This document shows, piece by piece, positions 1 to 64,000 of a stretch of 64,000 nucleotides of DNA (the stretch's first letter is position 1; each line of letters begins with the position of its first letter). The position numbers and the translations under genes are program-made. Location: positions 2,974,501 to 3,038,500 of the forward strand of contig NZ_CP087952.1 of assembly GCF_028752835.1 (NCBI RefSeq), written 5' to 3'. The notes under the pieces were generated by a model, which did not search any database, was not told the origin of the DNA, and saw only the letters and a list, made by a program, of their open reading frames with translations. The stretch comes from Desulfosarcina sp. BuS5 (lineage in GTDB: Bacteria > Desulfobacterota > Desulfobacteria > Desulfobacterales > BuS5).

Positions 1-217
1 TTTTTTCTGTTAATGTATTGAAAAGATCAAAAAACTTTTTACCAAATCCCCAAAATGGTCGATTGCTACGACTTATTTTAATGATTAGAAATTTATTTTT
101 GTCTATAAGGAAATAGTTGCGCCGTTTGAACAATCCATGAAATTCTGAATAATCGAAAACAGTTTTTAAATCAGTAGCACCTATCTGGTTTGCAAAATCT
201 AAAACTTCATTTCCCAT
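1..217 (-). CDS. Hypothetical cassette gene, cut by window edge
   Basis: A minus-strand frame opens with ATG at 217 and stays open to the window edge, giving the first 72 residues (MGNEVLDFANQIGATDLK...). I recognise no family; the visible part is rich in Phe, Lys and Arg and shows no signal peptide. A plausible ribosome site (GGAGAA) lies about 8 bases upstream of the ATG. The gene begins just downstream, on its own strand, of the long attC-like palindrome at 247-373, which is the position expected for an integron cassette gene. The 3' end and function cannot be judged. Confidence 0.5.
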   Translation of the reverse strand, partial: MGNEVLDFANQIGATDLKTVFDYSEFHGLFKRRNYFLIDKNKFLIIKISRSNRPFWGFGKKFFDLFNTLTEK

Positions 218-246
218 GACCAGTTCTCCATTTTATTGTTGCATAT

Positions 247-373
247 ACGTAAAGCTGAGTGGCAGGGCAGCGATAACCCAAAAACCATGATAAAGGTAAA
301 AACTACCGGTCAAATACTGTCTTTCGAAAAGCGGCATGACCTGCCCTGTCCATCTCAAGCGCCTGGTTCTACA
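247..373 (-). repeat. Long attC-like palindrome (VCR-type)
   Basis: Arms at 254-270 and 341-360 pair over about 17 bases with three unpaired bases on one arm (GCTGAG-TGG-CAGGGCAG against GCTTGAGATGGACAGGGCAG). That is the pattern of attC stems with extrahelical bases. A long internal segment of about 70 bases separates the arms, as in Vibrio VCRs. The outer 7-mers (GTAGAAC, and a weak TTTACGT side) only partly fit RYYYAAC/GTTRRRY. A clearly related sequence occurs at 61850-62087. Calling it a recombination site is inference. Confidence 0.5.
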
Positions 374-486
374 CTGCATATCCATAACTTCGTTACTGTC
401 TATCAGCCAATATGTGCATACGTAATATGTTGAGACTACTACATAATCCGCGATTGCTATTTATGGCCAGAACGGAAACTTTTGCT

Positions 487-2848
487 ACAGACCTCGGAAA
501 AAAATAGCATTTTAAGCATAATTTTTTGGACACTTTCCTTTTAAATAGGTGACGAACCAACTTCAATCTGTAATATTTTTCCAATCGGAATATAGGCGCT
601 TAATGCATTCAATCTTTTACAAAATTGTTCCTGCGCTTTTCGGCGGCTTGGTTGTTGAAGAGGCTCCAATCGGACAACCACTCTGTCTGCTTCAGATTTG
701 ATCCATCCATGAGACTGAGTGATGGCATAAAACAAGTCCACATATTCATTTTCATTCGGGTAATGACACAATAACCAGTCAGTCATATCCTTACGCGCAT
801 TCCATAATGAAGCTGTAACAAAATCAAAAAGATTTTTTCCTTCATTATCAATCTTCTTAAAGGAATTATAATCCTCAAGAGTAGAAACATCCACCTTTTC
901 AGGCAGTTGTTTTTTCTCATTGAGGAGCTTTGTGAGCTCTGCCTCTAACTGGCTTATTCCTGATTCTAAACAGGCTTTCAAGCTGTTTTCGCGCCTTGAG
1001 CCATCTTTGTTTAAAACTTCCTTAGTCCTTGAATTTTTTTATGCTTTTTATCAAGCTTTTTACGTACGGTCTTAATTTCTTTCTCAATGGATTTGATAGC
1101 AGGATTTGCTATAAGCTGTTTATCGCTATCTAATGTTTTAAAGCCGGGGTGATAATGAAAAGGGTGCCTGTCATGGAGGTGTTTAAATGTATTTTCAGAG
1201 GCACCCCAGCGGTTCAATATAGCTTGTGCGCATTGAAGAGTAGTTATAGGTCTGCCGTCATCCCATGCAAGACAGCATGTCCGACGGTTGCTGGTCTGAT
1301 TCCAAAGATAAATTTTCCTGAGTTCAAAGGTTTTAGTTTTACCATTTTCCTCCAGGGTGAAGGTCTTTTCACCCTCGAAAATGCGGTATTTTTTGTTGTT
1401 CATCTCAAAGGATTCGTTAAAACAATCATCATCTAACTCCTTGAGTTTTTTTGAATCAACGTGTTTTTCCCAAGTAACAAAGGGAATTTTATCTTCAATA
1501 AGAGAGTTAAAAAATGGAGCGCCATACCCTTCTCTGTCAAAGACCATGATGGGAGGCTCTGTAAGTTCCTTGGCCCATTTTTTTTTTCAGTTCGACAATA
1601 TGAGTTTTAAGATCGCCTTTTCCTTCTTGAATCTGAAAATCAACAATACGACCACTTTCATCGCATGTAACTATATTTGTTTGTCCCGGCATCATCATTT
1701 TGCGCTGTGTATTAAAGGCAAGATGAATTTTTCGTCTGCCTGTGTATGGAAGCAGATGCCCATCTGCAAACCATATACAGGTACTGACCAATCCGCCTAA
1801 AAGCTGTTGCTTAAAAAATAATTTACAAAGAGATGTGGAAAATCGTAAATTACAAGCTGCATAGAACCATTGCCAAACATCTCTTTTTGGAGGCAATTTA
1901 TTGAGGCCCAAAATAAGCCCCGCTTCTTTCTGGTTAATATTTTTCAGTTGTTCTATGGATTTGATATTATTGGCGACCATCAACAAAAAAACTAAAAATA
2001 TTTTATAGGCAGAACCAAAATAACCCATTATCAGCTTAAGCCATTGATTTGTACTAATTAAAACAATTAGATAAGGGAATATCCCTGCAAAACGAGTGAA
2101 TTTCCAATCATGAAGGCTCTTAAATGGTTGTTCGTCTTTTGAAACAAGTTGTTCGCCGAATTCAAAATCAAGCTCCTGCTGTTTTTTTTGATTTTCTAAT
2201 CGTTTAGCTTTTCTCTCTTTAGCGAGAATGACAGCCTTGGTGCCCTGTATGCGTTTGTGCTGCGTGCTCTTGCGATGTTGTTCAAGATTTTTGCCCATTT
2301 TGGGATTATATCCACCCAATAAGCCTTCTGTCCCAAATTTTTTTTTGCTCTCAATGTAATTGTGTATCGTTTGTCTGCTAATATTAAGGGCACCAGCCAA
2401 TAAAGATTTATTCGCACCCAATTCAACGGCATCAACAACAAATATTTTTTTTGCTGGCTTGTCAGAAATATCAACCTTTTTAACAATGATATCGCGGTTT
2501 TTAAGGGTAATCATGTGCTTATTTCTTCTGTTAAAAACCAACGACAAATTTGCGCCAATCATTTTGGTGTTATCGTTTTTTTTCTTTGGTATATCTGGAA
2601 ATAGTTGTTTTTGCATAATTGATACCTTAATGTGGTGTACGCAATGTGAATTTTTAATAAGGTATCACAAAAAAATATTTTTTATAAAATAAATTTACAT
2701 TAAATAAAAGAAATAGTTAAAATAAAATAGGTTAAACATATGAATGTCCAACATTATGCTTGTCCAATAAATTACTGGAGAATAGTCTAACTACCTGAAT
2801 AATAAGGCTTTACGCATTTCTATTCACTTTGTACGTTCCGAGGTCTGT
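487..2848 (-). mobile_element. Insertion sequence, 2.36 kb, family not assigned
   Basis: Both ends carry the same 13-bp inverted repeat: ACAGACCTCGGAA at 487-499 and its complement at 2836-2848. The flanking trinucleotide GCT occurs at 484-486 and again at 2849-2851, consistent with a 3-bp target duplication. The interior holds one long transposase-like frame on the minus strand, now in three pieces. I could not assign an IS family from sequence alone. The element lies within the cassette region, and its removal would rejoin sequence ending TTTTGCT to ACAGGATTTG. Confidence 0.75.
541..2616 (-). pseudogene. Transposase broken by two A-tract frameshifts
   Basis: Three minus-strand pieces (2616-1537, 1547-1011, 981-541) join into one product of about 690 residues. 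The first break is at an A10 run (about 1576-1585). In the alternative frame it reads on as KKWAKELTEPPIMVFDREGYG, so one A is extra. The second is at an A7 run near 1034-1040, where one A is missing, so the two shifts cancel. An N-terminal helix-turn-helix-like segment (SLLAGALNISRQTIHNYIES) precedes a probable RNase-H-like DDE core: Asp in FADGH and Asp in FDREGYG. The breaks may be real decay, homopolymer sequencing errors, or slippage-dependent expression, which is known in some IS elements. Confidence 0.75.
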
Positions 2849-3600
2849 GCTACAGGATTTGTTGAGTTTTGCTCACTGAAACCATGTTTTGGTAATTGTT
2901 TGATATTTGCAAGTTGGATTGAAGTACAAAACTATGGCGTCTAAAAATGGCTGCTACGTGTCAAATTTTAATGCCCGATATTTGGACATCGTTCTCAGAA
3001 AGTACCGACTGAGCTTAGATCATGCTCATGTTCATACCCATACGCATATCTAACTTATTTTGAGTGCCAGAAACAAGGAAAATTTTCAATATGTCAATCA
3101 GTTACAAAAGAATACATGTTCCCCAAAAGAGCGTCAAGCTAAACACGGTTTCCATGAAAAGACCGTTCTGTATGACTCACGAGTGATATCTTCAACCGTC
3201 TTGGAGCTAAAAATAGGGCAGCGGTCGAAGGTTGATTCAGATTCCCTGATACAAAGCCCGATATAACTAATTACGCTCAACCCAACCTGATAAAAACCGG
3301 ACTTTTCATTATTGCTCTTATGTGCCAGGCGTCGGTAACAAGCAACTGCCCAGCTTTCACAATTTTCTTTTGCTCTATGCCTGCAAATGTCTTGCGCATA
3401 TCAAAATGTAAAGAGACGTAAAGAGTCATTATGAAAATCGTGTTTTTCGCTCGTTTTTTTCTCAACAAAGTAGGCTTTTCGTAATTCAGCTATGCCTGAG
3501 GTTACTGCTCTGTTTGAGATAGCCGCTTTAGTATATTTTAGGTTAATGCGACAAATATTGATCATAGACAGTGCGATAGCTCATAATGTCGCAAACTGTA
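2849..3600. other. Gene-poor stretch right of the IS
   Basis: About 750 bases in which I see no convincing gene. The frames present (3060-3266 plus, 3277-3468 minus) have no recognisable domain, no good ribosome site and unconvincing composition. The stretch may be decayed cassette DNA. No palindrome of attC type was found until about 3600. Confidence 0.45.
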
Positions 3601-3601
3601 G

Positions 3602-3806
3602 AACGCGGCTGTTGAGCCGCGAGAATCGCAGGCACTGGCTGAAAAAGGCATTTTTTTTTCAGCCAGTGCTGAGAATCGCAGTCGGCTCCAACGTCCTTGA
3701 TAGGTGGAGCGTGAGCGGGAACCTATCAAGGACGTTGGAGGAACTCGACAGCCGCGATAAGTGGACCGTGTGCGTAGCGCAGCGGAGCTCACGGTCCACT
3801 TATCGC
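3602..3806. repeat. Cluster of nested long perfect hairpins
   Basis: Three near-perfect hairpins lie side by side. The first pairs 3632-3646 with 3655-3669 (15 bp) and is flanked by the direct repeat GAGAATCGCAG at 3621-3631 and 3671-3681. The second pairs 3686-3705 with 3721-3740 (20 bp, loop 15). The third pairs 3754-3770 with 3790-3806 (17 bp, loop 19). A fourth outer pair, CGCGGCTGTTG (3604-3614) with CGACAGCCGCG (3746-3756), encloses the first two. The loops contain GGAGCGTGAGCG and TGCGTAGCG, like the loop GAGCGTAGCG of the attC at 10828. They may be modified or stacked attC stems; this is inference. Confidence 0.6.
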
Positions 3807-3810
3807 AGAA

Positions 3811-3923
3811 GTCAGTGGCAGCCAGGGCATAAATTCCTTTCAAAAAAGCAACAAATACACATAATGCCGATAAAACTTAAAGTCGCGAGTCCCTGGCTGT
3901 CAACTGCACTGACATGTTATACT
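3811..3923 (-). repeat. Probable attC after the 109-aa cassette gene
   Basis: On the minus strand the stop of the 109-aa gene lies inside GTATAAC (an R''-like 7-mer, 6 of 7 to RYYYAAC). An arm GTCAGTG...CAGCCAGGG follows, which pairs with CCCTGGCTGCCACTGAC at 3811-3827, leaving several unpaired bases. The distal R' box is not obvious, because the hairpin cluster at 3602-3806 begins immediately beyond. Placement relative to the gene stop is exactly as in the better attC sites of this window. Confidence 0.5.
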
Positions 3924-4246
3924 GGATATGCTTTCATACCAGCTCTCATTGCACCTTCAACAGTTCCATCAACTAGTTCACTTCCAGGGAAAAAGCATTC
4001 ATCAGGGTCATATATTTCAGTACTCCATTTAAATATTGCAAACTCCCATTCGTCGATTTCTTTAAAATACTCCATACGGATTACAGGCTCTTTTTTACCA
4101 TATGCTATCCTGTCAAGATAAAGAAATCTTCCTTGAAATCTTGCAATGTAACGAACGTCTATTGTTTTAAGTTCCTGTTGATTGAATTTTTCTACGATTA
4201 CAGAAATTTTTTCTCGTATTTCATCAGGTATCAGTTTTTTCCCCAT
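3917..4246 (-). CDS. Hypothetical cassette protein, 109 aa
   Basis: An intact small acidic protein of about 109 residues starting MGKKLIPDEIREKISVIV. I chose the ATG at 4246 over an upstream in-frame TTG at 4252, because AAGGA lies at good distance before the ATG. It has alternating charged helices and several aromatic residues (RYIARFQGRFLYLDRI; EWEFAIFKW) but no motif I can name; no signal peptide or membrane segment. It starts 20 bases after the attC at 4266-4335 and its stop codon overlaps the next attC-like site, a tight cassette arrangement. Function unknown. Confidence 0.7.
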   Translation of the reverse strand: MGKKLIPDEIREKISVIVEKFNQQELKTIDVRYIARFQGRFLYLDRIAYGKKEPVIRMEYFKEIDEWEFAIFKWSTEIYDPDECFFPGSELVDGTVEGAMRAGMKAYPV

Positions 4247-4265
4247 AATCAATCCTTATTTTGAA

Positions 4266-4335
4266 GTATAACGTCCAAGCTCAGTGGCGAGCAACCGCCG
4301 CAGGCGGTTTGTGAGTCCACTGCAGCGGCTTGGTC
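4266..4335 (-). repeat. attC half interrupted by group II intron
   Basis: A strong imperfect palindrome: CCAAGC-CAGTGG-ACTCACAAACCGCC pairs with GGCGGTTGCTCGCCACTGAGCTTGG, and the cassette-side 7-mer GTATAAC/GTTATAC is at 4266-4272. The opposite (R'') end, which should follow the GGCTTG arm, is missing because the intron at 4336 starts there. Insertion of group IIC introns into attC sites in the orientation opposite to the cassettes is an established pattern, and the orientations here agree with it. Confidence 0.6.
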
Positions 4336-5013
4336 GTGTGCCGGGCACGGCACGTATTCTAAAGGGTGCGATGAGCATGCCCTTTAATTTTAAGCTCATC
4401 AAGTTCCAAACCCAGCCCGATGGAGGCGAAGGGTATAGCGATATGGCAACCGGGTATCCAGCGATGGTGCCTGGAAAGGAGGCCGCCCTGCCACGGTAGG
4501 GTATCGCAAACACACGGGGCGATGTACAAGAACCGAGTTGAGGCGGTTTTGGTGGGACGAGCCTGCAACACAAGGCAAAGTCCTCTATCCATCTTAAGCC
4601 AAAGACGTATACTCGGCGCTCATGTGCGGAAAGATACGTGTTCACCCCGGGAGATCTGCCGCGTTGTCCATATGGACTGATCAAACCGTAAGGGGCGACC
4701 ATCACGCAGCAGAAGTCAGCAGATGGCATAGTAGCCGGTGGAAACGAGCTCCACAGCGTGGGGAGGTCTCACCCCGGTGAAGGCCTGAACGGTGCCCGGC
4801 CGAATGGCTTGGGTAAATGGTTATGGTTGAGAAAGAGCGTTTTCTTACCTGCATATTGCAACATTCGTTGACATGCCGGTAGCGTTGCGTTCCCTAAGAC
4901 CAGGCAGACCAATCTTTATTAGGTCTGTTGTAGCCAGCCGAATCGCCGGATACGCGATCCGTATGTCCGGTGGTGTGGGAGGGGGTAGCCGTGAGGCTAC
5001 TCCCTATCCCTAT
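4336..5013 (+). mobile_element. ORF-less group II intron
   Basis: The 5' end GTGTGCC fits the GUGYG start of bacterial group II introns. Near the 3' end, 4945-4970 folds as domain V: GGATACG pairs with CGTATGTCC, leaving the hallmark 2-nt bulge, with a CGC triad just upstream. Next comes a domain VI hairpin (GGGAGGGGGTAGCC, GTGA loop, GGCTACTCCC) with an unpaired A at about 5006, the likely branch point, 7 bases before the predicted end CCCTAT at 5013. At about 0.68 kb there is no room for a reverse transcriptase, so mobility would need one in trans. Short frames inside it are not genes. Confidence 0.75.
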
Positions 5014-5026
5014 AGGCGAAAATGTC

Positions 5027-5263
5027 CTATGTCAAGGGCTGACCCCATTGCTTGTTCGGAATTATATAACCGGATGTTACTCCGTATTTCTTTGGTAAAA
5101 ACTCTGTTAGCCATTTACGGAGATATGCTTCTACACCTTGGCCATGTGCTACTTGAATTGGACGATTCTGCGTTTGCTCAAGAATTTTATCGAACTCAGA
5201 TAGGATGTCTTTTCTGTTTCTGTGAAACTCTTTCCAACCATGTTGACCGTAACAGTTATCCAA
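5027..5263 (-). pseudogene. DUF6602-like cassette gene, 3' truncated
   Basis: A 78-residue frame begins with TTG at 5263 behind a strong AAGGAG. Residues about 18-68 (DILSEFDKILEQ ... AHGQGVEAYLRKWLTEFLP ... GVTSGYII) resemble the N-terminal part of DUF6602 proteins, often found among phage-defence and integron cargo. The frame ends soon after SGYIIPNK, only 13 bases from the intron end, so the rest of the gene has been lost in a rearrangement at the intron. It lies in the cassette position downstream of the attC at 5289-5349. Family name is from memory of the motif and moderate in confidence. Confidence 0.55.
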
Positions 5264-5288
5264 TCTATAGCTCCTTAACTTTTATGGG

Positions 5289-5349
5289 GGTTAACGCCGC
5301 TAATCAGCCGCGCAGCATTTTTGCGTCGGCTGCATTAGCATTGTTGGGC
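5289..5349 (-). repeat. attC site, 61 bp
   Basis: On the minus strand: GCCCAAC (R'', perfect RYYYAAC) at 5349-5343, then GCTAAT-G-CAGCCG paired with CGGCTGATTAGC, ending GTTAACC (R', 6 of 7 to GTTRRRY). One extra G on one arm gives the extrahelical base typical of attC. The stop codon of the upstream higA-like gene lies inside the site, and the next cassette gene begins 26 bases beyond it. Confidence 0.75.
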
Positions 5350-5643
5350 CACATACTCAGAATAAGGTTTTATTTTTTTTAGCAACGGGCTGAGGGTTCT
5401 TGCGGCAACTTCTGTATCATGGGCAACTTGGGCACGTAACCAGTAGCCATTAGATAGGCCTAAGAAACGACACAACCGCAAATCGGTATCAGCAGTTATC
5501 GATCGCTTTCCACCGACAATTTCGCTGATACGTTGGGCTGGAACGCCAATTTCCTTAGCTAATCGGTACTGACTCAGCCCCATAGGCTTCAGAAATTCTT
5601 CTAATAAAATTTCGCCTGGAGTTATGGGATCTAATTTTTTCAT
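5335..5643 (-). CDS. higA: HigA-type antitoxin (XRE family)
   Basis: 102 residues starting MKKLDPITPGEILLEEF, the typical opening of HigA antitoxins. An XRE helix-turn-helix follows at about residues 20-75 (LSQYRLAKEIGVPAQRISEIV ... ITADTDLRLCRFLG). HigA binds and neutralises the HigB ribosome-dependent mRNA interferase and represses its own operon. It lies 12 bases downstream of its toxin gene, the reversed toxin-first order usual for higBA. Its last codon and stop are within the attC at 5289-5349, so the pair forms one mobile cassette. Toxin-antitoxin cassettes are thought to stabilise chromosomal cassette arrays. Confidence 0.88.
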   Translation of the reverse strand: MKKLDPITPGEILLEEFLKPMGLSQYRLAKEIGVPAQRISEIVGGKRSITADTDLRLCRFLGLSNGYWLRAQVAHDTEVAARTLSPLLKKIKPYSEYVAQQC

Positions 5644-5655
5644 AGTAGATACTCC

Positions 5656-5934
5656 TCAATGGTAATCGACAATTTCGACATCTTCTGGACCTGCATCCGT
5701 CCAACGAAAGCAAACTCGCCATTGATCGTTTATACGAATGCTATGTTGATCAGAACGATTGCCCTTGAGCGCCTCAAGATGATTACCAGGTGGTACCCTT
5801 AAATCATCAAGCCGTCCAGCGATTTCAAGCTGTCTAAGTTTGCGTCGCGCAATTTTGGCAATATTTACGAATTGCTTGACATGATCACCTTTAGTTAGCG
5901 CTTCAGTATTTTTACACTTAAATGATCTGATCAT
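5656..5934 (-). CDS. higB: HigB-type toxin (RelE superfamily)
   Basis: 92 residues, MIRSFKCKNTEAL ... with the family hallmarks RRKLRQLE, RVPPGNHLEALKG and the C-terminal core QHSIRINDQWRVCFRW ... VEIVDYH. HigB toxins cleave mRNA on the ribosome. Length is normal. It is the first gene of a cassette: its ATG lies about 50 bases beyond the GTTGGGC box at 5984-5990, with AT-rich sequence between that could hold its own promoter. The paired antitoxin follows directly. Confidence 0.88.
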   Translation of the reverse strand: MIRSFKCKNTEALTKGDHVKQFVNIAKIARRKLRQLEIAGRLDDLRVPPGNHLEALKGNRSDQHSIRINDQWRVCFRWTDAGPEDVEIVDYH

Positions 5935-5983
5935 GTGTCATATAATAACGCATATCGTGATTAACGTCAAGCGTGATTAGTGC

Positions 5984-6101
5984 AGCCCAACGATGAACTC
6001 ACCGGCCGCCAACATGCGGGGCAAGACCTTCCGCAAACGACAACATTTATGCGGAAGAGAGCGTTTAAAAAAAAGCGCCGCGGTTGGCGGTCGGGTTCCA
6101 G
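5984..6101 (-). repeat. attC, distal part (split by intron 2)
   Basis: The cassette-side box GTTGGGC (perfect GTTRRRY on the minus strand) is at 5990-5984. The arm GTTGGCGGCCGGTGAG pairs with AACCCGACCGCCAAC, which lies directly against the intron end at about 6102. Between the arms are smaller pairs, including a CCGCATAA...TTGCGG segment and an 8-T run. The matching R'' box GCCCAAC is on the other side of the intron at 9693-9699. Joining the two exons restores a complete attC of roughly 135 bases. Confidence 0.65.
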
Positions 6102-7325
6102 GTAGGAGCATCGGTTACCCGACGCCCCCCCTACAGACCCGTACGTGAAGATTTCCCTCATACGGTTCCTCGGTTCAAATCCTTTTTACCGGATTATCAA
6201 CCAAACAGGCGACACCCCGTTTGGCGTATAACTTTGCAGCCCTTACGGCATCAAATATTATGGACTATTCTGGGTAATGGCAGTGGGTATGTTGTGCGCA
6301 AGTCCTCGAACATTACTTCGCCCTTGTGACTTCTTCGGCTTAACCATCGACGCCATGCTTTCTCAGTATATTCAAACACAACTTCCAGCGCTTTGTAGTT
6401 ACTTTTTACACCAAAGTACTGGTAAAAACCTCGCAGTTTACTGCAAAGAATCTCATACTGCTCGGCCATTGGCTTATGACGGTTATCCTTGCACCATATC
6501 CATATTCTCTTCATAAAACGGCTTGAACGCTTTCTTGCCGTCTTTTTCTTTATTACCATGTACCCTTTTAATGATTTTGACCAGTAAAATGTAAACCCTA
6601 AAAAATCAAACGTCCCGTTTCCCTTTCCGCTAATGCGTTTGGAAAATCGAATCAGTTTTGTCTTTTCCGGGTGAAGTGACAGCTCGAACTGTTCGAACCG
6701 CCTGGGTAATACATCCATGACACGCAATGCGTCTTTTTCATACTCGAACCCGAGGATGAAATCATCCGCCCAGCGTATGATGGAGCATCTCCCTTTCATC
6801 CGGGGGATCACTTCTTTCACGTACCAGTCATCTAAAACATAATGAAGAAAGATATTACTGAGCACAGGGGAAATTACTCCTCCCTGTGGAGTGCCCGTTT
6901 CAGAGTACGTCAGGTTGCCTTCCTCCATTACGCCTGCATTCAACCACTTCCCTATCAGGCGAATCATTCCGCCGTCACTTACTCTCCGACGTATCATGTC
7001 TTTAAGTAACTCGTGATTAATATTGTCAAATAGTCCTGTAATATCTGCGCTTACTATCCAGCTGATATTCTGCTTCAAGCATTGCTCACGTAAATCTTTG
7101 ATTGCCATGTGTTGGCTCCGACCTTTTCTGAATGCATGGGAAAAATTGTAAAAATTCCTGTCAAATATGACATTCAATATGGCTGCTGCTGCTTTCTGGA
7201 CAATTTTATCCTCAAGTACAGGTATGCCAATTGGACGCTTTTCCCCTCCTTCCTTGTCTATCCAGATACGCTTTACAGGAGACGCAACGTACTGTCCTCT
7301 CCGCAGTCGTTCATACAGATTATAG

Positions 7326-8633
7326 CAGTAGTGTCCGGTTAAGTTTTTGCATATAGCATTTGCTCTTTGATAATCAGATTATTAGACCATACGTTTTTTT
7401 CGTCAGTACGTAATTCGTTCTGGATGGTATTTCTAAGCTGACGAATCCTCTTTATTGATACAGGTTCATTAAACTGTTCATGGCAGTATATGGCCATAAG
7501 CAGGTAGGTTATTAACCCCGCAAGGATTTGAACCATCAGGCCATATCTACTGTGAGCAATCAAGTGGTACACTTTTAAATGTTTCTTCCACCATTTGAAA
7601 AAAGTTTCGATATCCCATCTAAGCTTATAAACGGTTGCAACCTGCTCGGCTGTAAGATCATAACGATCAGTTGCCACAAAATATTTGACACCGGCAATTT
7701 TATAACCAACCAGTCGAACCGGCTTTCTGGTCTGGTTTACCCCAGGAGTGCCAAGAAGAACCACAGCATCATAAAAAATATAGCTGTCGGGATCAACAGG
7801 CTGCTCTTTGATAATAGTTCTTGTTGTTTTCGCTTTGATGCGGCAAACAAAATGTTTTTTTTCATCCTGAAGAAGATCAAAATCCTTATGTGATTGATAC
7901 CCCCGATCCATGATTCCTGTTTGGCCTTTTGTAAGGATAGACCTGACAAAGGGGCGTTCAGCGCCATTTCCATTTGTCAGATGAATTTTTATAGGAATCT
8001 TGCGATTGACATCAAAGCCGAAATGGCCTTTTGCTTTTTTAGCGCCTTTTCTGTAATCAGCCCAGTACATGGACAGAACTGCATCAATTAAAGATCCATC
8101 AATGGAAACGAGTTCACCGAGATCTGAATAATTTGATGGTAAAGCATTTTGTGCCTGGCTGCAAAGAGCTTGAAAAACATATTCAAGCTGTTCAAGCCCT
8201 CGAGAATTGATAATTTCGGAAAAACTGCTACGACTGATCCCTCCATCTGGAGCGACACATTCTTTGGCAAAATCGTCTTCTTTAAGGTGTTGAATAAGAT
8301 CACGAGCTGATTCATGTTCTTGTAGATGGAAAAATATCAGTGCGTGAAGCTGATCTTCAAAAGTCATTTTCAATGGCCTGTGACCTCGGGATTTAAGCTG
8401 TGGCGTGTCAGGAAAAATCTTTTGCAAAGGTTTGAGAAATCGAGCATGAGATTGGGGATTAAAATTCTTTTTTGGGATATTGAATATGTCCATTTTTGTC
8501 TTAACTCCTTGTTATAATTATATTTTATAACAAAACGATAAAAAATTTTTATTTGGTTTGTCAAGTAAAAAATGAACATTTTTCTAATTTTTTTATCCCA
8601 TATAACATGCAAAAACCTAACCGGACACTACTG
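7326..8633 (-). mobile_element. IS4-family insertion sequence, 1308 bp
   Basis: Terminal inverted repeats run inward from CAGTAGTGTCCGGTTA at 7326 and from the complementary end at 8633, with about 26 of 27 positions matching. A perfect 9-bp target duplication, AGATTATAG, flanks it at 7317-7325 and 8634-8642. It carries one intact transposase and interrupts the intron-encoded reverse transcriptase. Perfect duplication and near-identical ends suggest a recent insertion. Confidence 0.95.
7339..8493 (-). CDS. IS4-family DDE transposase
   Basis: 384 residues, full length. The N-terminal part (residues 1-90) has the DUF4372-like opening with FEDQLHALIFFHLQEHES. The DDE core shows Asp in LVSIDGSLIDAV, Asp in GIMDRGYQ and the IS4 YREK signature YKLRWDIETFFKWWK. 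The C-terminal helix region LIAHSRYGLMVQILAGL is typical of the same group. It is bounded by the inverted repeats of the IS. The gene looks intact and could be active. Confidence 0.93.
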   Translation of the reverse strand: MDIFNIPKKNFNPQSHARFLKPLQKIFPDTPQLKSRGHRPLKMTFEDQLHALIFFHLQEHESARDLIQHLKEDDFAKECVAPDGGISRSSFSEIINSRGLEQLEYVFQALCSQAQNALPSNYSDLGELVSIDGSLIDAVLSMYWADYRKGAKKAKGHFGFDVNRKIPIKIHLTNGNGAERPFVRSILTKGQTGIMDRGYQSHKDFDLLQDEKKHFVCRIKAKTTRTIIKEQPVDPDSYIFYDAVVLLGTPGVNQTRKPVRLVGYKIAGVKYFVATDRYDLTAEQVATVYKLRWDIETFFKWWKKHLKVYHLIAHSRYGLMVQILAGLITYLLMAIYCHEQFNEPVSIKRIRQLRNTIQNELRTDEKNVWSNNLIIKEQMLYAKT

Positions 8634-9680
8634 AGATTATAGAGGTTTTGATCAAGATTTTCGGCATACTCCTTTGCCGTAACCTTGTCCACTCCTGCAG
8701 ATTCGCTTTTCCGAATTTTACGAAAGGATTGTTTCAGTAAATCAAAGTCTATCCGATGGACTACTGATGTAAATACCAGTTCATGATTATTTTGAGCAAG
8801 TAGCTCGATTTTGATAAGGGATGACCCACCTGTTAACACCGGTGGTTGTCCCCATTCTATCGGTCTGGAATTGCAAGCGACCGTTCTTGCAATTTCTCGG
8901 CTTTTTGTTGATATGGTTTGTGACATCTGTGTATCTCCCATAATTCCTGCCAAAAAAACGTTATACCCTGCTTCACCTTCCCTGCAGTGGGTCGCTTGGG
9001 CATCACTTCCCCACCTTTCCGATCAAGATAGTTCAATTCTTAATCATCGGTACTATGATCTGCTAAGACTTCCGAATGTTTATCTCAGGTTCGTTCGCTC
9101 TTCGCTATCCTCCCCTGATACCTTGTATCGCCCGTCTTTTAATGTTTGTGTTTCTGCCAATGGCAGACTCGTTGCAAGGCGGGACATTCCTATGCAACGC
9201 CGGGATTTCGCTTGCGCTGGATTTCCTGTTACCGTTCTTTTTACCCAAGGAAACATCCGGGTCTCCCAAGTTCCCGAGCTACCCCTTTGAGTACATGCCC
9301 TGGTCTAAGACCCCGGTGGTGTCCTGAATACTTGCCTTAGCATATTCAGGACTGCTGCCTTCCGCTGTCTCCAAAGCGTCGGCTTTTTCCTGCAAGCAGG
9401 ATTATCACAATGACCACAACCATACATTTTTCGGGGCTCAATACAGAGCCTGCAATCTTGCTCCGTCCAGCTCCAGACTCCCGTTACCGGGTTTACCTGT
9501 GGACTTCGCTACTGACCTGCTGGTTAGTCTTTAGTCAGGTGGGACTATCTTAACATCAATGCCAGAGCAAGCCCTGCAGAGATGAAGGAAACAAACCGTT
9601 TCCCGAGCACCCACTTGGTAACAATATCGAGTTTCAAAGACCTTGTGTCTTATCCCAACGATTCGGATTTATCTTGGCAC

Positions 9681-9699
9681 GAGCAGTGACTGGTTGGGC
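9681..9699 (-). repeat. attC, proximal part (R'' side of intron 2)
   Basis: GCCCAAC (perfect RYYYAAC) at 9699-9693 follows the stop codon of the HsdR-N-like cassette gene by only a few bases. The remaining 12 bases, CAGTCACTGCTC, run to the intron 5' end at 9680. This is the short proximal arm of the attC whose other part is at 5984-6101. Confidence 0.6.
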
Positions 9700-9705
9700 A
9701 AATCA

Positions 9706-10809
9706 TTACAGGACATTTGCTTTGATGGTGTCTCTAAGTTGCGACCCAGCGACTTCGATTGCAAGATTGATTATATCTTGTATGTTTTTACGGCTATAGT
9801 TTGTTCCAAGCCACCATCCTGACACAACTTCAACAGAATGCTGTTCCGCTAAATCCACACGACCGGGATATAGATCAAGTTTATCTCGTGCAAGATACCG
9901 CCTTTTCTTGCCGTGCTTTCGTGATGCGAATCTCTCAAAAAAGCCACTATCTTCCTGAGACAGCAATTGGAAAAGTTTTGTCATAACCTCTCGTGCTGAA
10001 CGTGCCGAAAATTCTTTTCCCTTAAACACTAAAGTAAAATTATCAACTGCAGGGGTGCGGATGTTATCCGACCCCAAGGTAGATGTTCTTGTTTTTCTTA
10101 CTGACGGTATTCTTTCTGGCCTATATTTTTTTAGATGTTCGTTATTCTGTGCCTGCTTTTCCAAAAAATGGCTGCATACATCAAGGTCTGGTTTATATCC
10201 GCAGAGATCTTCAACCTTTTCGGCCAACAAATCTAGCAACAAAGAATCCTGATCTTTTAGCAATGCTTCCCATGTTTTAGGAAAGTTAGTTTCTATAATT
10301 CTAACTCTTGCCACATTCTGATAATCAGATCGCGCTGCCTTTAATGCTGTTCCTAAACAGACATTGCTATAACTCAAGTATCTTTCAAGCCTATTTTTTG
10401 CTTCTGAAATATCTCGTTCCAGAAGATCAAGTTTATAAACTCTGCGTTCATCGTAGCGGCCTTGCTCACCAGGAAGGTAAAAACTCCATTCTTGACCATC
10501 TGTCAGAATTGCCATAGGCACACCAAGATGAAATGCGTATTCGAATAATTGTCTATCAGCTCCCCCGGATAATCCCACCTTTTTGACTTCGATAAATACA
10601 GATGGTTGATTTTCTGGATGGCATAGTGCGTAATCAACACGGCGGCCTCCAACAGAAAACTCAGGGATAATGACAGATGTATCAAAAACCGGCCATCCAA
10701 GTTCGTGTAACGCTGGCAATAGAATCCCTTGTGAAACAGCTGCCTCAGAGGTAAACTTACCCTCTCGAAGACCTTCTTTAACTTTTTCAATATGTTCAGT
10801 GATTGCCAT
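9706..10809 (-). CDS. HsdR N-terminal-like nuclease-fold cassette protein
   Basis: 367 residues from the ATG at 10809, which has GAAGGA upstream; an in-frame TTG at 10833 lies inside the attC and is less likely. Residues about 25-110 match the type I restriction R-subunit N-terminal domain: GRRVDYAL then FIEVKK, the D...ExK of a PD-(D/E)XK nuclease core, with VPMAILTDGQEWSFYLP behind it. There is no helicase part, as in stand-alone members of this family. The C-terminal third (about 270-367) is not recognised. It fills one cassette between the attC at 10828 and the intron-split attC. A defence role is plausible but inferred. Confidence 0.75.
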   Translation of the reverse strand: MAITEHIEKVKEGLREGKFTSEAAVSQGILLPALHELGWPVFDTSVIIPEFSVGGRRVDYALCHPENQPSVFIEVKKVGLSGGADRQLFEYAFHLGVPMAILTDGQEWSFYLPGEQGRYDERRVYKLDLLERDISEAKNRLERYLSYSNVCLGTALKAARSDYQNVARVRIIETNFPKTWEALLKDQDSLLLDLLAEKVEDLCGYKPDLDVCSHFLEKQAQNNEHLKKYRPERIPSVRKTRTSTLGSDNIRTPAVDNFTLVFKGKEFSARSAREVMTKLFQLLSQEDSGFFERFASRKHGKKRRYLARDKLDLYPGRVDLAEQHSVEVVSGWWLGTNYSRKNIQDIINLAIEVAGSQLRDTIKANVL

Positions 10810-10827
10810 TTTGATTCCTTCTTTTAT

Positions 10828-10882
10828 GCCCAACGAAAAAATCAGCCGGAGCGTAGCGATCGGCTGGATTGCCTGGTTAGAC
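10828..10882 (-). repeat. attC site, 55 bp
   Basis: The minus strand reads GTCTAAC (R'', perfect) at 10882-10876, a stem AATCCAGCCGATCGC with GCTCCGGCTGATT carrying unpaired bases, and GTTGGGC (R', perfect) at 10834-10828. It lies between the stop of the 184-aa gene (18 bases away) and the start of the HsdR-N-like gene. This is the best-formed short attC of the window. Confidence 0.8.
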
Positions 10883-10899
10883 TTTTTTCCTCATTGTCT

Positions 10900-11454
10900 T
10901 CATTCTCGCTTTGTGGACATTTCTCTGAATATTTTATTACAATCAGCTTCAAAAGGGATTATTTTTTTTATTTCTAACTCGCTCAAGAGATTCTGCAAGG
11001 CAATTTTTTCTGTAAGACCAGCAAGAATAAAAGTATTATGTCCTTTCCTCCATATGAATAAACATTTGTTTTTTCCCGCATGGTAAATCAATTGCAACAA
11101 GACCGCATGAAGTCTTTTCAAAATGTCTGTTCCAGCCGATGATCGATAAATTTCCCCGTATTGATACATCCTGTCATTAATGGCCTCATGAATTTCGATA
11201 TCTTCAGCAAGGTCAGAATAATCAGCATTTACTTTCAGCCAAATAGATTTCAGTAATTCAGTTCTAAGCGGATCCTGAAGCTGGTTTCTTACCATTGCTA
11301 AATCAATTCGAGAGACTATGTAAACTATAATTTCAAATACGATCAATTTGTCATTTTTTGGTTTTAAAAAGTTGATCAAATCTAAAGAGCATACTGATGC
11401 CGTTGAGAATAATTTATCTGGTATTTGATTAAACTTCTTTTGCTTAAAGAACAT
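10900..11454 (-). CDS. Hypothetical cassette protein, 184 aa
   Basis: An intact frame beginning MFFKQKKFNQIPDKLF. I recognise no family. The middle (residues 35-130) is predicted largely helical, and the C-terminal part reads NKCLFIWRKGHNTFILAGLTEK, possibly a beta hairpin. There is no signal peptide. It occupies a cassette between the attC sites at 10828 and 11614, but the 160 bases ahead of its start hold a small palindromic element (11479-11610). Base composition is AT-richer than its neighbours. Function unknown. Confidence 0.65.
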   Translation of the reverse strand: MFFKQKKFNQIPDKLFSTASVCSLDLINFLKPKNDKLIVFEIIVYIVSRIDLAMVRNQLQDPLRTELLKSIWLKVNADYSDLAEDIEIHEAINDRMYQYGEIYRSSAGTDILKRLHAVLLQLIYHAGKNKCLFIWRKGHNTFILAGLTEKIALQNLLSELEIKKIIPFEADCNKIFREMSTKRE

Positions 11455-11478
11455 TACGGCTCCTTAAATTCATTTTTA

Positions 11479-11610
11479 AAAAGGGTGTTGTAAAGTAAAA
11501 AAACTTTGATAATAAAATCAATTAGTTAACCCAGAAAAACCCCATTTTTCCATTATGGCGTAACTATTTGTTTTAACTACCGATAATAGCAATCTTTGCA
11601 ACACCCTTTT
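11479..11610. repeat. Small palindromic insertion (MITE-like), 132 bp
   Basis: Inverted repeats of 17 bases at the two ends (AAAAGGGTGTTGTAAAG at 11479-11495; complementary CTTTGCAACACCCTTTT at 11594-11610, one mismatch) enclose about 100 AT-rich, non-coding bases. It sits between the 184-aa gene start and the attC. Both sides begin with A/T runs, so a target duplication cannot be defined. No second copy was seen in the window. Confidence 0.55.
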
Positions 11611-11613
11611 AAA

Positions 11614-11685
11614 GTCTAACGCGTTTCTCACTTGCAGGTGTGGAGCGGTAGCGGAACACCTGTCAAGTGCAGAAAATGGTTATGC
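11614..11685 (-). repeat. attC site, 72 bp
   Basis: The ends are GCATAAC (6 of 7 to RYYYAAC) and GTTAGAC (perfect GTTRRRY) on the minus strand. The stem CACTTGACAGGTGT pairs with ACACCTGCAAGTG with one unpaired base; the loop contains CCGCTACCGCTC. The stop codon of the second higA is inside the site, as in the cassette at 5289. Confidence 0.75.
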
Positions 11686-12042
11686 AAAAGAATGTTGATC
11701 GATAAGAATTGGTTTCAGTCGATTAATCTGTTTTGCACCGGGACTGTTCATTGCATGCCAAAGATCCCAATCCTGTTGCAAACCCAGCCAGAAATCAGCG
11801 GACATACCCAAAACACGGGAAAGCCGCAGTGCCGTATCCGGAGTTACAGAACGTCTACCTTTAATAATTTCGTTAAGACGAGGGTAGGAAACACCTAGGC
11901 AACGAGCAAGTTCTGCTTGTGTAAGGCCAAGCGGCTTGACAAATTCCTCAAAAAGCATCTCCCCAGGGTGTGTCGGGGGCCGATTTCGAGGCAGCCGCCT
12001 CCCAACATCAGTGGTAATCTGTGATTTCGATCTCGTAGGCAT
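11680..12042 (-). CDS. higA: HigA-type antitoxin, second copy
   Basis: 120 residues. I chose the ATG at 12042 because GGGAGG stands 5 bases upstream; the longer frame upstream overlaps the toxin gene. After a short basic leader, the HigA opening PPTHPGEMLFEEFVKPLG is followed by an XRE helix-turn-helix (LTQAELARCLGVSYPRLNEIIKG, residues about 44-66) and ALRLSRVLGMSADFWLGLQ. It overlaps the 3' end of its toxin gene by 35 bases, so the two are probably translationally coupled. Clearly diverged from the HigA at 5335, so not a recent duplicate. Confidence 0.9.
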   Translation of the reverse strand: MPTRSKSQITTDVGRRLPRNRPPTHPGEMLFEEFVKPLGLTQAELARCLGVSYPRLNEIIKGRRSVTPDTALRLSRVLGMSADFWLGLQQDWDLWHAMNSPGAKQINRLKPILIDQHSFA

Positions 12043-12301
12043 GACCTCCCTCCCATGTAAAACAAATTCTATATTGTTGATTAATACGAATACTATATTG
12101 ATTCTGCCGGTCACCTTTCAACCGTTCCAAACGATTACCAGGAGGCACTTTAAGTTCATTAACAGCTCTAACTCTGTTGATTTGATCCAACTTCCGGCGA
12201 GCAACCGGCCAGGTAGATTGAGGGCAGCATCTTCGAGCTAATTGTGATGCCACGCCATCAAAAATATCTTCTGTACCCGCTGACTTAAAAGTTTTTATCA
12301 T
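12008..12301 (-). CDS. higB: HigB-type toxin, second copy
   Basis: 97 residues: MIKTFKSAGTEDIFDG ... RRKLDQINRV ... KVPPGNRLERLKG ... QYSIRINQQYRICFTW ... YEIEITDYH. All conserved blocks of the HigB/RelE mRNA interferase are present. It is the first gene of a cassette bounded by attC sites at 12354 and 11614. The toxin-antitoxin overlap and the order agree with higBA operons, which are repressed by HigA at the promoter. Confidence 0.9.
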   Translation of the reverse strand: MIKTFKSAGTEDIFDGVASQLARRCCPQSTWPVARRKLDQINRVRAVNELKVPPGNRLERLKGDRQNQYSIRINQQYRICFTWEGGHAYEIEITDYH

Positions 12302-12353
12302 GGGTCATATTATAACGGTGTCCATTATAGGTGTCAAGTTATTTACAAAATAT

Positions 12354-12412
12354 GCATAACGCTGCAAATCAGCCGGCGCGATTAGCGATCGGCTGCATTT
12401 GCCTTGTTAGAC
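12354..12412 (-). repeat. attC site, 59 bp
   Basis: The minus strand runs from GTCTAAC (perfect R'') at 12412-12406 to GTTATGC (6 of 7 R') at 12360-12354. Between them GCAAATGCAGCCGATCGC pairs with GCGCCGGCTGATTTGC, again with an unpaired G on one arm. Downstream is the higBA cassette; upstream is a DUF4209-like fragment. This is the rightmost attC seen. Confidence 0.75.
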
Positions 12413-12450
12413 AAAAAAATAACGAATGGATTATCATGAGTTCAATCATA

Positions 12451-12651
12451 TTAAGAAGCACCTTCTCTAACTTTACTGACGATAATGTGCCAACAGCACA
12501 ATCTGAGGGTAATCGCCCAAAGATAAGAAACATGAATTGAAAAGAAAGATGCATAATCCATTAGTCCATGGGCCATTCTATTTCGCAAATTTGCCCCCAT
12601 TCTTTCCACCAAAAGACCCTGAAGATCAAACACAAAAGAAAAAAAGTGCAA
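12451..12651 (-). pseudogene. DUF4209-like C-terminal fragment
   Basis: 66 residues whose core GANLRNRMAHGLMDYASF is the conserved C-terminal signature of DUF4209 proteins (RN...H motif), often found in defence islands. Such proteins are usually several hundred residues, so most of the gene is missing; no matching frame continues to the right of about 12660. Its stop is about 40 bases before the attC at 12354-12412, as expected for the last part of a cassette gene. It marks the broken right end of the array. Confidence 0.55.
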
Positions 12652-13508
12652 GCCTAAAATATAAAATTTAGCTTAATTTTCAGTGAGTTGCCAGGAAGTA
12701 ATTTAAAAATAATTGCACTATATGGGAAAAAAATTACATCACCCGTTGGGTGAATAAAAAAATGAACTTAATAAATTGATAACTTTTTGATAATTAAGAC
12801 TTTTATGGAAAAATTATCTCTCATTGATGTTGGAAATCGCTCAACTTAGGTATAAAATATATATTTAGTACACATATTACATTTGTTAACAATTTTTTAC
12901 GCTTATTACGATATTAAAGTAAAGATGATACAAAATAAACACAGATTCCGCTTGGAAAGCTTTAAACAAAATTTAAAAACTATATTTTGAAGTTTTCGTT
13001 CAAGCAGTAATTCGTAAAAATTTTACTATTCACATTTGCAAAAAAATATGCCACAATAAAGTATAAAATAAAACATTTAAATATCAATGAGTTAATAAAA
13101 TTTTATTATATTTTAATTAATTTAATTGGGTAAAATATGTGATAAATTCTGTATAAATTATTTCATATATATGTAAAAAAATACATAATTTCTAAAAATA
13201 GACGTACCGGATATAGTCTCTCTGTCATGTTCCATTAATCCTGTACTATCATCATGAAAAGGGGGACGGGGTTGAAATTACGCGTTTATAGTCTTTTAAG
13301 GGACAAAAATTGATCAACGATCAGTTTTTGGCATTATCTTAAAGTCTATAGAAAAAGCGCTGAAGACTAATTGTTGCTTGACACTCACTGATTAAGATGT
13401 TGAAATGCGTTAAAGATAAGGACGGTTTGATGTTCTGGAGAGGGTTGATCCGATACTCTATTGCGCAAGTATAATTTTACAAGATTACCGGACTAATACC
13501 GGACAAGC
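12652..13508. other. AT-rich gene-free stretch
   Basis: About 850 bases with no frame over 60 codons, very rich in A and T. If the cassette array had an integrase and attI they should lie upstream of the first cassette, that is, here; neither is visible. A 17-base stretch, AATCGCTCAACTTAGGT at about 12834, recurs in the palindromic repeat at about 54155-54171, so part of this may be repeat-derived. Confidence 0.5.
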
Positions 13509-13543
13509 AAAAAAGGCTCCCGGAAAAATTTCCCAAAAGCCTT
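13509..13543 (-). terminator. Rho-independent terminator of tRNA-Arg
   Basis: On the minus strand AAGGCT...AGCCTT forms a hairpin around TTTGGGAAATTTTTCCGGG, which itself pairs further (GGGAAA/TTTCC), followed by a T run. It lies about 10 bases beyond the tRNA 3' end. Confidence 0.75.
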
Positions 13544-13552
13544 GGTTTTTAA

Positions 13553-13629
<77 letters not shown>

Positions 13630-13645
13630 GCATACAGAGATAATC

Positions 13646-13749
13646 TATAGATTGTCACATAAATAATTTCACTGCGTTATCGGTCGGAGATATATTATTA
13701 GTACCTCCTTACCCCCAGCCCTTTAAAATTATATTGTAACTTCCCTATA
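13646..13749 (+). repeat. TA-type MITE, diverged copy
   Basis: The left half (TATAGATTGTCACATAA, then TTTCACTGCGTTATCGGTCG) is nearly identical to the family seen at 25386, 29266, 61069 and 61887. The right half has drifted (TACCTCCTTACCCCC ... CCCTATAA). It lies immediately upstream of the tRNA-Arg gene. Confidence 0.75.
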
Positions 13750-13910
13750 ATTAAAATAGAATAAATAGCATTTGTTAAGGATAAAGTCCACCAATAAAAA
13801 CATTTTTTACATGGCGATTGCATCAAAAAAGTGCGGTATGATAACAGTTTGGTTTTTTAAATTGTTTTGACTGAAACATTTTTTCAAACCAGGATGAAGA
13901 ATCTTTTCAT

Positions 13911-14885
13911 ATGGATATAAAAAAAAAAAATAAAAAAAAAAAAGGGTTAAAGATCACAAAGAGTAAGAAAGATAAAAAAACCAACAACAATCTCATTGTG
14001 AAAAAAAAATCTTCTGAAAAAGCGCTTGTACCATATGACCCTTTGCAGAGATATCTAAAAGAAATAAACAGGTACAAGCTTCTTACCCGGGAGGAAGAGA
14101 AAAAACTCGGAAAAAAGATTCAAACAGAGAACGATAGTGAGGCGGCTTATATTCTGATCACTTCAAATCTAAGGCTTGTGGTAAAAATAGCCATGGAGTT
14201 CCAGAGAAACTGGATGCAAAATCTTTTAGACCTTATCCAGGAAGGTAATGTAGGTCTAATGAGAGCAGTGAAAAAATTTGATCCATACAAGAATGTCAAG
14301 TTTTCGTATTATGCATCATTCTGGATAAAGGCTTATATATTAAAATTTATCATGGATAATTGGCGGCTTGTCAAGATAGGAACAACCCAGGGCCAGCGTA
14401 AGTTGTTTTTTAAACTTAAAAAAGAAAAACAAAAATTAATCGACGATGGTTTTGACCCAAAGCCAAAACTTCTTGCACAAAAGCTGGAAGTTTCCGAAAG
14501 AGAAATAATAGATATGGATCAGAGACTTGATGGATGGGATCTATCACTGGATGCCACTATTAATGATGATTCAGACACAGAACGGAGTGAAATAATAAAT
14601 ATTGACACAGCATCAATTGAAGATCAGTTTGCAAAAAAAGAGGTTAACGTTCTTCTTAATGACAAAATTGCTGAATTGAAAAAAGATCTAACAGAGCGGG
14701 AACTTGATATATTTAATCTGCGTATTTTTTCAGACGACCCTGTAACATTACAAACAATAGGCGATCGTTACAACATATCACGGGAACGCGTCAGGCAGAT
14801 AGAAAAAAACATTATTAAAAAGATGAAGGATTTTTTAAAAAAAGAAATACACGATTTTGACATTTACTCGGAAAACACTGATTAG
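13911..14885 (+). CDS. rpoH: RNA polymerase sigma-32 factor (RpoH-like)
   Basis: 324 residues. Sigma-70 family regions follow in order: region 1.2 PYDPLQRYLKEINRYKLLTREEE (about 40-65), region 2 NLRLVVKIAMEF ... DLIQEGNVGLMRAVKKFDP ... FSYYASFWIKAYI (about 85-145), region 3 and region 4.2 TIGDRYNISRERVRQIEKNI (about 280-300). The segment GTTQGQRKLFFKLKK matches the RpoH box, so a heat-shock-type sigma factor is the best call. The first 35 residues are an unusual Lys/Asn-rich leader encoded by long A tracts. Start ATG is preceded by AGGATGAAG. Confidence 0.88.
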   Translation: MDIKKKNKKKKGLKITKSKKDKKTNNNLIVKKKSSEKALVPYDPLQRYLKEINRYKLLTREEEKKLGKKIQTENDSEAAYILITSNLRLVVKIAMEFQRNWMQNLLDLIQEGNVGLMRAVKKFDPYKNVKFSYYASFWIKAYILKFIMDNWRLVKIGTTQGQRKLFFKLKKEKQKLIDDGFDPKPKLLAQKLEVSEREIIDMDQRLDGWDLSLDATINDDSDTERSEIINIDTASIEDQFAKKEVNVLLNDKIAELKKDLTERELDIFNLRIFSDDPVTLQTIGDRYNISRERVRQIEKNIIKKMKDFLKKEIHDFDIYSENTD

Positions 14886-14923
14886 AGCCCATTTAGAAGC
14901 TACACTACACAGGATCATGAAGA

Positions 14924-16639
14924 ATGAAACCAAATATTAAGAAGCTGAGCACAATTATATTTCTGATCTTTCTCTTTTACAGCTGCGGAATAAAGACAAA
15001 GGTGACTCAAGAAACAAGGCAGCCTGACAAACAATCAGCCTCTTTTTTCAAATCTGATGGCAAATACTACTATTTTACTGAAGCGCAGATTCAAAAAAAA
15101 GGGGGAAATTATTCCGAAGCTATTAAGTATATCCAAAAAGCCATAGAAAGGGATCCTGGATCAATATACCTGCACAAAGAGCTGACTATCCTCTATTTGC
15201 ATCAGGAGGAGAATCAGAAAGCCTTACAGGTTACGGAACAAATACTGAAAAAGCACCCCGACAATATAGATTTTTTGATTATACTCGGGAGAATCAATCA
15301 TGGTAGGCAAAATTTAGACAATGCAAAAAATGCATATGAAAAGGTTATCAAGCTTGACCCAAAACAAAAGGAAATCTACCTGATTCTCGGGAGTCTATAT
15401 ATGAACGAGAATGACAAAATCAAAGCATTGAAGGTTTATAAAAGTTTGGTGAAAAATTTTCCGAAATCGTATGCGGGGTATTTCTTTCTGGGAAAGATAT
15501 ATGCTGAAAAACAATATCTAAAAGCCGAAAAAGCTTACAGGAAAGCCCTGGAAATAGAACCGGCGCTTGAAGAAGCACGGTTTGAACTTATTAAACTCTA
15601 CACAAACAACAAAAAATGGGGGAATGTAGAAAAATTATATAAAGAGATACTTGAAGAGGACCCGGACAATATTAAAGCAGGCCTGGGATTAGGCTTGTAT
15701 TATGCAAAAAAGGGAAAGCAGAAAAAGGCTGAAAACCTTTTCAGGCAGTTCGGAGAAAGAAGCTTGCTGGACGACAATGTAATAAGAAATATAATTCAGC
15801 AATATTTAGTTCCAAAACGATTTGATGATGCCGGTATAATTCTTGAGGGTATGCTAAAGGGCGCTCCTGACAGTTCGAACTTACACTACCTGGCAGGTAT
15901 GACCTTTGACGGACTAAAGGATCATGATACGGCCATAGCACATTTTAAGCGGGTAACCCCGGATTCAAAATTTTATGAAAATTCCGCCACCCATGTTTTT
16001 TTTCTTTACCAGCAACAGGGTAAGATAGATGAAGCAATAGCGGCATTAAAAAAATTAATAAAAAACATTCCGGATAATCCGAAACTTTTTTTATATCTGG
16101 GAACATTTTATGAAGAGGATGAAGAGTATGAAAAAGCAATTGATGCTTTTAAAAAGGGAATTGGAATCGATCCTGAAAATACAAGACTCCTTTTCCGGTT
16201 AGGTGTTGTTTATGACAAGTGGGGCAAAAGAAAAAAATCTATCGAGTCTATGCAATCGGTAATAAGAGTAGACCCTGAACATGCAGACGCTTTGAATTAT
16301 ATCGGATATACATATGCTGATTCAGGAGAGAATCTGGATGAAGCCGAGAGATTGATCCTGGAAGCGATGAAGCATAAACCCGATGACGGTTATATTATCG
16401 ACAGTTTAGGTTGGGTCTATTATCAGAAAGGCCTCTTCAGGCAAGCTGCAACGACCCTTGAAAAGGCAGTTAATATTGTTCCGGATGATCCTGTTATAAT
16501 GGAACATCTGGGGGATGCTTACCTGAAAACAAACAAAAAGAAAAAAGCTCTTGAAATCTACAGAAACTCTCTTAAGCTGAAAAAAAAGGATACAAAAACG
16601 CTTTTAAAAAAAATCAAAAAACTGGAGGTGGCGGAATAA
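14924..16639 (+). CDS. TPR-repeat lipoprotein
   Basis: 571 residues. Lipoprotein signal: basic start, hydrophobic IIFLIFLFYS and Cys21. From about residue 45 to the end it is built of TPR-type helix pairs (YSEAIKYIQKAIERDPGS; YEKAIDAFKKGIGIDPEN; DEAERLILEAMKHKPDDGYIIDSLGWVYYQKG), roughly 14 repeats. Probably anchored in the outer or inner membrane and acting as a scaffold for an envelope complex. It follows the sigma gene by 38 bases and is followed directly by another lipoprotein gene with no gap, so the two are likely cotranscribed. Confidence 0.85.
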   Translation: MKPNIKKLSTIIFLIFLFYSCGIKTKVTQETRQPDKQSASFFKSDGKYYYFTEAQIQKKGGNYSEAIKYIQKAIERDPGSIYLHKELTILYLHQEENQKALQVTEQILKKHPDNIDFLIILGRINHGRQNLDNAKNAYEKVIKLDPKQKEIYLILGSLYMNENDKIKALKVYKSLVKNFPKSYAGYFFLGKIYAEKQYLKAEKAYRKALEIEPALEEARFELIKLYTNNKKWGNVEKLYKEILEEDPDNIKAGLGLGLYYAKKGKQKKAENLFRQFGERSLLDDNVIRNIIQQYLVPKRFDDAGIILEGMLKGAPDSSNLHYLAGMTFDGLKDHDTAIAHFKRVTPDSKFYENSATHVFFLYQQQGKIDEAIAALKKLIKNIPDNPKLFLYLGTFYEEDEEYEKAIDAFKKGIGIDPENTRLLFRLGVVYDKWGKRKKSIESMQSVIRVDPEHADALNYIGYTYADSGENLDEAERLILEAMKHKPDDGYIIDSLGWVYYQKGLFRQAATTLEKAVNIVPDDPVIMEHLGDAYLKTNKKKKALEIYRNSLKLKKKDTKTLLKKIKKLEVAE

Positions 16640-17420
16640 TTGTTAAGCATGGGCATCTTATAATTATTATTTTTTTCTTTGTATCTTCCTGCAGCACCAT
16701 CATCGGAACAACTCCAAAACCGGCAGTTCAGTTAAAGGCTCAATCCATACCGCCAAAAAAAGGGTACGCTGCGGAAAGCATTCTTGCTGATCTAAAAAAA
16801 AAAATTATGGGCTCAAAACATTCAAAGGCACAGGCACAATCAAATTTTATAATAAAGGGATCCGTCAAATCACGCGTATTGCCTGGGCAGGATCGCTTCC
16901 TGATAAAATACGTATGGAAATTCTCAACGCTGCCGGCCAACCGGACTTAAGTATTGCAGGCGATGGCAAAAAACTATACTTTTTGTTCCATCATAACAAA
17001 AAAATTTATAAAAAATCCTTTAATGCCAGCCTGAACAAAATTATTTCAATACCTGTTAAGATAACCGATATCATAGCGCTGCTAACCGGGCGTATTCCCA
17101 TTTTAGAATATAATACCGCTTTATTAAAAAAAAATCCCGGGTCGGACATGTCGGTAATTATTCTTAAAAATGGAAAAGAAAAAATAATAGAAAAAATCGT
17201 TCTTGATGCAGCAAAAAAAAATGTGCGGTATGTAGAGCTGCTCCATTCCAAAGGGTCCATCATTTATGTGGCGGCGTTTGATGGAATACGGAAAATCAAA
17301 GTTTATAATATACCCACAGGGTTTGAACTTTCAGATGATGATGCTGTTGTACATATAAATATTGATAAATACTGGGTCGATATCCCCATTGCACAATCTA
17401 TCTTTGCGCTTACCCCCTGA
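16639..17420 (+). pseudogene. Lipoprotein (LolB/DUF4292-like), A-tract frameshift
   Basis: Two frames join at an A11 run (16794-16804). The first encodes a lipoprotein signal (HLIIIIFFFVSSC) and ESILADLKKK; one more A would continue it as NYGLKTFKGTGTIKF...RIAWAGSLPDKIRMEIL and on into the open frame ending at 17420. The whole would be about 260 residues, a LolB/LolA-like beta-rich lipoprotein by pattern. No ATG, GTG or TTG start is in frame at the front; the frame would begin with ATT at 16639, overlapping the stop of the TPR gene behind a GGAGGTGG. It may be inactive, or the A run may be miscounted. Confidence 0.6.
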
Positions 17421-17470
17421 GCAAAAGATTAAGAGTAAAAGATTAAGAGTAAAAAATTGAAGAGTAAAAA
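17419..17470 (+). repeat. Short tandem repeat at start of ATP-grasp gene
   Basis: The unit AAAGATTAAGAGTAA occurs twice and then a third, degenerate time (AAAAATTGAAGAGTAAAAAA), spanning the end of the lipoprotein gene and the start of the next. It makes the true start of the following gene uncertain. Confidence 0.6.
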
Positions 17471-18245
17471 ATCGAAAAAGGTTGCGCTGGAAGCACGTCT
17501 TAGAAAATGTAAAAATATAATTACGATAGGTGTAAGGCCTAATTTTTCAGATTATAGCACCCCTGATGCTGAGCTTATCATGAGCGCAGACAAAATATAC
17601 TATCCAAGTATGTTTTATGCCGACCTGTTTAATGCCATGGGGAAAAATTTTTTCCCAAGCCATCAGACTTATCTGTTTGCCCAGGATAAAATCAAACAGA
17701 CTTCACTTTTAAACCTGCTTGGCATCCCTCATCCCAAAACAAGAATTTTCTACGGAAAACGCCAGAAACTAACTATAACCGATTATTTTAAATTTCCTTT
17801 TATCGGCAAGGTTCCAAGAGGATCCGCCATGGGCAAAGGTGTATACCTTATTAAAAACAAAAATGACCTTGCTGAATATTGCGATAAAAAGCATGTGGTC
17901 TATATTCAGGAATATCTGCCGTCAGACCGTGATATAAGGATTGTCATAATCGGCAACAAGATAGTACATGCATACTGGCGTATAGCCTCTCCAGGTGAAT
18001 TCCGCAGCAATATTGCGGCCGGGGGATCTGTAAGTTTAAAGCCTGTTCCCGCAAAGCCTTTAGAGCTTGCCCTGTATACGGCAAAAAAATGTCAATGGAA
18101 TGACGTGGGTATTGATATTATTCAACACAATGATAAATACTATGTGCTTGAAGCAAACATGAAATACGGCAAGGAAGGTTTTCGGCAATTCGGGATTGAC
18201 TATATTGAGCTGATGGAGCAATTGATTGAGGAGGGCGCTATATAA
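17457..18245 (+). CDS. RimK-type ATP-grasp protein
   Basis: 262 residues from a TTG at 17457; no ATG is available before residue about 42, and the start lies in a short tandem repeat. The central and C-terminal parts fit an ATP-grasp ligase: FPFIGKVPRGSAMGKGVYLI (nucleotide-binding lysine and glycine loop), VVYIQEYLPSDRDIRIVIIG, HAYWRIASPGEFRSNIAAGG and the metal-binding VGIDIIQHNDKYYVLEANMK. RimK-like enzymes join amino acids to peptides or cofactors; the substrate here is unknown. The gene stands between lipoproteins and dGTPase with short spacers. Confidence 0.8.
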   Translation: MKSKKSKKVALEARLRKCKNIITIGVRPNFSDYSTPDAELIMSADKIYYPSMFYADLFNAMGKNFFPSHQTYLFAQDKIKQTSLLNLLGIPHPKTRIFYGKRQKLTITDYFKFPFIGKVPRGSAMGKGVYLIKNKNDLAEYCDKKHVVYIQEYLPSDRDIRIVIIGNKIVHAYWRIASPGEFRSNIAAGGSVSLKPVPAKPLELALYTAKKCQWNDVGIDIIQHNDKYYVLEANMKYGKEGFRQFGIDYIELMEQLIEEGAI

Positions 18246-18253
18246 GGACCTGC

Positions 18254-18288
18254 TTTCACCGCAGAGGACGCAGAAAGCGCAGAGGAAA
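18254..18288. repeat. CCGCAGAG dispersed repeat, short copy
   Basis: TTTCACCGCAGAGGACGCAGAAAGCGCAGAGG type sequence, also present at 19464, 19563 and 56617. It sits in the 57-base spacer before the dGTPase-like gene. Confidence 0.7.
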
Positions 18289-18302
18289 AATGAAGGATAC
18301 CC

Positions 18303-19427
18303 ATGACTCTTTATAAAATTAAAGAATCCCTGGATCAGCGAGAAACCGAAAAACTTTCTAAAGCAGCGGCATTGAGCGGATCAGGGGTTCGCAGGCTAAA
18401 CGAACCGTTTATTGATACAGGATATCGTCAGAATTTTTCGGTAGATGTTGACCGTATACTCCATTCACTTGCCTATACACGCTATATCGACAAGACACAG
18501 GTTTTCTATCTTATAGAGAATGACCATATTACACATAGAATGCTTCATGTTCAGCTTGTTTCCAAGATCTCCAGGACCATAGGCAGATATCTTGAATTAA
18601 ACGAAGATCTTATAGAGGCAATTGCCCTGGGGCATGATATCGGCCATACTCCTTTTGGACATGACGGTGAAAATTTTTTATCAAAAATCTGCAAATCATA
18701 TCATATCGGGCACTTTCTTCACAGTGTTCAGAGTATCCAGTTTCTCGATAAAGTCGAACGTAAAGGAAAGGGGTGGAATCTATGCCTGCAAACCCTTGAT
18801 GGCATTCTTTGTCATGATGGAGAAATTCACAACCAATCACTTGAACCCAGCGTTAATAAGACCTTTAAAACTTTGGAAGCGGAGATAGATGAAAAAAAAA
18901 ATAACCCCGCGACACAACTTGTGCCCATGACCATGGAAGGATGCGTTGTAAGGATGGCCGACACCATCAGCTATATCGGCCGTGATATTGAAGACGCCAT
19001 ACGCCTCTCTATTATTAAAAGATCCGACCTCCCCCGGGAAAGCGTTGAGATTCTCGGGGATACCAACGGAACTATTGTATATAATCTTGTATCAGATATA
19101 ATAATGAACAGCTTTAAAAAAGCTCATCTATCGTTCAGCACAAAAATATCAAATGCCTTGAAAAGACTAAAAACATTTAATATGGAGTATATTTATTTAA
19201 ATCCCGAAATAAAAAAAAAGAAAGGTTTTATAAAAGAAAGTTTTAAAATTCTTTTTGAAAGATATATTGAGGATCTTGAAAACGAAAACAGAACCTCGGT
19301 AATCTTTACAGGTTTTTTAGAAGATATGTCCGATGGTTATATTGATAGTCATAACTATGCCGAGATAGTAAGAGATTTTATTGCCGGTATGACTGATAAA
19401 TATTTTCTCAGACACTGCTCTGATTAA
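18303..19427 (+). CDS. dgt: dGTPase-like HD-domain hydrolase
   Basis: 374 residues. The HD phosphohydrolase core shows H..HD...D: THRMLHVQLVSKISRTIGR and ALGHDIGHTPFGHDGE (about 75-122), then TLDGILCHDGE and VVRMADTISYIGRDIEDAI. These are the dGTP triphosphohydrolase family blocks; the enzyme converts dNTPs to nucleosides and triphosphate, in the cytoplasm. The opening ALSGSGVRRLNEPFIDTGYRQNFSVDVDRILHSLAYTR also fits. It lacks the long insert of E. coli Dgt, so it belongs to the shorter dGTPase-like group. Flanked by CCGCAGAG repeats. Confidence 0.85.
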   Translation: MTLYKIKESLDQRETEKLSKAAALSGSGVRRLNEPFIDTGYRQNFSVDVDRILHSLAYTRYIDKTQVFYLIENDHITHRMLHVQLVSKISRTIGRYLELNEDLIEAIALGHDIGHTPFGHDGENFLSKICKSYHIGHFLHSVQSIQFLDKVERKGKGWNLCLQTLDGILCHDGEIHNQSLEPSVNKTFKTLEAEIDEKKNNPATQLVPMTMEGCVVRMADTISYIGRDIEDAIRLSIIKRSDLPRESVEILGDTNGTIVYNLVSDIIMNSFKKAHLSFSTKISNALKRLKTFNMEYIYLNPEIKKKKGFIKESFKILFERYIEDLENENRTSVIFTGFLEDMSDGYIDSHNYAEIVRDFIAGMTDKYFLRHCSD

Positions 19428-19463
19428 TCAGCATGCCTTGTCGGGCACAACAAAACATGAAAA

Positions 19464-19642
19464 ATTCACCGCAGAGATCACAGAGAAAAAAATAAAAACA
19501 TTTGGCGTCTTTCAATGAGGCTTAAAAGTAGTTAACCCTTTTCCTCATATTAGAACCGGTATTTTCACCGCAGAGTACGCAGAAAGCGCAGAGGAACTGC
19601 TTAATTTTTAATGTAATATCTCAGCGTTCTCTGCGGTGAAAT
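19464..19642. repeat. CCGCAGAG dispersed palindromic repeats, two copies
   Basis: A short copy at 19464-19490 and a long palindromic copy at 19563-19642: TTCACCGCAGAGTACGCAG...GCGCAGAGGAA, an AT-rich centre with TTTTTAATGTAATATCTC, then AGCGTTCTCTGCGGTGAAA. The two arms of the long copy are complementary. Together with the surrounding DNA they fill the 290-base gap after the dGTPase-like gene. Confidence 0.7.
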
Positions 19643-19717
19643 CCAGTTTTTTATACAAAGTAAATGTAAACTAAACCTGAAGGATGCCAAACATTTGTTA
19701 GAGAACTTTCATATAAA

Positions 19718-20440
19718 ATGTACCGAAATCGCACATACAGAAACCTTGTTCAGACTGACAGGCTGATCTCGTTCAAGGCAAATGTGAATGAAACCGACCT
19801 GTCAATACATGCGTTGTCACAACTTGAAGATGTTGCAAAAAAATCGATATTGAGGCACAGAGGGTATATTGAAGTTTTTATCAAACAACACCCTGAATTC
19901 CTTAACTCCCTGTACCCCTTGCAAATAAACGAGCCCTCCCCTGCTATTATAAGAGATATGGCAAATGCCGGGGCAAATGCCGGAGTCGGCCCCATGGCGG
20001 CTGTTGCCGGAGCCATTGCGAAAAATGTCGGTCTTGATCTTTTGTCCTGCTCCGAAGAGATTATAGTTGAAAACGGAGGCGATATTTTTATAAAAACCAA
20101 CAAGCCGGTCACAGTCGGTATATTTGCCGGAGCTTCGCCTTTAAGTATGCGCATAGGACTACATATCAAAAAAACAGGTAAACCGGTATCGGTCTGTACA
20201 TCTTCCGGCACTATCGGCCATTCCCTAAGTTTCGGTCAGGCGGATGCAGTATCCGTTTTTTCAGATTCATGTTCTCTTGCAGATGCCGCCGCCACTTCAA
20301 TAGGCAACCGGATAGGTTCCATAAATGATATAGAAAAAGGAATCGAGTTCGGCAAAACCATTAAAGGTGTCCAGGGACTTATTATTATTGTGAATGATAA
20401 AATAGGCATCTGGGGCGACCTGGAAATTGTAAGGATATGA
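19718..20440 (+). CDS. UPF0280 family protein (ApbE-like fold)
   Basis: 240 residues matching the UPF0280 family: MYRNRTYRNLV opening, ANAGANAGVGPMAAVAGAIA (about 83-102), IIVENGGDIFI, VCTSSGTIGHSLSFGQADAVSVFS and the C-terminal GIWGDLEIV. The family is related to ApbE flavin transferases; the function is not established. It overlaps the mutS start by 4 bases (ATGA), so the two are translationally coupled. Confidence 0.88.
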   Translation: MYRNRTYRNLVQTDRLISFKANVNETDLSIHALSQLEDVAKKSILRHRGYIEVFIKQHPEFLNSLYPLQINEPSPAIIRDMANAGANAGVGPMAAVAGAIAKNVGLDLLSCSEEIIVENGGDIFIKTNKPVTVGIFAGASPLSMRIGLHIKKTGKPVSVCTSSGTIGHSLSFGQADAVSVFSDSCSLADAAATSIGNRIGSINDIEKGIEFGKTIKGVQGLIIIVNDKIGIWGDLEIVRI

Positions 20441-23082
20441 ATTACCCTGAAGCAACACCGATGATGCAGCAGTATCTTTCCATTAAGGAAAAATATGCGG
20501 ATGCCATTCTTTTTTATAGAATGGGCGATTTTTATGAAATGTTCTTTGAGGATGCGGAAAAAGCCTCCCGGATCCTTGAGATTACACTCACTTCAAGAAA
20601 CAAAAATGCCGAATCCCCTGTTCCCATGTGTGGAGTGCCTTACAAGGCTGCCCAGGCCTATCTAGCACGCTTGATAAATAATGGATATAAAGTTGCCATA
20701 TGTGATCAAATAGAAAATCCGGCGGATCTGAAAAACGAATCTTCAAAAAGACTGGTCAAGAGAGATGTCGTAAGGGTGGTAACACCAGGCATGATCATGG
20801 AAGATGAACTGCTGGACGAAAAAACAAACAATTATATTCTCTCTATTTCCCAAATCGGCAATAACACTGGTATTTCTTATCTTGACATTTCCACCGGAAC
20901 TTTTCGGATTTCTGAAACTGATAATTTTCCAGCCATTATAGAGGAAATACGGCGCGTGGCTCCAAGTGAAGCCATCCTGCCGGAATATTTACAAAAAGAG
21001 ACTTTTTTCTCATCCATAACGGATGCTTTACATAAAAAAGCAATTACATTTTTAGACAAAAACGCTTTTGAATACCGAAATTGCCGTGACCGGCTGAATG
21101 CCCAGTTCAAAACCATCTCCCTGGAGGGCTTCGGGTGTGCAAACTTAAAAGCAGGCGTCTCCGCCGCCGGAGCTATAATCCATTATGTCTGCGAAACCCA
21201 GAAACAGAAAACCGTCCATCTTTCCGGAATAAAAACATACCGGCTGGATAATTTTCTTTTAATTGATGATCTGACCTGTCAAAACCTTGAACTACTTAAA
21301 AATCTTAGAACAGGAACAAAAAAAGGGGCGCTTCTGGGGATACTCGACCGTACCAATACCGCCATGGGCGCAAGAATGTTCAAAAACTGGATAAGGTGTC
21401 CGCTGCTCGATATAGATCGAATTCGGTTAAGACATGATGCAATTGAAGAAGCAATTGCAAAAAAAAATATTGCCCGCCAAATAAGAGAATGCTTTAAATC
21501 GGTTTATGATCTGGAACGTCTCGGCAGTAAGATAGCTATGGGCCGGGCCAATGCCAGAGACCTGACAGCCCTGAAGCGCTCACTAACAAGTCTCCCTGAA
21601 ATCGGATCTTATCTTTCCGAATTTAATTCCGATGCGTTTCAACCTGATCAAAATTTTCAGTTTGATGAGCTGACCGACCTGCTCGAAAAATCGATCCGGG
21701 AAGATGCCCCTCCGGTTATCAATGAAGGCGGTATAATAAAATCAGGTTTCAATGCTGAACTGGATGAACTTATATCCATAAGCCGTGACGGAAAGGGGTG
21801 GCTTGCGCAGCTCGAAGTCAAAGAAAAAGCCGCAACCGGGATAAATTCTCTTAAAGTAAAATATAATAAGGTATTCGGATATTTCCTGGAAGTGCCCAAA
21901 TCCCGTTCTGAATCTGTTCCGGCTCATTATGTAAGGAAACAGACCCTGGTCAATGCGGAAAGATATATTACAGATGAGCTGAAAAAATTTGAATTTAAGG
22001 TTATGGGGGCCCAGGAAAAAAGAGCCTCTCTTGAATATAAAATATTTACTGAAATCAGAAAAGAGATCATAAAATATAATAATAAAATTCATGCGGGGGC
22101 CCAATTCATAGCTAAACTAGATACTATTTTAACCCTTGCCTTAATTGCTGAAGAGAATGAATATACAAGGCCGGAAATAAATACAACCGGGGATATCATT
22201 ATTGAAGAAGGCCGGCATCCTGTGGTCGAAAAAATGATTACAGGTGAACGTTTTGTGCCAAACAGTATAAGCATAAATAATAATGACAGTCAGGTACTGA
22301 TAATAACCGGACCGAACATGGCAGGGAAATCAACAATTCTTCGACAGACCGCTATTATTGTTCTTATGGCGCAAATGGGATCATTTGTTCCTGCCGGAAA
22401 AGCCTCCATATGCATAACAGATAAAATCTTTACCAGGATCGGGGCACTGGATAATCTGTCCGCAGGCCAGAGTACATTTATGGTCGAGATGCAGGAGACC
22501 GCCAATATTCTCAATAATGCGACATCCCACAGTCTTATAATTATGGATGAGATTGGAAGGGGAACAAGCACTTTTGATGGTCTGAGTATTGCCAGGGCTG
22601 TGGCAGAATTCTTGCACGAGATAAAAGATAAAGGCGTTAAAACCCTGTTTGCAACCCATTACCATGAATTAACAGACCTTGAACATACAAAAGCTAAAAT
22701 AAAAAATTACAACATAGCTGTAAAAGAATGGAATGATGAAATAATTTTTCTGAGAAAACTGGTTGAAGGCGGAACCAACCGAAGTTATGGTATCCAAGTT
22801 GCACGTCTGGCCGGAATACCGGAAAAAGTTATTCAACGCGCCAAAGAGATACTTTTCGATATTGAAAACGGCAACAGCAGCCCTGATTCGCAGAAGATCA
22901 GCCCGGTCAAGCCAAAAATACGCAGGCAGCTAAGCCTTTTCAAAAAAAGAGAAGACCAAGAAAGAGAGAGAAAAATAATCAAAAAACTGCAGAACCTTGA
23001 TATATCAGGCACAACTCCCCTGGAAGCGTTGAATTTATTAAACGAACTGCAGGACAAGGCCAAAAAAATACCGGCTGCTTAA
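20437..23082 (+). CDS. mutS: DNA mismatch repair protein MutS
   Basis: 881 residues, the usual MutS1 length. The mismatch-binding motif GDFYEMF (Phe-X-Glu) is at about residue 30. A connector and lever region follows, then the ATPase: Walker A TGPNMAGKST (about 624), Walker B LIIMDEIGRGTSTFDG (about 700) and FATHYHELTDL. The C-terminal helix-turn-helix and tail (LARLAGIPEKVIQRAKEIL) are intact. MutS recognises mismatches and recruits MutL; mutL is not in the window. Intact mutS argues against a hypermutator explanation for the homopolymer frameshifts nearby. Confidence 0.98.
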   Translation: MNYPEATPMMQQYLSIKEKYADAILFYRMGDFYEMFFEDAEKASRILEITLTSRNKNAESPVPMCGVPYKAAQAYLARLINNGYKVAICDQIENPADLKNESSKRLVKRDVVRVVTPGMIMEDELLDEKTNNYILSISQIGNNTGISYLDISTGTFRISETDNFPAIIEEIRRVAPSEAILPEYLQKETFFSSITDALHKKAITFLDKNAFEYRNCRDRLNAQFKTISLEGFGCANLKAGVSAAGAIIHYVCETQKQKTVHLSGIKTYRLDNFLLIDDLTCQNLELLKNLRTGTKKGALLGILDRTNTAMGARMFKNWIRCPLLDIDRIRLRHDAIEEAIAKKNIARQIRECFKSVYDLERLGSKIAMGRANARDLTALKRSLTSLPEIGSYLSEFNSDAFQPDQNFQFDELTDLLEKSIREDAPPVINEGGIIKSGFNAELDELISISRDGKGWLAQLEVKEKAATGINSLKVKYNKVFGYFLEVPKSRSESVPAHYVRKQTLVNAERYITDELKKFEFKVMGAQEKRASLEYKIFTEIRKEIIKYNNKIHAGAQFIAKLDTILTLALIAEENEYTRPEINTTGDIIIEEGRHPVVEKMITGERFVPNSISINNNDSQVLIITGPNMAGKSTILRQTAIIVLMAQMGSFVPAGKASICITDKIFTRIGALDNLSAGQSTFMVEMQETANILNNATSHSLIIMDEIGRGTSTFDGLSIARAVAEFLHEIKDKGVKTLFATHYHELTDLEHTKAKIKNYNIAVKEWNDEIIFLRKLVEGGTNRSYGIQVARLAGIPEKVIQRAKEILFDIENGNSSPDSQKISPVKPKIRRQLSLFKKREDQERERKIIKKLQNLDISGTTPLEALNLLNELQDKAKKIPAA

Positions 23083-23142
23083 CCGGATGTTTTAATAGTG
23101 CCCTAATGTTCAGGCACTAAATAGAACGGGGCAAAACAAGCT

Positions 23143-24804
23143 ATGCGCAATAAAAAAATTCTACATTCATTTCTCTGTTTTTGTATTTTATCATTTATCA
23201 TACCGAGTCTCTCATCAGCTTTAACGGCAAGAGACAAATATTATAAAGCCGAGGCCTCTTACAAAAAACTCAGACACAGTCCTAAAAAAATGAAATACAG
23301 GGAAAACTGGCTGGCATGCATAAACAAATTTAACGCTGTTTACAGACATAATCCTTCAGGCCCATGGGCTCCTGCCGGACTATATATGAGCGGGCGCCTC
23401 TACGCCAAACTCTACAAATATTCGTACAAAAAATCCGACAAAAAAGAAGCAATCGATATTTTTAAACGTATCATTAAACGTTTTCCAAAGAGCAGGTACA
23501 GAACCAGGGCCCGATCCGCCATAATCACCCTTACAGGCAAGAGCGCTAAAAAAAAATCATCAGTAAAGAAAACACACAAAAAAAAAAAGCCGTATTCTTC
23601 AACAGTCAAAGTTAAAAAAAAAATAAGAGTTAAAAAAAAATCCGGTCTTTCATCAAATTTTTCAAGGGCAACTATAACCGGTCTCCGGTTCTGGTCAAAC
23701 CGCAGCTATACACGTATCGTTGTTGATGCCGACAAGGAGACAGCTTATATTCACCGGCTCCTTAAAAAAGATCCTTCCATTAAAAAACCTCAACGTCTTT
23801 ACCTGGATTTGGATAACAGCAGGTTGAAACAAGGTATTGCTCAAACCATACCTATTAATGACAATCTATTAAAAAATGCCAGGGCGGCGCAGCATAGCCA
23901 CGATTCCGTCAGGGTTGCTATAGATATCAAGTCTTTTAAAACTTACAAAATTTTCAGCCTTAAAAATCCTTTCAGGATCGTTATCGATGTATGGGGCCGG
24001 GATATCAACAAAACCTATCCAAAACCATTTCCCGTGCTTGTGAAAAAAAATACCGGGGTTTCTCCCGGCACCCTGGCAAAACAACTGGCACTTGGTGTCA
24101 GACGCATAGTAATCGATCCCGGCCATGGTGGCCGTGATTACGGAGCGCCTGGTTATCTGAAGGGAGTCCATGAAAAAAATATTGCTCTTCAGATTGCAAA
24201 AAAACTGGGTAAAAAGATAAGGGCCAAACTGCACTGTGAAGTAATTATGACACGGAAAGATGACAGGTATTTGACACTTGAAGAGCGTACAGCCATTGCA
24301 AACACCAGGAATGCAGATCTTTTTATCTCCATTCATGCCAATGCCGCAAGAGACAGGAAGGCATACGGGATAGAGACTTATTTTCTTAATCTGGCGACAG
24401 ATGAAGATGCAATTTTAGTAGCAGCGCGTGAAAATGCAACTTCCGTAAAAAATATAAGCGACCTGGAAACAATATTAAGCGATCTCATGCAAAACGCCAA
24501 GATTAATGAATCGAGCCGGCTTGCAACCTATGTACAGAAAACGATTTATAAAAATATGAAAAGAAAATACAGCAAAATCAAAAATAAAGGGGTGAAACAA
24601 GCGCCCTTTTACGTGCTTCTGGGCGCACAGATGCCTGCGATTTTAATTGAAACATCTTTTATCAGCAGCCCGAGGGAGTGCAAAAGATTAAAAAGTGCAA
24701 AATATCAGGAGAATCTATGCGATGCCATAGTCGACGGAATCAAAAAATATATACACGAAACAAATCCCACCGCGTTTCTTAGAAAAAATCCGAACTTGTC
24801 GTGA
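23143..24804 (+). CDS. amiC: N-acetylmuramoyl-L-alanine amidase (AMIN + Amidase_3)
   Basis: 553 residues with a signal peptide (about 1-27, FIIPSLSSALTA). A TPR/YbgF-like region (30-130) leads to a Lys-rich linker, then an AMIN domain (about 180-290, ITGLRFWSNRSYTRIVVDAD ... PFRIVIDVWG). The Amidase_3 zinc enzyme (about 320-545) shows IVIDPGHGGRDYGAPG, KNIALQIA, FISIHANA and AILIETSFIS, giving the His-Glu-His zinc set. It cleaves septal peptidoglycan in the periplasm. The symbol is by domain architecture. A GC-rich hairpin follows at 24812-24833. Confidence 0.9.
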   Translation: MRNKKILHSFLCFCILSFIIPSLSSALTARDKYYKAEASYKKLRHSPKKMKYRENWLACINKFNAVYRHNPSGPWAPAGLYMSGRLYAKLYKYSYKKSDKKEAIDIFKRIIKRFPKSRYRTRARSAIITLTGKSAKKKSSVKKTHKKKKPYSSTVKVKKKIRVKKKSGLSSNFSRATITGLRFWSNRSYTRIVVDADKETAYIHRLLKKDPSIKKPQRLYLDLDNSRLKQGIAQTIPINDNLLKNARAAQHSHDSVRVAIDIKSFKTYKIFSLKNPFRIVIDVWGRDINKTYPKPFPVLVKKNTGVSPGTLAKQLALGVRRIVIDPGHGGRDYGAPGYLKGVHEKNIALQIAKKLGKKIRAKLHCEVIMTRKDDRYLTLEERTAIANTRNADLFISIHANAARDRKAYGIETYFLNLATDEDAILVAARENATSVKNISDLETILSDLMQNAKINESSRLATYVQKTIYKNMKRKYSKIKNKGVKQAPFYVLLGAQMPAILIETSFISSPRECKRLKSAKYQENLCDAIVDGIKKYIHETNPTAFLRKNPNLS

Positions 24805-24811
24805 AAAGAAC

Positions 24812-24833
24812 CCAGGGGCGTTGCCCCGGGTTG
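24812..24833 (+). terminator. Hairpin after amidase gene
   Basis: CCCAGGGGC, loop GTT, GCCCCGGG: a strong stem directly after the amidase stop. No T run follows, so it may be an attenuating or mRNA-end-protecting hairpin rather than a classic terminator. Confidence 0.45.
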
Positions 24834-24993
24834 GTGTGCATTTCCTAAACCAAATTTGAAGGATGCCCAAATTTCTAACCGGCATTTACTGAGGTAAAAT
24901 ATGCTAAAAAATGAAATTTTAAAATAATAGATAAATATTATCCACGTCGAATTATCAAACCGGCGACTCAATTTTTTTTAGAGGAAGTATTCG

Positions 24994-25353
24994 ATGAAAT
25001 ACAGGACAATTCAGGAAGCTAAGATAGCTATATTGAAAAGTGGGGAAAACTGGCGAATTCCATTTATGGAATTTGTCGATGATTTACGTCGTACACGTGA
25101 TCATAGTCTAATAAAGAAGCCTTTCTCATTAAGTAATGAAAATGTCGATTCACTATTAGCTTCAACAACAGAGTATTTATGTGATGAAATGGGAATTGAA
25201 ACGCCGAATTGGATATGGAAAGTTCCATCTTGCAAAGAACCCTGGTTTGTTTCCGGATATGATAATTTAAAAGCAATATCAATAGCAGAAAGTCCTGTAT
25301 TTTTTCGCAGAAGAAAAATATTTGTATTGCAAAATTTTCTTTCACGAGTATGA
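24994..25353 (+). CDS. Conserved hypothetical, 119 aa
   Basis: 119 residues, MKYRTIQEAKIAIL then GENWRIPFMEFVDDLRRTRD (about 18-37), a C-terminal half with PWFVSGYDNLKAISIAESP and the ending FRRRKIFVLQNFLSRV. I recall these blocks from a family of small proteins of unknown function, sometimes beside nucleotidyltransferase-like genes, but I cannot name it. It stands alone here; the RBS GAGGAAG precedes the ATG. A MITE copy follows 33 bases after the stop. Composition is AT-rich, so it may be acquired. Confidence 0.65.
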   Translation: MKYRTIQEAKIAILKSGENWRIPFMEFVDDLRRTRDHSLIKKPFSLSNENVDSLLASTTEYLCDEMGIETPNWIWKVPSCKEPWFVSGYDNLKAISIAESPVFFRRRKIFVLQNFLSRV

Positions 25354-25385
25354 GGAACGGCGCTATTCCAGGTAAGAAATGTTTA

Positions 25386-25490
25386 TATAGATTGTCACAT
25401 AAATTATTTCACTGCGTTATCGGTCGTTGGAGTATTACAATACGCCTTCCTCCCTCTGGCCTTGTGAAATTTATTATCTGACAATCCATA
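25386..25490 (+). repeat. TA-type MITE, full copy
   Basis: Ends TATAGATTGTCACATAA and, at the right, TTATCTGACAATCCATA form the inverted repeats. The interior has TTTCACTGCGTTATCGGTCG and the GTATTACAATACGCC box. About 105 bases, with no frame. A short extra inverted sequence, TAGACTTTAAAATCTATA, abuts its right end. It lies between two convergent genes. Confidence 0.85.
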
Positions 25491-25501
25491 GACTTTAAAA
25501 T

Positions 25502-26164
25502 CTATATAGACATTCCCCTCTTGATGGTGAATGCATGCATAACCCCATGACAGCGGCAGGCCGTGCTCAACAGGCAGGGTGTATCAGCATGTTTTATTTT
25601 TTCCAGAGCTTCATAAAGATCTTCAGGCATATAACCACCGACTCCCGGAGATAATTGCCGGCTTTGAACCACAACTGAACAAAAATTATTATAACTGATA
25701 GACGCCAGCTTTTCATGCAGTATTCCCAGACGTGGTTTGCCGGTATAAGTGCATATTTTCGCCGGTTCCGGACAATTATCCGGGCATATAAAATCCGCAA
25801 AACTGATATATAAAGCGCCGCCCTTTCCTCTTAAAGGATTAGGAAGAGTCGCCGCCAGTTCTTCGGGGATGTCCACAGGCATAACAGAATATTCTCCGGA
25901 AAGTTGAATCCGGATCCATTCATAAGCCACATGAACCGGGATTACAGGAATGATCCAGTCGGGAAAACCATCTCGCTTTAAATGGTCGGCCATATACTTT
26001 ATTCCTTCCATGCATACAGTATTGAATGAAAGGTTTGAAACCCGGCGGCATACCTCGATATTTTTATCAATAATTGTTATATCCGCGCCGGGATATTTTT
26101 TTACTGCAGCTTCAGCCGATTTTATACCGAATTTACCGCCGCCGATTATCCAGAAACTTGTCAT
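25502..26164 (-). CDS. Rossmann-fold protein with Cys clusters, unknown
   Basis: 220 residues. The start MTSFWIIGGGKFGIKSAEAAVKK is a GxGxxG dinucleotide-binding loop, as in TrkA-N or dehydrogenase folds, with Asp33 (TIIDKN) at the place that selects NAD. The C-terminal half has CPDNCPEPAKICTYTGKPR (about 127-145) and a second cluster, CLLSTACRCHGVMHAF (about 196-211), suggesting a metal or Fe-S site. I do not recognise a named family. It overlaps the adjacent PIN gene by 4 bases. An intracellular redox or sensing role is only a guess. Confidence 0.65.
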   Translation of the reverse strand: MTSFWIIGGGKFGIKSAEAAVKKYPGADITIIDKNIEVCRRVSNLSFNTVCMEGIKYMADHLKRDGFPDWIIPVIPVHVAYEWIRIQLSGEYSVMPVDIPEELAATLPNPLRGKGGALYISFADFICPDNCPEPAKICTYTGKPRLGILHEKLASISYNNFCSVVVQSRQLSPGVGGYMPEDLYEALEKIKHADTPCLLSTACRCHGVMHAFTIKRGMSI

Positions 26165-26604
26165 TTGCTACTCCATCCGCCTTTATATCGGCCTATGTAT
26201 TCAGTAATCAAGCCGGCATTCTTTGCAGCCATTAACTGTCTCCTATCGGCAGTGACAAAAAGTTCTGCCTGCCATTCTAATGCGCAGGCAACATGCAGGG
26301 AATCCATTGCGCGCAGGAGATTTGTCTCAAGGAGTTTTACTGAACAAGAAATTACAGATGGAGTTACCTGAAGCACTGTTGCATCATGAACATCATCCAT
26401 TAATTGTTTTTTCGCTTTTCGATAATAATGTGGCGACAAAATTTGTTCCCGCAATCTTCGGTTCAGCCCGGAAATGATTTCAGGCACCAAAATAACGCAG
26501 AGAGCCAACTATGAAGCATTCTTCAGAAGTTGATCGACAATATCGCTGCCATGTTCAAGCACATATCTTTTGGCAAAGGCGGAAGAATCAACCAGAAGTT
26601 TCAT
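26161..26604 (-). pseudogene. PIN-domain toxin (VapC-like), nonsense mutation
   Basis: From ATG at 26604 the frame reads MKLLVDSSAFAKRYV...LLKNAS, then TAG (codon 32), then continues in the same frame as LALCVILVPEIISGLNRR to the stop at 26161. The PIN acidic residues are there: Asp6 in LVDSSAF, Glu in VPEI, Asp in AMDSLHVA and Asp in VTADRRQ. The toxin would cleave RNA. The single in-frame stop should inactivate it unless read through or restarted at the TTG directly after. Overlaps the antitoxin stop (ATGA). Confidence 0.85.
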
Positions 26605-26834
26605 ATTTCAGACTCACGCTCTTCTAAAATAGCTGATGACAGCTCGCTCCCATCTATTTGCAAATGAATACCAGATTTTTTCCAGGATGGTGCCCGTCCG
26701 GACCGGTCGAAGAATGGAACTACCTCTGCAACAGGCTTCCCACGTCGTAAAAGTACAAGGGTTTCCCCATGTTCCACCTCGGTTATAAAAATAGATACTT
26801 TTTTTCTGAAATCTGTGAATGTAACTGTTTTCAT
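26601..26834 (-). CDS. Phd/YefM-type antitoxin
   Basis: 77 residues: MKTVTFTDFRKKVSIFITEVEHGETLVLLRRGKPVAEVVPF is the Phd/YefM fold (about 1-42) that binds operator DNA, and the C-terminal tail WKKSGIHLQIDGSELSSAILEERE would wrap the toxin. RBS GAGGAG lies upstream of the ATG. It forms an operon with the PIN gene, translationally coupled. Since the toxin carries a nonsense codon the antitoxin may now be an orphan. Confidence 0.85.
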   Translation of the reverse strand: MKTVTFTDFRKKVSIFITEVEHGETLVLLRRGKPVAEVVPFFDRSGRAPSWKKSGIHLQIDGSELSSAILEERESEI

Positions 26835-26939
26835 AGAATGATCTCCTCAACTGTACATCAAAATGTGCATCCAAAAAGACAGATTGTCAAGATATAATGT
26901 TATATTTTTGGAAAAAATCTCTCAACCCGGGTATTATTC

Positions 26940-27596
26940 TTGTTCATAAACGTATCATCTGATATTAAAAAGATTATGCAAAATTCCGAAAAAGAATCAT
27001 CATTAATTCTTGCATCAAAATCTCCCCGCCGCAGGGAACTTTTAATAAAGGCCGGCCTGACTTTTACTGTAATTCCGAGTTCTTTTGATGAGAGCTCGAT
27101 ATCTGTCTCATCACCTGAAAAATACGTAAAATTTCTTGCAGAAAGTAAAGCATCCGATGTATCAGAAAAATATCCTGAACAATGGGTCATTGGAGCCGAT
27201 ACCATTGTTAAGGCCGGGGATAATATTCTCGGAAAACCGAAATCCGGCCGGGATGCTTTTCGCATGTTAACGCAGTTAAGCGGCCGTTTCCATCATGTCA
27301 TTACCGGATATTCCATATGCTGTAAAAAAAACGGGTATAGTTTTACAGATAGCGTAACAACAGAGGTTATTTTCAAAAACCTGACCAAAAACGAAATAGA
27401 TTGGTATATCGGCACACAAGAACCTTTTGACAAAGCCGGCGCATATGCAATTCAGGGGCTCGCCTCCCGCTTTGTTAAACTTATCAAAGGTTCCTACACA
27501 AATGTTGTCGGCCTGCCTGTGTACGATGTTATTGAAGCACTAAAGGCTCAGCAGGCTCGCTATAATTGTTTGTATAACAGTCTAAATGAGGTATAA
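26940..27596 (+). CDS. maf: Maf nucleotide pyrophosphatase
   Basis: 218 residues. After a leader of about 20 residues come LILASKSPRRRELL (Maf signature), VIPSSFDESS, VIGADTIVKAGDNILGKPKS, GRFHHVITGYSI, WYIGTQEPFDKAGAYAIQGLASRFVKLIKGSYTNVVGLPV. The pattern fits the dTTP/UTP-pyrophosphatase subfamily, house-cleaning enzymes. A shorter start at the Met in KKIMQNSEKESS is possible. It is the first gene of a plus-strand cluster with yggS and queH, now split by a HicBA module. Confidence 0.92.
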   Translation: MFINVSSDIKKIMQNSEKESSLILASKSPRRRELLIKAGLTFTVIPSSFDESSISVSSPEKYVKFLAESKASDVSEKYPEQWVIGADTIVKAGDNILGKPKSGRDAFRMLTQLSGRFHHVITGYSICCKKNGYSFTDSVTTEVIFKNLTKNEIDWYIGTQEPFDKAGAYAIQGLASRFVKLIKGSYTNVVGLPVYDVIEALKAQQARYNCLYNSLNEV

Positions 27597-27598
27597 AA

Positions 27599-27820
27599 AT
27601 GTTCAGAAAACTAACTGCCATTATTGAAAAGGAAGGGGATGGGTATGTTGCTCTTTGTCCGGAAGTTGATGTTGCAAGCCAAGGCGAAACTGTTGGAAAG
27701 GCAAGGATGAATCTAAAAGAAGCATTGGAATTATTTTTTGAAATGGCCTCACCGGAAGAAATTAAATCTCGCTTACACGATGAGGTCTATGTCACTCACG
27801 TGGAGATAGCAGTTGGGTAA
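27599..27820 (+). CDS. hicB: HicB-type antitoxin
   Basis: 73 residues: MFRKLTAIIEKEGDGYVALCPEVDVASQGETVGKARMNLKEAL is the partial RNase H fold of HicB antitoxins (degraded catalytic site), with a short C-terminal tail. It begins 2 bases after the maf stop and overlaps the hicA start by 8 bases. It is the minimal form without a DNA-binding domain. Confidence 0.85.
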   Translation: MFRKLTAIIEKEGDGYVALCPEVDVASQGETVGKARMNLKEALELFFEMASPEEIKSRLHDEVYVTHVEIAVG

Positions 27821-28031
27821 ACTTAATGTTCTACCGGGTAAGGAAGTTTGTCGGATACTCCGGAAACACGGATTTCAGAAAGTTAGAAGAAAAGGAAGTC
27901 ATGTTGTAATGCAGAAGCAAATCATCGGGAGTACAATCACCGTAGTAGTTCCAGATCATAAGGAAATTCGTATGGGAACATTGAAGTCTATAATCCGTCA
28001 ATCTGGTATTAATCGAGCAAATTTTGAATAA
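27813..28031 (+). CDS. hicA: HicA-type mRNA interferase toxin
   Basis: 72 residues from a TTG: GKLNVLPGKEVCRILRKHGFQKVRRKGSHVVMQ carries the double-stranded-RNA-binding-like fold with the catalytic His in KGSHVVM; the ending PDHKEIRMGTLKSIIRQSGI is standard. HicA cleaves mRNA. It lies between maf and yggS in the same direction, so it is either cotranscribed with the housekeeping genes or promoterless. Confidence 0.88.
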   Translation: MGKLNVLPGKEVCRILRKHGFQKVRRKGSHVVMQKQIIGSTITVVVPDHKEIRMGTLKSIIRQSGINRANFE

Positions 28032-28045
28032 AAAAACCGAACCCT

Positions 28046-28750
28046 GTGATAAAGCGAGAAAATATTTTGAAAACAAGATTGAACAGCATTAAAAAAAAAA
28101 TAACAGACGCGGCAGTCTCATGCGGTCGCGATCCGGCGGATATCCGCCTTGTAGCGGTCAGCAAAAGAATACCTGAAAATAAAATCAGAGAGGCTATTGA
28201 AGCCGGAGCTGATATTCTTGGAGAAAATTTTATCCAGGAGGCTCGTGAAAAAACAGATCACCTGTCATCCTGTAATGTATCGTGGCATTTTATAGGCCAC
28301 CTTCAATCGAACAAATCCAAATATGCCGTCAGGATGTTTGATTTTATCCATACTGTGGATTCAATTAAACTTGCGCTGGAAATAAATAAGCGGGCTGAAA
28401 AAATCAATAAAATTCAGAATATTCTGATACAGGTAAATATCAGCGGTGAATTATCCAAATCCGGAGTCGAACCGGAAAAAATAATGGATCTACTGAAGGA
28501 GATAAGCCGCTTAAAGAATATATCCGTCAAAGGTCTTATGACCATGCCTCCTTATTTCAGTAATCCTGAAAAGGCGCGCCCCTTTTTTGCATCCTTACGA
28601 AAACTGCGGGAAGCGATAAAAAAGGAGGATATACCCGGTATTTTCATGGAAGAACTTTCCATGGGGATGACCGGAGATTTTGAAGCTGCAATAGAAGAAG
28701 GGGCAACCCTTGTAAGGATTGGAACTGCAATTTTCGGGAAAAGAGTTTGA
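28046..28750 (+). CDS. yggS: YggS-type PLP homeostasis protein
   Basis: 234 residues from GTG: LVAVSKRIPENKIREAIEAGADILGENFIQEAREK (Lys binds PLP), WHFIGHLQSNKSK, IHTVDS, QVNISGELSKSGV, KGLMTMPPYF and LSMGMTGDFEAAIEEGATLVRIGTAIFGKR. The single-domain, alanine-racemase-like barrel binds pyridoxal phosphate and regulates its level in the cytosol. It overlaps queH by 4 bases. Confidence 0.95.
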   Translation: MIKRENILKTRLNSIKKKITDAAVSCGRDPADIRLVAVSKRIPENKIREAIEAGADILGENFIQEAREKTDHLSSCNVSWHFIGHLQSNKSKYAVRMFDFIHTVDSIKLALEINKRAEKINKIQNILIQVNISGELSKSGVEPEKIMDLLKEISRLKNISVKGLMTMPPYFSNPEKARPFFASLRKLREAIKKEDIPGIFMEELSMGMTGDFEAAIEEGATLVRIGTAIFGKRV

Positions 28751-29286
28751 AGATACTGCTTCATATATGCTGCGCGCCCTGTTCAATATATCCGGTTAAA
28801 ATCCTCAGGAGGGAGGGCCTGGAGGTTTTCGGTTTTTTCTATAACCATAACATCCATCCTTATTCCGAATGTGTCAAAAGGAGGGAGACTCTTGCAGATT
28901 ATGCAGACTCGATTAATCTGCGGGTAATCTATCAAAAAGAGTATAATCTTGAAGAATTCATCAGAAATGTGGTCTTCCGGGAAGCAGACAGATGTTCTTA
29001 CTGTTACCATGACCGCCTGAGATCTGCGGCGCTGATTGCGAAACGAGGCAAGTTTGATTATTTCTCTTCAACCTTGCTCTATAGTAAATTTCAAAAACAC
29101 AAGATGATACAATCAATCGGGCAATCGATAGGAAAATCACTCGGAGTTCCATTCTTATATCTTGATTTCCGTAAGGGATGGAAAGAAGGAATCGAAGAAT
29201 CGAAGTGTCTCGGATTATACAGGCAGCAGTACTGCGGATGTATATACAGTGAAAAAGAAAGGTTTTATAGACTTTCACATAAATAA
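28747..29286 (+). CDS. queH: Epoxyqueuosine reductase QueH
   Basis: 179 residues. The QueH (DUF208) cysteine motifs are present: LLHICCAPCS (about 4-13), CSYCYHDR (about 82-89) and QQYCGCIYS (about 160-168). With its iron-sulfur site it reduces epoxyqueuosine to queuosine in tRNA. The last seven residues (FYRLSHK) and the stop codon are encoded by the end of a MITE (29266-29370), so the native C terminus has been replaced at its very end; all catalytic cysteines precede it. Coupled to yggS by an ATGA overlap. Confidence 0.92.
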   Translation: MKILLHICCAPCSIYPVKILRREGLEVFGFFYNHNIHPYSECVKRRETLADYADSINLRVIYQKEYNLEEFIRNVVFREADRCSYCYHDRLRSAALIAKRGKFDYFSSTLLYSKFQKHKMIQSIGQSIGKSLGVPFLYLDFRKGWKEGIEESKCLGLYRQQYCGCIYSEKERFYRLSHK

Positions 29287-29370
29287 TTTCACTGCATTAT
29301 CAGTCGTCGGAGTATTACAATACGCCTTCCTCCCTCTATCCTTGTGAAATTAATTATCTGAAAGTCTATA
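29266..29370 (+). repeat. TA-type MITE in the 3' end of queH
   Basis: Ends TATAGACTTTCACATAA and TTATCTGAAAGTCTATA. The two ends share the same change (ACTTTCA versus ATTGTCA elsewhere), so they remain complementary. It spans from the last queH codons to the base before the stop codon of the opposite-strand kinase gene, filling the whole space between the two convergent genes. Confidence 0.88.
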
Positions 29371-31407
29371 TTAATCATCGAGAACTTCCCTTATTTTTTG
29401 AGAAAGCTGTTTCAAACCAAATGGCTTCTGAATAAATCCGTTGCATCCCCGGTTCATAATTTTATCAACCTTGCCGTTTGCACTGTATCCGCTGGAGAGG
29501 ATTACTTTTATTCCAGGGGATATATTCCTGAGCGCATCGAATACAGCGCCGCCATTCATATCCGGCATCACCATATCGAGGATAACCAGGTCGGGCTTGA
29601 CGCTGCCGGCTGCCACCTCATTCTCATTGCTGTCCTCACTATCCTCACTATGTGAGTGATTCATTATCTCAATAACCTCTCTCCCGCTGCCGGCAGTTAT
29701 AACCGAATATCCCAAATATTCCAGGATCTCCCGGCCTACTTCGATAATCATATTTTCGTCATCAACAAGAAGAACAGTTTCGTCAGCCTTGACAATATCT
29801 TCGGAAACCACACTTTCTTCTTTAACCTTGTTCTTCGATACAGGCAGGTATATCTGAAACGCAGAGCCTTCACCAGGAGCACTCTTAACATCGATAAAGC
29901 CGTTGTGATTTTTAACTATTCCATAAGCAGAGGCAAGCCCGAGGCCGGATCCACTGCCGACCTCTCTAGTGGTAAAAAAAGGATCAAAGATCCTCTCCAG
30001 GGTCTCAGCATCCATTCCCACTCCGGTATCTTTAACCGTCACACAGGCATATCTTCCGGGATCGACCTTAAAAGGAAAGTTATGATTATCTTTCACTACG
30101 ACATTTCCTGTCTTTATATAGAGTTTTCCGCATCCCGGCATGGCATGTGAGGAATTTATATAAAGATTCAGCACTACCTGCTCTATCTGTCCCTGATCGA
30201 CCTCTACCGGCCAAAGCTCCGGATCATAATTTCCAATAACCGTAATTTCCTTCCTGGTAGGGCTGAACAGATCAACCTGCTTTTTTATGAGTCTGTTGAG
30301 ATTTGTCGTCTTGACCTCATATTTTCCGCCCCTTGAATATTCCAGAAGCTGCCGGGTCAGCTTGGCGCCGTTACTGATGTATTCTTCAATATTTTTAAGT
30401 TTCAGGTAGTTGCTGTCTTCCGGGTTTAAATTCAGAAGCGCAAGGGAAACATTCCCCTGTATTCCCATGAGAAGGTTATTAAAATCATGGGCAATGCCAC
30501 CTGAAAGGGTTCCCACAGCTTCCATTTTCTGGGAATACCTCAGTTGTTCTTCTATTTTTTTATGCTCGGTTACGTCGTTCAGGATGACTATTGTTGTATT
30601 ATTTTCATAATCCTCTACAGGGAGGATATTTATCTCAACCTGATTGCCGTTTAACGGGACTATAAAATAGTCCGGGTCTTCATGCAAATCGGATTTGCTC
30701 TTTCTATCGGATTTGCTCTCTCTGAGGATTCCTATTATTTTATCCTGGTGTTCTTTTTGAAACAGTTCTATAAAATTTAAACTCAGCAGCTTCTCTTCCG
30801 GAATACATGCTAACGAAATTGCAACCGGATTAACAAAAATAATCCTTTCATCTACTGATAGCTCTATAACCCCCTCTGACAGGTACCGCAGAATTCTCTT
30901 ATAATGTCTTCCGGACTGGAGCAGTTCTTTTGAAATTTGGCGCATAGTCATATTTTCATACCCTAAAGTCTTATTTAATAAACCCCTGGACGCCCCAAAA
31001 TCCGGCGAATTTAACAAATCGCTTATATGATTCCTCATTATCTGCACAGGACCTTTGGCAATACAGGCATTTGCTCCAAGACTGATAAAATCAAGATCAT
31101 CCTCAGCCGCAACCGCTGAAAGAATTACGATAAACACAGATTTCATCTCAGGCATATTGCGAATAATGCGACATAACTTTTTCCCGCCGATTCTAGGCAT
31201 TATAAGATCAATAAAAATTATGTCCGGCAGACAAGACTCTAAAACATCGAGCGCAGCAAGTCCGTCTTCGGCAGTGATAACATCATGCCCCATACCTTCA
31301 AGCAGTTTTGTCATAAACTGCAACATTACTGGATGATTATCCACAACCAAAATTTTTTTCATTTCTTTTTCACTGCATACTGTTTTTGAACTTGCTTCCA
31401 TCATCAT
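29371..31407 (-). CDS. Hybrid histidine kinase, REC-PAS-HK-REC
   Basis: About 678 residues from the first ATG of an ATG-ATG-ATG run (an in-frame TTG lies upstream). N-terminal REC domain ([16 protein letters not shown], phospho-Asp in [13 protein letters not shown]). PAS domain with [17 protein letters not shown]. HisKA with His in [17 protein letters not shown]. HATPase_c ([35 protein letters not shown]). C-terminal REC with Asp in [14 protein letters not shown] and Lys in FIQKPF. No membrane segments, so cytoplasmic. The signal and output are unknown. Part of a run of REC proteins. Confidence 0.92.
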
Positions 31408-31465
31408 CCATACCACCAATCTTCATTCTTAAGGAACGAGGACGAAATATAATTTATAAACCCGG

Positions 31466-32386
31466 TCATTTGACCATGTTTCTGCCTTCGTTCTTGGCCT
31501 GATACATGTATTGATCCGCCACGTTGATCAACTCTTCATATCCACACACTTCATAACCTGTTTCGTGGTTAAATTCAGAAACCCCGAAAGAAGCTGTAAT
31601 GGATATAGTCTCTTCCATCGTTTTAACCACCATAGCTTCTACTTTTTTGCGGAGCCTCTCTGCAATAAAGTAAGCCCCGTGAATATCTGTTTCAGGAAGT
31701 ACGACTATAAACTCTTCACCTCCATATCTCCCGATCCAATCCATATTCATCCGGATCGCATTCGAAATTATACGGACCAATTCTTTAAGAACCTGATCGC
31801 CGACGTTGTGGCCGAAAGTATCATTGATTCTTTTAAAATGATCAATATCACAAAAAATAAGAGACAGAGGTTTATTATATCTGATGGCTCTCTTTAATTC
31901 TTTAGGAAGGTGTTGGGAAATGAATGCGCGGTTATAGCTTCCGGTCAGTGAATCTTTTATGGACAATTTCCTTATCTCTTCATTGGCCTTTTTTAAAGAT
32001 TCCTCCAGCCTCAGAAAGCGTATACCTGTGTTCAGCCGCGCGATTAGTTCAGCAGGATTATACGGCTTGCTTATATAATCATCGGCCCCGGCCTCAAGAC
32101 CAGTCACAACCTTTTGTTTCTCATTGTTGGCGGTAACAAGAATAATATAAACATAACTCTGACGATCCACCGCTCTAATTGCCCTGCATAGTTCCTGGCC
32201 GTTCATTTCAGGCATCATCCAGTCTGTAATAATGATCGGGCAAAATTTATTATTGAATTTTTCCATGGCAACGCGGCCGTTTTCAGCAATTATTACTTTA
32301 TGGCCTTCCTGAACAAGAATCTTTTCGAGCATTTTTCCGGAAACAGGATTATCTTCGGCTATAAGAATAGAAAAATTTTGATACAA
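31466..32386 (-). CDS. Response regulator with GGDEF domain
   Basis: 306 residues. REC domain (ILIAEDNPVSGKML; Asp in IIITDWMMPEMNG; Lys in YISKPY) at 1-125, short coiled coil (RFLRLEESLKKANEEIRKL), then GGDEF (about 140-305) with LIFCDIDHFKRINDTFGHNVGD and the active-site loop GRYGGEEF. This should make cyclic di-GMP. The inhibitory RxxD site is not obvious at the usual place. It lies 58 bases beyond the start of the hybrid kinase gene, same strand, so the two likely form an operon. Confidence 0.93.
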   Translation of the reverse strand: MYQNFSILIAEDNPVSGKMLEKILVQEGHKVIIAENGRVAMEKFNNKFCPIIITDWMMPEMNGQELCRAIRAVDRQSYVYIILVTANNEKQKVVTGLEAGADDYISKPYNPAELIARLNTGIRFLRLEESLKKANEEIRKLSIKDSLTGSYNRAFISQHLPKELKRAIRYNKPLSLIFCDIDHFKRINDTFGHNVGDQVLKELVRIISNAIRMNMDWIGRYGGEEFIVVLPETDIHGAYFIAERLRKKVEAMVVKTMEETISITASFGVSEFNHETGYEVCGYEELINVADQYMYQAKNEGRNMVK

Positions 32387-32488
32387 AATTACCTCTGCTA
32401 TCTATCGATAAAATTTCGCTGCGGCTTGTTTAAAGTATAAATCAGTAAACACTGGCATTATTTTATCTATCGGCATTTTAGAAAAAAA

Positions 32489-32521
32489 ACTTTAAAAACT
32501 TTAAAAAACTTTAAAAAGCTT
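32489..32521. repeat. Tandem CTTTAAAAA repeat
   Basis: Four near-identical 9-10-base units (AAACTTTAAAAACTTTAAAA...) between the GGDEF gene and the thiolase gene, in the shared divergent upstream region. Simple AT-rich repeat; no function evident. Confidence 0.6.
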
Positions 32522-32655
32522 ACTGCAATTTATATGCCGCCTTTAAATCACCTAAAAAATACAATAATTGGATTGATTCATTCCCGTTTTATTGTTAAAA
32601 ATTTCATGATGATAAAAACTCGCAATGGCTAATTTATTTAAAAATGAGGTAAAAC

Positions 32656-33918
32656 ATGAAAAAAAGAAAACTCGGCCGGGGTGTGGCCGTAATAGGGGCC
32701 GGAATGACAAAATTCGGCATGTACAAAAACAAAGACTCAAAAGATCTTTTTACCGAAGCCTTTAATGAAACAATTGCATCGGTGGACAAAGGTTTCGATC
32801 CCAATGAAATAGAAGCGTTGTATCTTGGAAATTTCTCCAATGATTTTTTCGTGCATCAAGCACACTGGGCGCCGATGATATCGGATCTGATCGGCCTATC
32901 TCCGAAACCTGCCACCCGAACCGAAGGAGCATGCGCGTCAAGCGCGCTTGCATTCAGAGAAGGCGTTTTTGCAATAGCTTCAGGGTTCTATGATATTGTG
33001 CTGGTAGGCGGAGTTGAAGATATGTCAAAAGTTTCTACTGAAGAGGTTGCCGAAGGTCTGGCCCTGGCGACAGTTCCATATGAAGGGAGGGTCGGTTTTA
33101 CTTTCCCTGGTGTTTTCGGCGTTATAGCAACAGCCTATTTTGCAAAATATGGCGCCTCCCATAGAGATCTTATGAATGTAACTATTAAAAGCCACAACAA
33201 TGCGCCTTTTAATCCCAAGGCCCAGATACCATTTACAATCCGGGATATGATGAATGCAAAAATTGAACGCGCCAAAGCAAAAGGAAGGCCCGCGCCTCAA
33301 TGGAAGGATGAGATAGAGTTCCTGTCCGATCTTTCTGCAAATCCTCCAGTTGCTTGGCCGATGCACCTTTATGACTGCTGCCCTATAAGCGACGGCGCAA
33401 GTTGTATGATCCTTGCCGCCGAAGAGATTGCAGGAAACTTTACAGACAAGCCACTTAAAGTAATCGGTATCGGCCAGGGAAGTGGAAGGGGTTTTCATTC
33501 CGCGAAGTCGCTGACATCATTCGAAGCTACCCAAAATGCCGCAAAAGAGGCTTACGGCATGTCCGGGCTTAAACCTGAAGATATTCAATTTTCCGAAGTG
33601 CACGACTGTTTCTCCATCGCAGAAATTATTCATACTGAAGACCTCGGCTTCTTCAAAAAAGGGGAAGGCTACAAAGCCGTAAGGGATGGCCTGACAAGAT
33701 TGGACGGCCCCATACCGATCAACACTTCCGGCGGCCTGAAGAGCAAGGGGCATCCGGTTGGCGCTACAGGTACATCTCAACTCGTCGAAGTTTGGAAGCA
33801 ATTAAGAAATGAGGCTGGAGAAAGACAGGTCAAGAAAAAAAATCTACGGATCGGAGCGGCTCATAACCTGGGAGGCACCGGAGGCACCTGCACATTCACT
33901 ATCCTGGAAAGGAGATAG
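32656..33918 (+). CDS. Thiolase / acetyl-CoA acetyltransferase-like
   Basis: 420 residues of the SCP2-thiolase type: VAVIGAGMTKFG, nucleophile Cys93 in TEGACASSALA, VLVGGVEDMS, YDCCPISDGASCMIL, EVHDCFSIAE and the C-terminal NTSGGLKSKGHPVGATG (His) and NLGGTGGTCTFTIL (second Cys). Condenses or cleaves acyl-CoA. It overlaps nothing but is 3 bases from the DUF35 gene; such thiolase plus zinc-ribbon OB-fold pairs act together in acyl-CoA metabolism, often in sulfate reducers. The exact substrate is unknown. Confidence 0.92.
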   Translation: MKKRKLGRGVAVIGAGMTKFGMYKNKDSKDLFTEAFNETIASVDKGFDPNEIEALYLGNFSNDFFVHQAHWAPMISDLIGLSPKPATRTEGACASSALAFREGVFAIASGFYDIVLVGGVEDMSKVSTEEVAEGLALATVPYEGRVGFTFPGVFGVIATAYFAKYGASHRDLMNVTIKSHNNAPFNPKAQIPFTIRDMMNAKIERAKAKGRPAPQWKDEIEFLSDLSANPPVAWPMHLYDCCPISDGASCMILAAEEIAGNFTDKPLKVIGIGQGSGRGFHSAKSLTSFEATQNAAKEAYGMSGLKPEDIQFSEVHDCFSIAEIIHTEDLGFFKKGEGYKAVRDGLTRLDGPIPINTSGGLKSKGHPVGATGTSQLVEVWKQLRNEAGERQVKKKNLRIGAAHNLGGTGGTCTFTILERR

Positions 33919-33921
33919 ATA

Positions 33922-34338
33922 ATGGAAAAAAAAATCTTCAGCGATATAGAATATAACAAATATCTTAATAAAAAAAAACTTATGGGATCAAAATGTAAAA
34001 AATGCGGTTCTCTATTTACTCCCCCGAGGCCAATCTGCATCGACTGCTACGGCACGGATATGGAGTGGGTAGAAATGAAAGGCACCGGTAAACTGGCTGC
34101 CTTTACATGTATTTCAATCGGGCCTCCTTTTATGATCGAAGAAGGATTTGACAGAAAACATCCTTATTGTGTCGGCGTGGTCGAGCTGGACGAGGGGACT
34201 AAAGTCGACGCCCGGATTGAGGGGATTGACCCGGCCAGGCCGGAAACCATTAAAGTGGGAATGCCCCTTGCGGTCAAGTACCTTCACAGGAAAAAAAAAG
34301 GAGAAAAGCTTACATATCTGGCATTTGAACCGGTTTAG
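33922..34338 (+). CDS. Zn-ribbon OB-fold protein (DUF35), thiolase partner
   Basis: 138 residues. Rubredoxin-like zinc ribbon with Cys pairs CKKCG and CIDCYG (about 26-46), then the OB-fold acyl-CoA-associated domain (GTGKLAAFTCISIGPPFM ... YCVGVVELDEGTKVDARI). DUF35 proteins bind the partner thiolase and help channel acyl-CoA between active sites. Full length, and coupled with the upstream thiolase. Confidence 0.92.
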   Translation: MEKKIFSDIEYNKYLNKKKLMGSKCKKCGSLFTPPRPICIDCYGTDMEWVEMKGTGKLAAFTCISIGPPFMIEEGFDRKHPYCVGVVELDEGTKVDARIEGIDPARPETIKVGMPLAVKYLHRKKKGEKLTYLAFEPV

Positions 34339-34368
34339 GGAATGATAGGGCGGATATGGAATCCGCCC

Positions 34369-35745
34369 CTACAACCCGTATTTCTCTATCTTCCTGTATA
34401 CTGTTGTAGTATTTATTCCAAGAAGCCTGGCAGCCTTTGTACGGTTGCCGCCGGTAATATTCAATATATGCCCTATATGTTCTTTTTCCAGTTCGGCAAG
34501 AGTAAGCACTTTATCATTAACCCGTTTAAAAGGTTTCATATCAGATGCCAGGCTTCCGGCTGAAGATAGAGTCAATGAATCACTTTTTTCAAGCAGCACC
34601 GCTCCCGCTATAATGTTTTCGAGTTCCCTTACATTTCCTGGAAACTGGTATTCAATCAGAGCTTCCGCCAAATCTTTGGCAATTGAATCGATCTTCTTAT
34701 TATTTTTTTCCGCATAAATCTTGAGAAAGTGTTGAGCTAAAGGAATAATATCGTTTTTTCTATCCTTTAAATGAGGAATTTTTATATTGTACATGTTAAG
34801 TCGGTAGAAGAGATCTGCACGAAAATTACCCTTTTTGATTTCTTTATCTATATCCCTGTTGGTGGCTGATAATATACGTACATCCACATTTCTTACTTCA
34901 GTGCTTCCCAAACGGTATAACTCCTGTTCCTCAATTACCCTGAGGAGTTTTCCCTGGAGAGAGAGATCGAGTTCGGCAATTTCATCCAGAAAAAGTGTTC
35001 CGCAGTCAGCCTGTTCAAAAAATCCTTTTTTTTCAACCATAGCATCTGTATAAGCGCCTTTAGCATGGCCGAAGAATTCATCTTCAAAAAGTGCTTTACT
35101 AAAGGCCGCCATATTGACGGCCAGAAAAGGGGCCTGCTTACGATTGCTCAATTTATGAATTACACGCGCCACCATCTCCTTGCCTGTTCCGGATTCACCT
35201 GTAATCACAACGCTGTAATCCGTGGCGGCAACAGCCTCTACCTGGCGGAAGACAAGGGCCATAGCCTCATCTTCAGCAATAATCTCTTTAAATGCCTTTG
35301 GATTATCCAGATCCGAAAAGAGCTGTTTTCTCTCATAGAGTGACAAACCGAATCTTAGATTGTATCTTTCCATGGCACGATTAATTACTATTGCAAGCTG
35401 TTCTGTGTTAAGCGGCTTGACAAGATAATCATAAGCCCCCTTTCTCATGGCCTCGACAGTGGAAGCAACATCATCTACGGCGGTAACTATTACGCACGCA
35501 GTTTCCGGAAACTCTTTTTTTATTTGCTGTAGAAGATCCATCCCGGAAAGATGCGGCATCATCAAATCGAGCAGCACAACAGGGAAACGGTGCTTACCCA
35601 GCAGATCAATAACAAGCCTGGAATCGGAGAGAAGCGCCGGTTCAGGCATCCCCAGACTGACAATGGAGGCTTTGATGCTTAAAAGAAGGCCTGGGTCGTC
35701 ATCGACAACCAGTAGTTGCGGGTTATTATCAGGTATTGACTCCAT
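34369..35745 (-). CDS. Sigma-54-type response regulator, atypical GAYTDA
   Basis: 458 residues: REC (1-125; Asp in VVLLDLMMPHLSG, Lys in YLVKPL), AAA+ ATPase (about 150-380; Walker A GESGTGKEM, Walker B GTLFLDEIAEL, NVRELENII) and a C-terminal Fis-type helix-turn-helix (NRTKAARLLGINTTTVYRKI). The loop that touches sigma-54 reads GAYTDA instead of GAFTGA, so either it works with altered contact or does not activate sigma-54 at all. It is followed, on the same strand, by its probable kinase gene region at 35822-37048 upstream. Confidence 0.92.
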   Translation of the reverse strand: MESIPDNNPQLLVVDDDPGLLLSIKASIVSLGMPEPALLSDSRLVIDLLGKHRFPVVLLDLMMPHLSGMDLLQQIKKEFPETACVIVTAVDDVASTVEAMRKGAYDYLVKPLNTEQLAIVINRAMERYNLRFGLSLYERKQLFSDLDNPKAFKEIIAEDEAMALVFRQVEAVAATDYSVVITGESGTGKEMVARVIHKLSNRKQAPFLAVNMAAFSKALFEDEFFGHAKGAYTDAMVEKKGFFEQADCGTLFLDEIAELDLSLQGKLLRVIEEQELYRLGSTEVRNVDVRILSATNRDIDKEIKKGNFRADLFYRLNMYNIKIPHLKDRKNDIIPLAQHFLKIYAEKNNKKIDSIAKDLAEALIEYQFPGNVRELENIIAGAVLLEKSDSLTLSSAGSLASDMKPFKRVNDKVLTLAELEKEHIGHILNITGGNRTKAARLLGINTTTVYRKIEKYGL

Positions 35746-35754
35746 ATATTACGG

Positions 35755-35800
35755 CCTATCTATAGGTGTTTAGATAAATAATTTCAATGCGTTATATTAT
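35755..35800 (-). repeat. TA-type MITE remnant (one half)
   Basis: CTATAGGTGTTTAGATAAATAATTTC then AATGCGTTAT matches the left half of the MITE family with several changes; no right end follows. It lies between the two signalling genes. Confidence 0.55.
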
Positions 35801-35821
35801 AATTTTTCATGTTTATCCGGT

Positions 35822-37048
35822 TCAGGAATTAACCAGATAATCCACCTCTTGAAGGAATTTTTGTATTTTAAAAGGTTTGCAATGAATATTGGCAAAGCCT
35901 AATCTAAAGACCTGATCGAGTTTAGGATGATCCCGGTTTCCTGTTGTAATCATTACCTTGAGATCAGCAAGCGCAGGATCCTTTTTTATGGCACGGCAAA
36001 CTCCAAGCCCGTCCATTTCCGGCATAAAAATATCGAGTATAAGCAGATCAGGCCGGTATGTTCCAAGTTTTATACAGGCTTCCAGGCCATTATGAGCATC
36101 ATCCACGAAATAAGAACGTTGATTGGTAAGGGCATCTCTTAACATATTCCGAATCATTTCATCGTCATCTACAATGAGAATTCTGGCGGCTTTTTCTTTT
36201 ATTTTTGTCGGCAAGCAGATTGTAAAAATAGTTCCTTCTCCCTGCTCGCTCTGAAAGGTTATCTCACCGCCATGGGCCTTCACAAAACTGTGGGATATAG
36301 AAAGTCCGAGGCCGGTGCCTCCTTTCATTTGCTTGTCTGTGACAAAAGGATCAAAAATTTTATTGGAAATGGATGGAGATACGCCTATACCGTTATCAGA
36401 TATCTTGATATAAACCCGTCCGTCCTTGTGCTGAACCCCGGTTGAAATCTTGATAAGGCCGGGTATATTCTTATAGCTTATAGCCTGTACTGCGTTTAAA
36501 AGTATATTCAGGACGACCTGTTCAATATGCCCCGAATCTCCTTCTATTAAAGGAAGAGCAGGGGATAGGTTCTGTTCTATATCAATACGAAAATCGTTTA
36601 TACTAGTTTGGGCAAATTTTATGGCATTAATAACGGCAGTATTAATCTGGATAGGCTTTTTATCGAAAATATAGGACTGTCTGGCAAATTTCTTCAGATC
36701 ATTGACAATGTTGGCTACCCTCTTGGCCGCCATGTTAACATCGGAAATAAGCTGAATTAAATGATCCTTGAGAAAAGCATATTGCAAACCACCATATTTA
36801 CGGTAAGGTTCTTTATCTGCAACCTCCTTCAAAACAGGCAGAAAATCTATCCATATTTTCTCAAAGAGGGGCATGTTAAATATAATAAGATTAATCGGAT
36901 TATTAATCTCATGCGCCATCCCCGCCACCAGAGTCCCAAGAGACTCCATTTTACTTGCCTCTCGGAGTTCTTCTTGACTTTTAAGAAGCGCCTCTTCCGC
37001 GCATTTACGTGCGGCAATCTCACGGTTCAAATCTATGTTTGTTTCCAT
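35822..37048 (-). CDS. Histidine kinase with C-terminal REC domain
   Basis: 408 residues. A short N-terminal coiled coil (AEEALLKSQEELREASKM) leads to HisKA with His in GTLVAGMAHEINNPIN, HATPase_c (VVLNILLNAVQAI; DNGIGVSP; GGTGLGLSISHSFV) and a REC domain (ILIVDDDEMIRNML; Asp in LLILDIFMPEMDG). No membrane segment, so a soluble hybrid kinase. It is 76 bases upstream of the sigma-54-type regulator gene on the same strand; they probably form one pathway. Confidence 0.92.
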   Translation of the reverse strand: METNIDLNREIAARKCAEEALLKSQEELREASKMESLGTLVAGMAHEINNPINLIIFNMPLFEKIWIDFLPVLKEVADKEPYRKYGGLQYAFLKDHLIQLISDVNMAAKRVANIVNDLKKFARQSYIFDKKPIQINTAVINAIKFAQTSINDFRIDIEQNLSPALPLIEGDSGHIEQVVLNILLNAVQAISYKNIPGLIKISTGVQHKDGRVYIKISDNGIGVSPSISNKIFDPFVTDKQMKGGTGLGLSISHSFVKAHGGEITFQSEQGEGTIFTICLPTKIKEKAARILIVDDDEMIRNMLRDALTNQRSYFVDDAHNGLEACIKLGTYRPDLLILDIFMPEMDGLGVCRAIKKDPALADLKVMITTGNRDHPKLDQVFRLGFANIHCKPFKIQKFLQEVDYLVNS

Positions 37049-37359
37049 AAGTTATTTAATCAGCCATCACTTAACAGCTAAAACACATTTTTATAACACC
37101 TGCCATATTTTTGACAAACCGTCAATATTCCTGCTCGGAATATATAATTTTTTTTAAATTAATTCGCAATTTTGATCTTTGGTTGAGCTAATTTCATATA
37201 AAATCATTCATAATGAACATTATTTTTTTAATGGAAATATCAAAATCAAGGGCTTTTGATCACTCCTTAAATATATATTGGCTCAAAATATGCATTACCT
37301 CGTTAAAAATAAAACAACCAAATCTGTTTTAAAAAAATTCCAAACCCCTTTGAATAAAA
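37049..37359. other. Divergent intergenic region
   Basis: 311 bases between the divergent kinase and HD-GYP genes, AT-rich. I see no repeat, RNA or clear sigma-54 element; the promoters of both genes presumably lie here. Confidence 0.4.
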
Positions 37360-38535
37360 ATGAATATACTGGTTATCGATGACAACCCGGCAACTCTGCG
37401 TCAGCATAAGCTCAATATAAAAAACTGGGGGCACAATGTATCTTCAAGCGATAATTGGTTGCAAGCATGCTCAATGCTTGAATCCACAACAATAGACATT
37501 ATCATATGCGACTTAGAGATGCCGGAAATGGACAGCCTCGACTTTGGCAGAATGATTCGCTCAAAAGATTTTAATCAATATATTTACTTCATCATTATAA
37601 GCCACGGGAATAATCATGAGGCAATTATTCAGGCTACAGAAGCAGGCGCAGATGATTATCTTGTCAAGCCTGTCTGCTACGATGAACTACGGTCACGCAT
37701 AGATATAGGCTCCCGAATCGTAAATTTTGAAAAAGAAGCTATCTGTAAAGATGAGGAGCTTGAAAAAAATTACTACCAAACCTTGCGAACATTTACAAGC
37801 CTTATTGAGGTGTTTAGCAAAGATCTGGGCGGACACTGTCGAAGAGTCGCAGGACTTTCTTTAATACTTGCAACAAAATATACTAAAATACCGATGGAGG
37901 AATATCGGGTAATTGAGGCCGCCGCCCTGCTCCACGATATAGGTATGATTGGTCTTCCAAATAAAATTTTTTCAAGCAAAAGAACCGAATTAAAAGGCGA
38001 AGAAAAAAATCAGTACCTTTCACATCCGGAGCGGGGAGAGCTCATTCTGCAAGAAATTGAATTCCTGCATCCTGCGGCAAAGATTGTAAGAGCCCATCAC
38101 GAACAGTATAATGGGAAAGGTTTTCCTGATGGTCTCCAGGGAGATGAACTTCCTCTTCATGCTCAGATTGTATCTGCCGCATCCATATATGATAATATTG
38201 TAAACAGGGGAGCTATCAGTCTTGGAGATATTCCCGGCATGCTTCACAGGCTGAGCAGTTATCAGCTTGATCCGGAGATAGTAAATTATCTTCTTGAAAT
38301 CAATATGGAGAATATTCAGGAGGAAAACAGAAAGGATTACCTGGAAATCAGCCTGGATGATTTAAAAAAAGGGATGGTGCTTACCCGGGATGTGCGCATG
38401 AAAACCGGGGCCATCATAATGCCGGCAAATACGGAACTTACTCTTTATAACATTGAAAAACTCCAGACATATCGTGCTTTGAAGCATTTTGAACAGAATG
38501 TTTTTATTCTCAAGAGCGGCCTGCGGCCTGTATGA
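37360..38535 (+). CDS. Response regulator with HD-GYP domain
   Basis: 391 residues: REC (1-125; Asp in IIICDLEMPEMDS, Lys in YLVKPV), then HD-GYP (about 140-300) with GGHCRRVAGLS, AALLHDIGMIGLP, LSHPERGELIL and HHEQYNGKGFPDGL. GYP is changed to GFP at the signature, a change also seen in working members. The C-terminal 70 residues (LDDLKKGMVLTRDVRMKTGAIIMPANTELT) are the tail common in this architecture. Predicted to hydrolyse c-di-GMP, opposing the GGDEF protein nearby. It precedes motA by 53 bases. Confidence 0.9.
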   Translation: MNILVIDDNPATLRQHKLNIKNWGHNVSSSDNWLQACSMLESTTIDIIICDLEMPEMDSLDFGRMIRSKDFNQYIYFIIISHGNNHEAIIQATEAGADDYLVKPVCYDELRSRIDIGSRIVNFEKEAICKDEELEKNYYQTLRTFTSLIEVFSKDLGGHCRRVAGLSLILATKYTKIPMEEYRVIEAAALLHDIGMIGLPNKIFSSKRTELKGEEKNQYLSHPERGELILQEIEFLHPAAKIVRAHHEQYNGKGFPDGLQGDELPLHAQIVSAASIYDNIVNRGAISLGDIPGMLHRLSSYQLDPEIVNYLLEINMENIQEENRKDYLEISLDDLKKGMVLTRDVRMKTGAIIMPANTELTLYNIEKLQTYRALKHFEQNVFILKSGLRPV

Positions 38536-38588
38536 GTGCTTCGCTTGAGGATGATATAAGCAGCGTATAAAATTTATTAAGGATTTAT

Positions 38589-39374
38589 ATGGATATTGCA
38601 ACAGTTATAGGTCTCCTGGGAGGAGCTGGTTTAGTCCTTTCAGCAATCATTCTGGGCGGCAGCGCCGGTATTTTTATTAATGTGCCGGGACTGCTGATCG
38701 TTGTGGGGGGAAGTATTGCAACTGCTTTTATGAAATTCACAATGGCTGAAGTTATTGGTTCGATTAAAGTTGCCATGAAAGCTTTTTTAATAAAAGTTGA
38801 TTCGCCCGATAAAATAATTTCAGATATGGTCTCCTATACCAGAATAGCAAAAAAAGAAGGATTAATAGCCCTGGAAAAAGAAAAACCGGAGGATAATTTC
38901 GCAGCCAAGGCCCTTGCATACCTTTCCGACGGATATGATGAAGGCTTAATATCAGACATGCTTAACAAGGATATCCGCTTGACTGTGCAGCGTCATACCC
39001 TGGGACAGAATTTTTTTAAGGGCATCGGAGCAACAGCGCCGGCCTTTGGCATGATTGGAACCCTGATAGGGCTCGTTCAGATGCTGTCAAATATGTCGGA
39101 TCCTTCCAGCATCGGCCCCTCAATGGCGGTTGCTCTTCTTACAACTCTTTATGGAGCAGTTATCGCAAACCTTGTTTGTATCCCCATAGCTGAAAAATTA
39201 AAATTCAGATGCGATGAAGAACAGGTCTATAAAAACATTATTGTTGAAGGCGCCGTGGCGATTACACGCGGCATAGCCCCTATGGTGCTGGAAGAATCTT
39301 TAAGGATATTCCTTTCTCCCAAAAAACGTGAACAAACTTTAACTGATAAGGATGGTGATTCCAGTGGGCAGTGA
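38589..39374 (+). CDS. motA: Flagellar motor stator protein MotA
   Basis: 261 residues with four membrane segments (about 4-24, 32-50, 148-170, 180-203). Conserved blocks: GGSAGIFINVPGLLIVVGGSIATAF, GIGATAPAFGMIGTLIGLVQML and MAVALLTTLYGAVIANLVCIPIAEKL, with Arg and Glu residues in the cytoplasmic loop. PomA/MotA type. Forms the ion channel with MotB and drives rotation. Overlaps motB by 23 bases. Confidence 0.96.
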   Translation: MDIATVIGLLGGAGLVLSAIILGGSAGIFINVPGLLIVVGGSIATAFMKFTMAEVIGSIKVAMKAFLIKVDSPDKIISDMVSYTRIAKKEGLIALEKEKPEDNFAAKALAYLSDGYDEGLISDMLNKDIRLTVQRHTLGQNFFKGIGATAPAFGMIGTLIGLVQMLSNMSDPSSIGPSMAVALLTTLYGAVIANLVCIPIAEKLKFRCDEEQVYKNIIVEGAVAITRGIAPMVLEESLRIFLSPKKREQTLTDKDGDSSGQ

Positions 39375-40122
39375 TCCTAATGTACCGGAAAAACCTGTTG
39401 AAGAAGGCGCGCCCGACTGGGTTGTAACATTCGGCGATCTTATGAGCCTGCTGCTCTGTTTTTTTGTGCTCCTGCTATCATTTTCAGAAACAGACAAAGC
39501 TGTTTATAAAGAAGTTGCAGGTTCCATGGCAAAGGCATTTGGCATTCAGCGCAAAGAGAGGGTGATGGACAATCCTATGGGTATGAAAATAATCGCCAGG
39601 GATTTTGACCAGACGATCCTTTCCCCTTTTCAAAGAGAGGAGGTTATTGCCACACAGTTGAAAGAAGAAATAGGCGAAGAGCTGAAAAAAGGTTATCATA
39701 CCGATATCCAGGATATAAAAGATCTTATAAAAGTAGAGACAGGAGAAAACAGCGTAACCATCAGAATGATGGGAGAAAGCACCTTTAATTCCGGCAAGGC
39801 TTATGTCCGGCCGGAAATAGTGAAAATGCTGCAAAAAATCGCATCTGTTCTTAAAAAAACAGAAGGCGATATAATAATTGCAGGACATACCGATAATGTC
39901 CCTATCAAAAGCGGACCTTATAAATCCAATCTCGCCCTTTCCATGGCCCGCGCGGCCTCGGTCGCCGAAATCCTCCTCAACCAGGCACATGTCCAACCTG
40001 AACGTATTTCAACAATGGGTTTCGGAGAGTACCGCCCACGGGAGAGCAATGACATTCCTGAAGGCAGGAAAAGAAACCGGCGGGTTGAAATAACCCTTAA
40101 ACTGAAGAAATCCCAAATTTAA
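39352..40122 (+). CDS. motB: Flagellar motor stator protein MotB
   Basis: 256 residues: cytoplasmic start, one membrane helix with the channel Asp (PDWVVTFGDLMSLLLCFFVLLLSF, Asp32 in the TFGDLM motif), plug/linker, and a C-terminal OmpA-like peptidoglycan-binding domain (IIIAGHTDNVPI ... NLALSMARAASVAEIL ... GFGEYRPRESN ... RKRNRRVEI). Completes the stator with MotA. No further gene follows in the operon for 290 bases. Confidence 0.96.
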   Translation: MVIPVGSDPNVPEKPVEEGAPDWVVTFGDLMSLLLCFFVLLLSFSETDKAVYKEVAGSMAKAFGIQRKERVMDNPMGMKIIARDFDQTILSPFQREEVIATQLKEEIGEELKKGYHTDIQDIKDLIKVETGENSVTIRMMGESTFNSGKAYVRPEIVKMLQKIASVLKKTEGDIIIAGHTDNVPIKSGPYKSNLALSMARAASVAEILLNQAHVQPERISTMGFGEYRPRESNDIPEGRKRNRRVEITLKLKKSQI

Positions 40123-40411
40123 CAAAAATCGGCATCCTTCGGTAGAGACAAGGCATGCCTTATCTTTGTATAATTTTAAAAAATACTCAAATCAAGGCAG
40201 TGAATTATTTGCAAGAACTTTTTGCATATTAACCCGATCCCCTGAACCGGGTTAGCATACTACCATTTCCCACCACATATAATTTACAAATCGCAAAGAT
40301 TGCTTTGCAATCTGCGAATCAACCTTTATCAAATCTGATTTGACACCATAAATTTTTATAGTTAAAATAGCGCCTAAAGCAATTAAAACAATGGGGGGGG
40401 GGGAGGCAATT
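40123..40411. other. Intergenic region with palindrome and G11 tract
   Basis: Contains GTAGAGACAAGGCATGCCTTATC at about 40142-40164, a palindrome found again at 61013 and 62704. At 40393-40403 there is a run of eleven G just ahead of the hicB-like gene. No gene seen. Confidence 0.5.
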
Positions 40412-40648
40412 ATGGTTAATTATACCGCCAAATATACAAAAATTGATGCCGGTTATATGGGACAACTGATCGATTGGCCGGAAGTCATAACCGAAGGTAA
40501 AAATCTCGAAGAATGTCGCACTATGCTTAAAGACGTACTTTGTGAAATGGTTCTTGCTTATAATGATCTTGGGAAAAAAATTCCGATTGGAAATGCTTTA
40601 ATTGAGCAGGTGCCGGTTGAGGTTGAATATGTCAATCAAACGGCGTGA
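40412..40648 (+). CDS. hicB: HicB-type antitoxin
   Basis: 78 residues from the ATG at 40412 (an upstream ATG at 40391 would read through the G11 tract as MGGGEAI). MVNYTAKYTKIDAGYMGQLIDWPEVITEGKNLEECRTMLKDVL is the HicB fold. The G tract ends GGAGG five bases or so before the ATG, serving as a Shine-Dalgarno site. Overlaps hicA by 20 bases. Confidence 0.85.
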   Translation: MVNYTAKYTKIDAGYMGQLIDWPEVITEGKNLEECRTMLKDVLCEMVLAYNDLGKKIPIGNALIEQVPVEVEYVNQTA

Positions 40649-40817
40649 TCTTATTAGCTATTTTGAAAAAAATAAGTATTATTTGCCAAGAGAAGGAAGC
40701 AACCATTCTATTTACTATAATGGTTCCAAAGCTATTCCTGTAAAAAGACACAGACAGTTTGACAGAATAACAGCAAATGAGCTTTGTAAGCAGGCTGGGT
40801 TAAAGCCCAGGTTTTGA
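40629..40817 (+). CDS. hicA: HicA-type toxin
   Basis: 62 residues starting MSIKRRDLISYFEKNKYY. The catalytic His is in LPREGSNHSIYYN, and the ending PVKRHRQFDRITANELCKQAGL is typical of HicA. mRNA interferase. It differs from the HicA at 27813, being of the shorter KRRDLI subgroup. A hairpin at 40874-40912 follows. Confidence 0.88.
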   Translation: MSIKRRDLISYFEKNKYYLPREGSNHSIYYNGSKAIPVKRHRQFDRITANELCKQAGLKPRF

Positions 40818-40846
40818 TTTTTCTTCACTCCAAAAGAAAACCCTGT

Positions 40847-40912
40847 CAGGAGAGGGCATCCTGACAGGGTCGGAGGTTTGGAATGAAGGAAAGGAGAATT
40901 AAAACTTCATTC
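40847..40912. terminator. Back-to-back terminator hairpins
   Basis: CCCTGTCAGGA and TCCTGACAGGG (40847-40877) form a perfect 11-bp stem followed on the minus strand by TTTTCTTTT, ending the mcp transcript. GGAATGAAG and CTTCATTCC (40875-40912) followed by TTTTACTT serve the plus-strand hicBA transcript. Confidence 0.65.
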
Positions 40913-41014
40913 CTTTTACTTAATAATAAGCAATTATAATGCCAATCAAGCCGCAGTATTCAAAAAAAAATCGGAATAGTGCAGTTTAAACTCATCTGCG
41001 TGTATCTGTGTCCT

Positions 41015-42997
41015 TTAAAAATCGCTGAAATCATCTTTGTCAAAAGGTATTACCTCTTCAGGTTCAGGTCTTTTTAGTTCTTTTACAGGCACTGGCGCTG
41101 CTTTTGCTGCAGATTTTTTTACAGCAACAGAATTTCTTTTCAGCGCTGCATCTCTCCTCTTTGAGGGTGTTGAATTTTCACCGACCATGGCAAGCAGTTC
41201 TCCAACCATAACTTTCATCTGCTCGGCTTGGGCGCTCATCTCTTCAGAAGTGGATGCGGACTCCTCCGCAGTGGCGGCGTTCTGCTGGGTTACCTTGTCC
41301 ATTTCGGTAACAGCAGTATTTATCTGCTCCAGCCCCTGGGACTGTTCATTTGATGCGGCCGATATTTCACCGACAAGTTCGCCTACCTTGGATGATGCTT
41401 CCACAACCCGGACAAAGGCTTCGCTGGTTTCCTCAGCCAAGCCTGATCCTTCCTGGGTTTTGGCAACAGTTCCTTCTATCATCTCCGCCGTATTCTTTGC
41501 GGCTTCCGCAGATCTTAACGCCAGATTCCTCACCTCCTCGGCAACCACCGCAAATCCTGCTCCGGCTTCTCCGGCACGGGCGGCTTCCACAGCCGCGTTA
41601 AGGGCCAGCAGGTTGGTCTGAAAGGCGATTTCATCGATGGTCTTGATTATCTTCTGGGTCTCTTCATTAGCGCTTGAAATTTCCTTCATAGAGCTGGTAA
41701 GTTTTGTCATGGAATCATTTGCCTGCGCCACGGCCTGACCAGCTTCTTTCATAAGATTATCAGCCTGACCGGCATTATCCGCATTCTGCCTGGTCATGGA
41801 AGAGATCTCTTCCAGGGAGGATGAGGTTTCCTCGATTGAAGCGGCCTGCTCGGATGCTCCTTCCGCAAAAGACTGGCTGGAAGCGGAAACCTGCCTGGCT
41901 GAGGAGGCGACCTGCCCGGCCCCTTCATTCATGTTATTCGCGATCATGCCAATGGAAGAGAGCAGGCCTTTGGCAATAAAAAAAGCAATGACCAGGCCGG
42001 CTATCAGCCCAATAATGCCTATTATTGTCACTAAAGTCTTTACCCTTCCTGCCCCCTGCAGCAAAGCCTCCTGGGTTACCATATTCTTTTCCACGGTCTC
42101 TGAAACCTGGTGCATCAGCTTCTGAACCTTTTCGACATTTCTATCTATAACCGTTATTAAAATTTCAGCAGCCTCTTTATGACCCCTGGCAAAATTCCTG
42201 GTGAGATCGCGCATCTCTTTTAAAACTCCGGCTGTTTTTTGAAAGTTCGGCTTAATCTCATTTTTTACTATCGCAACCGGACCGTCATAATCATCATTCG
42301 CCAGGCAAACATTAATCTTCCCGACCGCCTCATGAATAAGCCTGTGAGGCTCTTTTACCTTCTCAACCAGGGATGCAAAAGCAGGATAATCTTTCACAAA
42401 GGCATCCGCCTCGCCTTCATAAAGCCATTTGCCAAGGTCGCACTTTCGATAGTCAGACTCAACGGAAAGCTTTTTCCTGTCTTCAGAGCTGCCATCCAGA
42501 TTAAAAATTTCAGCGGTGACAGTATCAGCCCAAACACGGTGTGCCCTTTCAACTCGATAAAAAAAAGTCAACCATCTGCTTGTATCAAGTTTCTTCATCG
42601 TCTTTGCTATATCAACAGCAGAATGATGAAGCAGTCGATGCGGCTCTTCCATTGCTTTAAGCAGCGGAGCTATGTCCGGCACCAACTCTTCAGCACGTTT
42701 ACGTTCCTCACCAAAAAGCCATTTGCCAAGCCCGCATTTATGATCATTTGTCTGGATCTTCAATTCTTTTGCATCCGGATCATTCATATACGCCGTAAGC
42801 TTCGCCAGCCACTTAAGCTGATTCACCTCTTTCTCGAACATCCCGTTTACGATGTTTCCTCCATTTATCATACTGACGGCATTTTTCACTATGCTGGTTG
42901 CACCGAAAAAACTAGTCAGCCAAATCATTGCGAGTATTATAAGGACAATTCCGAATCCGGCGGCGAGTTTTTTTCCTACTGTAAGATTTTTAAACAT
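41015..42997 (-). CDS. Methyl-accepting chemotaxis protein, two CZB domains
   Basis: 660 residues. Membrane helices at about 8-31 and 321-345. The region between them should be periplasmic and holds two CZB-like zinc-binding domains: about 54-128 (KCGLGKWL ... EPHRLLHHS) and about 150-225 (AHRVW ... KCDLGKWL ... EPHRLIHEA). In the first, Gln60 replaces the first His ligand. The cytoplasmic signalling hairpin contains [20 protein letters not shown] and [13 protein letters not shown]. The C-terminal tail [14 protein letters not shown] lacks the NWETF pentapeptide. It lies next to cheW. Possible ligands are zinc or hypochlorite-type oxidants, from what is known of CZB. Confidence 0.92.
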
Positions 42998-43032
42998 GAC
43001 TTTTCTCCTGTAGTATATTTTTAGTATATTTT

Positions 43033-43545
43033 TTATGCCGCCATTTCAAGCGCAGCTATCTCTTCTTCCCCAAGGACCTTGTTTATATCGAGCAAAATCT
43101 TGACTCCGCCTTCCATCTTGGCCATACCGAGGATATAATCAATGTTGAGTTTTGTTCCAAAGGAGGGAGGGTCCTCGATCTCTTCATTTTTAATATTCAA
43201 AACTTCAGAAACAGAATCGACCACAACTCCCATAAGTATGGTATTGACCGTGCCTTCTATTTCAACTACTATGATACAGGTACGTTCAGTATACTCCATT
43301 GCCTCCATGCCGAACCGCAGCCTGAGATCCACCACCGGGATTACCTTGCCTCTTAGATTAATAACTCCTTTTACAAACCCAGGAGTCTGGGGAACACTAG
43401 TAATGGGCAGCATTCCGATTATCTCTTTAATCTTTAAAATACCGACTCCGTACTCTTCAGCCGATAGTGTGAAGGTAAGATATTTACCCTCCCTGTCAGA
43501 CATGACCTGCACTGCCTGATCAATTACTTCTGTCGTTTCATCCAT
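43033..43545 (-). CDS. cheW: Chemotaxis coupling protein CheW
   Basis: 170 residues from the ATG at 43545, chosen because GGAGGAG lies 7 bases before it; the longer frame to 43659 runs into a palindromic repeat. [52 protein letters not shown] and [11 protein letters not shown] are the CheW SH3-like blocks. Links receptors to CheA. Transcribed toward the mcp gene, 35 bases away. Confidence 0.95.
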
Positions 43546-43631
43546 TTTTGGCTCCTCCATCTTTGATTCTTCCACACTCAACTCCTTTACATTTGAATTT
43601 TTGGGGTATTTAAAAATGTTGGCCGTAATAA

Positions 43632-43790
43632 GGGAACTTACAGGAAATAATCTACGCATCCTGCTTGCCCTTTTGTCCGTCTTCTACGTTGCGGTAACAG
43701 TTGTATAGTTCACTATGCAACTGTTACCACGCCTTGAAGACGAACAAAAAAATCTGCACGATATGCGTAGATTATTTCCTTCCAGTTCCC
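43632..43790. repeat. 159-bp near-perfect palindrome upstream of cheW
   Basis: Outer arms GGGAACT/AGTTCCC. Next arms GGAAATAATCTACGCAT (43643-43659) with ATGCGTAGATTATTTCC (43763-43779), then CGTCTTC/GAAGACG, and an inner hairpin GGTAACAGTTG/CAACTGTTACC. It could be a miniature mobile element or a structured leader. No second copy in the window. Confidence 0.65.
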
Positions 43791-43923
43791 TAAAAACCTT
43801 TCAAAAACTATATCGGCCTGCTGATTCGAAACTTTAGAAAAAAAAGATAAGAAGGGTTGAGAAAATGCGGCTGGGTAACCTGGCACAAATGAAGGATGCC
43901 GGATAATGTATAAAAAAAACCGG

Positions 43924-44277
43924 TTAATTCAGGAGCGACAACTCCACCAAATAATGGCCCTTGAACCTGCCCTCATCTTTTCTTGTAATATCTGTAATTT
44001 CAGTATCAATAAACTCGGAAGGTGAATTGGAGTCTATGCTGTGATACTTCATATTAAATACATCACCGGCATGGAGTCTCCCGACAATCTCTGAATTCTC
44101 TTTTACAAGAACAAATTTTACTCCTGGATAGCCATTCCACAGCTTGAACTGATAGGGATACTCTATCCCATCCAGGTCAACCTCAACGCTGTAAAACCTG
44201 CCGGCAAAAAAGCCTGCCGCGGATTTTTGTTCCATAAAATTATCTGTTACAATCATTTCCATCATCGATTTCCTCAT
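43924..44277 (-). CDS. Hypothetical protein, 117 aa
   Basis: 117 residues: VTDNFMEQKSAAGFFAGRFYSVEVDLDGIEYPYQFKLWN ... VGRLHAGDVFNMKYHSIDS ... GRFKGHYLVELSLLN. Predicted mostly beta, with a pattern reminiscent of PilZ domains (RFYSVEV, LHAGDVFNMKY) but without the RxxxR motif, so I do not call it PilZ. Five bases downstream of the repeat-protein gene, same strand, and so probably in an operon with flgKL. Confidence 0.6.
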   Translation of the reverse strand: MRKSMMEMIVTDNFMEQKSAAGFFAGRFYSVEVDLDGIEYPYQFKLWNGYPGVKFVLVKENSEIVGRLHAGDVFNMKYHSIDSNSPSEFIDTEITDITRKDEGRFKGHYLVELSLLN

Positions 44278-44282
44278 ATTAA

Positions 44283-44765
44283 TCAGGGGGTTAAATTTCG
44301 TTTTCCTTCATTCCGCAGATCGACAATGATTCCCATGCTCTTTAGCATATCCCATGCTTTCTCACGCTCATCTTTACTTCCATTACGCGATCCGTATATA
44401 ATAATCGCGCGGAGTGTCTCTTCGCTTACTCCGGCTTTTTTAAGATCAATAATATCACCTGCGGTAGTAAATTTTATTGATCTTATATCCTTCCCATATA
44501 TCACCGGCTCCGTGTTCCTGATAAAGGAGCCTTCTGAAACCAGCATTCGAACAGTCTCATCACTTATACCGGCATTTCTCAGCTCTACAATCTCATCGAC
44601 ACTAAAAAGGCATGTCTCCAGCGCCTTCTCTTTTATGATTACTTGAACGGTCTCATCGCTGATACCATTTTTCTTCAACCTGATCATATCACCAGCGCTC
44701 ATGCAGAAAGCATTACCCAAAACCGCCAAAACAAAAAACCCCGTAAAAAAGAATATAACCTTCAT
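44283..44765 (-). CDS. Secreted protein with three helical repeats
   Basis: 160 residues with a signal peptide (FFFTGFFVLAVLGNAFCMSA). The mature part holds three copies of an about 20-residue unit: DMIRLKKNGISDETVQVII, EIVELRNAGISDETVRMLV and DIIDLKKAGVSEETLRAII, spaced 34 and 47 residues apart. Each is a short helix-loop-helix with the core L..AGISDETVR. Function unknown; likely periplasmic, possibly envelope- or flagellum-associated given its place downstream of flgL. Confidence 0.75.
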   Translation of the reverse strand: MKVIFFFTGFFVLAVLGNAFCMSAGDMIRLKKNGISDETVQVIIKEKALETCLFSVDEIVELRNAGISDETVRMLVSEGSFIRNTEPVIYGKDIRSIKFTTAGDIIDLKKAGVSEETLRAIIIYGSRNGSKDEREKAWDMLKSMGIIVDLRNEGKRNLTP

Positions 44766-44769
44766 AAAC

Positions 44770-44837
44770 CCTCAAGCGAAGCGCCCCTCAAGACCGAAGG
44801 CCGCTCCTAAAGCGAAGCGCTCCTTAAGCAAAGCGCC
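44770..44837 (-). repeat. Mini-hairpin repeat array, copy 1
   Basis: Alternating 15-17-base units CTCAAGCGAAGCGCC and CTCAAGACCGAAGGCCG. On the minus strand (sense for this operon) these give tiny hairpins AGCG-CTT-CGCT and GGCC-TTCG-GTC. It fills the space between flgL and the repeat-protein gene. Confidence 0.7.
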
Positions 44838-44841
44838 CCGT

Positions 44842-45729
44842 TTATTTCAAAAAATTCAAAAGACTCGGCTGCATAACCCGAGCGGATGCAGCCAGGGAAG
44901 CCTCATAAGCACGCTCCTCAAACTGAAGTTCCACAATAGCCGTGGCTAAGTCGGCATCTTCCGTTTTTGAAAGCATATCCTCAATTCTGAGTTTAAAGCT
45001 ATCCAGCATGCCATCACAACCTTCCAGACGCTTGAATGTTGAAGCAGAGCCGGCCCGGCCAAGATTAACCTGATCCCGGGCATCTGCAAGTAGATTAGCC
45101 TGAGCTGCAACAGTTGATTGTACATATACAGGCGCCTCCAGGGCGTCCTGAAGATCTTTCATCACATCAAAAACATTTGAACCAGCAGTGGTCGGGAAAA
45201 TATCCTCACCAGTTAAATTTATTTTTACTTCCGTATTCTCATCTATGATTATTTTTTTTTCACCAAGATCACCGTCATAATTGCCACTACCAAGAAAAGC
45301 CGGTTTACTGGTTTCATGCCCGGCAAAAATATATTCACCTCCCAGCCTGGTATTGGCAAGCTGCAGCACCTGTTCACGAATAGAGGCTATCTGCTCGGCC
45401 GCTATCGCCCGGTCTGAACTTTCCACCGATCCGGTCGACTGATCCATGGCTATATTCTTGGCATCAGTTAAAAGATTGGAAACCATGTCAAGGGTTGTCT
45501 CCGTCATCTGAATTCTTGCTTTTCCCTTTGCAATATTGCCCTGGTACTGATCTATAGAAGCAAGTCTCTTCCTGTAATCCAGCACCTTCCCCATACCGAC
45601 AGGATCATCCGAAGGTTTATTGACTCTCTTCTCGGTGGCAACCTTAACCTGGGCTTTTAACAACCTTTCTGAATTTCTTGAAAGATTACCAATAATCGTA
45701 TTATAAACAGCATTACTACTAACTCTCAT
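44842..45729 (-). CDS. flgL: Flagellar hook-associated protein 3, FlgL
   Basis: 295 residues. The N-terminal flagellin-like helix (SNAVYNTIIGNLSRNSERLLKAQVKVATEKRVNKPSDDPVGM) and the C-terminal coiled coil (AIVELQFEERAYEASLAASARVMQPSLLNFLK) are typical of FlgL, the junction protein between hook and filament. No signal peptide, as expected for type III export. Lies downstream of flgK across a mini-hairpin array. Confidence 0.95.
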   Translation of the reverse strand: MRVSSNAVYNTIIGNLSRNSERLLKAQVKVATEKRVNKPSDDPVGMGKVLDYRKRLASIDQYQGNIAKGKARIQMTETTLDMVSNLLTDAKNIAMDQSTGSVESSDRAIAAEQIASIREQVLQLANTRLGGEYIFAGHETSKPAFLGSGNYDGDLGEKKIIIDENTEVKINLTGEDIFPTTAGSNVFDVMKDLQDALEAPVYVQSTVAAQANLLADARDQVNLGRAGSASTFKRLEGCDGMLDSFKLRIEDMLSKTEDADLATAIVELQFEERAYEASLAASARVMQPSLLNFLK

Positions 45730-45738
45730 AATTCACCC

Positions 45739-45814
45739 CTCAAGCGAAGCGACCCTCAAGGCCAAAGGCCGCTCCTAAAGCGAAGCGCTCCTAAAGACCG
45801 CAGGCCGCTCCTAA
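45739..45814 (-). repeat. Mini-hairpin repeat array, copy 2
   Basis: CTCAAGCGAAGCG, CTCAAGGCCAAAGGCCG, CTAAAGCGAAGCG, CTAAAGACCGCAGGCCG units between flgK and flgL; the last unit reaches the flgK stop. Same family as 44770 and 58503. Confidence 0.7.
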
Positions 45815-47193
45815 ATATTCATAAGTGTAGCCAGCATCTCATCCACAGTGCTGATCAACTTGGCAGCAGCATCATAAGCATGTTGAAATTTTACAAGATT
45901 GACCATCTCTTCGTCTATGGAAACCCCTGATACTGTTTCTCGGTAATTATCGAGCTGATCTGTTACCGATGCCTGGTGATTATAATTCATGCCCGCATTT
46001 TTAACGCTGCTGCCGACATCGCTGACTATCGAATTATAGTAATCGTCAAAAGTTGAACTGTTTATGTCTGATAAAATGGAATTCTGCAGTTCCGCTATGG
46101 CAAGGGCATTGCCGTTGTCACCGGGATCGCCGGAAAGGCTTCCGGCTGCAATAAGGTCGGTATCTGCAAGCAGAGCGGAATCAACAGCCATATTTAAAGC
46201 TGAGGTGCCTGAAAAAAAATCGCCTCCTAAATTATCATTCAAATCATAACCATCCGTATGGAGATCATTAACGTTATCGCTAATTGATACCGACAAATCG
46301 TTCATCCTGCCCAGATAATCAGGAACCGCAACATCTCTTGTTTTGATCCATCCTTTCAGTTTGCCACCGGAGATGTTTGCGGTAATATCGGTCTTGTTTC
46401 CATCTCTATTGACCCATTCAACATTATAATGCCCGGCATTAATTTCGGTGGTCAGCTCATAAGCAGAGACACCTTCCACAAGAGGATGGCCTCCGCCGGT
46501 CAATACCGTCATGTGCCCCTGGTTATCTTCAAAAGCGTTAATATCTATAAATCCGGAAAGCTCTTTCAAAACAGAATCCCTTTGATCCCTGAACTCATTG
46601 GCGCTGTGCCCGCCCACTTCCGCTTTCTGGATTTTTGCGTTTAAATCGGCTATTTCTTCTGAAAGCAGATTGATTTCATCCACCGTTCCCTTGATATTTG
46701 TATCCATATCTTTTCCGACCTGTTCAAGATCAGATGCTGTCTCGTTGAACATCCCGGCCATTGTTTGACTCTTGGCCAGCAACTCCACCCGTTCCACATG
46801 ACCTGATGGATTATTGGCAAGTTCCTGCCACGCATTCCAGAAATCACCCATAGCCTGGTTCAGGCCATTGCCTGATGCTTCGTCGAAAATCATCTCGACT
46901 TTTTCAAGAGAATTGTTTTGCGCTTCCCATTTTCCCAGGCTCTGGTTTTCGTTGTTGATTTGAGATCCTAAAAACTGATCATACATCCTATCTATTTTTC
47001 TATTGGCCCGGACTCCCCTGCTCATCTGGCCCGCGCCGTATCTGATGGGATCGGTAGACTCCATATTCAGTCTCTGCCGCGAATATCCCGGAGTATTGAC
47101 ATTGGCAATATTATTGCCGGTCACATCGATAGCCTTCTGCTGGGTTGCCAGAGCCACCCTTCCCACACTTAATAATCCATAAATGTTAGACAT
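45811..47193 (-). CDS. flgK: Flagellar hook-associated protein 1, FlgK
   Basis: 460 residues. N-terminal rod/hook motif (LLSVGRVALATQQKAIDVTGNNIANVNTPGYSRQRLNME), a helical core with WNAWQELANNPSGHVERVELLAKSQTMAGMFN, and the C-terminal EEMVNLVKFQHAYDAAAKLISTVDEMLATLMNI. The middle is variable and surface-exposed in the family. Exported hook-cap/junction protein. 12 bases before cheB in operon order. Confidence 0.96.
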   Translation of the reverse strand: MSNIYGLLSVGRVALATQQKAIDVTGNNIANVNTPGYSRQRLNMESTDPIRYGAGQMSRGVRANRKIDRMYDQFLGSQINNENQSLGKWEAQNNSLEKVEMIFDEASGNGLNQAMGDFWNAWQELANNPSGHVERVELLAKSQTMAGMFNETASDLEQVGKDMDTNIKGTVDEINLLSEEIADLNAKIQKAEVGGHSANEFRDQRDSVLKELSGFIDINAFEDNQGHMTVLTGGGHPLVEGVSAYELTTEINAGHYNVEWVNRDGNKTDITANISGGKLKGWIKTRDVAVPDYLGRMNDLSVSISDNVNDLHTDGYDLNDNLGGDFFSGTSALNMAVDSALLADTDLIAAGSLSGDPGDNGNALAIAELQNSILSDINSSTFDDYYNSIVSDVGSSVKNAGMNYNHQASVTDQLDNYRETVSGVSIDEEMVNLVKFQHAYDAAAKLISTVDEMLATLMNI

Positions 47194-47204
47194 AACAAAT
47201 ACCT

Positions 47205-48239
47205 CTAACTTTTTTGCAAATAATTGATAACTGCCTGGCTAATGCCGGATAAAGGGAGCACCTTATCGGCGGCTCCGATCCTGATCGCTTCTTTAGGCAT
47301 CCCGAACACAACAGATGTCTCTTCGTTCTGCACAAAAGTATGCGCGCCGCTGTTTTTCATTTCAAAAAGTCCCCTGGCTCCGTCTGCTCCCATGCCGGTG
47401 AGGATAACACCGACTGCATTTTTTCCGGCATTTTTGGCCACCGACCTGAATAACACATCAACTGCCGGCCGCTGGTAATGAACCCTGGGGCCGTTTTTTA
47501 ACTTTACCAGGTAAGTGCCTCCGCTCCGTACAAGGAGCATATGAAAATTTCCGGGCGCAATCAGCGCCACCCCAGGCACAACATGATCATTATCTTTTGC
47601 CTCCCGCACTTCAACCTGGCAGATTTCATTGAGACGCTGTGCAAAAGATTTAGTAAAATTTGCCGGCATATGCTGTACAATCACGGTTCCGGGCGCTGTT
47701 GCCGGAAGGGACTTTAATACAACTTCAATGGCTTTGGTCCCACCGGTGGAAGCGCCGATTGCGATAATTTTATTGGTTGTGCTGGTCAGAAGTTTCGAAT
47801 GCTTTAACTTAACAACAGGTGTTGCATCCGCCACCGGATTCTTTTTCACCTGCGCCGCTGCTGCTCCCCTTATAGCTCTGGCCACTTTTTTGTACACATC
47901 CTTGATGGAGTAAGCTCCACCAGGTTTACAAATCACATCCATGGCTCCGAGTTCAAGGGCTTTCAGAGCTATCTCGCTATTTTCAGGAGTCAGGGAGCTT
48001 AACACAACTACCGGCAGGGGATAGTGCTTCATTAATTTCGCAAGAAAGGAGAGGCCGTCCATTCTGGGCATTTCCATATCGAGTGTAACTACATCCGGCT
48101 TTAATTTGACTATTTTATCCCGCGCCGCATAAGGATCGACGGCAGTACCCACCACCTCAATATCCTTAAATTTAGGCAACTGGCAGGACATCATTTTTCG
48201 AACAACAGCCGAATCATCTACTACAAGCACCTTAATCAT
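47205..48239 (-). CDS. cheB: Chemotaxis methylesterase CheB
   Basis: 344 residues: REC domain (VLVVDDSAVVRKMM; Asp in VVTLDMEMPRMDG) and C-terminal methylesterase (about 150-340) with the catalytic Ser in IGASTGGTKAIE, His in VIVQHMP and Asp in GMGADGARG. Removes methyl groups from, or deamidates, receptors when phosphorylated. Followed by flgK, preceded by cheX. Confidence 0.97.
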   Translation of the reverse strand: MIKVLVVDDSAVVRKMMSCQLPKFKDIEVVGTAVDPYAARDKIVKLKPDVVTLDMEMPRMDGLSFLAKLMKHYPLPVVVLSSLTPENSEIALKALELGAMDVICKPGGAYSIKDVYKKVARAIRGAAAAQVKKNPVADATPVVKLKHSKLLTSTTNKIIAIGASTGGTKAIEVVLKSLPATAPGTVIVQHMPANFTKSFAQRLNEICQVEVREAKDNDHVVPGVALIAPGNFHMLLVRSGGTYLVKLKNGPRVHYQRPAVDVLFRSVAKNAGKNAVGVILTGMGADGARGLFEMKNSGAHTFVQNEETSVVFGMPKEAIRIGAADKVLPLSGISQAVINYLQKS

Positions 48240-48274
48240 ATTTTTTTACTTTCGGGCAGACACAAGACCTGCCC

Positions 48275-48745
48275 CTACGGTTCATCCATAAAAAGATAAA
48301 GATCACAGGCTTCATCATCAATATCCAGCTTTGCAACTGCCGCGGGAGCGCCCTGGTCTTTCAAGGTTGTTTCAATATCACCTGACTCAGTAAAAACTTC
48401 GGGCGCATCTATATTAAAAACAGCTTTTTTGTCTGCAATTTCAGGCAAAATATTACCGCAGATCACGTTGATGGTTTCCCTAAAAGCATCGAAACGCTGA
48501 TCCGAAGAAACCTTTTCATCTTCATCAATTCCAAGCATGTTAACCGTTATCTCGTCAACAACCCGGCTTGAAGTCTTCATAAAAAGTCTTCCTTTAAACG
48601 GCCCTTCAAATGCAACTTTGGCCGCAATACAGGGAGCTTCGCTGATTAATTCTTCATCATCGGCTGAAGCCGCAAAGATAAAGGCGAGCTGTTCCAGGGT
48701 GTTCATGGCTACATCTGACAATATCGCTTCAAATTCCTTGCTCAT
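48275..48745 (-). CDS. cheX: CheX/CheC-type CheY phosphatase
   Basis: 156 residues. The CheC-phosphatase-like motif E..N..GN is seen in FRETINVICGNILPEIA (about 89-105), preceded by KGRLFMKTSSRVVDEITVNMLG. CheX removes phosphate from CheY-P. It overlaps the upstream cheY by 17 bases, in keeping with a joint role. Confidence 0.85.
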   Translation of the reverse strand: MSKEFEAILSDVAMNTLEQLAFIFAASADDEELISEAPCIAAKVAFEGPFKGRLFMKTSSRVVDEITVNMLGIDEDEKVSSDQRFDAFRETINVICGNILPEIADKKAVFNIDAPEVFTESGDIETTLKDQGAPAAVAKLDIDDEACDLYLFMDEP

Positions 48746-49127
48746 TTTCTGCTCCTGTTCCTGTTATGGCCAGGATAATATCCCGGATGGTTTCAGGTGA
48801 AAAAGGTTTATGGATAAATTCAGCGCCCTTTTTACGTAAACGTTCAATCCGTTCCTCGCTGCCTTCGGTGGATATAACTATTTTGGGAGTGCTCTTGATG
48901 TCCGGATCTGCAAGCATCCGGTCTATCATCTCTTCCCCGTTCATAACCGGCATGTTAATATCGACTACAACAAAATCTATCCAGTTATCCTTTAAAGCGT
49001 CCAGGCCCTCTGCACCGTTTGCCGCCTGATGAACCTCGCCGAGTTCAATCCCGCTCATCTTCATTGTTTTAATAATCATAGCTCTCATAACACCGCTGTC
49101 GTCTACTACGAGTACATTAAATGCCAT
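48729..49127 (-). CDS. cheY: Single-domain response regulator, CheY-like
   Basis: 132 residues, REC only: VLVVDDSGVMRAMIIKTM, phospho-Asp in IDFVVVDINMPVMNGEEM, Thr/Ser in IVISTEGSEERI and Lys in FIHKPF. Chemotaxis output regulator, likely binding the flagellar switch. Start ATG at 49127 behind an AGGTTATT-like weak site. Confidence 0.93.
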   Translation of the reverse strand: MAFNVLVVDDSGVMRAMIIKTMKMSGIELGEVHQAANGAEGLDALKDNWIDFVVVDINMPVMNGEEMIDRMLADPDIKSTPKIVISTEGSEERIERLRKKGAEFIHKPFSPETIRDIILAITGTGAENEQGI

Positions 49128-49156
49128 GCTAATAACCTCTTAAATAATATAGTATT

Positions 49157-50008
49157 CTACCCGTCCTCAAGCAAACCCGACAATTCATTGACAACCTGTA
49201 AAGTGCGGCTGGCAACAGTTTCCAGGTTTGAGGTGCTCAGGCCCAGTCTTTCCGTAACAGAAGGCATAAGTTGGTAATTCAACCCTTCGAAACCTAACCC
49301 TATGCCAATCATCAGGCTCAATATATTGGCGACATGAACAATATCAATTATTACGCTATGTTCATGAGCATCTTCAGGATTATGGTGCCATCTTACGGCA
49401 TCTACAATCTTTTCCGGAAATGACCATCTCTTTAATATGGCTGCTCCGATAGCAGCATGGTTCGTTCCCAGGATCATCTCTTCCGCGGCCTCAAAAGGGA
49501 CTCCCTTCGATGCCGCATTCCAAATTTTTTCCAGATCCTTTTGGACGAATCCACCCATTACCAGCTTCCCCACATCATGGAGCAGCGATGCGGTAAATAT
49601 ATCGTCCCCATTAGGCATTTCAAGTTCTGCGATCAGACCCTCCGCCGCAACGGATACTGCAATTGAATGCCGCCAGAGTTCACCAGGCTGCAGATCATAA
49701 CCGGCAACCTGTTTATCCAGAATAGCGCCGATGCATGATGTCAAAACCAGTTGTTTTATTCTCTTAATGCCCAGCACAACTACCGCCTGTTTGACTGAGC
49801 CTATATGTGTCATCATGCCGAAGTATGCCGAATTGGACAGTTTCAGAATATTGGCAGTGAGCCCCGCATCGTATCTTAAGACATCCTCAATTTGCGCGGC
49901 GCTGGAATCAGGATCATCAAGCAGGGACATAAGTTTTACAGCAGTTCCGGGTATACCGGGAAACGACTCGACCTTATCCATTATTTCGGTTACCCTGTTC
50001 TGTTTCAC
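49157..50008 (-). CDS. HDOD-domain protein
   Basis: 283 residues: SFPGIPGTAVKLMSLLDDPDSSAAQIEDVLRYDAGLTANILKLSNSAYFG, RIKQLVLTSCIGAIL, LWRHSIAVSVAAE, ASLLHDVGKLVMG and VRWHHNPED. The HDOD output domain is related to HD hydrolases and common in chemotaxis and two-component clusters. Here HD reads LLHDVGK. It may be a signal scaffold rather than an enzyme. Coupled to cheD (4-base overlap). Confidence 0.9.
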   Translation of the reverse strand: MKQNRVTEIMDKVESFPGIPGTAVKLMSLLDDPDSSAAQIEDVLRYDAGLTANILKLSNSAYFGMMTHIGSVKQAVVVLGIKRIKQLVLTSCIGAILDKQVAGYDLQPGELWRHSIAVSVAAEGLIAELEMPNGDDIFTASLLHDVGKLVMGGFVQKDLEKIWNAASKGVPFEAAEEMILGTNHAAIGAAILKRWSFPEKIVDAVRWHHNPEDAHEHSVIIDIVHVANILSLMIGIGLGFEGLNYQLMPSVTERLGLSTSNLETVASRTLQVVNELSGLLEDG

Positions 50009-50505
50009 AATAGAGACTCCTTTCCGCAGCTGCTGATTTTTACAGTGCCGGATGCAATATCAAAATAGACTGTGCGGCTGTCTGTGCCCCCGATTGCCTC
50101 CGACTCCAGGAGTACCCCGTTTTTCCATAAAAGTTTTTTTAACAAGGTGTAATTCCTCTGGCCGATCTTGAACATCTCATTTTTGCCCAGCGGGTTGCCG
50201 CAGCCGGCGGCCTTGACAACCAGCCTTTGTTTTTGCCCGCCCGCTGCATAAACCTGTTTAAAAAGAACCGGTACGCCTGTATCCACAAACATAAAAGGAT
50301 TTTCCTTGGCCTTCTGTCTGTTAATTTTAGACAACGGAAGCATGGCGTGCAGCAACCCCCCCACCTTTGCCACGGGATCGTAAACCATCAATCCCAGACA
50401 ACTACCCAGAGCATGGGTTACCACAAGGTCACCTTTTGCGCCCAATTTCATATCAGCAACAACGACTATATGTCTCATAAGCTCCGTTCCATTATTTTTA
50501 CCCAT
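50005..50505 (-). CDS. cheD: Chemoreceptor glutamine deamidase CheD
   Basis: 166 residues: VVADMKLGAKGDLVVTHALGSCLGLMVYDPVAKVGGLLHAMLP shows the catalytic Thr, Cys (GSCLG) and His (LLHAMLP) of CheD, then FVDTGVPVLFKQVYAAG and FKIGQRNYTLLKKLLWKNG, EAIGGTDSRTVYFDIASG. Deamidates receptor glutamines and binds CheC-type phosphatase. Confidence 0.94.
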   Translation of the reverse strand: MGKNNGTELMRHIVVVADMKLGAKGDLVVTHALGSCLGLMVYDPVAKVGGLLHAMLPLSKINRQKAKENPFMFVDTGVPVLFKQVYAAGGQKQRLVVKAAGCGNPLGKNEMFKIGQRNYTLLKKLLWKNGVLLESEAIGGTDSRTVYFDIASGTVKISSCGKESLL

Positions 50506-50524
50506 AAATTTTTAACCGTTACCA

Positions 50525-51343
50525 TCACTTCTTCAAATAGACTGCCGGTTGAATATAGCTGAATTTATGGGAAATACTGGAAAGTCCTTCTGAATGTCCG
50601 ACAAAAAGATATCCACCCGGCTCTATATAATCCCAGAAGCGGTTCACCAGTTTTTCCTGGGTTTTTTTATCAAAATATATCATGACATTTCTGCAGAAAA
50701 TTACATTAAAGCTGCTCTTCATGGGCCACGCCTTCATAAGATTCAGGCATGACACCTGAACCATCCTCACAATTTCATCCTTAAGCTGAAATATCGCGGA
50801 GGAATTATTACCTGCTTTATTAAAATATTTCCTTAAATATTGATCCGGAATGCCGCTCATGTTACTTTTTTCATAAACAGACCGGCGCGCTTTTTCAAGG
50901 CAAGTTGCCGAAATATCCGTGGCCAGAATTTTTACATCCTTTTTTTCAATACCCCGAATCTTGTCATTTAAAAGCATTGCAAGGGAATAGGGTTCCTCTC
51001 CGGTGGAACAGGCAGCGCTCCAGAAGCGCAGCTTCCTATCGTTGAGATGCGGCAGGATCTTGTCTGTCAAAAATTTGAAATGCGCCGATTCACGGAAAAA
51101 ATTTGTCTTGTTGGTAGTCATGGCATCGATCATATAACCAAGTTCGATTGTGCCTTTTTTGCTTTTCAAATATTTGATATAAGCTTCTATAGTTTCAATA
51201 TTCAAGGCCCTGAGACGCTTCATCAAACGTGATTTTACAAGAGCTTCCTTACCGTTGCTCAACCTGATGCCGCTGAACCGGTAAACAATGGCGCAAATTT
51301 TTTTAAATTGGCTTGCCGTTAACTCAACTGAATCTAATGACAT
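50525..51343 (-). CDS. cheR: Chemotaxis methyltransferase CheR
   Basis: 272 residues. N-terminal helical domain (FKKICAIVYRFSGIRL) and SAM-binding methyltransferase (FLTDKILPHL, FWSAACSTGEEPYSLAMLL, KILATDISATCLEKARRSVYE, FNVIFCRNVMIYFDKKTQEKLVNRF, GYLFVGHSEGL). Methylates receptor glutamates. It is 10 bases downstream of cheA. Confidence 0.96.
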   Translation of the reverse strand: MSLDSVELTASQFKKICAIVYRFSGIRLSNGKEALVKSRLMKRLRALNIETIEAYIKYLKSKKGTIELGYMIDAMTTNKTNFFRESAHFKFLTDKILPHLNDRKLRFWSAACSTGEEPYSLAMLLNDKIRGIEKKDVKILATDISATCLEKARRSVYEKSNMSGIPDQYLRKYFNKAGNNSSAIFQLKDEIVRMVQVSCLNLMKAWPMKSSFNVIFCRNVMIYFDKKTQEKLVNRFWDYIEPGGYLFVGHSEGLSSISHKFSYIQPAVYLKK

Positions 51344-51353
51344 AAAAAATCCT

Positions 51354-53981
51354 CTAAGCCTGGTTAAAATTGGCCAGCCTTACAAGACCGCCAATATCCA
51401 GGATCAAGCCCACACGTCCGTTAGGCATAATTGCACCGCCTGAAATGCCGACTACATTTTTCATGGTTTCACCCAGAGTCTTTACAACAACCTGCTGTCT
51501 TACAACCAGTTCATCTATAACGAGACCGGCACGATTGCCGTCATCCTCAATCACAACGATAATGGAGTTTTTCAAATCTTCTTCGCCGCCCTGGATATCG
51601 AACAGGCTGGTTAAACGAAATAATGGAACCAGACTGCCGTGAAAAACGAGCATCTCCCCCTTGTTGATAACTGTGGAAAGATCTTTCGGTTCAGGTTTGA
51701 TTGATGTTATAATCGATACCATTGGTATTACATATGTTTCAGAACCGACCTTGGCAACCATCCCGTCAATAATCGCCAGTGTAAGGGGAAGTTTCATTTG
51801 GAATACGGAACCTTTGCCGGGTTCGGACTGAATTTCCGCCTGGCCCCGGATGGCTTCTATGTTCTTTTTTACAACATCCATGCCCACGCCCCGGCCTGAT
51901 ACGTCGGTTACTTCCCTGGCTGTTGAAAACCCAGGCTCAAAAATAAGATTGAAAATCTCTCTGTCGCTCATAGCGGAACCATCGCTTACAAGCCCCTTTT
52001 TCCAGGCCTTTTCAAGAATCACTTCCTTGTCGATACCTTTGCCGTCATCTCTTATCTCAACCACAACACTGCCGGCTGAATGATAGGCTGAAAGATTAAC
52101 CGTGCCGGTCTCAGGTTTGTCTATGTCCAGTCTCACATCCGGTGTTTCAATCCCGTGATCCACAGCATTCCTGATCATATGCACCAGGGGATCCTTAATG
52201 GCATCGGCCATGTTCCGGTCAATTTCGGTCTCCTCTCCTTCGGTCAGTAAAGTAACCTTTTTGCCGGTTTTATGAGCCAGATCCCTTACAAGCCGCACCA
52301 TTTTCTGAAATGTTGATTTTAAGGGAATCATCCGCAGGGACATGCTCATATCCTGAAGCTCACGCACAATTTTGCTGGTATGAGCAACTTTCTTTAAAAA
52401 GTCATAATCCTCAGAACCGCAGACTATCTCGTCCTGAGCCACCATGGAATGTGCAATAACAAGTTCTCCCACCATATCAATAAGCCGGTCCAGCCGGTCG
52501 GTGCTGACCCTGATACTTGTATCCACGGCAGATTTTATTTTTACCCGCTGAGTGCGAAGCGCCTTGCCGACATCTTTTACTGATGCCGCCCCTGTTTTAA
52601 CAAGCGCAGCCCCTAACGGTTTATCAGCTTTGGTTTTCTCGGCCTGCTCGACCTTTTCTCTTGTTATCACACCCTGCGCTACCAGGATATCACCCAACTT
52701 AGGTTTGTCTGCTGATTCGACATCTTCTCTTGAGACTTTTCCCTGTGCTACCAGGATATCACCTATGCGCGGCTGATCTTCATCATCCTCTTTTTCGGAA
52801 ATACCCGCCTTTTCGGGATTTTCAAGAATACGCATAAGTTCATCATAACCCGGCGCTTTTTTAAAAGGCGTGCCGCCTAAGGCTTCTTCGACTCCATTGA
52901 TCAGGTCTTTAAGCATATCCAGCGAACGGAGCGCAAGATCCGCATATCCACCGGTATAGCGTATTTCACCGTCCCGCACACGGCTCAAAAGGTTTTCGGC
53001 ATGATGCCCCATTTCAGAAATCAGGGTAAGATCCATAAATGCCGCAGTGCCCTTGATGGTATGAAAAGCCCTGAAAACCATTCCGACCGAATCCTCATCA
53101 TCCGGGTCATTTTCGAGGGTCAGCAGGGCCTCTTCCGCGTTTGTTATAAGATCAAGGCCTTCAGTTATAAATTCAACGATCAGTTCCGGATCTGCATCTT
53201 CTGGCATGTAATCAAATTTTTCTTCTATTTCCTGAACCGGTTCCTCTTCATCCTCTTCAGCTTCATCTATAATTTTAAAAGCAGGGGCGGAATCATCCCC
53301 AGTATCCGGCATCTCAGGACCAGGCATCTCAGGATCAGACATTTCCAGACCCTCATCCTCATTTTCATTCATGGCTTTTTCTATCAATTCTCCAATTGCG
53401 GCAATAATAGAATCCCGGGCCGAAGGCTCTGCATCAGGAAGCCCCTCGATTTTTTGAGCTGCCATTGCTATAGTTTCCTTTGCAAGTGCAGAACAGGACT
53501 CATCGTATGAAAACTTTTTCAAAGCTTCTCCCAAGTTTTTCAGTTCAACCTGGTCATCAGGTTCTGTTTGGACAAGAAGCGCGGCAACGTCATCCAGGGA
53601 CAAGGCATCATCATTCGACATATAAAATCCTTCTTTCATGTTTAAATTTTTTTTCAGCTCCTTAACCGCCTTATAAATATACGGCTGTTCTCCATCCTCT
53701 TTATTTTTAAAATATTTTTCTACTGCTTCCAGGGCTTCAAAAACAGAATCAACAACAGACAATGAATTTGAGACCATATTTCCTGAGACTGATTCTATTC
53801 CTTTTACACAAAGGCTCAGCAGATCTTTGACAGATGGCAGCCCTTCCGGCAAATTTTGCACTGTTTTTTTTAATTCATGGGATATTAAGATCCAGGCGTC
53901 CTTATCTTTAATATCCACATTATCGAGATCATCTGCTATTTTGATTATAGATTGTAAAATGTTGTCAGCTTCCATATTCAT
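51354..53981 (-). CDS. cheA: Chemotaxis histidine kinase CheA, extended
   Basis: 875 residues, longer than the usual 650-700. The first 250 residues are a non-standard N-terminal region with predicted helices and acidic linkers. The Hpt domain follows with phospho-His307 (FRAFHTIKGTAAFM), then three GDILVAQG-type repeats (about 403-478). Then come the dimerisation domain (IRVSTDRLDRLIDMVGELV), HATPase (HMIRNAVDHGIE; DDGKGID; GRGVGMDVVKKN) and a CheW-like domain (PLTLAIIDGMVAKVG ... GLVIDELVVRQQVVVK). Phosphorylates CheY and CheB. A P2 domain is not evident. Confidence 0.95.
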   Translation of the reverse strand: MNMEADNILQSIIKIADDLDNVDIKDKDAWILISHELKKTVQNLPEGLPSVKDLLSLCVKGIESVSGNMVSNSLSVVDSVFEALEAVEKYFKNKEDGEQPYIYKAVKELKKNLNMKEGFYMSNDDALSLDDVAALLVQTEPDDQVELKNLGEALKKFSYDESCSALAKETIAMAAQKIEGLPDAEPSARDSIIAAIGELIEKAMNENEDEGLEMSDPEMPGPEMPDTGDDSAPAFKIIDEAEEDEEEPVQEIEEKFDYMPEDADPELIVEFITEGLDLITNAEEALLTLENDPDDEDSVGMVFRAFHTIKGTAAFMDLTLISEMGHHAENLLSRVRDGEIRYTGGYADLALRSLDMLKDLINGVEEALGGTPFKKAPGYDELMRILENPEKAGISEKEDDEDQPRIGDILVAQGKVSREDVESADKPKLGDILVAQGVITREKVEQAEKTKADKPLGAALVKTGAASVKDVGKALRTQRVKIKSAVDTSIRVSTDRLDRLIDMVGELVIAHSMVAQDEIVCGSEDYDFLKKVAHTSKIVRELQDMSMSLRMIPLKSTFQKMVRLVRDLAHKTGKKVTLLTEGEETEIDRNMADAIKDPLVHMIRNAVDHGIETPDVRLDIDKPETGTVNLSAYHSAGSVVVEIRDDGKGIDKEVILEKAWKKGLVSDGSAMSDREIFNLIFEPGFSTAREVTDVSGRGVGMDVVKKNIEAIRGQAEIQSEPGKGSVFQMKLPLTLAIIDGMVAKVGSETYVIPMVSIITSIKPEPKDLSTVINKGEMLVFHGSLVPLFRLTSLFDIQGGEEDLKNSIIVVIEDDGNRAGLVIDELVVRQQVVVKTLGETMKNVVGISGGAIMPNGRVGLILDIGGLVRLANFNQA

Positions 53982-54001
53982 ATCTGAAGTCCTGTTTTGA
54001 T

Positions 54002-54178
54002 TATGCCTAAACTAAGCGGTTAGCCTTTAGCTGTTAGCTCTTAGCTTAATAATTACAAGATGTTTTGCGATTACGCATTTTCACCCGTTGGATGTTATTT
54101 TTTACTGATGTAATACCTTGATTTTTCAAGGCTAACAGCTAATTACTAACAGCTAATCGCTCAACTTAGGTTATTTAA
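54002..54178. repeat. TTAGC palindromic repeat between flgN and cheA
   Basis: CCTAAACTAAGCGGTTAGCC with TTTAGCTGTTAGC at the left; GCTAACAGCTAATTACTAACAGC and TAATCGCTCAACTTAGG at the right, mutually complementary. Fills the about 210-base gap upstream of cheA. The right arm shares 17 bases with 12834-12850. Confidence 0.6.
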
Positions 54179-54191
54179 AAAACCAAAGTTG

Positions 54192-54695
54192 TCAGTGATG
54201 ACCGGAAAAAACCCTGCCGCTTTTATCAATTGCCTGAAGTCGACCGTTGTTGTAATATAAGCGATTTGGAGATATAAAATTATCCAAAAAGGATAATGAT
54301 GTCCTGACAAGTCCGATAGAATAGTTCAGAAGGGACCTGTTGCTTTTATTCAAATCCCTGATACTCTCTGACAAAGATAAAAGATTAAATCGGCAGCCTG
54401 TCAAACGGGTGGAATCATCCCCTTCGGCCAATCCGGATAACCCCGCCAGGGTTATGATCCCTGGAGAATGGCCTGATAATTCGGAAAACTCCTGCAAAAC
54501 ATGAATCCGTTGTTCCTCGAGTATCCTTATCTTTAAAATAAGATTCTCTTTCTCTTTGCAGGTTTCATTAAGCTTATTCAACTTCGCACAAATTAAAGCA
54601 TTATTTTCATCCCGCAGAATGGAAAGGAGCGCTTCAAGGAGTTCGGTCTCCTCATCAAGTAAACTTGTTAATCTTTTAATTAATATCTTCATCAA
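54192..54695 (-). CDS. flgN: Flagellar chaperone FlgN-like
   Basis: 167 residues, mostly helical: LIKRLTSLLDEETELLEALLSILRDENNALICAKLNKLNETCKEKENLILKIRILEEQRIHVLQEF, then SIRDLNKSNRSLLNYSIGLVRTSLSFL. This is the FlgN pattern, the chaperone for hook-associated proteins. It follows flgM, with which it commonly pairs. Confidence 0.8.
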   Translation of the reverse strand: MMKILIKRLTSLLDEETELLEALLSILRDENNALICAKLNKLNETCKEKENLILKIRILEEQRIHVLQEFSELSGHSPGIITLAGLSGLAEGDDSTRLTGCRFNLLSLSESIRDLNKSNRSLLNYSIGLVRTSLSFLDNFISPNRLYYNNGRLQAIDKSGRVFSGHH

Positions 54696-54722
54696 ATAAT
54701 CGCCGGTTGTTCGTTACTAAAT

Positions 54723-55040
54723 CTATAGCCATTCATTAATAATTGACTCCTTAATCATGTTGAAAGCTACTTTCTTGCCATCTATTTTATAAGTCCCCTT
54801 TTCGAGCTCCTTTTTTATGGCAGCCACCTTTTCCTCCCTGATATCAGGTATAGAGTCTATATTTTTTTTCGCTTCGACAATCTCTTTGGCCCTTGGTGAC
54901 AGCGCCACCTTGTCGCCTACGGTTTTGTGGGAAACCGGTTTTCCCGATACAGGTTCCATCTTTTGTTTATCCTTCAGATTACTCATATAAGCCCTCAAAT
55001 TTACTGAAGAACCTTTCCCTGTTATCTCCATTTTTTCCAC
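54723..55040 (-). CDS. flgM: Anti-sigma-28 factor FlgM
   Basis: 105 residues; the C-terminal half carries the sigma-binding helices (KVALSPRAKEIVEAKKNIDSIPDIREEKVAAIKKELEKGTYKIDGKKVAFNMIKESIINEWL). FlgM holds the flagellar sigma-28 inactive until the hook is completed and FlgM is exported. The gene for sigma-28 itself is not in the window. Confidence 0.92.
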   Translation of the reverse strand: MEKMEITGKGSSVNLRAYMSNLKDKQKMEPVSGKPVSHKTVGDKVALSPRAKEIVEAKKNIDSIPDIREEKVAAIKKELEKGTYKIDGKKVAFNMIKESIINEWL

Positions 55041-55127
55041 ACCTCCTTCATCGTCTTTCTCAACACTCTCTCTATATTTATTAGATCGGCAATCATTGAA
55101 TAAAACTTTAGTTTTTTATATAGATCT

Positions 55128-55475
55128 CTATGGTTTTTTTATAATTTCTTTTTGCAGTTGAGATCGAAGCATAGGCGCCAGTCCAAGACCATTTCGTTTA
55201 GCCAATTCTTTGGCGAGCTCCGAATCGAGCATGGATCGGTATACCTCTTCCGCCCGCCCCCCGCTGATAAAACCTGATTTTGGTATGGTTGCGCGCATTT
55301 CCTTAAAGAGTTGACAAATAAAGAGAGACTCCATTTCGACGCACGTCCTGTTGAGGGCGGCATCACTATTGCCGCCGGCTTTTTTTTCCTTTTTAATGGC
55401 TTCTTCCGCCCGGCATAGTCTATTCTTCATGTTAATTGCCTGAAATGGTATTCTTTGCACTGAAAAATCGGGCAT
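55128..55475 (-). CDS. flgJ: FlgJ-type rod-binding protein
   Basis: 115 residues; rod-binding domain only (MESLFICQLFKEMRATIPKSGFISGGRAEEVYRSMLDSELAKELAKRNGLGLAPMLRSQL). The peptidoglycan hydrolase domain of enterobacterial FlgJ is absent, as is common in deltaproteobacteria. TAATG overlap with flgI. Confidence 0.92.
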   Translation of the reverse strand: MPDFSVQRIPFQAINMKNRLCRAEEAIKKEKKAGGNSDAALNRTCVEMESLFICQLFKEMRATIPKSGFISGGRAEEVYRSMLDSELAKELAKRNGLGLAPMLRSQLQKEIIKKP

Positions 55476-56584
55476 TATATAATCTCCAGTTCTGCTTGCA
55501 GCGCCCCGGCCGCTTTCATTGCCTGAAATATGGCGATAAGATCCCGCGGTGATACTCCCAAAGCATTTAAAGCCCTGACAACTTCACCTATGCTGACACC
55601 GGGCTCCATCAATATAAGCCTGTTGTTCCCTTCCTTAACCGACATCTCCGTATCCGGTGTCACAACAGTTTCTCCCTGGGCAAACGGTAAAGGTTGCGAA
55701 ACCTTGGGAGATTCTTTTATTTCAATGCTGAGGTTTCCATGCGCTACAGCGACCGTTGAAATTCGAACATTACTTCCCATTACAACGGTCCCGGTCCTTT
55801 CGTTTATAATAACTTTAGCAACTGCATCCGGTGTAACTTCAAGGCCTTCAACCATTGTAATCAGTTTTACAATATTTCCTGTATAATTTTCAGGGATATC
55901 AATATTAATTGTGCTCGAATCCTCAGCCTGTGCCATTTGGGCATATCCAAGTTTATTGATGGCCTCAGTCATACGTAAAGCTGTGGTAAAATCGGGAGTA
56001 TGCAGCAACAGGGTCAACCGTTTTTTTTCGGAAAAAGCAGTCTTTATCTCTCTTTCAATTACTGCTCCGCCGGCAATCCTGCCCACAGTAGGAAAATTCT
56101 TCTGCACCCCTCCGCCTTTCCCTCCGGCGGAAAAACCGCCTGTACTGACCGGTCCCTGGGCAACAGCATAGACCTGACCGTCAGCGCCTTTTAAAGGAGT
56201 AAAAAGGAGAGTTCCACCCTGCAGGTTTTCAGCATCGCCAATAGAGCTGACCAGTACATCGATTCGGCTCCCTGACTTTGCAAATGGAGGGAGTTCGGAA
56301 GTGACCATTACTGCAGCAACATTATCGACAGCTTTCTCGATATCATCTGTTTTAACTGTAACGCCCATTTTTTCCAGCATGCTGGTCAGGGATTGCAATG
56401 TAAATTCAGCATCCTTGCCGTCACCTGTGCCATTAAGACCGACTATAAGCCCGTATCCAACAAGCTGATTCCGGCGCACCCCCTTAATGTCGGCGATATC
56501 CTTAATCCTGGCGGCATAAGCAAAGTTTGTTACAAACGTTGCTATTAGCACTAATATAAATATCAATTTTTTGGCATTCTTCAT
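55475..56584 (-). CDS. flgI: Flagellar P-ring protein FlgI
   Basis: 369 residues with a signal peptide (LIFILVLIATFVTNFAYA). Conserved IKDIADIKGVRRNQLVGYGLIVGLNGTGDG, GSRIDVLVSSIGDA, GGTLLFTPLKGADGQVYAVAQG and the C-terminal NNRLILMEPGVSIGEVVRALNALGVSPRDLIAIFQAMKAAGAL. Forms the periplasmic ring around the rod. Confidence 0.97.
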   Translation of the reverse strand: MKNAKKLIFILVLIATFVTNFAYAARIKDIADIKGVRRNQLVGYGLIVGLNGTGDGKDAEFTLQSLTSMLEKMGVTVKTDDIEKAVDNVAAVMVTSELPPFAKSGSRIDVLVSSIGDAENLQGGTLLFTPLKGADGQVYAVAQGPVSTGGFSAGGKGGGVQKNFPTVGRIAGGAVIEREIKTAFSEKKRLTLLLHTPDFTTALRMTEAINKLGYAQMAQAEDSSTINIDIPENYTGNIVKLITMVEGLEVTPDAVAKVIINERTGTVVMGSNVRISTVAVAHGNLSIEIKESPKVSQPLPFAQGETVVTPDTEMSVKEGNNRLILMEPGVSIGEVVRALNALGVSPRDLIAIFQAMKAAGALQAELEII

Positions 56585-56616
56585 TTTTAATTTACATTTA
56601 TTTTGTATAAAAATTA

Positions 56617-56709
56617 AATTTTACCGCCGAGAACGCAGAAAGCGCAGAGGAAACTACTTGGTTTTTAATGTAATAACTCAGCGTTTTCTGCGAACTCTGC
56701 GGTAAAATA
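56617..56709. repeat. CCGCAGAG palindromic repeat in flgH-flgI gap
   Basis: TTTTACCGCCGAGAACGCAG...GCGCAGAGGAAAC at the left and CAGCGTTTTCTGCGAACTCTGCGG TAAAAT at the right, complementary, around TTTTTAATGTAATAACT. Nearly the same as the long copy at 19563-19642. It separates flgH and flgI, which are normally adjacent. Confidence 0.7.
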
Positions 56710-56785
56710 CTGATTCTGACATTAAAAAAAATGTTAACTACTTTTGGGCATTAATGAAAGATGTCAATTTTTTTTCATAAAATCA

Positions 56786-57514
56786 TCAAAACGGCCATAC
56801 TATATCAAGAATTCTTGCCATCCAACCGGGCCTCTGGCGGTCATGAATAATTCCACTGCCGCTGTATTCTATCCTGGCATCCGCAACATAGGTTGAAAGA
56901 ATTACATTTCCCGGAGAAATATCCCTCGGCCTTATTATACCTGATAATCGTATCAACTGTTTTTCATTGTTAACTTTGACCTCCCGGGTGCCTTCAATTT
57001 TCAGATTCCCATTCGGTAATACTTCAACAACTCTTGTGGTAATAAAGGCAGTTAAGTCTCCGCTTCTTTGGGTAGTGCCTGATCCGTCAAAATCACTCTG
57101 CAGTCCGCCTTGAACTTTGGCAAAAGGGTTAAAAAAAGGATGGGTGCCTGGATATCGTTTTTCCATATTAAAAAAATTGTCCACACCACCTGAAAGAGAT
57201 GACTTTCGGCCTGTTTTGGTTGAAGCCTTATTTGTTGCGCTGGAGGATTCGACTATCTTTATAGTAACGATATCCCCTACCCTGCGCGCCTTGGTATCAA
57301 TAAAAAGCTCGCTCAAAGGTCCGTTATCCTGCCATAAAGAACCATTCTTTTTTATATTGGTTGTATTGCATGCGGTATAAGTTTCATCATTTTTAACAGG
57401 CTTGATTATAGTTTCAGTCCTTTTACTAACATTCGTAGTAGTACAAGCTATGGGTGTAAATGCTATGGCCAGCATCAAAGCAGTCAATAAACAGATTTTA
57501 AAACCAGGAATCAT
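56786..57514 (-). CDS. flgH: Flagellar L-ring protein FlgH
   Basis: 242 residues. Lipoprotein signal (LLTALMLAIAFTPIAC). GSLWQDNGPLSELFIDTKARRVGDIVTIKIVESSSATNKA, NGNLKIEGTREVKVNNEKQLIRLSGIIRPRDISPGNVILSTYVADARIEYSGSG are FlgH blocks. Outer-membrane ring. It follows flgA by 2 bases. Confidence 0.97.
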   Translation of the reverse strand: MIPGFKICLLTALMLAIAFTPIACTTTNVSKRTETIIKPVKNDETYTACNTTNIKKNGSLWQDNGPLSELFIDTKARRVGDIVTIKIVESSSATNKASTKTGRKSSLSGGVDNFFNMEKRYPGTHPFFNPFAKVQGGLQSDFDGSGTTQRSGDLTAFITTRVVEVLPNGNLKIEGTREVKVNNEKQLIRLSGIIRPRDISPGNVILSTYVADARIEYSGSGIIHDRQRPGWMARILDIVWPF

Positions 57515-57516
57515 AT

Positions 57517-58485
57517 TTAAAACATTACCCTTACTGTGCTTGAATCTACAACACGCGCATAGATCTCTTTTTTTGAATTAAGATTTATCACTTTCAGTCT
57601 CTCGCCTTTATGTCCTTTTTTTTTAATTTTGCCCAGCGCAGTAATTCGCATGCCACCTGCCTCAGCGACAATCGTCACAATATCGCCTCTTTTTACTATA
57701 GGCGGGAGTTCAACAAGATCAGTCCTTAAAACCGTTGCAGGGTCTATCGATCTTCTGGTTCTTCGGCCAACAACCTTTTTCGGATCATTTATTATATTTA
57801 CCTGCAATTTTGAAATATCAGTTCTTTTGACGTAAATGTCTTCCTTTGTAATTATTTTATGACGCCCCAAAGGTCTACTGGTGACAACTACATTCGCAAG
57901 TCTTTCGATATCTACAAGGGCTCTGATCTTTTTATGAAAATGTCCGTCCACAGTAAAATCAACATACACGGCCGTGCGTCCGGAAGAACCAGCTTCTTTT
58001 CCGTTAATAATCCTGTATGCAATTTTTCCTTTCGGCACCACAAGATCCTTTTGAACGATAATATTTTTAACAGTCGTTCCGTCTCCCCTGCTTAACGATT
58101 TCTTCCTGATATATTCAGATACTATATCGGCTATCTTTTTCCTGGATATAGTTCTATAACTTCTTGTGATAACCGCTTTTCCAGGGACAACCAGTCTGAT
58201 CTGCCCGATATCGATATTGGCCTGCTTTAAACGGAGCCTGATATATCTTTCATCCAAACTGCGTGTTTTACCGGGCAAAGGAGCCTTGCCGATAATCAGA
58301 TCGCCTAATCGCCGCACAAACTTTTGATCCCCGCCGCTGATATGAGCGATATCTCCCAGCCGAATATGCTCCCGTCCAACTTCCGTCTTCTCTTGTACCT
58401 TAACAGTCACAACAGGCAGAGCCGAGGCCTCGGATATTACTGCAACCAGGATAAAAATAATGAATAATCTTACCTTCATAATCAT
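57517..58485 (-). CDS. flgA: P-ring assembly chaperone FlgA
   Basis: 322 residues with a signal peptide (FIIFILVAVISEASA). N-terminal part longer than the E. coli protein; C-terminal SAF domain (NVVVTSRPLGRHKIITKEDIYVKRTDI ... VVGRRTRRSIDPATVLRTDLVELPPIVKRGDIVTIVAEAGGMRITALGKI). Assists FlgI assembly in the periplasm. Separated from flgG by a mini-hairpin array. Confidence 0.93.
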   Translation of the reverse strand: MIMKVRLFIIFILVAVISEASALPVVTVKVQEKTEVGREHIRLGDIAHISGGDQKFVRRLGDLIIGKAPLPGKTRSLDERYIRLRLKQANIDIGQIRLVVPGKAVITRSYRTISRKKIADIVSEYIRKKSLSRGDGTTVKNIIVQKDLVVPKGKIAYRIINGKEAGSSGRTAVYVDFTVDGHFHKKIRALVDIERLANVVVTSRPLGRHKIITKEDIYVKRTDISKLQVNIINDPKKVVGRRTRRSIDPATVLRTDLVELPPIVKRGDIVTIVAEAGGMRITALGKIKKKGHKGERLKVINLNSKKEIYARVVDSSTVRVMF

Positions 58486-58502
58486 ATCACCACCTATAAC
58501 TC

Positions 58503-58582
58503 TATTCCATCCTTAAGCACAGCACTCCTCAAGACCGCAGGCCGCTCCTCAAGCGAAGCGCCCCTCAAGCAAAGCGGCCCCT
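58503..58582 (-). repeat. Mini-hairpin repeat array, copy 3
   Basis: CTCAAGACCGCAGGCCG, CTCAAGCGAAGCGCC, CTCAAGCAAAGCGGCC units between flgG and flgA, same family as 44770 and 45739. All three copies are in flagellar gene spacers. Confidence 0.7.
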
Positions 58583-59371
58583 CTATCGCTTAAGGCTGTT
58601 TGCCATCTGCAGCATGTCGTCCGCCGTCTGGATCGATTTGCTGTTTATTTCATAGGCCCTTTGAGCCGTGATCATATTCACCATCTCATCCACCACGCTC
58701 ACATTGGACATCTCAAGATAGCCCTGGCTGATTGTGCCGAAACCATTCTCTCCTGCGGTTCCGGTAACCACATCTCCGGAAGCATCCGTGGTAAGATAAA
58801 GATTTCGGCCGATACTGTTCAAGCCGGCCGGATTTATAAACCTGGCGAGTTCTATTGTTCCTATCTCAACCGAATCTCCCGAACCTCCCTGCAAAACAGA
58901 AACGGTTCCATCCGTTCCTATAGATATGGCCCTGGTGTCTGAAGGTACTGCAATTTCAGGTTCCATCAGAAAACCGTCGGATGTCACAATGCGGCCTTCG
59001 CTGTCCATTTTAAACGAACCGGCCCTGGTATAAGCAACTTCTCCACTGGGCTGCAAAATCTGAAAAAAACCATCCCCTTCTATGGCGATATCCAGTTCAT
59101 TTCCGGTATGCTGGTAATCGCCCTGGATAAATATTTTCTGAACTGCCGCGGGCCTGGTGCCATGCCCTAACTGTATTCCGGTCGGAACTTCCGTGCTTTC
59201 CGAAGATGCGGAACCGGCCTTTCGAATAGTTTCATACAATAAATCCTGAAAATCGGCCCTGCTTCTTTTAAAACCTGTGGTATTAACATTCGCCAGATTA
59301 TTTGAAATAACATCGATATTCAAAGCCTGCGCCTGCATTCCTGTTGCCGCTGTCCATAAACTGCGTAGCAT
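58583..59371 (-). CDS. flgG: Flagellar distal rod protein FlgG
   Basis: 262 residues: [79 protein letters not shown] and the C-terminal [37 protein letters not shown]. The canonical FlgG length and motifs. Distal rod, exported by the type III system. Confidence 0.97.
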
Positions 59372-59382
59372 TATCTATCCCC

Positions 59383-60138
59383 CTATCCTATTCTTCCGAT
59401 TTCGTTAATCGCTTTCCCATTAACATTGTCAATTGATTTTATAACCTTCTGGTACGATTCATAGCCTCGAAAGGCCTCGATCATCTCCGTCATCGATTTA
59501 ATAACATCCACATTGGAAAGTTCGATATAGCCCTGTTTGATCTGAAAACGCTCCGCAGTGATCTCTTTGATGTTTTTTTCATTAATTGCAAAAAACGTAT
59601 CCCCGACCTTTGAAAGAGCATATGGCCGGGGAAAATCTACAATATTTAATCTGCCGATTTGCTTTTCATCCGCAGATATATTGCCTTCATCATCTACTGT
59701 AAAAATCTTGTCATCATCGTCGATTTTTATTTCTCCTCCATCACCCAAAACCGGGAAACCGTCCTTTGTTACCAGAACGCCATCCTTATCCAGGTTAAAG
59801 CTTCCGTTCCTGGTATAGCGAATTCCATCGGGGGTTTGAATACTGAAGAATCCGTCACCTTCAATGGCCATGTCCAGGGTGTTTCCAGTCTGCCGCATCC
59901 CGCCCTGGGAAAAAACGGGTTGTGTTCCTGAAAGCAAGGGAATAAAATGTTCGGACTTACCGGCGCTTAAAGTGGTACTTTTATCCGTTTCCGAAGATTC
60001 CATGTCGTATATACTGAATGTAGTTCGGTCTTCCTTGAAACCGGTAGTATTAACATTGGCTATGTTATTTGCTAAAATTTCCAGCTTTTTCTGCTGATTC
60101 AAAGCTCCTGCCGCCGATATGTATATTGCGCCACTCAT
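59383..60138 (-). CDS. flgF: Flagellar proximal rod protein FlgF
   Basis: 251 residues from ATG at 60138 behind GGAG; a longer frame to 60246 lacks family similarity in its extra 36 residues. [65 protein letters not shown] and YIELSNVDVIKSMTEMIEAFRGYESYQKVI. First gene of the flgFGA(H)(I)JMN series, preceded by a sigma-54 promoter. Confidence 0.95.
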   Translation of the reverse strand: MSGAIYISAAGALNQQKKLEILANNIANVNTTGFKEDRTTFSIYDMESSETDKSTTLSAGKSEHFIPLLSGTQPVFSQGGMRQTGNTLDMAIEGDGFFSIQTPDGIRYTRNGSFNLDKDGVLVTKDGFPVLGDGGEIKIDDDDKIFTVDDEGNISADEKQIGRLNIVDFPRPYALSKVGDTFFAINEKNIKEITAERFQIKQGYIELSNVDVIKSMTEMIEAFRGYESYQKVIKSIDNVNGKAINEIGRIG

Positions 60139-60333
60139 ATTTATTACTCCTGGATTGTATTTACTTTCTACTCTTGGCTTATTCGTTACAAGCGGAAAAC
60201 TATAAATTAAAGTGTAAACTGAATTTAAAAAATGTCGCATTCCCAATATTATATAATGTTTCTGGATAATCCGGTTTAATTCTTTTGGTATTGACTGAAC
60301 AATGTGACGCTCATCTATTTATACCTTAACGAA

Positions 60334-60348
60334 GCAACTTATGTGCCA
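60334..60348 (-). promoter_or_regulatory. Sigma-54 promoter for flgFG operon
   Basis: On the minus strand TGGCAC, five bases, TTGC: an exact -24/-12 element. It gives a leader of about 185 bases to the flgF ATG at 60138. Sigma-54 control of rod and hook genes is established in many deltaproteobacteria. Confidence 0.8.
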
Positions 60349-60551
60349 CGGAAGATAAACCTGTAAATATATTATAGAATCAACCTGTTATACTAAAATG
60401 AGAATGGAATATTTTTTAAGGTAGGCAAAAAGGTCAGGGTTTTGACGCAGGAATTGAAAAATATGACCTTTGGAAAAGCAGGGACGTCCCAGCCTCCTTC
60501 CGTGCAATCTGTTCATTGAACCCTTGCTTTATTGTATTTCTGTAGCTACAA

Positions 60552-60700
60552 CAATAAAAATGGAGTTAAGATTTAACGCGCTCGGTTACATAAACAATAG
60601 GCTTTATCACATGACATTTACGCTGCGTGGTGGTGCGATGCGTGTAATCAGTTTGCGCAAGGCAAATAGTAGAGAGGTGAGAAAATATGCCAAAACTTAA
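60552..60700 (+). pseudogene. brnT: BrnT-type toxin, 5' truncated
   Basis: The frame RFNALGYINNRLYHMTFTLRGGAMRVISLRKANSREVRKY is the C-terminal half of BrnT (compare GMDAFGRILVVVYTWREDNIRIISARKA at 62336). The N-terminal half (FEWD..K...N..KHG) is absent; the upstream residues do not fit the family. RNase toxin, now broken. Overlaps the antitoxin gene. Confidence 0.7.
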
Positions 60701-61004
60701 ACCTGGAACAATTATCCCTACCCCTAAAGAGGATGCGGAGATCAATGCCCAGATCAAGGCTGATTCTGATGATTTCGAATGGACGGAAAAAAATTTCCGT
60801 GAAGCAAAAACCTTTGAAAATTCTGATTTGCCAAAGTCTTTTAAAGATGAAGTACGCGGGGGTCGACCAAAGGTCGAAAAACCAAAAATATTACTCTCTG
60901 TGCGGTATAGCCCAGATGTGGTGGAATTCTTCAAGGCAAGCGGCAAAGGCTGGCAGACCCGCATGGATGATGTATTACGAGAGTATGTGGCTTCACACCG
61001 ATAG
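60687..61004 (+). CDS. brnA: BrnA-type antitoxin
   Basis: 105 residues: MPKLKPGTIIPTPKEDAEINAQIKADSDD then the ribbon-helix-helix C terminus KPKILLSVRYSPDVVEFFKASGKGWQTRMDDVLREYV. Full length. With a truncated toxin it is probably an orphan repressor. A copy of its 3' end with flank is repeated at 62682-62815. Confidence 0.85.
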   Translation: MPKLKPGTIIPTPKEDAEINAQIKADSDDFEWTEKNFREAKTFENSDLPKSFKDEVRGGRPKVEKPKILLSVRYSPDVVEFFKASGKGWQTRMDDVLREYVASHR

Positions 61005-61008
61005 TTTG

Positions 61009-61248
61009 CTTTCAGTAGAGACAAGGCATGCCTTGTCTCTAATATGTAATGATTGTTTCATAATCTACTATAGATTGTCACATAAATAATTTCACTGCGT
61101 TATCGGTCGTTGGGGTATTACAATACGCCTTCCTCCCTTTGACCTTGTGCCAAATTTTAAAATCAGGTAATTATCTGACAATCTATAATTTCATCAATCA
61201 AACACGTTCTGCACCTACGTCCCCTTCGCGTAAATCACTATACTGCGA
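61009..61248. repeat. Repeated flank of brnA, occupied by MITE
   Basis: AGAGACAAGGCATGCCTTGTCTCT, TAATATGTAATGATTG...TAATCTAC, then the MITE, then ATTTCATCAATCAAACACG...CCCCTTCGCG. The same sequence without the MITE is at 62706-62815. Confidence 0.75.
61069..61187 (+). repeat. TA-type MITE, occupied site with empty twin
   Basis: TA + TAGATTGTCACATAA ... TTATCTGACAATCTA + TA. The paralogous empty site at 62766-62767 reads CTAC-TA-ATTTC, so the element duplicated TA on insertion. 119 bases with both TA; the interior has the extra CAAATTTTAAAATCAGG shared with the copy at 61887. Confidence 0.95.
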
Positions 61249-61453
61249 TAGGAGTGAGAGTAAAAATGCGAGCAAGTTGCGCTGCACTCTTAACATCACC
61301 CAGCCGCAGTGCATTGCGAATATCATCCAGCTTGTATGCATCATCAAGAGATAAATAAGGGGACCATCCTTTATTCATATCAATCAATTCGAGATCAACC
61401 TCGGCAACATACTGTCCTTCGTACACGAGCTTTGTACGTCGTCTTTTTTTCAT
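61238..61453 (-). CDS. Putative antitoxin partner of DUF4258 gene
   Basis: 71 residues from the ATG at 61453 ([25 protein letters not shown] ... WSPYLSLDDAYKLDDIRNALRLGDVKSAAQLARIFTLTPIAV). A small conserved protein usually next to DUF4258 genes. Its ATG overlaps the stop of that gene (TAATG), and AGGAGG is within the upstream coding end. Function by association only. Confidence 0.7.
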   Translation of the reverse strand: MKKRRRTKLVYEGQYVAEVDLELIDMNKGWSPYLSLDDAYKLDDIRNALRLGDVKSAAQLARIFTLTPIAV

Positions 61454-61773
61454 TATATCCTCCTCAAAAAATCTGTTGTCCACCGATCGGTATCAGGCCT
61501 GTAAGCAGTAACCAAAACGGCTGGTGAAGAAGCGCCCTTTGGAATTCCCCAAACTACGTGTATCGGGTTGTCAAAACGATCTTTCAGTAATACCAATACA
61601 CATGGACCTTTCGGATAGTCACGATAATCTTCTACAACTAATGCATCCGAAACTCCTGCCATGATATCCCTGACGAAAATGTTGTCTTCCGCAAGCTCAT
61701 CATAACCATGGTCGGATATCATAACTTCCTTACGTCTAATCAGTCTCAAAACTCTCTCGAATGTCTCATTCAT
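61453..61773 (-). CDS. DUF4258 domain protein, putative toxin
   Basis: 106 residues: [37 protein letters not shown] ... [28 protein letters not shown] ... [21 protein letters not shown]. The HGYDELAED...H.VWG pattern fits DUF4258, of the BrnT/RelE-like RNase superfamily. Start ATG near 61773. Confidence 0.8.
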
Positions 61774-61849
61774 ATTTTATGTAATACAATAATCAGGGAC
61801 TATTTGGCAATAATATTCTCTTTCCCATAGTAGTCTTATGGCAGAAAAC

Positions 61850-62087
61850 GTAAAGCTGAGGGGCTGACCAGCTATAACTGAAAAACTATAGATTGTCAGA
61901 TAATTACCTGATTTTAAAATTTGGCACAAAGCCAGAGGGAGGAGGGCGTATTGTAATACTCCGACGACCTATAACGCAGTGAAATTATTTATGTGACAAT
62001 CTATATGTTAAAGATAAAAACTATCGGCCAAATACTCCCTTCCAAAAACGGCACGGCGTTGCCCGGTCCCTCGCAAGCGCCTGGTTT
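61850..62087 (-). repeat. Long attC-like sequence split by a MITE
   Basis: CGTAAAGCTGAGGGGCTGACCAGC ... TAAAGATAAAAACTATCGGCC, CAAATACT ... CTCGCAAGCGCCTGGTTT is about three quarters identical to 247-373, but its stem is less well paired. On the minus strand it follows the stop of brnA at 62098, as attC would. The MITE sits in its centre. Confidence 0.5.
61887..62005 (-). repeat. TA-type MITE inside the attC-like repeat
   Basis: TA + TAGATTGTCAGATAA ... TTATTTATGTGACAATCTA + TA, inverse orientation to 61069. Comparison with 275-292, where the sequence runs AAAAAC-CA-TGATAAAG without an element, supports TA duplication. Confidence 0.9.
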
Positions 62088-62097
62088 GCCATTTCCA

Positions 62098-62352
62098 TTA
62101 TCGGGCAGCCTGTAGCTCCTCTCGGACGACACGGCGAAGGACTTCTTCGATGGGTTTCTCCTGACGCTCCATGTATGTTCGGAGAGCATCATTGAGCATC
62201 GTCTGGTAGTTACCCCCGCCTTGTTCCTCCACCTTGGACCGGAACCACTCGATAATGTCACGATCAAGTCGGATGGTGATCCGAGCTTTCTTCCCGGGGG
62301 AAGGAAGTACGGCACCCCGCTTACCTTTACTAAAGTCATATTTCGCCTTCAT
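62098..62352 (-). CDS. brnA: BrnA-type antitoxin, second copy
   Basis: 84 residues: MKAKYDFSKGKRGAVLPSPGKKARITIRLDRDIIEWFRSKVEEQGGGNYQTMLNDALRTYM, the ribbon-helix-helix antitoxin of BrnTA. Overlaps brnT by 17 bases (toxin first, as usual). Confidence 0.9.
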   Translation of the reverse strand: MKAKYDFSKGKRGAVLPSPGKKARITIRLDRDIIEWFRSKVEEQGGGNYQTMLNDALRTYMERQEKPIEEVLRRVVREELQAAR

Positions 62353-62602
62353 ATTGTCTCACCTCGTAACGCACGGCCTTGCGTGCGGAAATGATCCTGA
62401 TGTTGTCCTCCCGCCACGTGTAAACCACTACCAGTATACGGCCGAAGGCATCCATTCCAATGGTCACATAGCGTTGCTCACCTTGCCGAGAATCCTCAAG
62501 CGTCACGGCATTTGGATCTTCGAAGACTGCGAATGTATCTACAAATGATATTCCGTGCCTGGATCTATTTTCTTTGGCCTTCGATTCATCCCATTCAAAC
62601 AT
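62336..62602 (-). CDS. brnT: BrnT-type toxin
   Basis: 88 residues: MFEWDESKAKENRSRHGISFVDTFAVFEDPNAVTLEDSRQGEQRYVTIGMDAFGRILVVVYTWRE ... RIISARKAVRYEVRQYE. Intact RelE-like RNase toxin. A cassette with its antitoxin and the attC-like site at 61850 to its left. Confidence 0.92.
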   Translation of the reverse strand: MFEWDESKAKENRSRHGISFVDTFAVFEDPNAVTLEDSRQGEQRYVTIGMDAFGRILVVVYTWREDNIRIISARKAVRYEVRQYEGEI

Positions 62603-62681
62603 AGCATCCTATAATATGTACATATGTATGCACATGTCAAATTTTTTCTGGCGAACATACAGGGCGATTGCATCAAAATAT

Positions 62682-62815
62682 GGCAGACCCACATGGATGA
62701 TGTATTGCGAGGGTAGAGACAAGGCATGCCTTGTCTCTAATATGTAATGATTGTTTCATAATCTACTAATTTCATCAGTCAAACACGTTCTGCACCTACG
62801 TCCCCTTCGCGGCAT
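62682..62815. repeat. Partial copy of brnA 3' end and flank (MITE-free)
   Basis: GGCAGACCCACATGGATGATG ... then AGAGACAAGGCATGCCTTGTCTCT, TAATCTAC-TA-ATTTCATCAG ... CCCCTTCGCGG. Matches 60948-61248 minus about 30 bases and the MITE. This is the empty-site evidence for the element. Confidence 0.85.
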
Positions 62816-62822
62816 AGGCAAA

Positions 62823-63602
62823 TTATGCCGCCCGCGATGATTCATTGCGCAGGCTGTTCAAATTTACTATGAGCTGAATCTCACCCATGGACAGTTTGAC
62901 TCTATCTGCAATATCACAGACATTCATGCCCGATTTCGCCAGAGCGGCAGCCTCATCATACTTGTCAACCATTTCTGAATTGTTTAATTCTACTTGATCA
63001 TATTTATCTGAATCGACAGGTTCCGGCTCCTTGGAAATTTCTTCCAGGACAAATTTCTCCTGGACAAATTTCTCCTGGACAACTTTCTCTGGGACAACTT
63101 TCTCCGGGACAAATTTATTATCTGGGAGTTTTTCATCATTAATAGCATAAACAGCATCTATCAATGGCTTATCGATCATTTCTGAATTGCCTGATTCTAT
63201 TTGATCATATTCATTTTGATCATATTCGCCTGAATCGACAGATTCTTGATCATATTCATCTGAATCGACAGGTTCCGGCTCCTTGGAAATTTCTTCCAGG
63301 ACAAATTTCTCCTGGACAAATTTCTCCTGAACAGCTTTCTCCGGGACAGCTTTATTGTTTGAGAGTTTTTCATCATTAATAGCATCAACAATATCTATCA
63401 ATGACTTATTCAACTGTTGTTTAATAAGTTGCGCCATGACCGATTCATTAAAATTACCGGTCTGTACCTTCTGCTCAATTCCGGATATTTTGTGTCTTTT
63501 TTTAAAGGTGCTTATAACTATAAACAGAACTATAAAAACGCAAACAGACAACGCCGTCAAATCAAGTAGAATTTCGCATAATTCCATGGTAAAATATTCC
63601 AT
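62823..63602 (-). CDS. Membrane protein with internal duplication
   Basis: 259 residues. One membrane helix near the start (LTALSVCVFIVLFIVIST). Then a segment of about 85 residues occurs twice (DIVDAINDEKLSNNK ... KEPEPVDSDEYDQ; DAVYAINDEKLPDNK ... KEPEPVDSDKYDQ), with short VPEKVVQEKFVQEKF tandem units inside. The C terminus (DEAAALAKSGMNVCDIADRVKLSMGEIQLIVNL) is a DUF6115/DUF2802-like helix-turn-helix found in proteins of flagellar clusters. Function unknown. Confidence 0.7.
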   Translation of the reverse strand: MEYFTMELCEILLDLTALSVCVFIVLFIVISTFKKRHKISGIEQKVQTGNFNESVMAQLIKQQLNKSLIDIVDAINDEKLSNNKAVPEKAVQEKFVQEKFVLEEISKEPEPVDSDEYDQESVDSGEYDQNEYDQIESGNSEMIDKPLIDAVYAINDEKLPDNKFVPEKVVPEKVVQEKFVQEKFVLEEISKEPEPVDSDKYDQVELNNSEMVDKYDEAAALAKSGMNVCDIADRVKLSMGEIQLIVNLNSLRNESSRAA

Positions 63603-63620
63603 AAGATCCTCTTTAAAGGA

Positions 63621-63890
63621 TTATATTTTAATATCTATTACTCCTCCATTACAGCTACTGCTCTTACCCTCATTTTCATCATGATCTTTGTTCTTATGAC
63701 TTTTATCCTGAACCTTTGCTGAGGCATTGATATCTTCCGACATGATCAATGTATACTCCTTTTTTTTATCTTCCCGCTTTTTACGAAACTCTTTTGCAAA
63801 ACGTCTTCCCTGTGAATTGCTCTGCTGCTGTTTTATCACCTTAACCCGGCCTGCGGAAGAAACCGGCGAATATATGTTCTGCAAATCCAT
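63621..63890 (-). CDS. Hypothetical basic protein of flagellar cluster
   Basis: 89 residues from the likely start MDLQNIYSPV at 63890 (an upstream in-frame start at 63905 is possible). A charged, low-complexity chain (RRFAKEFRKKREDKKKEYTLIMSEDI, then SHKNKDHDENEGKSSSCNG). No domain recognised. 18 bases upstream of the duplicated membrane-protein gene, so likely cotranscribed. Confidence 0.55.
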   Translation of the reverse strand: MDLQNIYSPVSSAGRVKVIKQQQSNSQGRRFAKEFRKKREDKKKEYTLIMSEDINASAKVQDKSHKNKDHDENEGKSSSCNGGVIDIKI

Positions 63891-64000
63891 CCCGCCACTC
63901 ACCACACCTTTTTCATTTATCTATTTAGTGCCTGAACGGAAACTGCTAATTTTCCCAATTTCTGTGTCAGGAGACCAAATCTTAAATTAGGTTTAATCCT

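Follow-up and report, generated by a model that had tools for sequence, protein, structure and literature searches.

The intron at 4336-5013 (+) of the window (the whole stretch of 64,000 nt that was analysed) probably belongs to a non-autonomous lineage of ORF-less group IIC-attC introns that is served in trans by class C RTs. We infer that splicing and reverse splicing would be promoted, via DIVa, by the class C RTs of RT-bearing introns of the same family. The evidence comes from the intron itself, its attC target, its copies in the same genome and its relatives across the order.

Ends, domains and fold of the intron

The intron is a full-length group II intron of 678 nt, delimited by Rfam matches and by its ends, which were read in the sequence. 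Domain I matches RF02001 at 4455-4641 with 102.8 bits (gathering 32), a part of domains II and III matches RF01998 at 4678-4785 with 45.7 bits (gathering 35), and domains V and VI match RF00029 at 4941-5013 with 36.6 bits (E 1.9e-5), just below the gathering value of 40. An earlier note on this DNA, made from the letters alone, had suggested such a comparison with group II models; the RF00029 model ends exactly at 5013, the proposed 3' end. The termini GTGTG...AT follow the GUGYG...AY pattern of group II introns, domain V has an AU bulge, and the bulged A of domain VI is located at 5006, seven bases before the 3' end. All three marks named in that note (the GTGTG start, the 2-nt bulge of domain V and the bulged A seven bases from the end) can be read directly. 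No RT or RT remnant was found inside 4336-5013 by tblastn with the RT of the family, so that, together with the Rfam matches, the description as a 678-base intron without a protein holds. With conserved domains I-VI, including domains V and VI, and conserved ends it is a group II intron, and its splicing is predicted. The predicted fold beats 20 of 20 shuffles (z -4.3). The features of the intron are as follows:

4336-5013 (+): full-length ORF-less group IIC-attC intron, 678 nt (Rfam, alignment with 17 other full-length ORF-less introns, no RT)
4455-4641 (+): domain I core (RF02001)
4567-4570 (+): EBS1, AACA (covariation with the 5' exon over 40 introns)
4678-4785 (+): part of domains II/III (RF01998)
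4811-4941 (+): domain IV without ORF, 131 nt (with homologues in almost every ORF-less member)
4845-4882 (+): DIVa-type hairpin at the maturase-binding position (compensatory changes, helix 3)
4903-4929 (+): distal hairpin of domain IV, in the place of the ORF of RT-bearing relatives (helix 6)
4942-4974 (+): domain V (RF00029, helix 7)
4975-5013 (+): domain VI with bulged A at 5006 (RF00029, helix 8)

The attC target and the surrounding cassettes

Group IIC-attC introns are located in the R'' of the attC bottom strand, opposite to the cassettes (PMC7923331). The same location and orientation were found here. The following features flank the intron:

3917-4252 (-): gene of the next cassette, 111 aa, no Pfam match (sequence, Pfam)
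4267-4335 (-): attC of the DUF6602-type cassette, R' GTTATAC at 4267-4273, the bottom strand being the 5' exon of the intron (sequence, ssDNA fold, sister attC)
4332-4335 (+): IBS1, GGTC, 2 of 4 pairs with EBS1 (exon/EBS1 comparison)
5014-5017 (-): remainder of the attC R'' (GCCT), 3' exon side (sequence)
5027-5263 (-): DUF6602-type gene, truncated, in the cassette with the intron-bearing attC (Pfam PF20247, 12-43/104)

The 5' exon ends with GGTC and the 3' exon begins with AGGC (5014-5017). Across the intron, R'' reads GCCT^GAC on the minus strand, one change from RYYYAAC. Since the insertion lies inside R'', only AGGC belongs on the 3' side. To judge from the sequence, the attC is complete and holds the intron within R'' on its bottom strand, opposite to the cassettes. 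The earlier note had correctly placed the start of the intron at the edge of an attC arm and its orientation opposite to the cassette genes. Its assumption that half of the attC had been lost on the other side was rejected, as 5014-5017 completes R''. It had further proposed a cut by the intron in a DUF6602-like gene. This gene does encode a truncated domain (profile positions 12-43 of 104), but its reading frame closes with a TAG of its own (5027-5029), nine bases past the attC remnant. The similarity stops at a distance of about 40 bases, so that there is no sign of a cut by the intron. An uninterrupted sister attC, 78% identical, is located elsewhere in the genome, 1.1 kb from an integron integrase.

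Further integron features were observed. An unoccupied attC-like site (window 5291-5349, bottom strand ending with TTGTTGGGC) is situated beside a HigBA cassette. A nested run of long hairpins (..GCGATAAGTGGACCGTG..) at window 3600-3830 lies beside or within attC-like sequence, and a similar run occurs at another integron locus, close to an intI (L166). The genome (G000) encodes three integron integrases above the family cut-off (C1:2180843, 2958878 and 3966820), one of which (2958878-2959822) is found 19 kb left of the intron.

EBS1-IBS1 pairing

The EBS1 loop covaries with the terminal four bases of the 5' exon (22/1/0/13, Fisher p 6e-9). Of 23 introns with AACA, 22 have a ..GTT site; all 13 with ACAA have TTGT, and L246 has EBS1 ACCA and the site GGGT. 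This covariation fixes both intron ends. The sole exception among the AACA introns is the window copy, whose IBS1 GGTC is paired at 2 of 4 positions; in its clade, L188 and L260 are examples with full EBS1-IBS1 pairing. As in group IIC, the family uses a short EBS1-IBS1 interaction with an upstream hairpin replacing IBS2.

The target consensus TTGT/T is not seen at the window site, which reads GGTC/A; the clade has (T/G)GTT/A with a matching EBS1, and sister introns have TTGT/T. This departure is a one-base shift on the same target, and the covariation shows that the family pairs with attC in either of two registers that differ by one base. As R'' is expected to read ..AAC, the window IBS1 is most simply explained by a T-to-C change that followed the insertion, an imperfect original site being possible. 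With its fold kept and its IBS1 weak, the window copy may splice poorly now. In two ORF-less family members from G024 (L059 and L060), a GC-rich hairpin, CCCGC-AAAAA-GCGGG, replaces the EBS1 loop; L060 is devoid of the domain II region.

Copies and RT genes in the same genome

Searches identified four other full-length relatives in the 4.18 Mb genome, three ORF-less and one RT-bearing. The ORF-less copies (L002, L003 and L004; 712-714 nt) are about 99% alike. The RT-bearing copy (L012:2001-4838; 2,838 nt) has a class C RT gene and a core 96-99.6% identical to the three. Fragments of further copies are present in L013, L063 and L066. Near-identical ORF-less copies at different genome sites show that the ORF-less form itself must have moved in the past.

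The RT-bearing copy is the kind of full-length relative that the earlier note had proposed to look for, and its RT is broken. Two inserts, each of roughly 0.45 kb (L012:3277-3761 and 4070-4495), the first with inverted ends of about 29 bases, interrupt the gene (C1:2766381-2768620, 213 kb from the window intron). Among solved structures the RT best matches the GsI-IIC RT (1.2e-86), and it reaches 61-64% with Firmicute IIC RTs versus 33% with other RTs of the genome; RT-bearing members of the family thus have the class C RT of group IIC. The remaining RT matches that were examined share about 33% identity; those whose RNA was seen belong to RF02005 introns, the neighbouring intron in the window included. 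As the sole class C RT is broken and the others are of this distant kind, no intact cognate RT was found among the RT matches examined in this assembly (97% complete); the related intact RT that trans-mobilisation calls for was thus not seen in this genome.

The neighbouring group II intron is located at 6096-9548 (-) of the window (RF02005 at 9301-9548, DV-DVI at 6096-6170), and a DDE transposase element at 7339-8493 disrupts its RT gene. The earlier note had regarded this broken RT as a possible maturase. It is broken, but it is not the relevant RT: it belongs to another class with about 35% identity, and the neighbour, an RF02005 intron, was rejected as a maturase source. About 31 same-score copies of one 484-aa group II RT (e.g. 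L020-L039) and some 30 other RT matches constitute a heavy intron load for one 4.2 Mb genome.

Two loci deserve mention. At L163 8125-8484, the insertion of the L003 copy divides an R'' box (GCAT^AAC) whose TAA would terminate a HigA-type antitoxin gene; the HigA-type frame hence runs into the intron. Moreover, L163 (8607-10772) and L012 (400-2565) share the left flank, the attC and the 5' part of the intron with 97% identity over 2.17 kb and diverge within domain IV, with an ORF-less intron at one locus, an RT-bearing intron at the other and unlike right flanks. A recombination between intron copies that linked one attC to two genes would fit this arrangement.

Relatives across the order

Within the order, 91 of 291 genomes match the intron, and many of these contain ORF-less copies of full length. 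Matches beyond the order (E 1e-15) were limited to short pieces of the intron ends, mostly DV-DVI. Plasmids and phages were rejected as carriers: plasmids match in DV-DVI alone, phages not at all. Full-length introns were assembled by their two ends from the genomes of the order, Desulfobacteraceae MAGs and Desulfogranum japonicum contigs, and a tree was built on the ribozyme without domain IV. It comprises 21 ORF-less introns (618-921 nt) and 10 RT-bearing introns (about 1.9 kb, plus a 2.8-kb copy); the sample was drawn with an ORF-less query, and the smaller number of RT-bearing introns applies within it.

The window intron falls into a nine-member clade from eight genomes and seven GTDB families, all members of which are ORF-less (99/99). 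The RT-bearing L244 is among the next neighbours of this clade. A search with DI-DIII only, in mostly draft genomes, revealed no RT-bearing intron as near as the ORF-less sisters; close ones would have been found, since their cores match the query. With regard to a possible horizontal transfer between families, intron cores (84-90% identical) were compared with rpoB (69-72% at all positions, 82-86% at codon positions 1+2); the many fixed positions of the ribozyme limit what this comparison can say. The window intron is, on this tree, not a solitary orphan but apparently one member of an order-wide ORF-less lineage. Protein-less introns had been regarded as rare. A partial literature search, outside which some key works lie, yielded no paper on ORF-less IIC-attC introns in this order.

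Domain IV and the origin of the ORF-less form

Apart from L207, all ORF-less members have a homologous domain IV of 121-149 nt. The 5' part of this domain can be aligned with the beginning of the RT frame in RT-bearing members, and the window intron and most of its clade no longer have the ribosome-binding site and ATG. A hairpin has been kept at the DIVa position and a second one is found where the ORF would be. Among 17 sequences, 22 of 51 DIV-DVI pairs are changed on both sides. Two-sided changes amount to 91 cells versus 28 in shuffles; no shuffle out of 500 attains this value, and the maximum for slid structures is 24. This covariation points to a base-paired structure under selection, and an ORF-deleted domain IV that is shared and retains DIVa is the mark of trans-mobilised ORF-less introns.

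Many independent recent ORF deletions, in place of an old ORF-less lineage, are an unlikely source of this pattern. In the core tree the ORF-less introns do not form one clade (AU p 5e-62 and 7e-8 for two groupings), at least four changes between the ORF-bearing and ORF-less state are forced by starred branches, and L207, which keeps the start codon and the first 33 RT codons, is a clear case of an independent recent deletion. However, the whole window clade is ORF-less, and the homology of domain IV in all forms save L207 extends to introns with differing cores: L192 and L193, both from G186, are 99% identical in domain IV and 81% in the cores. Domain IV has thus been exchanged between cores, too, and the pattern points to one ORF-less domain IV that was passed on by descent and recombination.

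It is still less probable that the window copy lost its ORF by chance and has been drifting since as a solitary, decayed relic. Its weak IBS1 pairing, a genome without an intact cognate RT and 8 private changes at otherwise unanimous columns (more than in most relatives, mostly C/G to T/A) speak for decay. Yet 4 of these 8 changes form two compensated pairs, so that the rest of the intron apart from IBS1 seems maintained; domains V and VI and the ends are intact, domain IV is shared, and ORF-less sister introns exist in seven other genomes.

Protein supply and spread

An intact class C RT of 446 codons is present in the carriers G089 and G251, and the carrier G186 has a 463-codon frame at 61%, probably also intact. 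The class C RT of the genome studied here is broken. None was found at E 1e-40 in the carriers G164, G060, G017 and G024, whose assemblies are 92-99% complete drafts in which absence is weak evidence. These four carriers would suit self-splicing that is independent of a maturase, like that of C.te.I1, and needs no RT. Such independence is improbable, as the DIVa hairpin retained with covariation suggests a protein partner, intact class C RTs accompany the introns in G089, G251 and probably G186, and spread to new sites needs an RT. Equally improbable is transport within integron cassettes by IntI instead of retrohoming: the attC location in several genomes and the left flank and attC common to two loci differing beyond the intron agree with it, but relatives occupy different attCs, some sites (e.g. 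L004) are not attC-like, and EBS1 matches the exact site, which IntI would not require.

Service in trans by RT-bearing introns fits both the distribution of RTs among the carriers and the retained DIVa, as shown for T. elongatus (PMC2882425). Sequence comparison shows a complete ribozyme with EBS1 and domains V and VI that took the usual IIC-attC route into the bottom-strand R'' of a cassette attC. It has lost the RT gene and kept a short domain IV with a DIVa-type hairpin, and its nearest relatives in other genomes are ORF-less as well. According to the proposal, class C RTs of RT-bearing family members would act in trans through DIVa in splicing and reverse splicing. Later, the only class C RT of the genome would have been broken by two insertions, leaving the ORF-less copies stranded, the window copy also with a weakened IBS1. 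ORF-less copies would hence outlive their helper. The earlier suggestion of a maturase in trans is supported in outline; as supplier, the distant, now broken cognate class C RT would take the place of the neighbour. Tentatively, one might even envisage a long-lived, SINE-like ORF-less IIC lineage throughout the order, which borrows outside class C RTs, swaps domain IV between cores and provides a recombination handle joining attC to new genes.

Comparison with known systems

An ORF-less lineage in many genomes, some carriers of which have no matching RT, would be a bacterial analogue of short interspersed elements. It would offer a natural set for testing the service of many introns by one common maturase, which has been proposed as a stage towards the spliceosome, and it bears on the idea that IIC-attC introns help make integron cassettes.

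With group IIC-attC introns of the S.ma.I2 type (PMC7923331), the lineage shares the class C RT (in RT-bearing relatives), the insertion in R'' of the attC bottom strand opposite to the cassettes, the upstream hairpin in place of IBS2 and the short EBS1-IBS1 pairing. In contrast to them it is protein-less, and the clade has (T/G)GTT/A sites instead of TTGT/T, the latter form occurring in sister introns with another EBS1. C.te.I1 from Clostridium tetani (PMC4424553, PMC3919590) is likewise ORF-less in a genome without a related RT. It differs in target and class, and the window intron has RT-bearing relatives in other genomes of the order.

The TeI3 introns of Thermosynechococcus elongatus have a common ORF-deleted domain IV in which RT remnants and DIVa are kept, movement by a driver protein in trans is presumed, and ORF-less copies exceed ORF-bearing ones (PMC2882425). 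The lineage described here resembles them in its shared ORF-deleted domain IV with DIVa, in the presumed driver in trans and, within the present sample, in the excess of ORF-less copies. Unlike TeI3, which is not of class IIC, it targets attC, occurs in many genomes and families, and the assemblies of several carriers contain no RT partner. As a precedent, the T. elongatus set comes closest, but it is confined to one genome.
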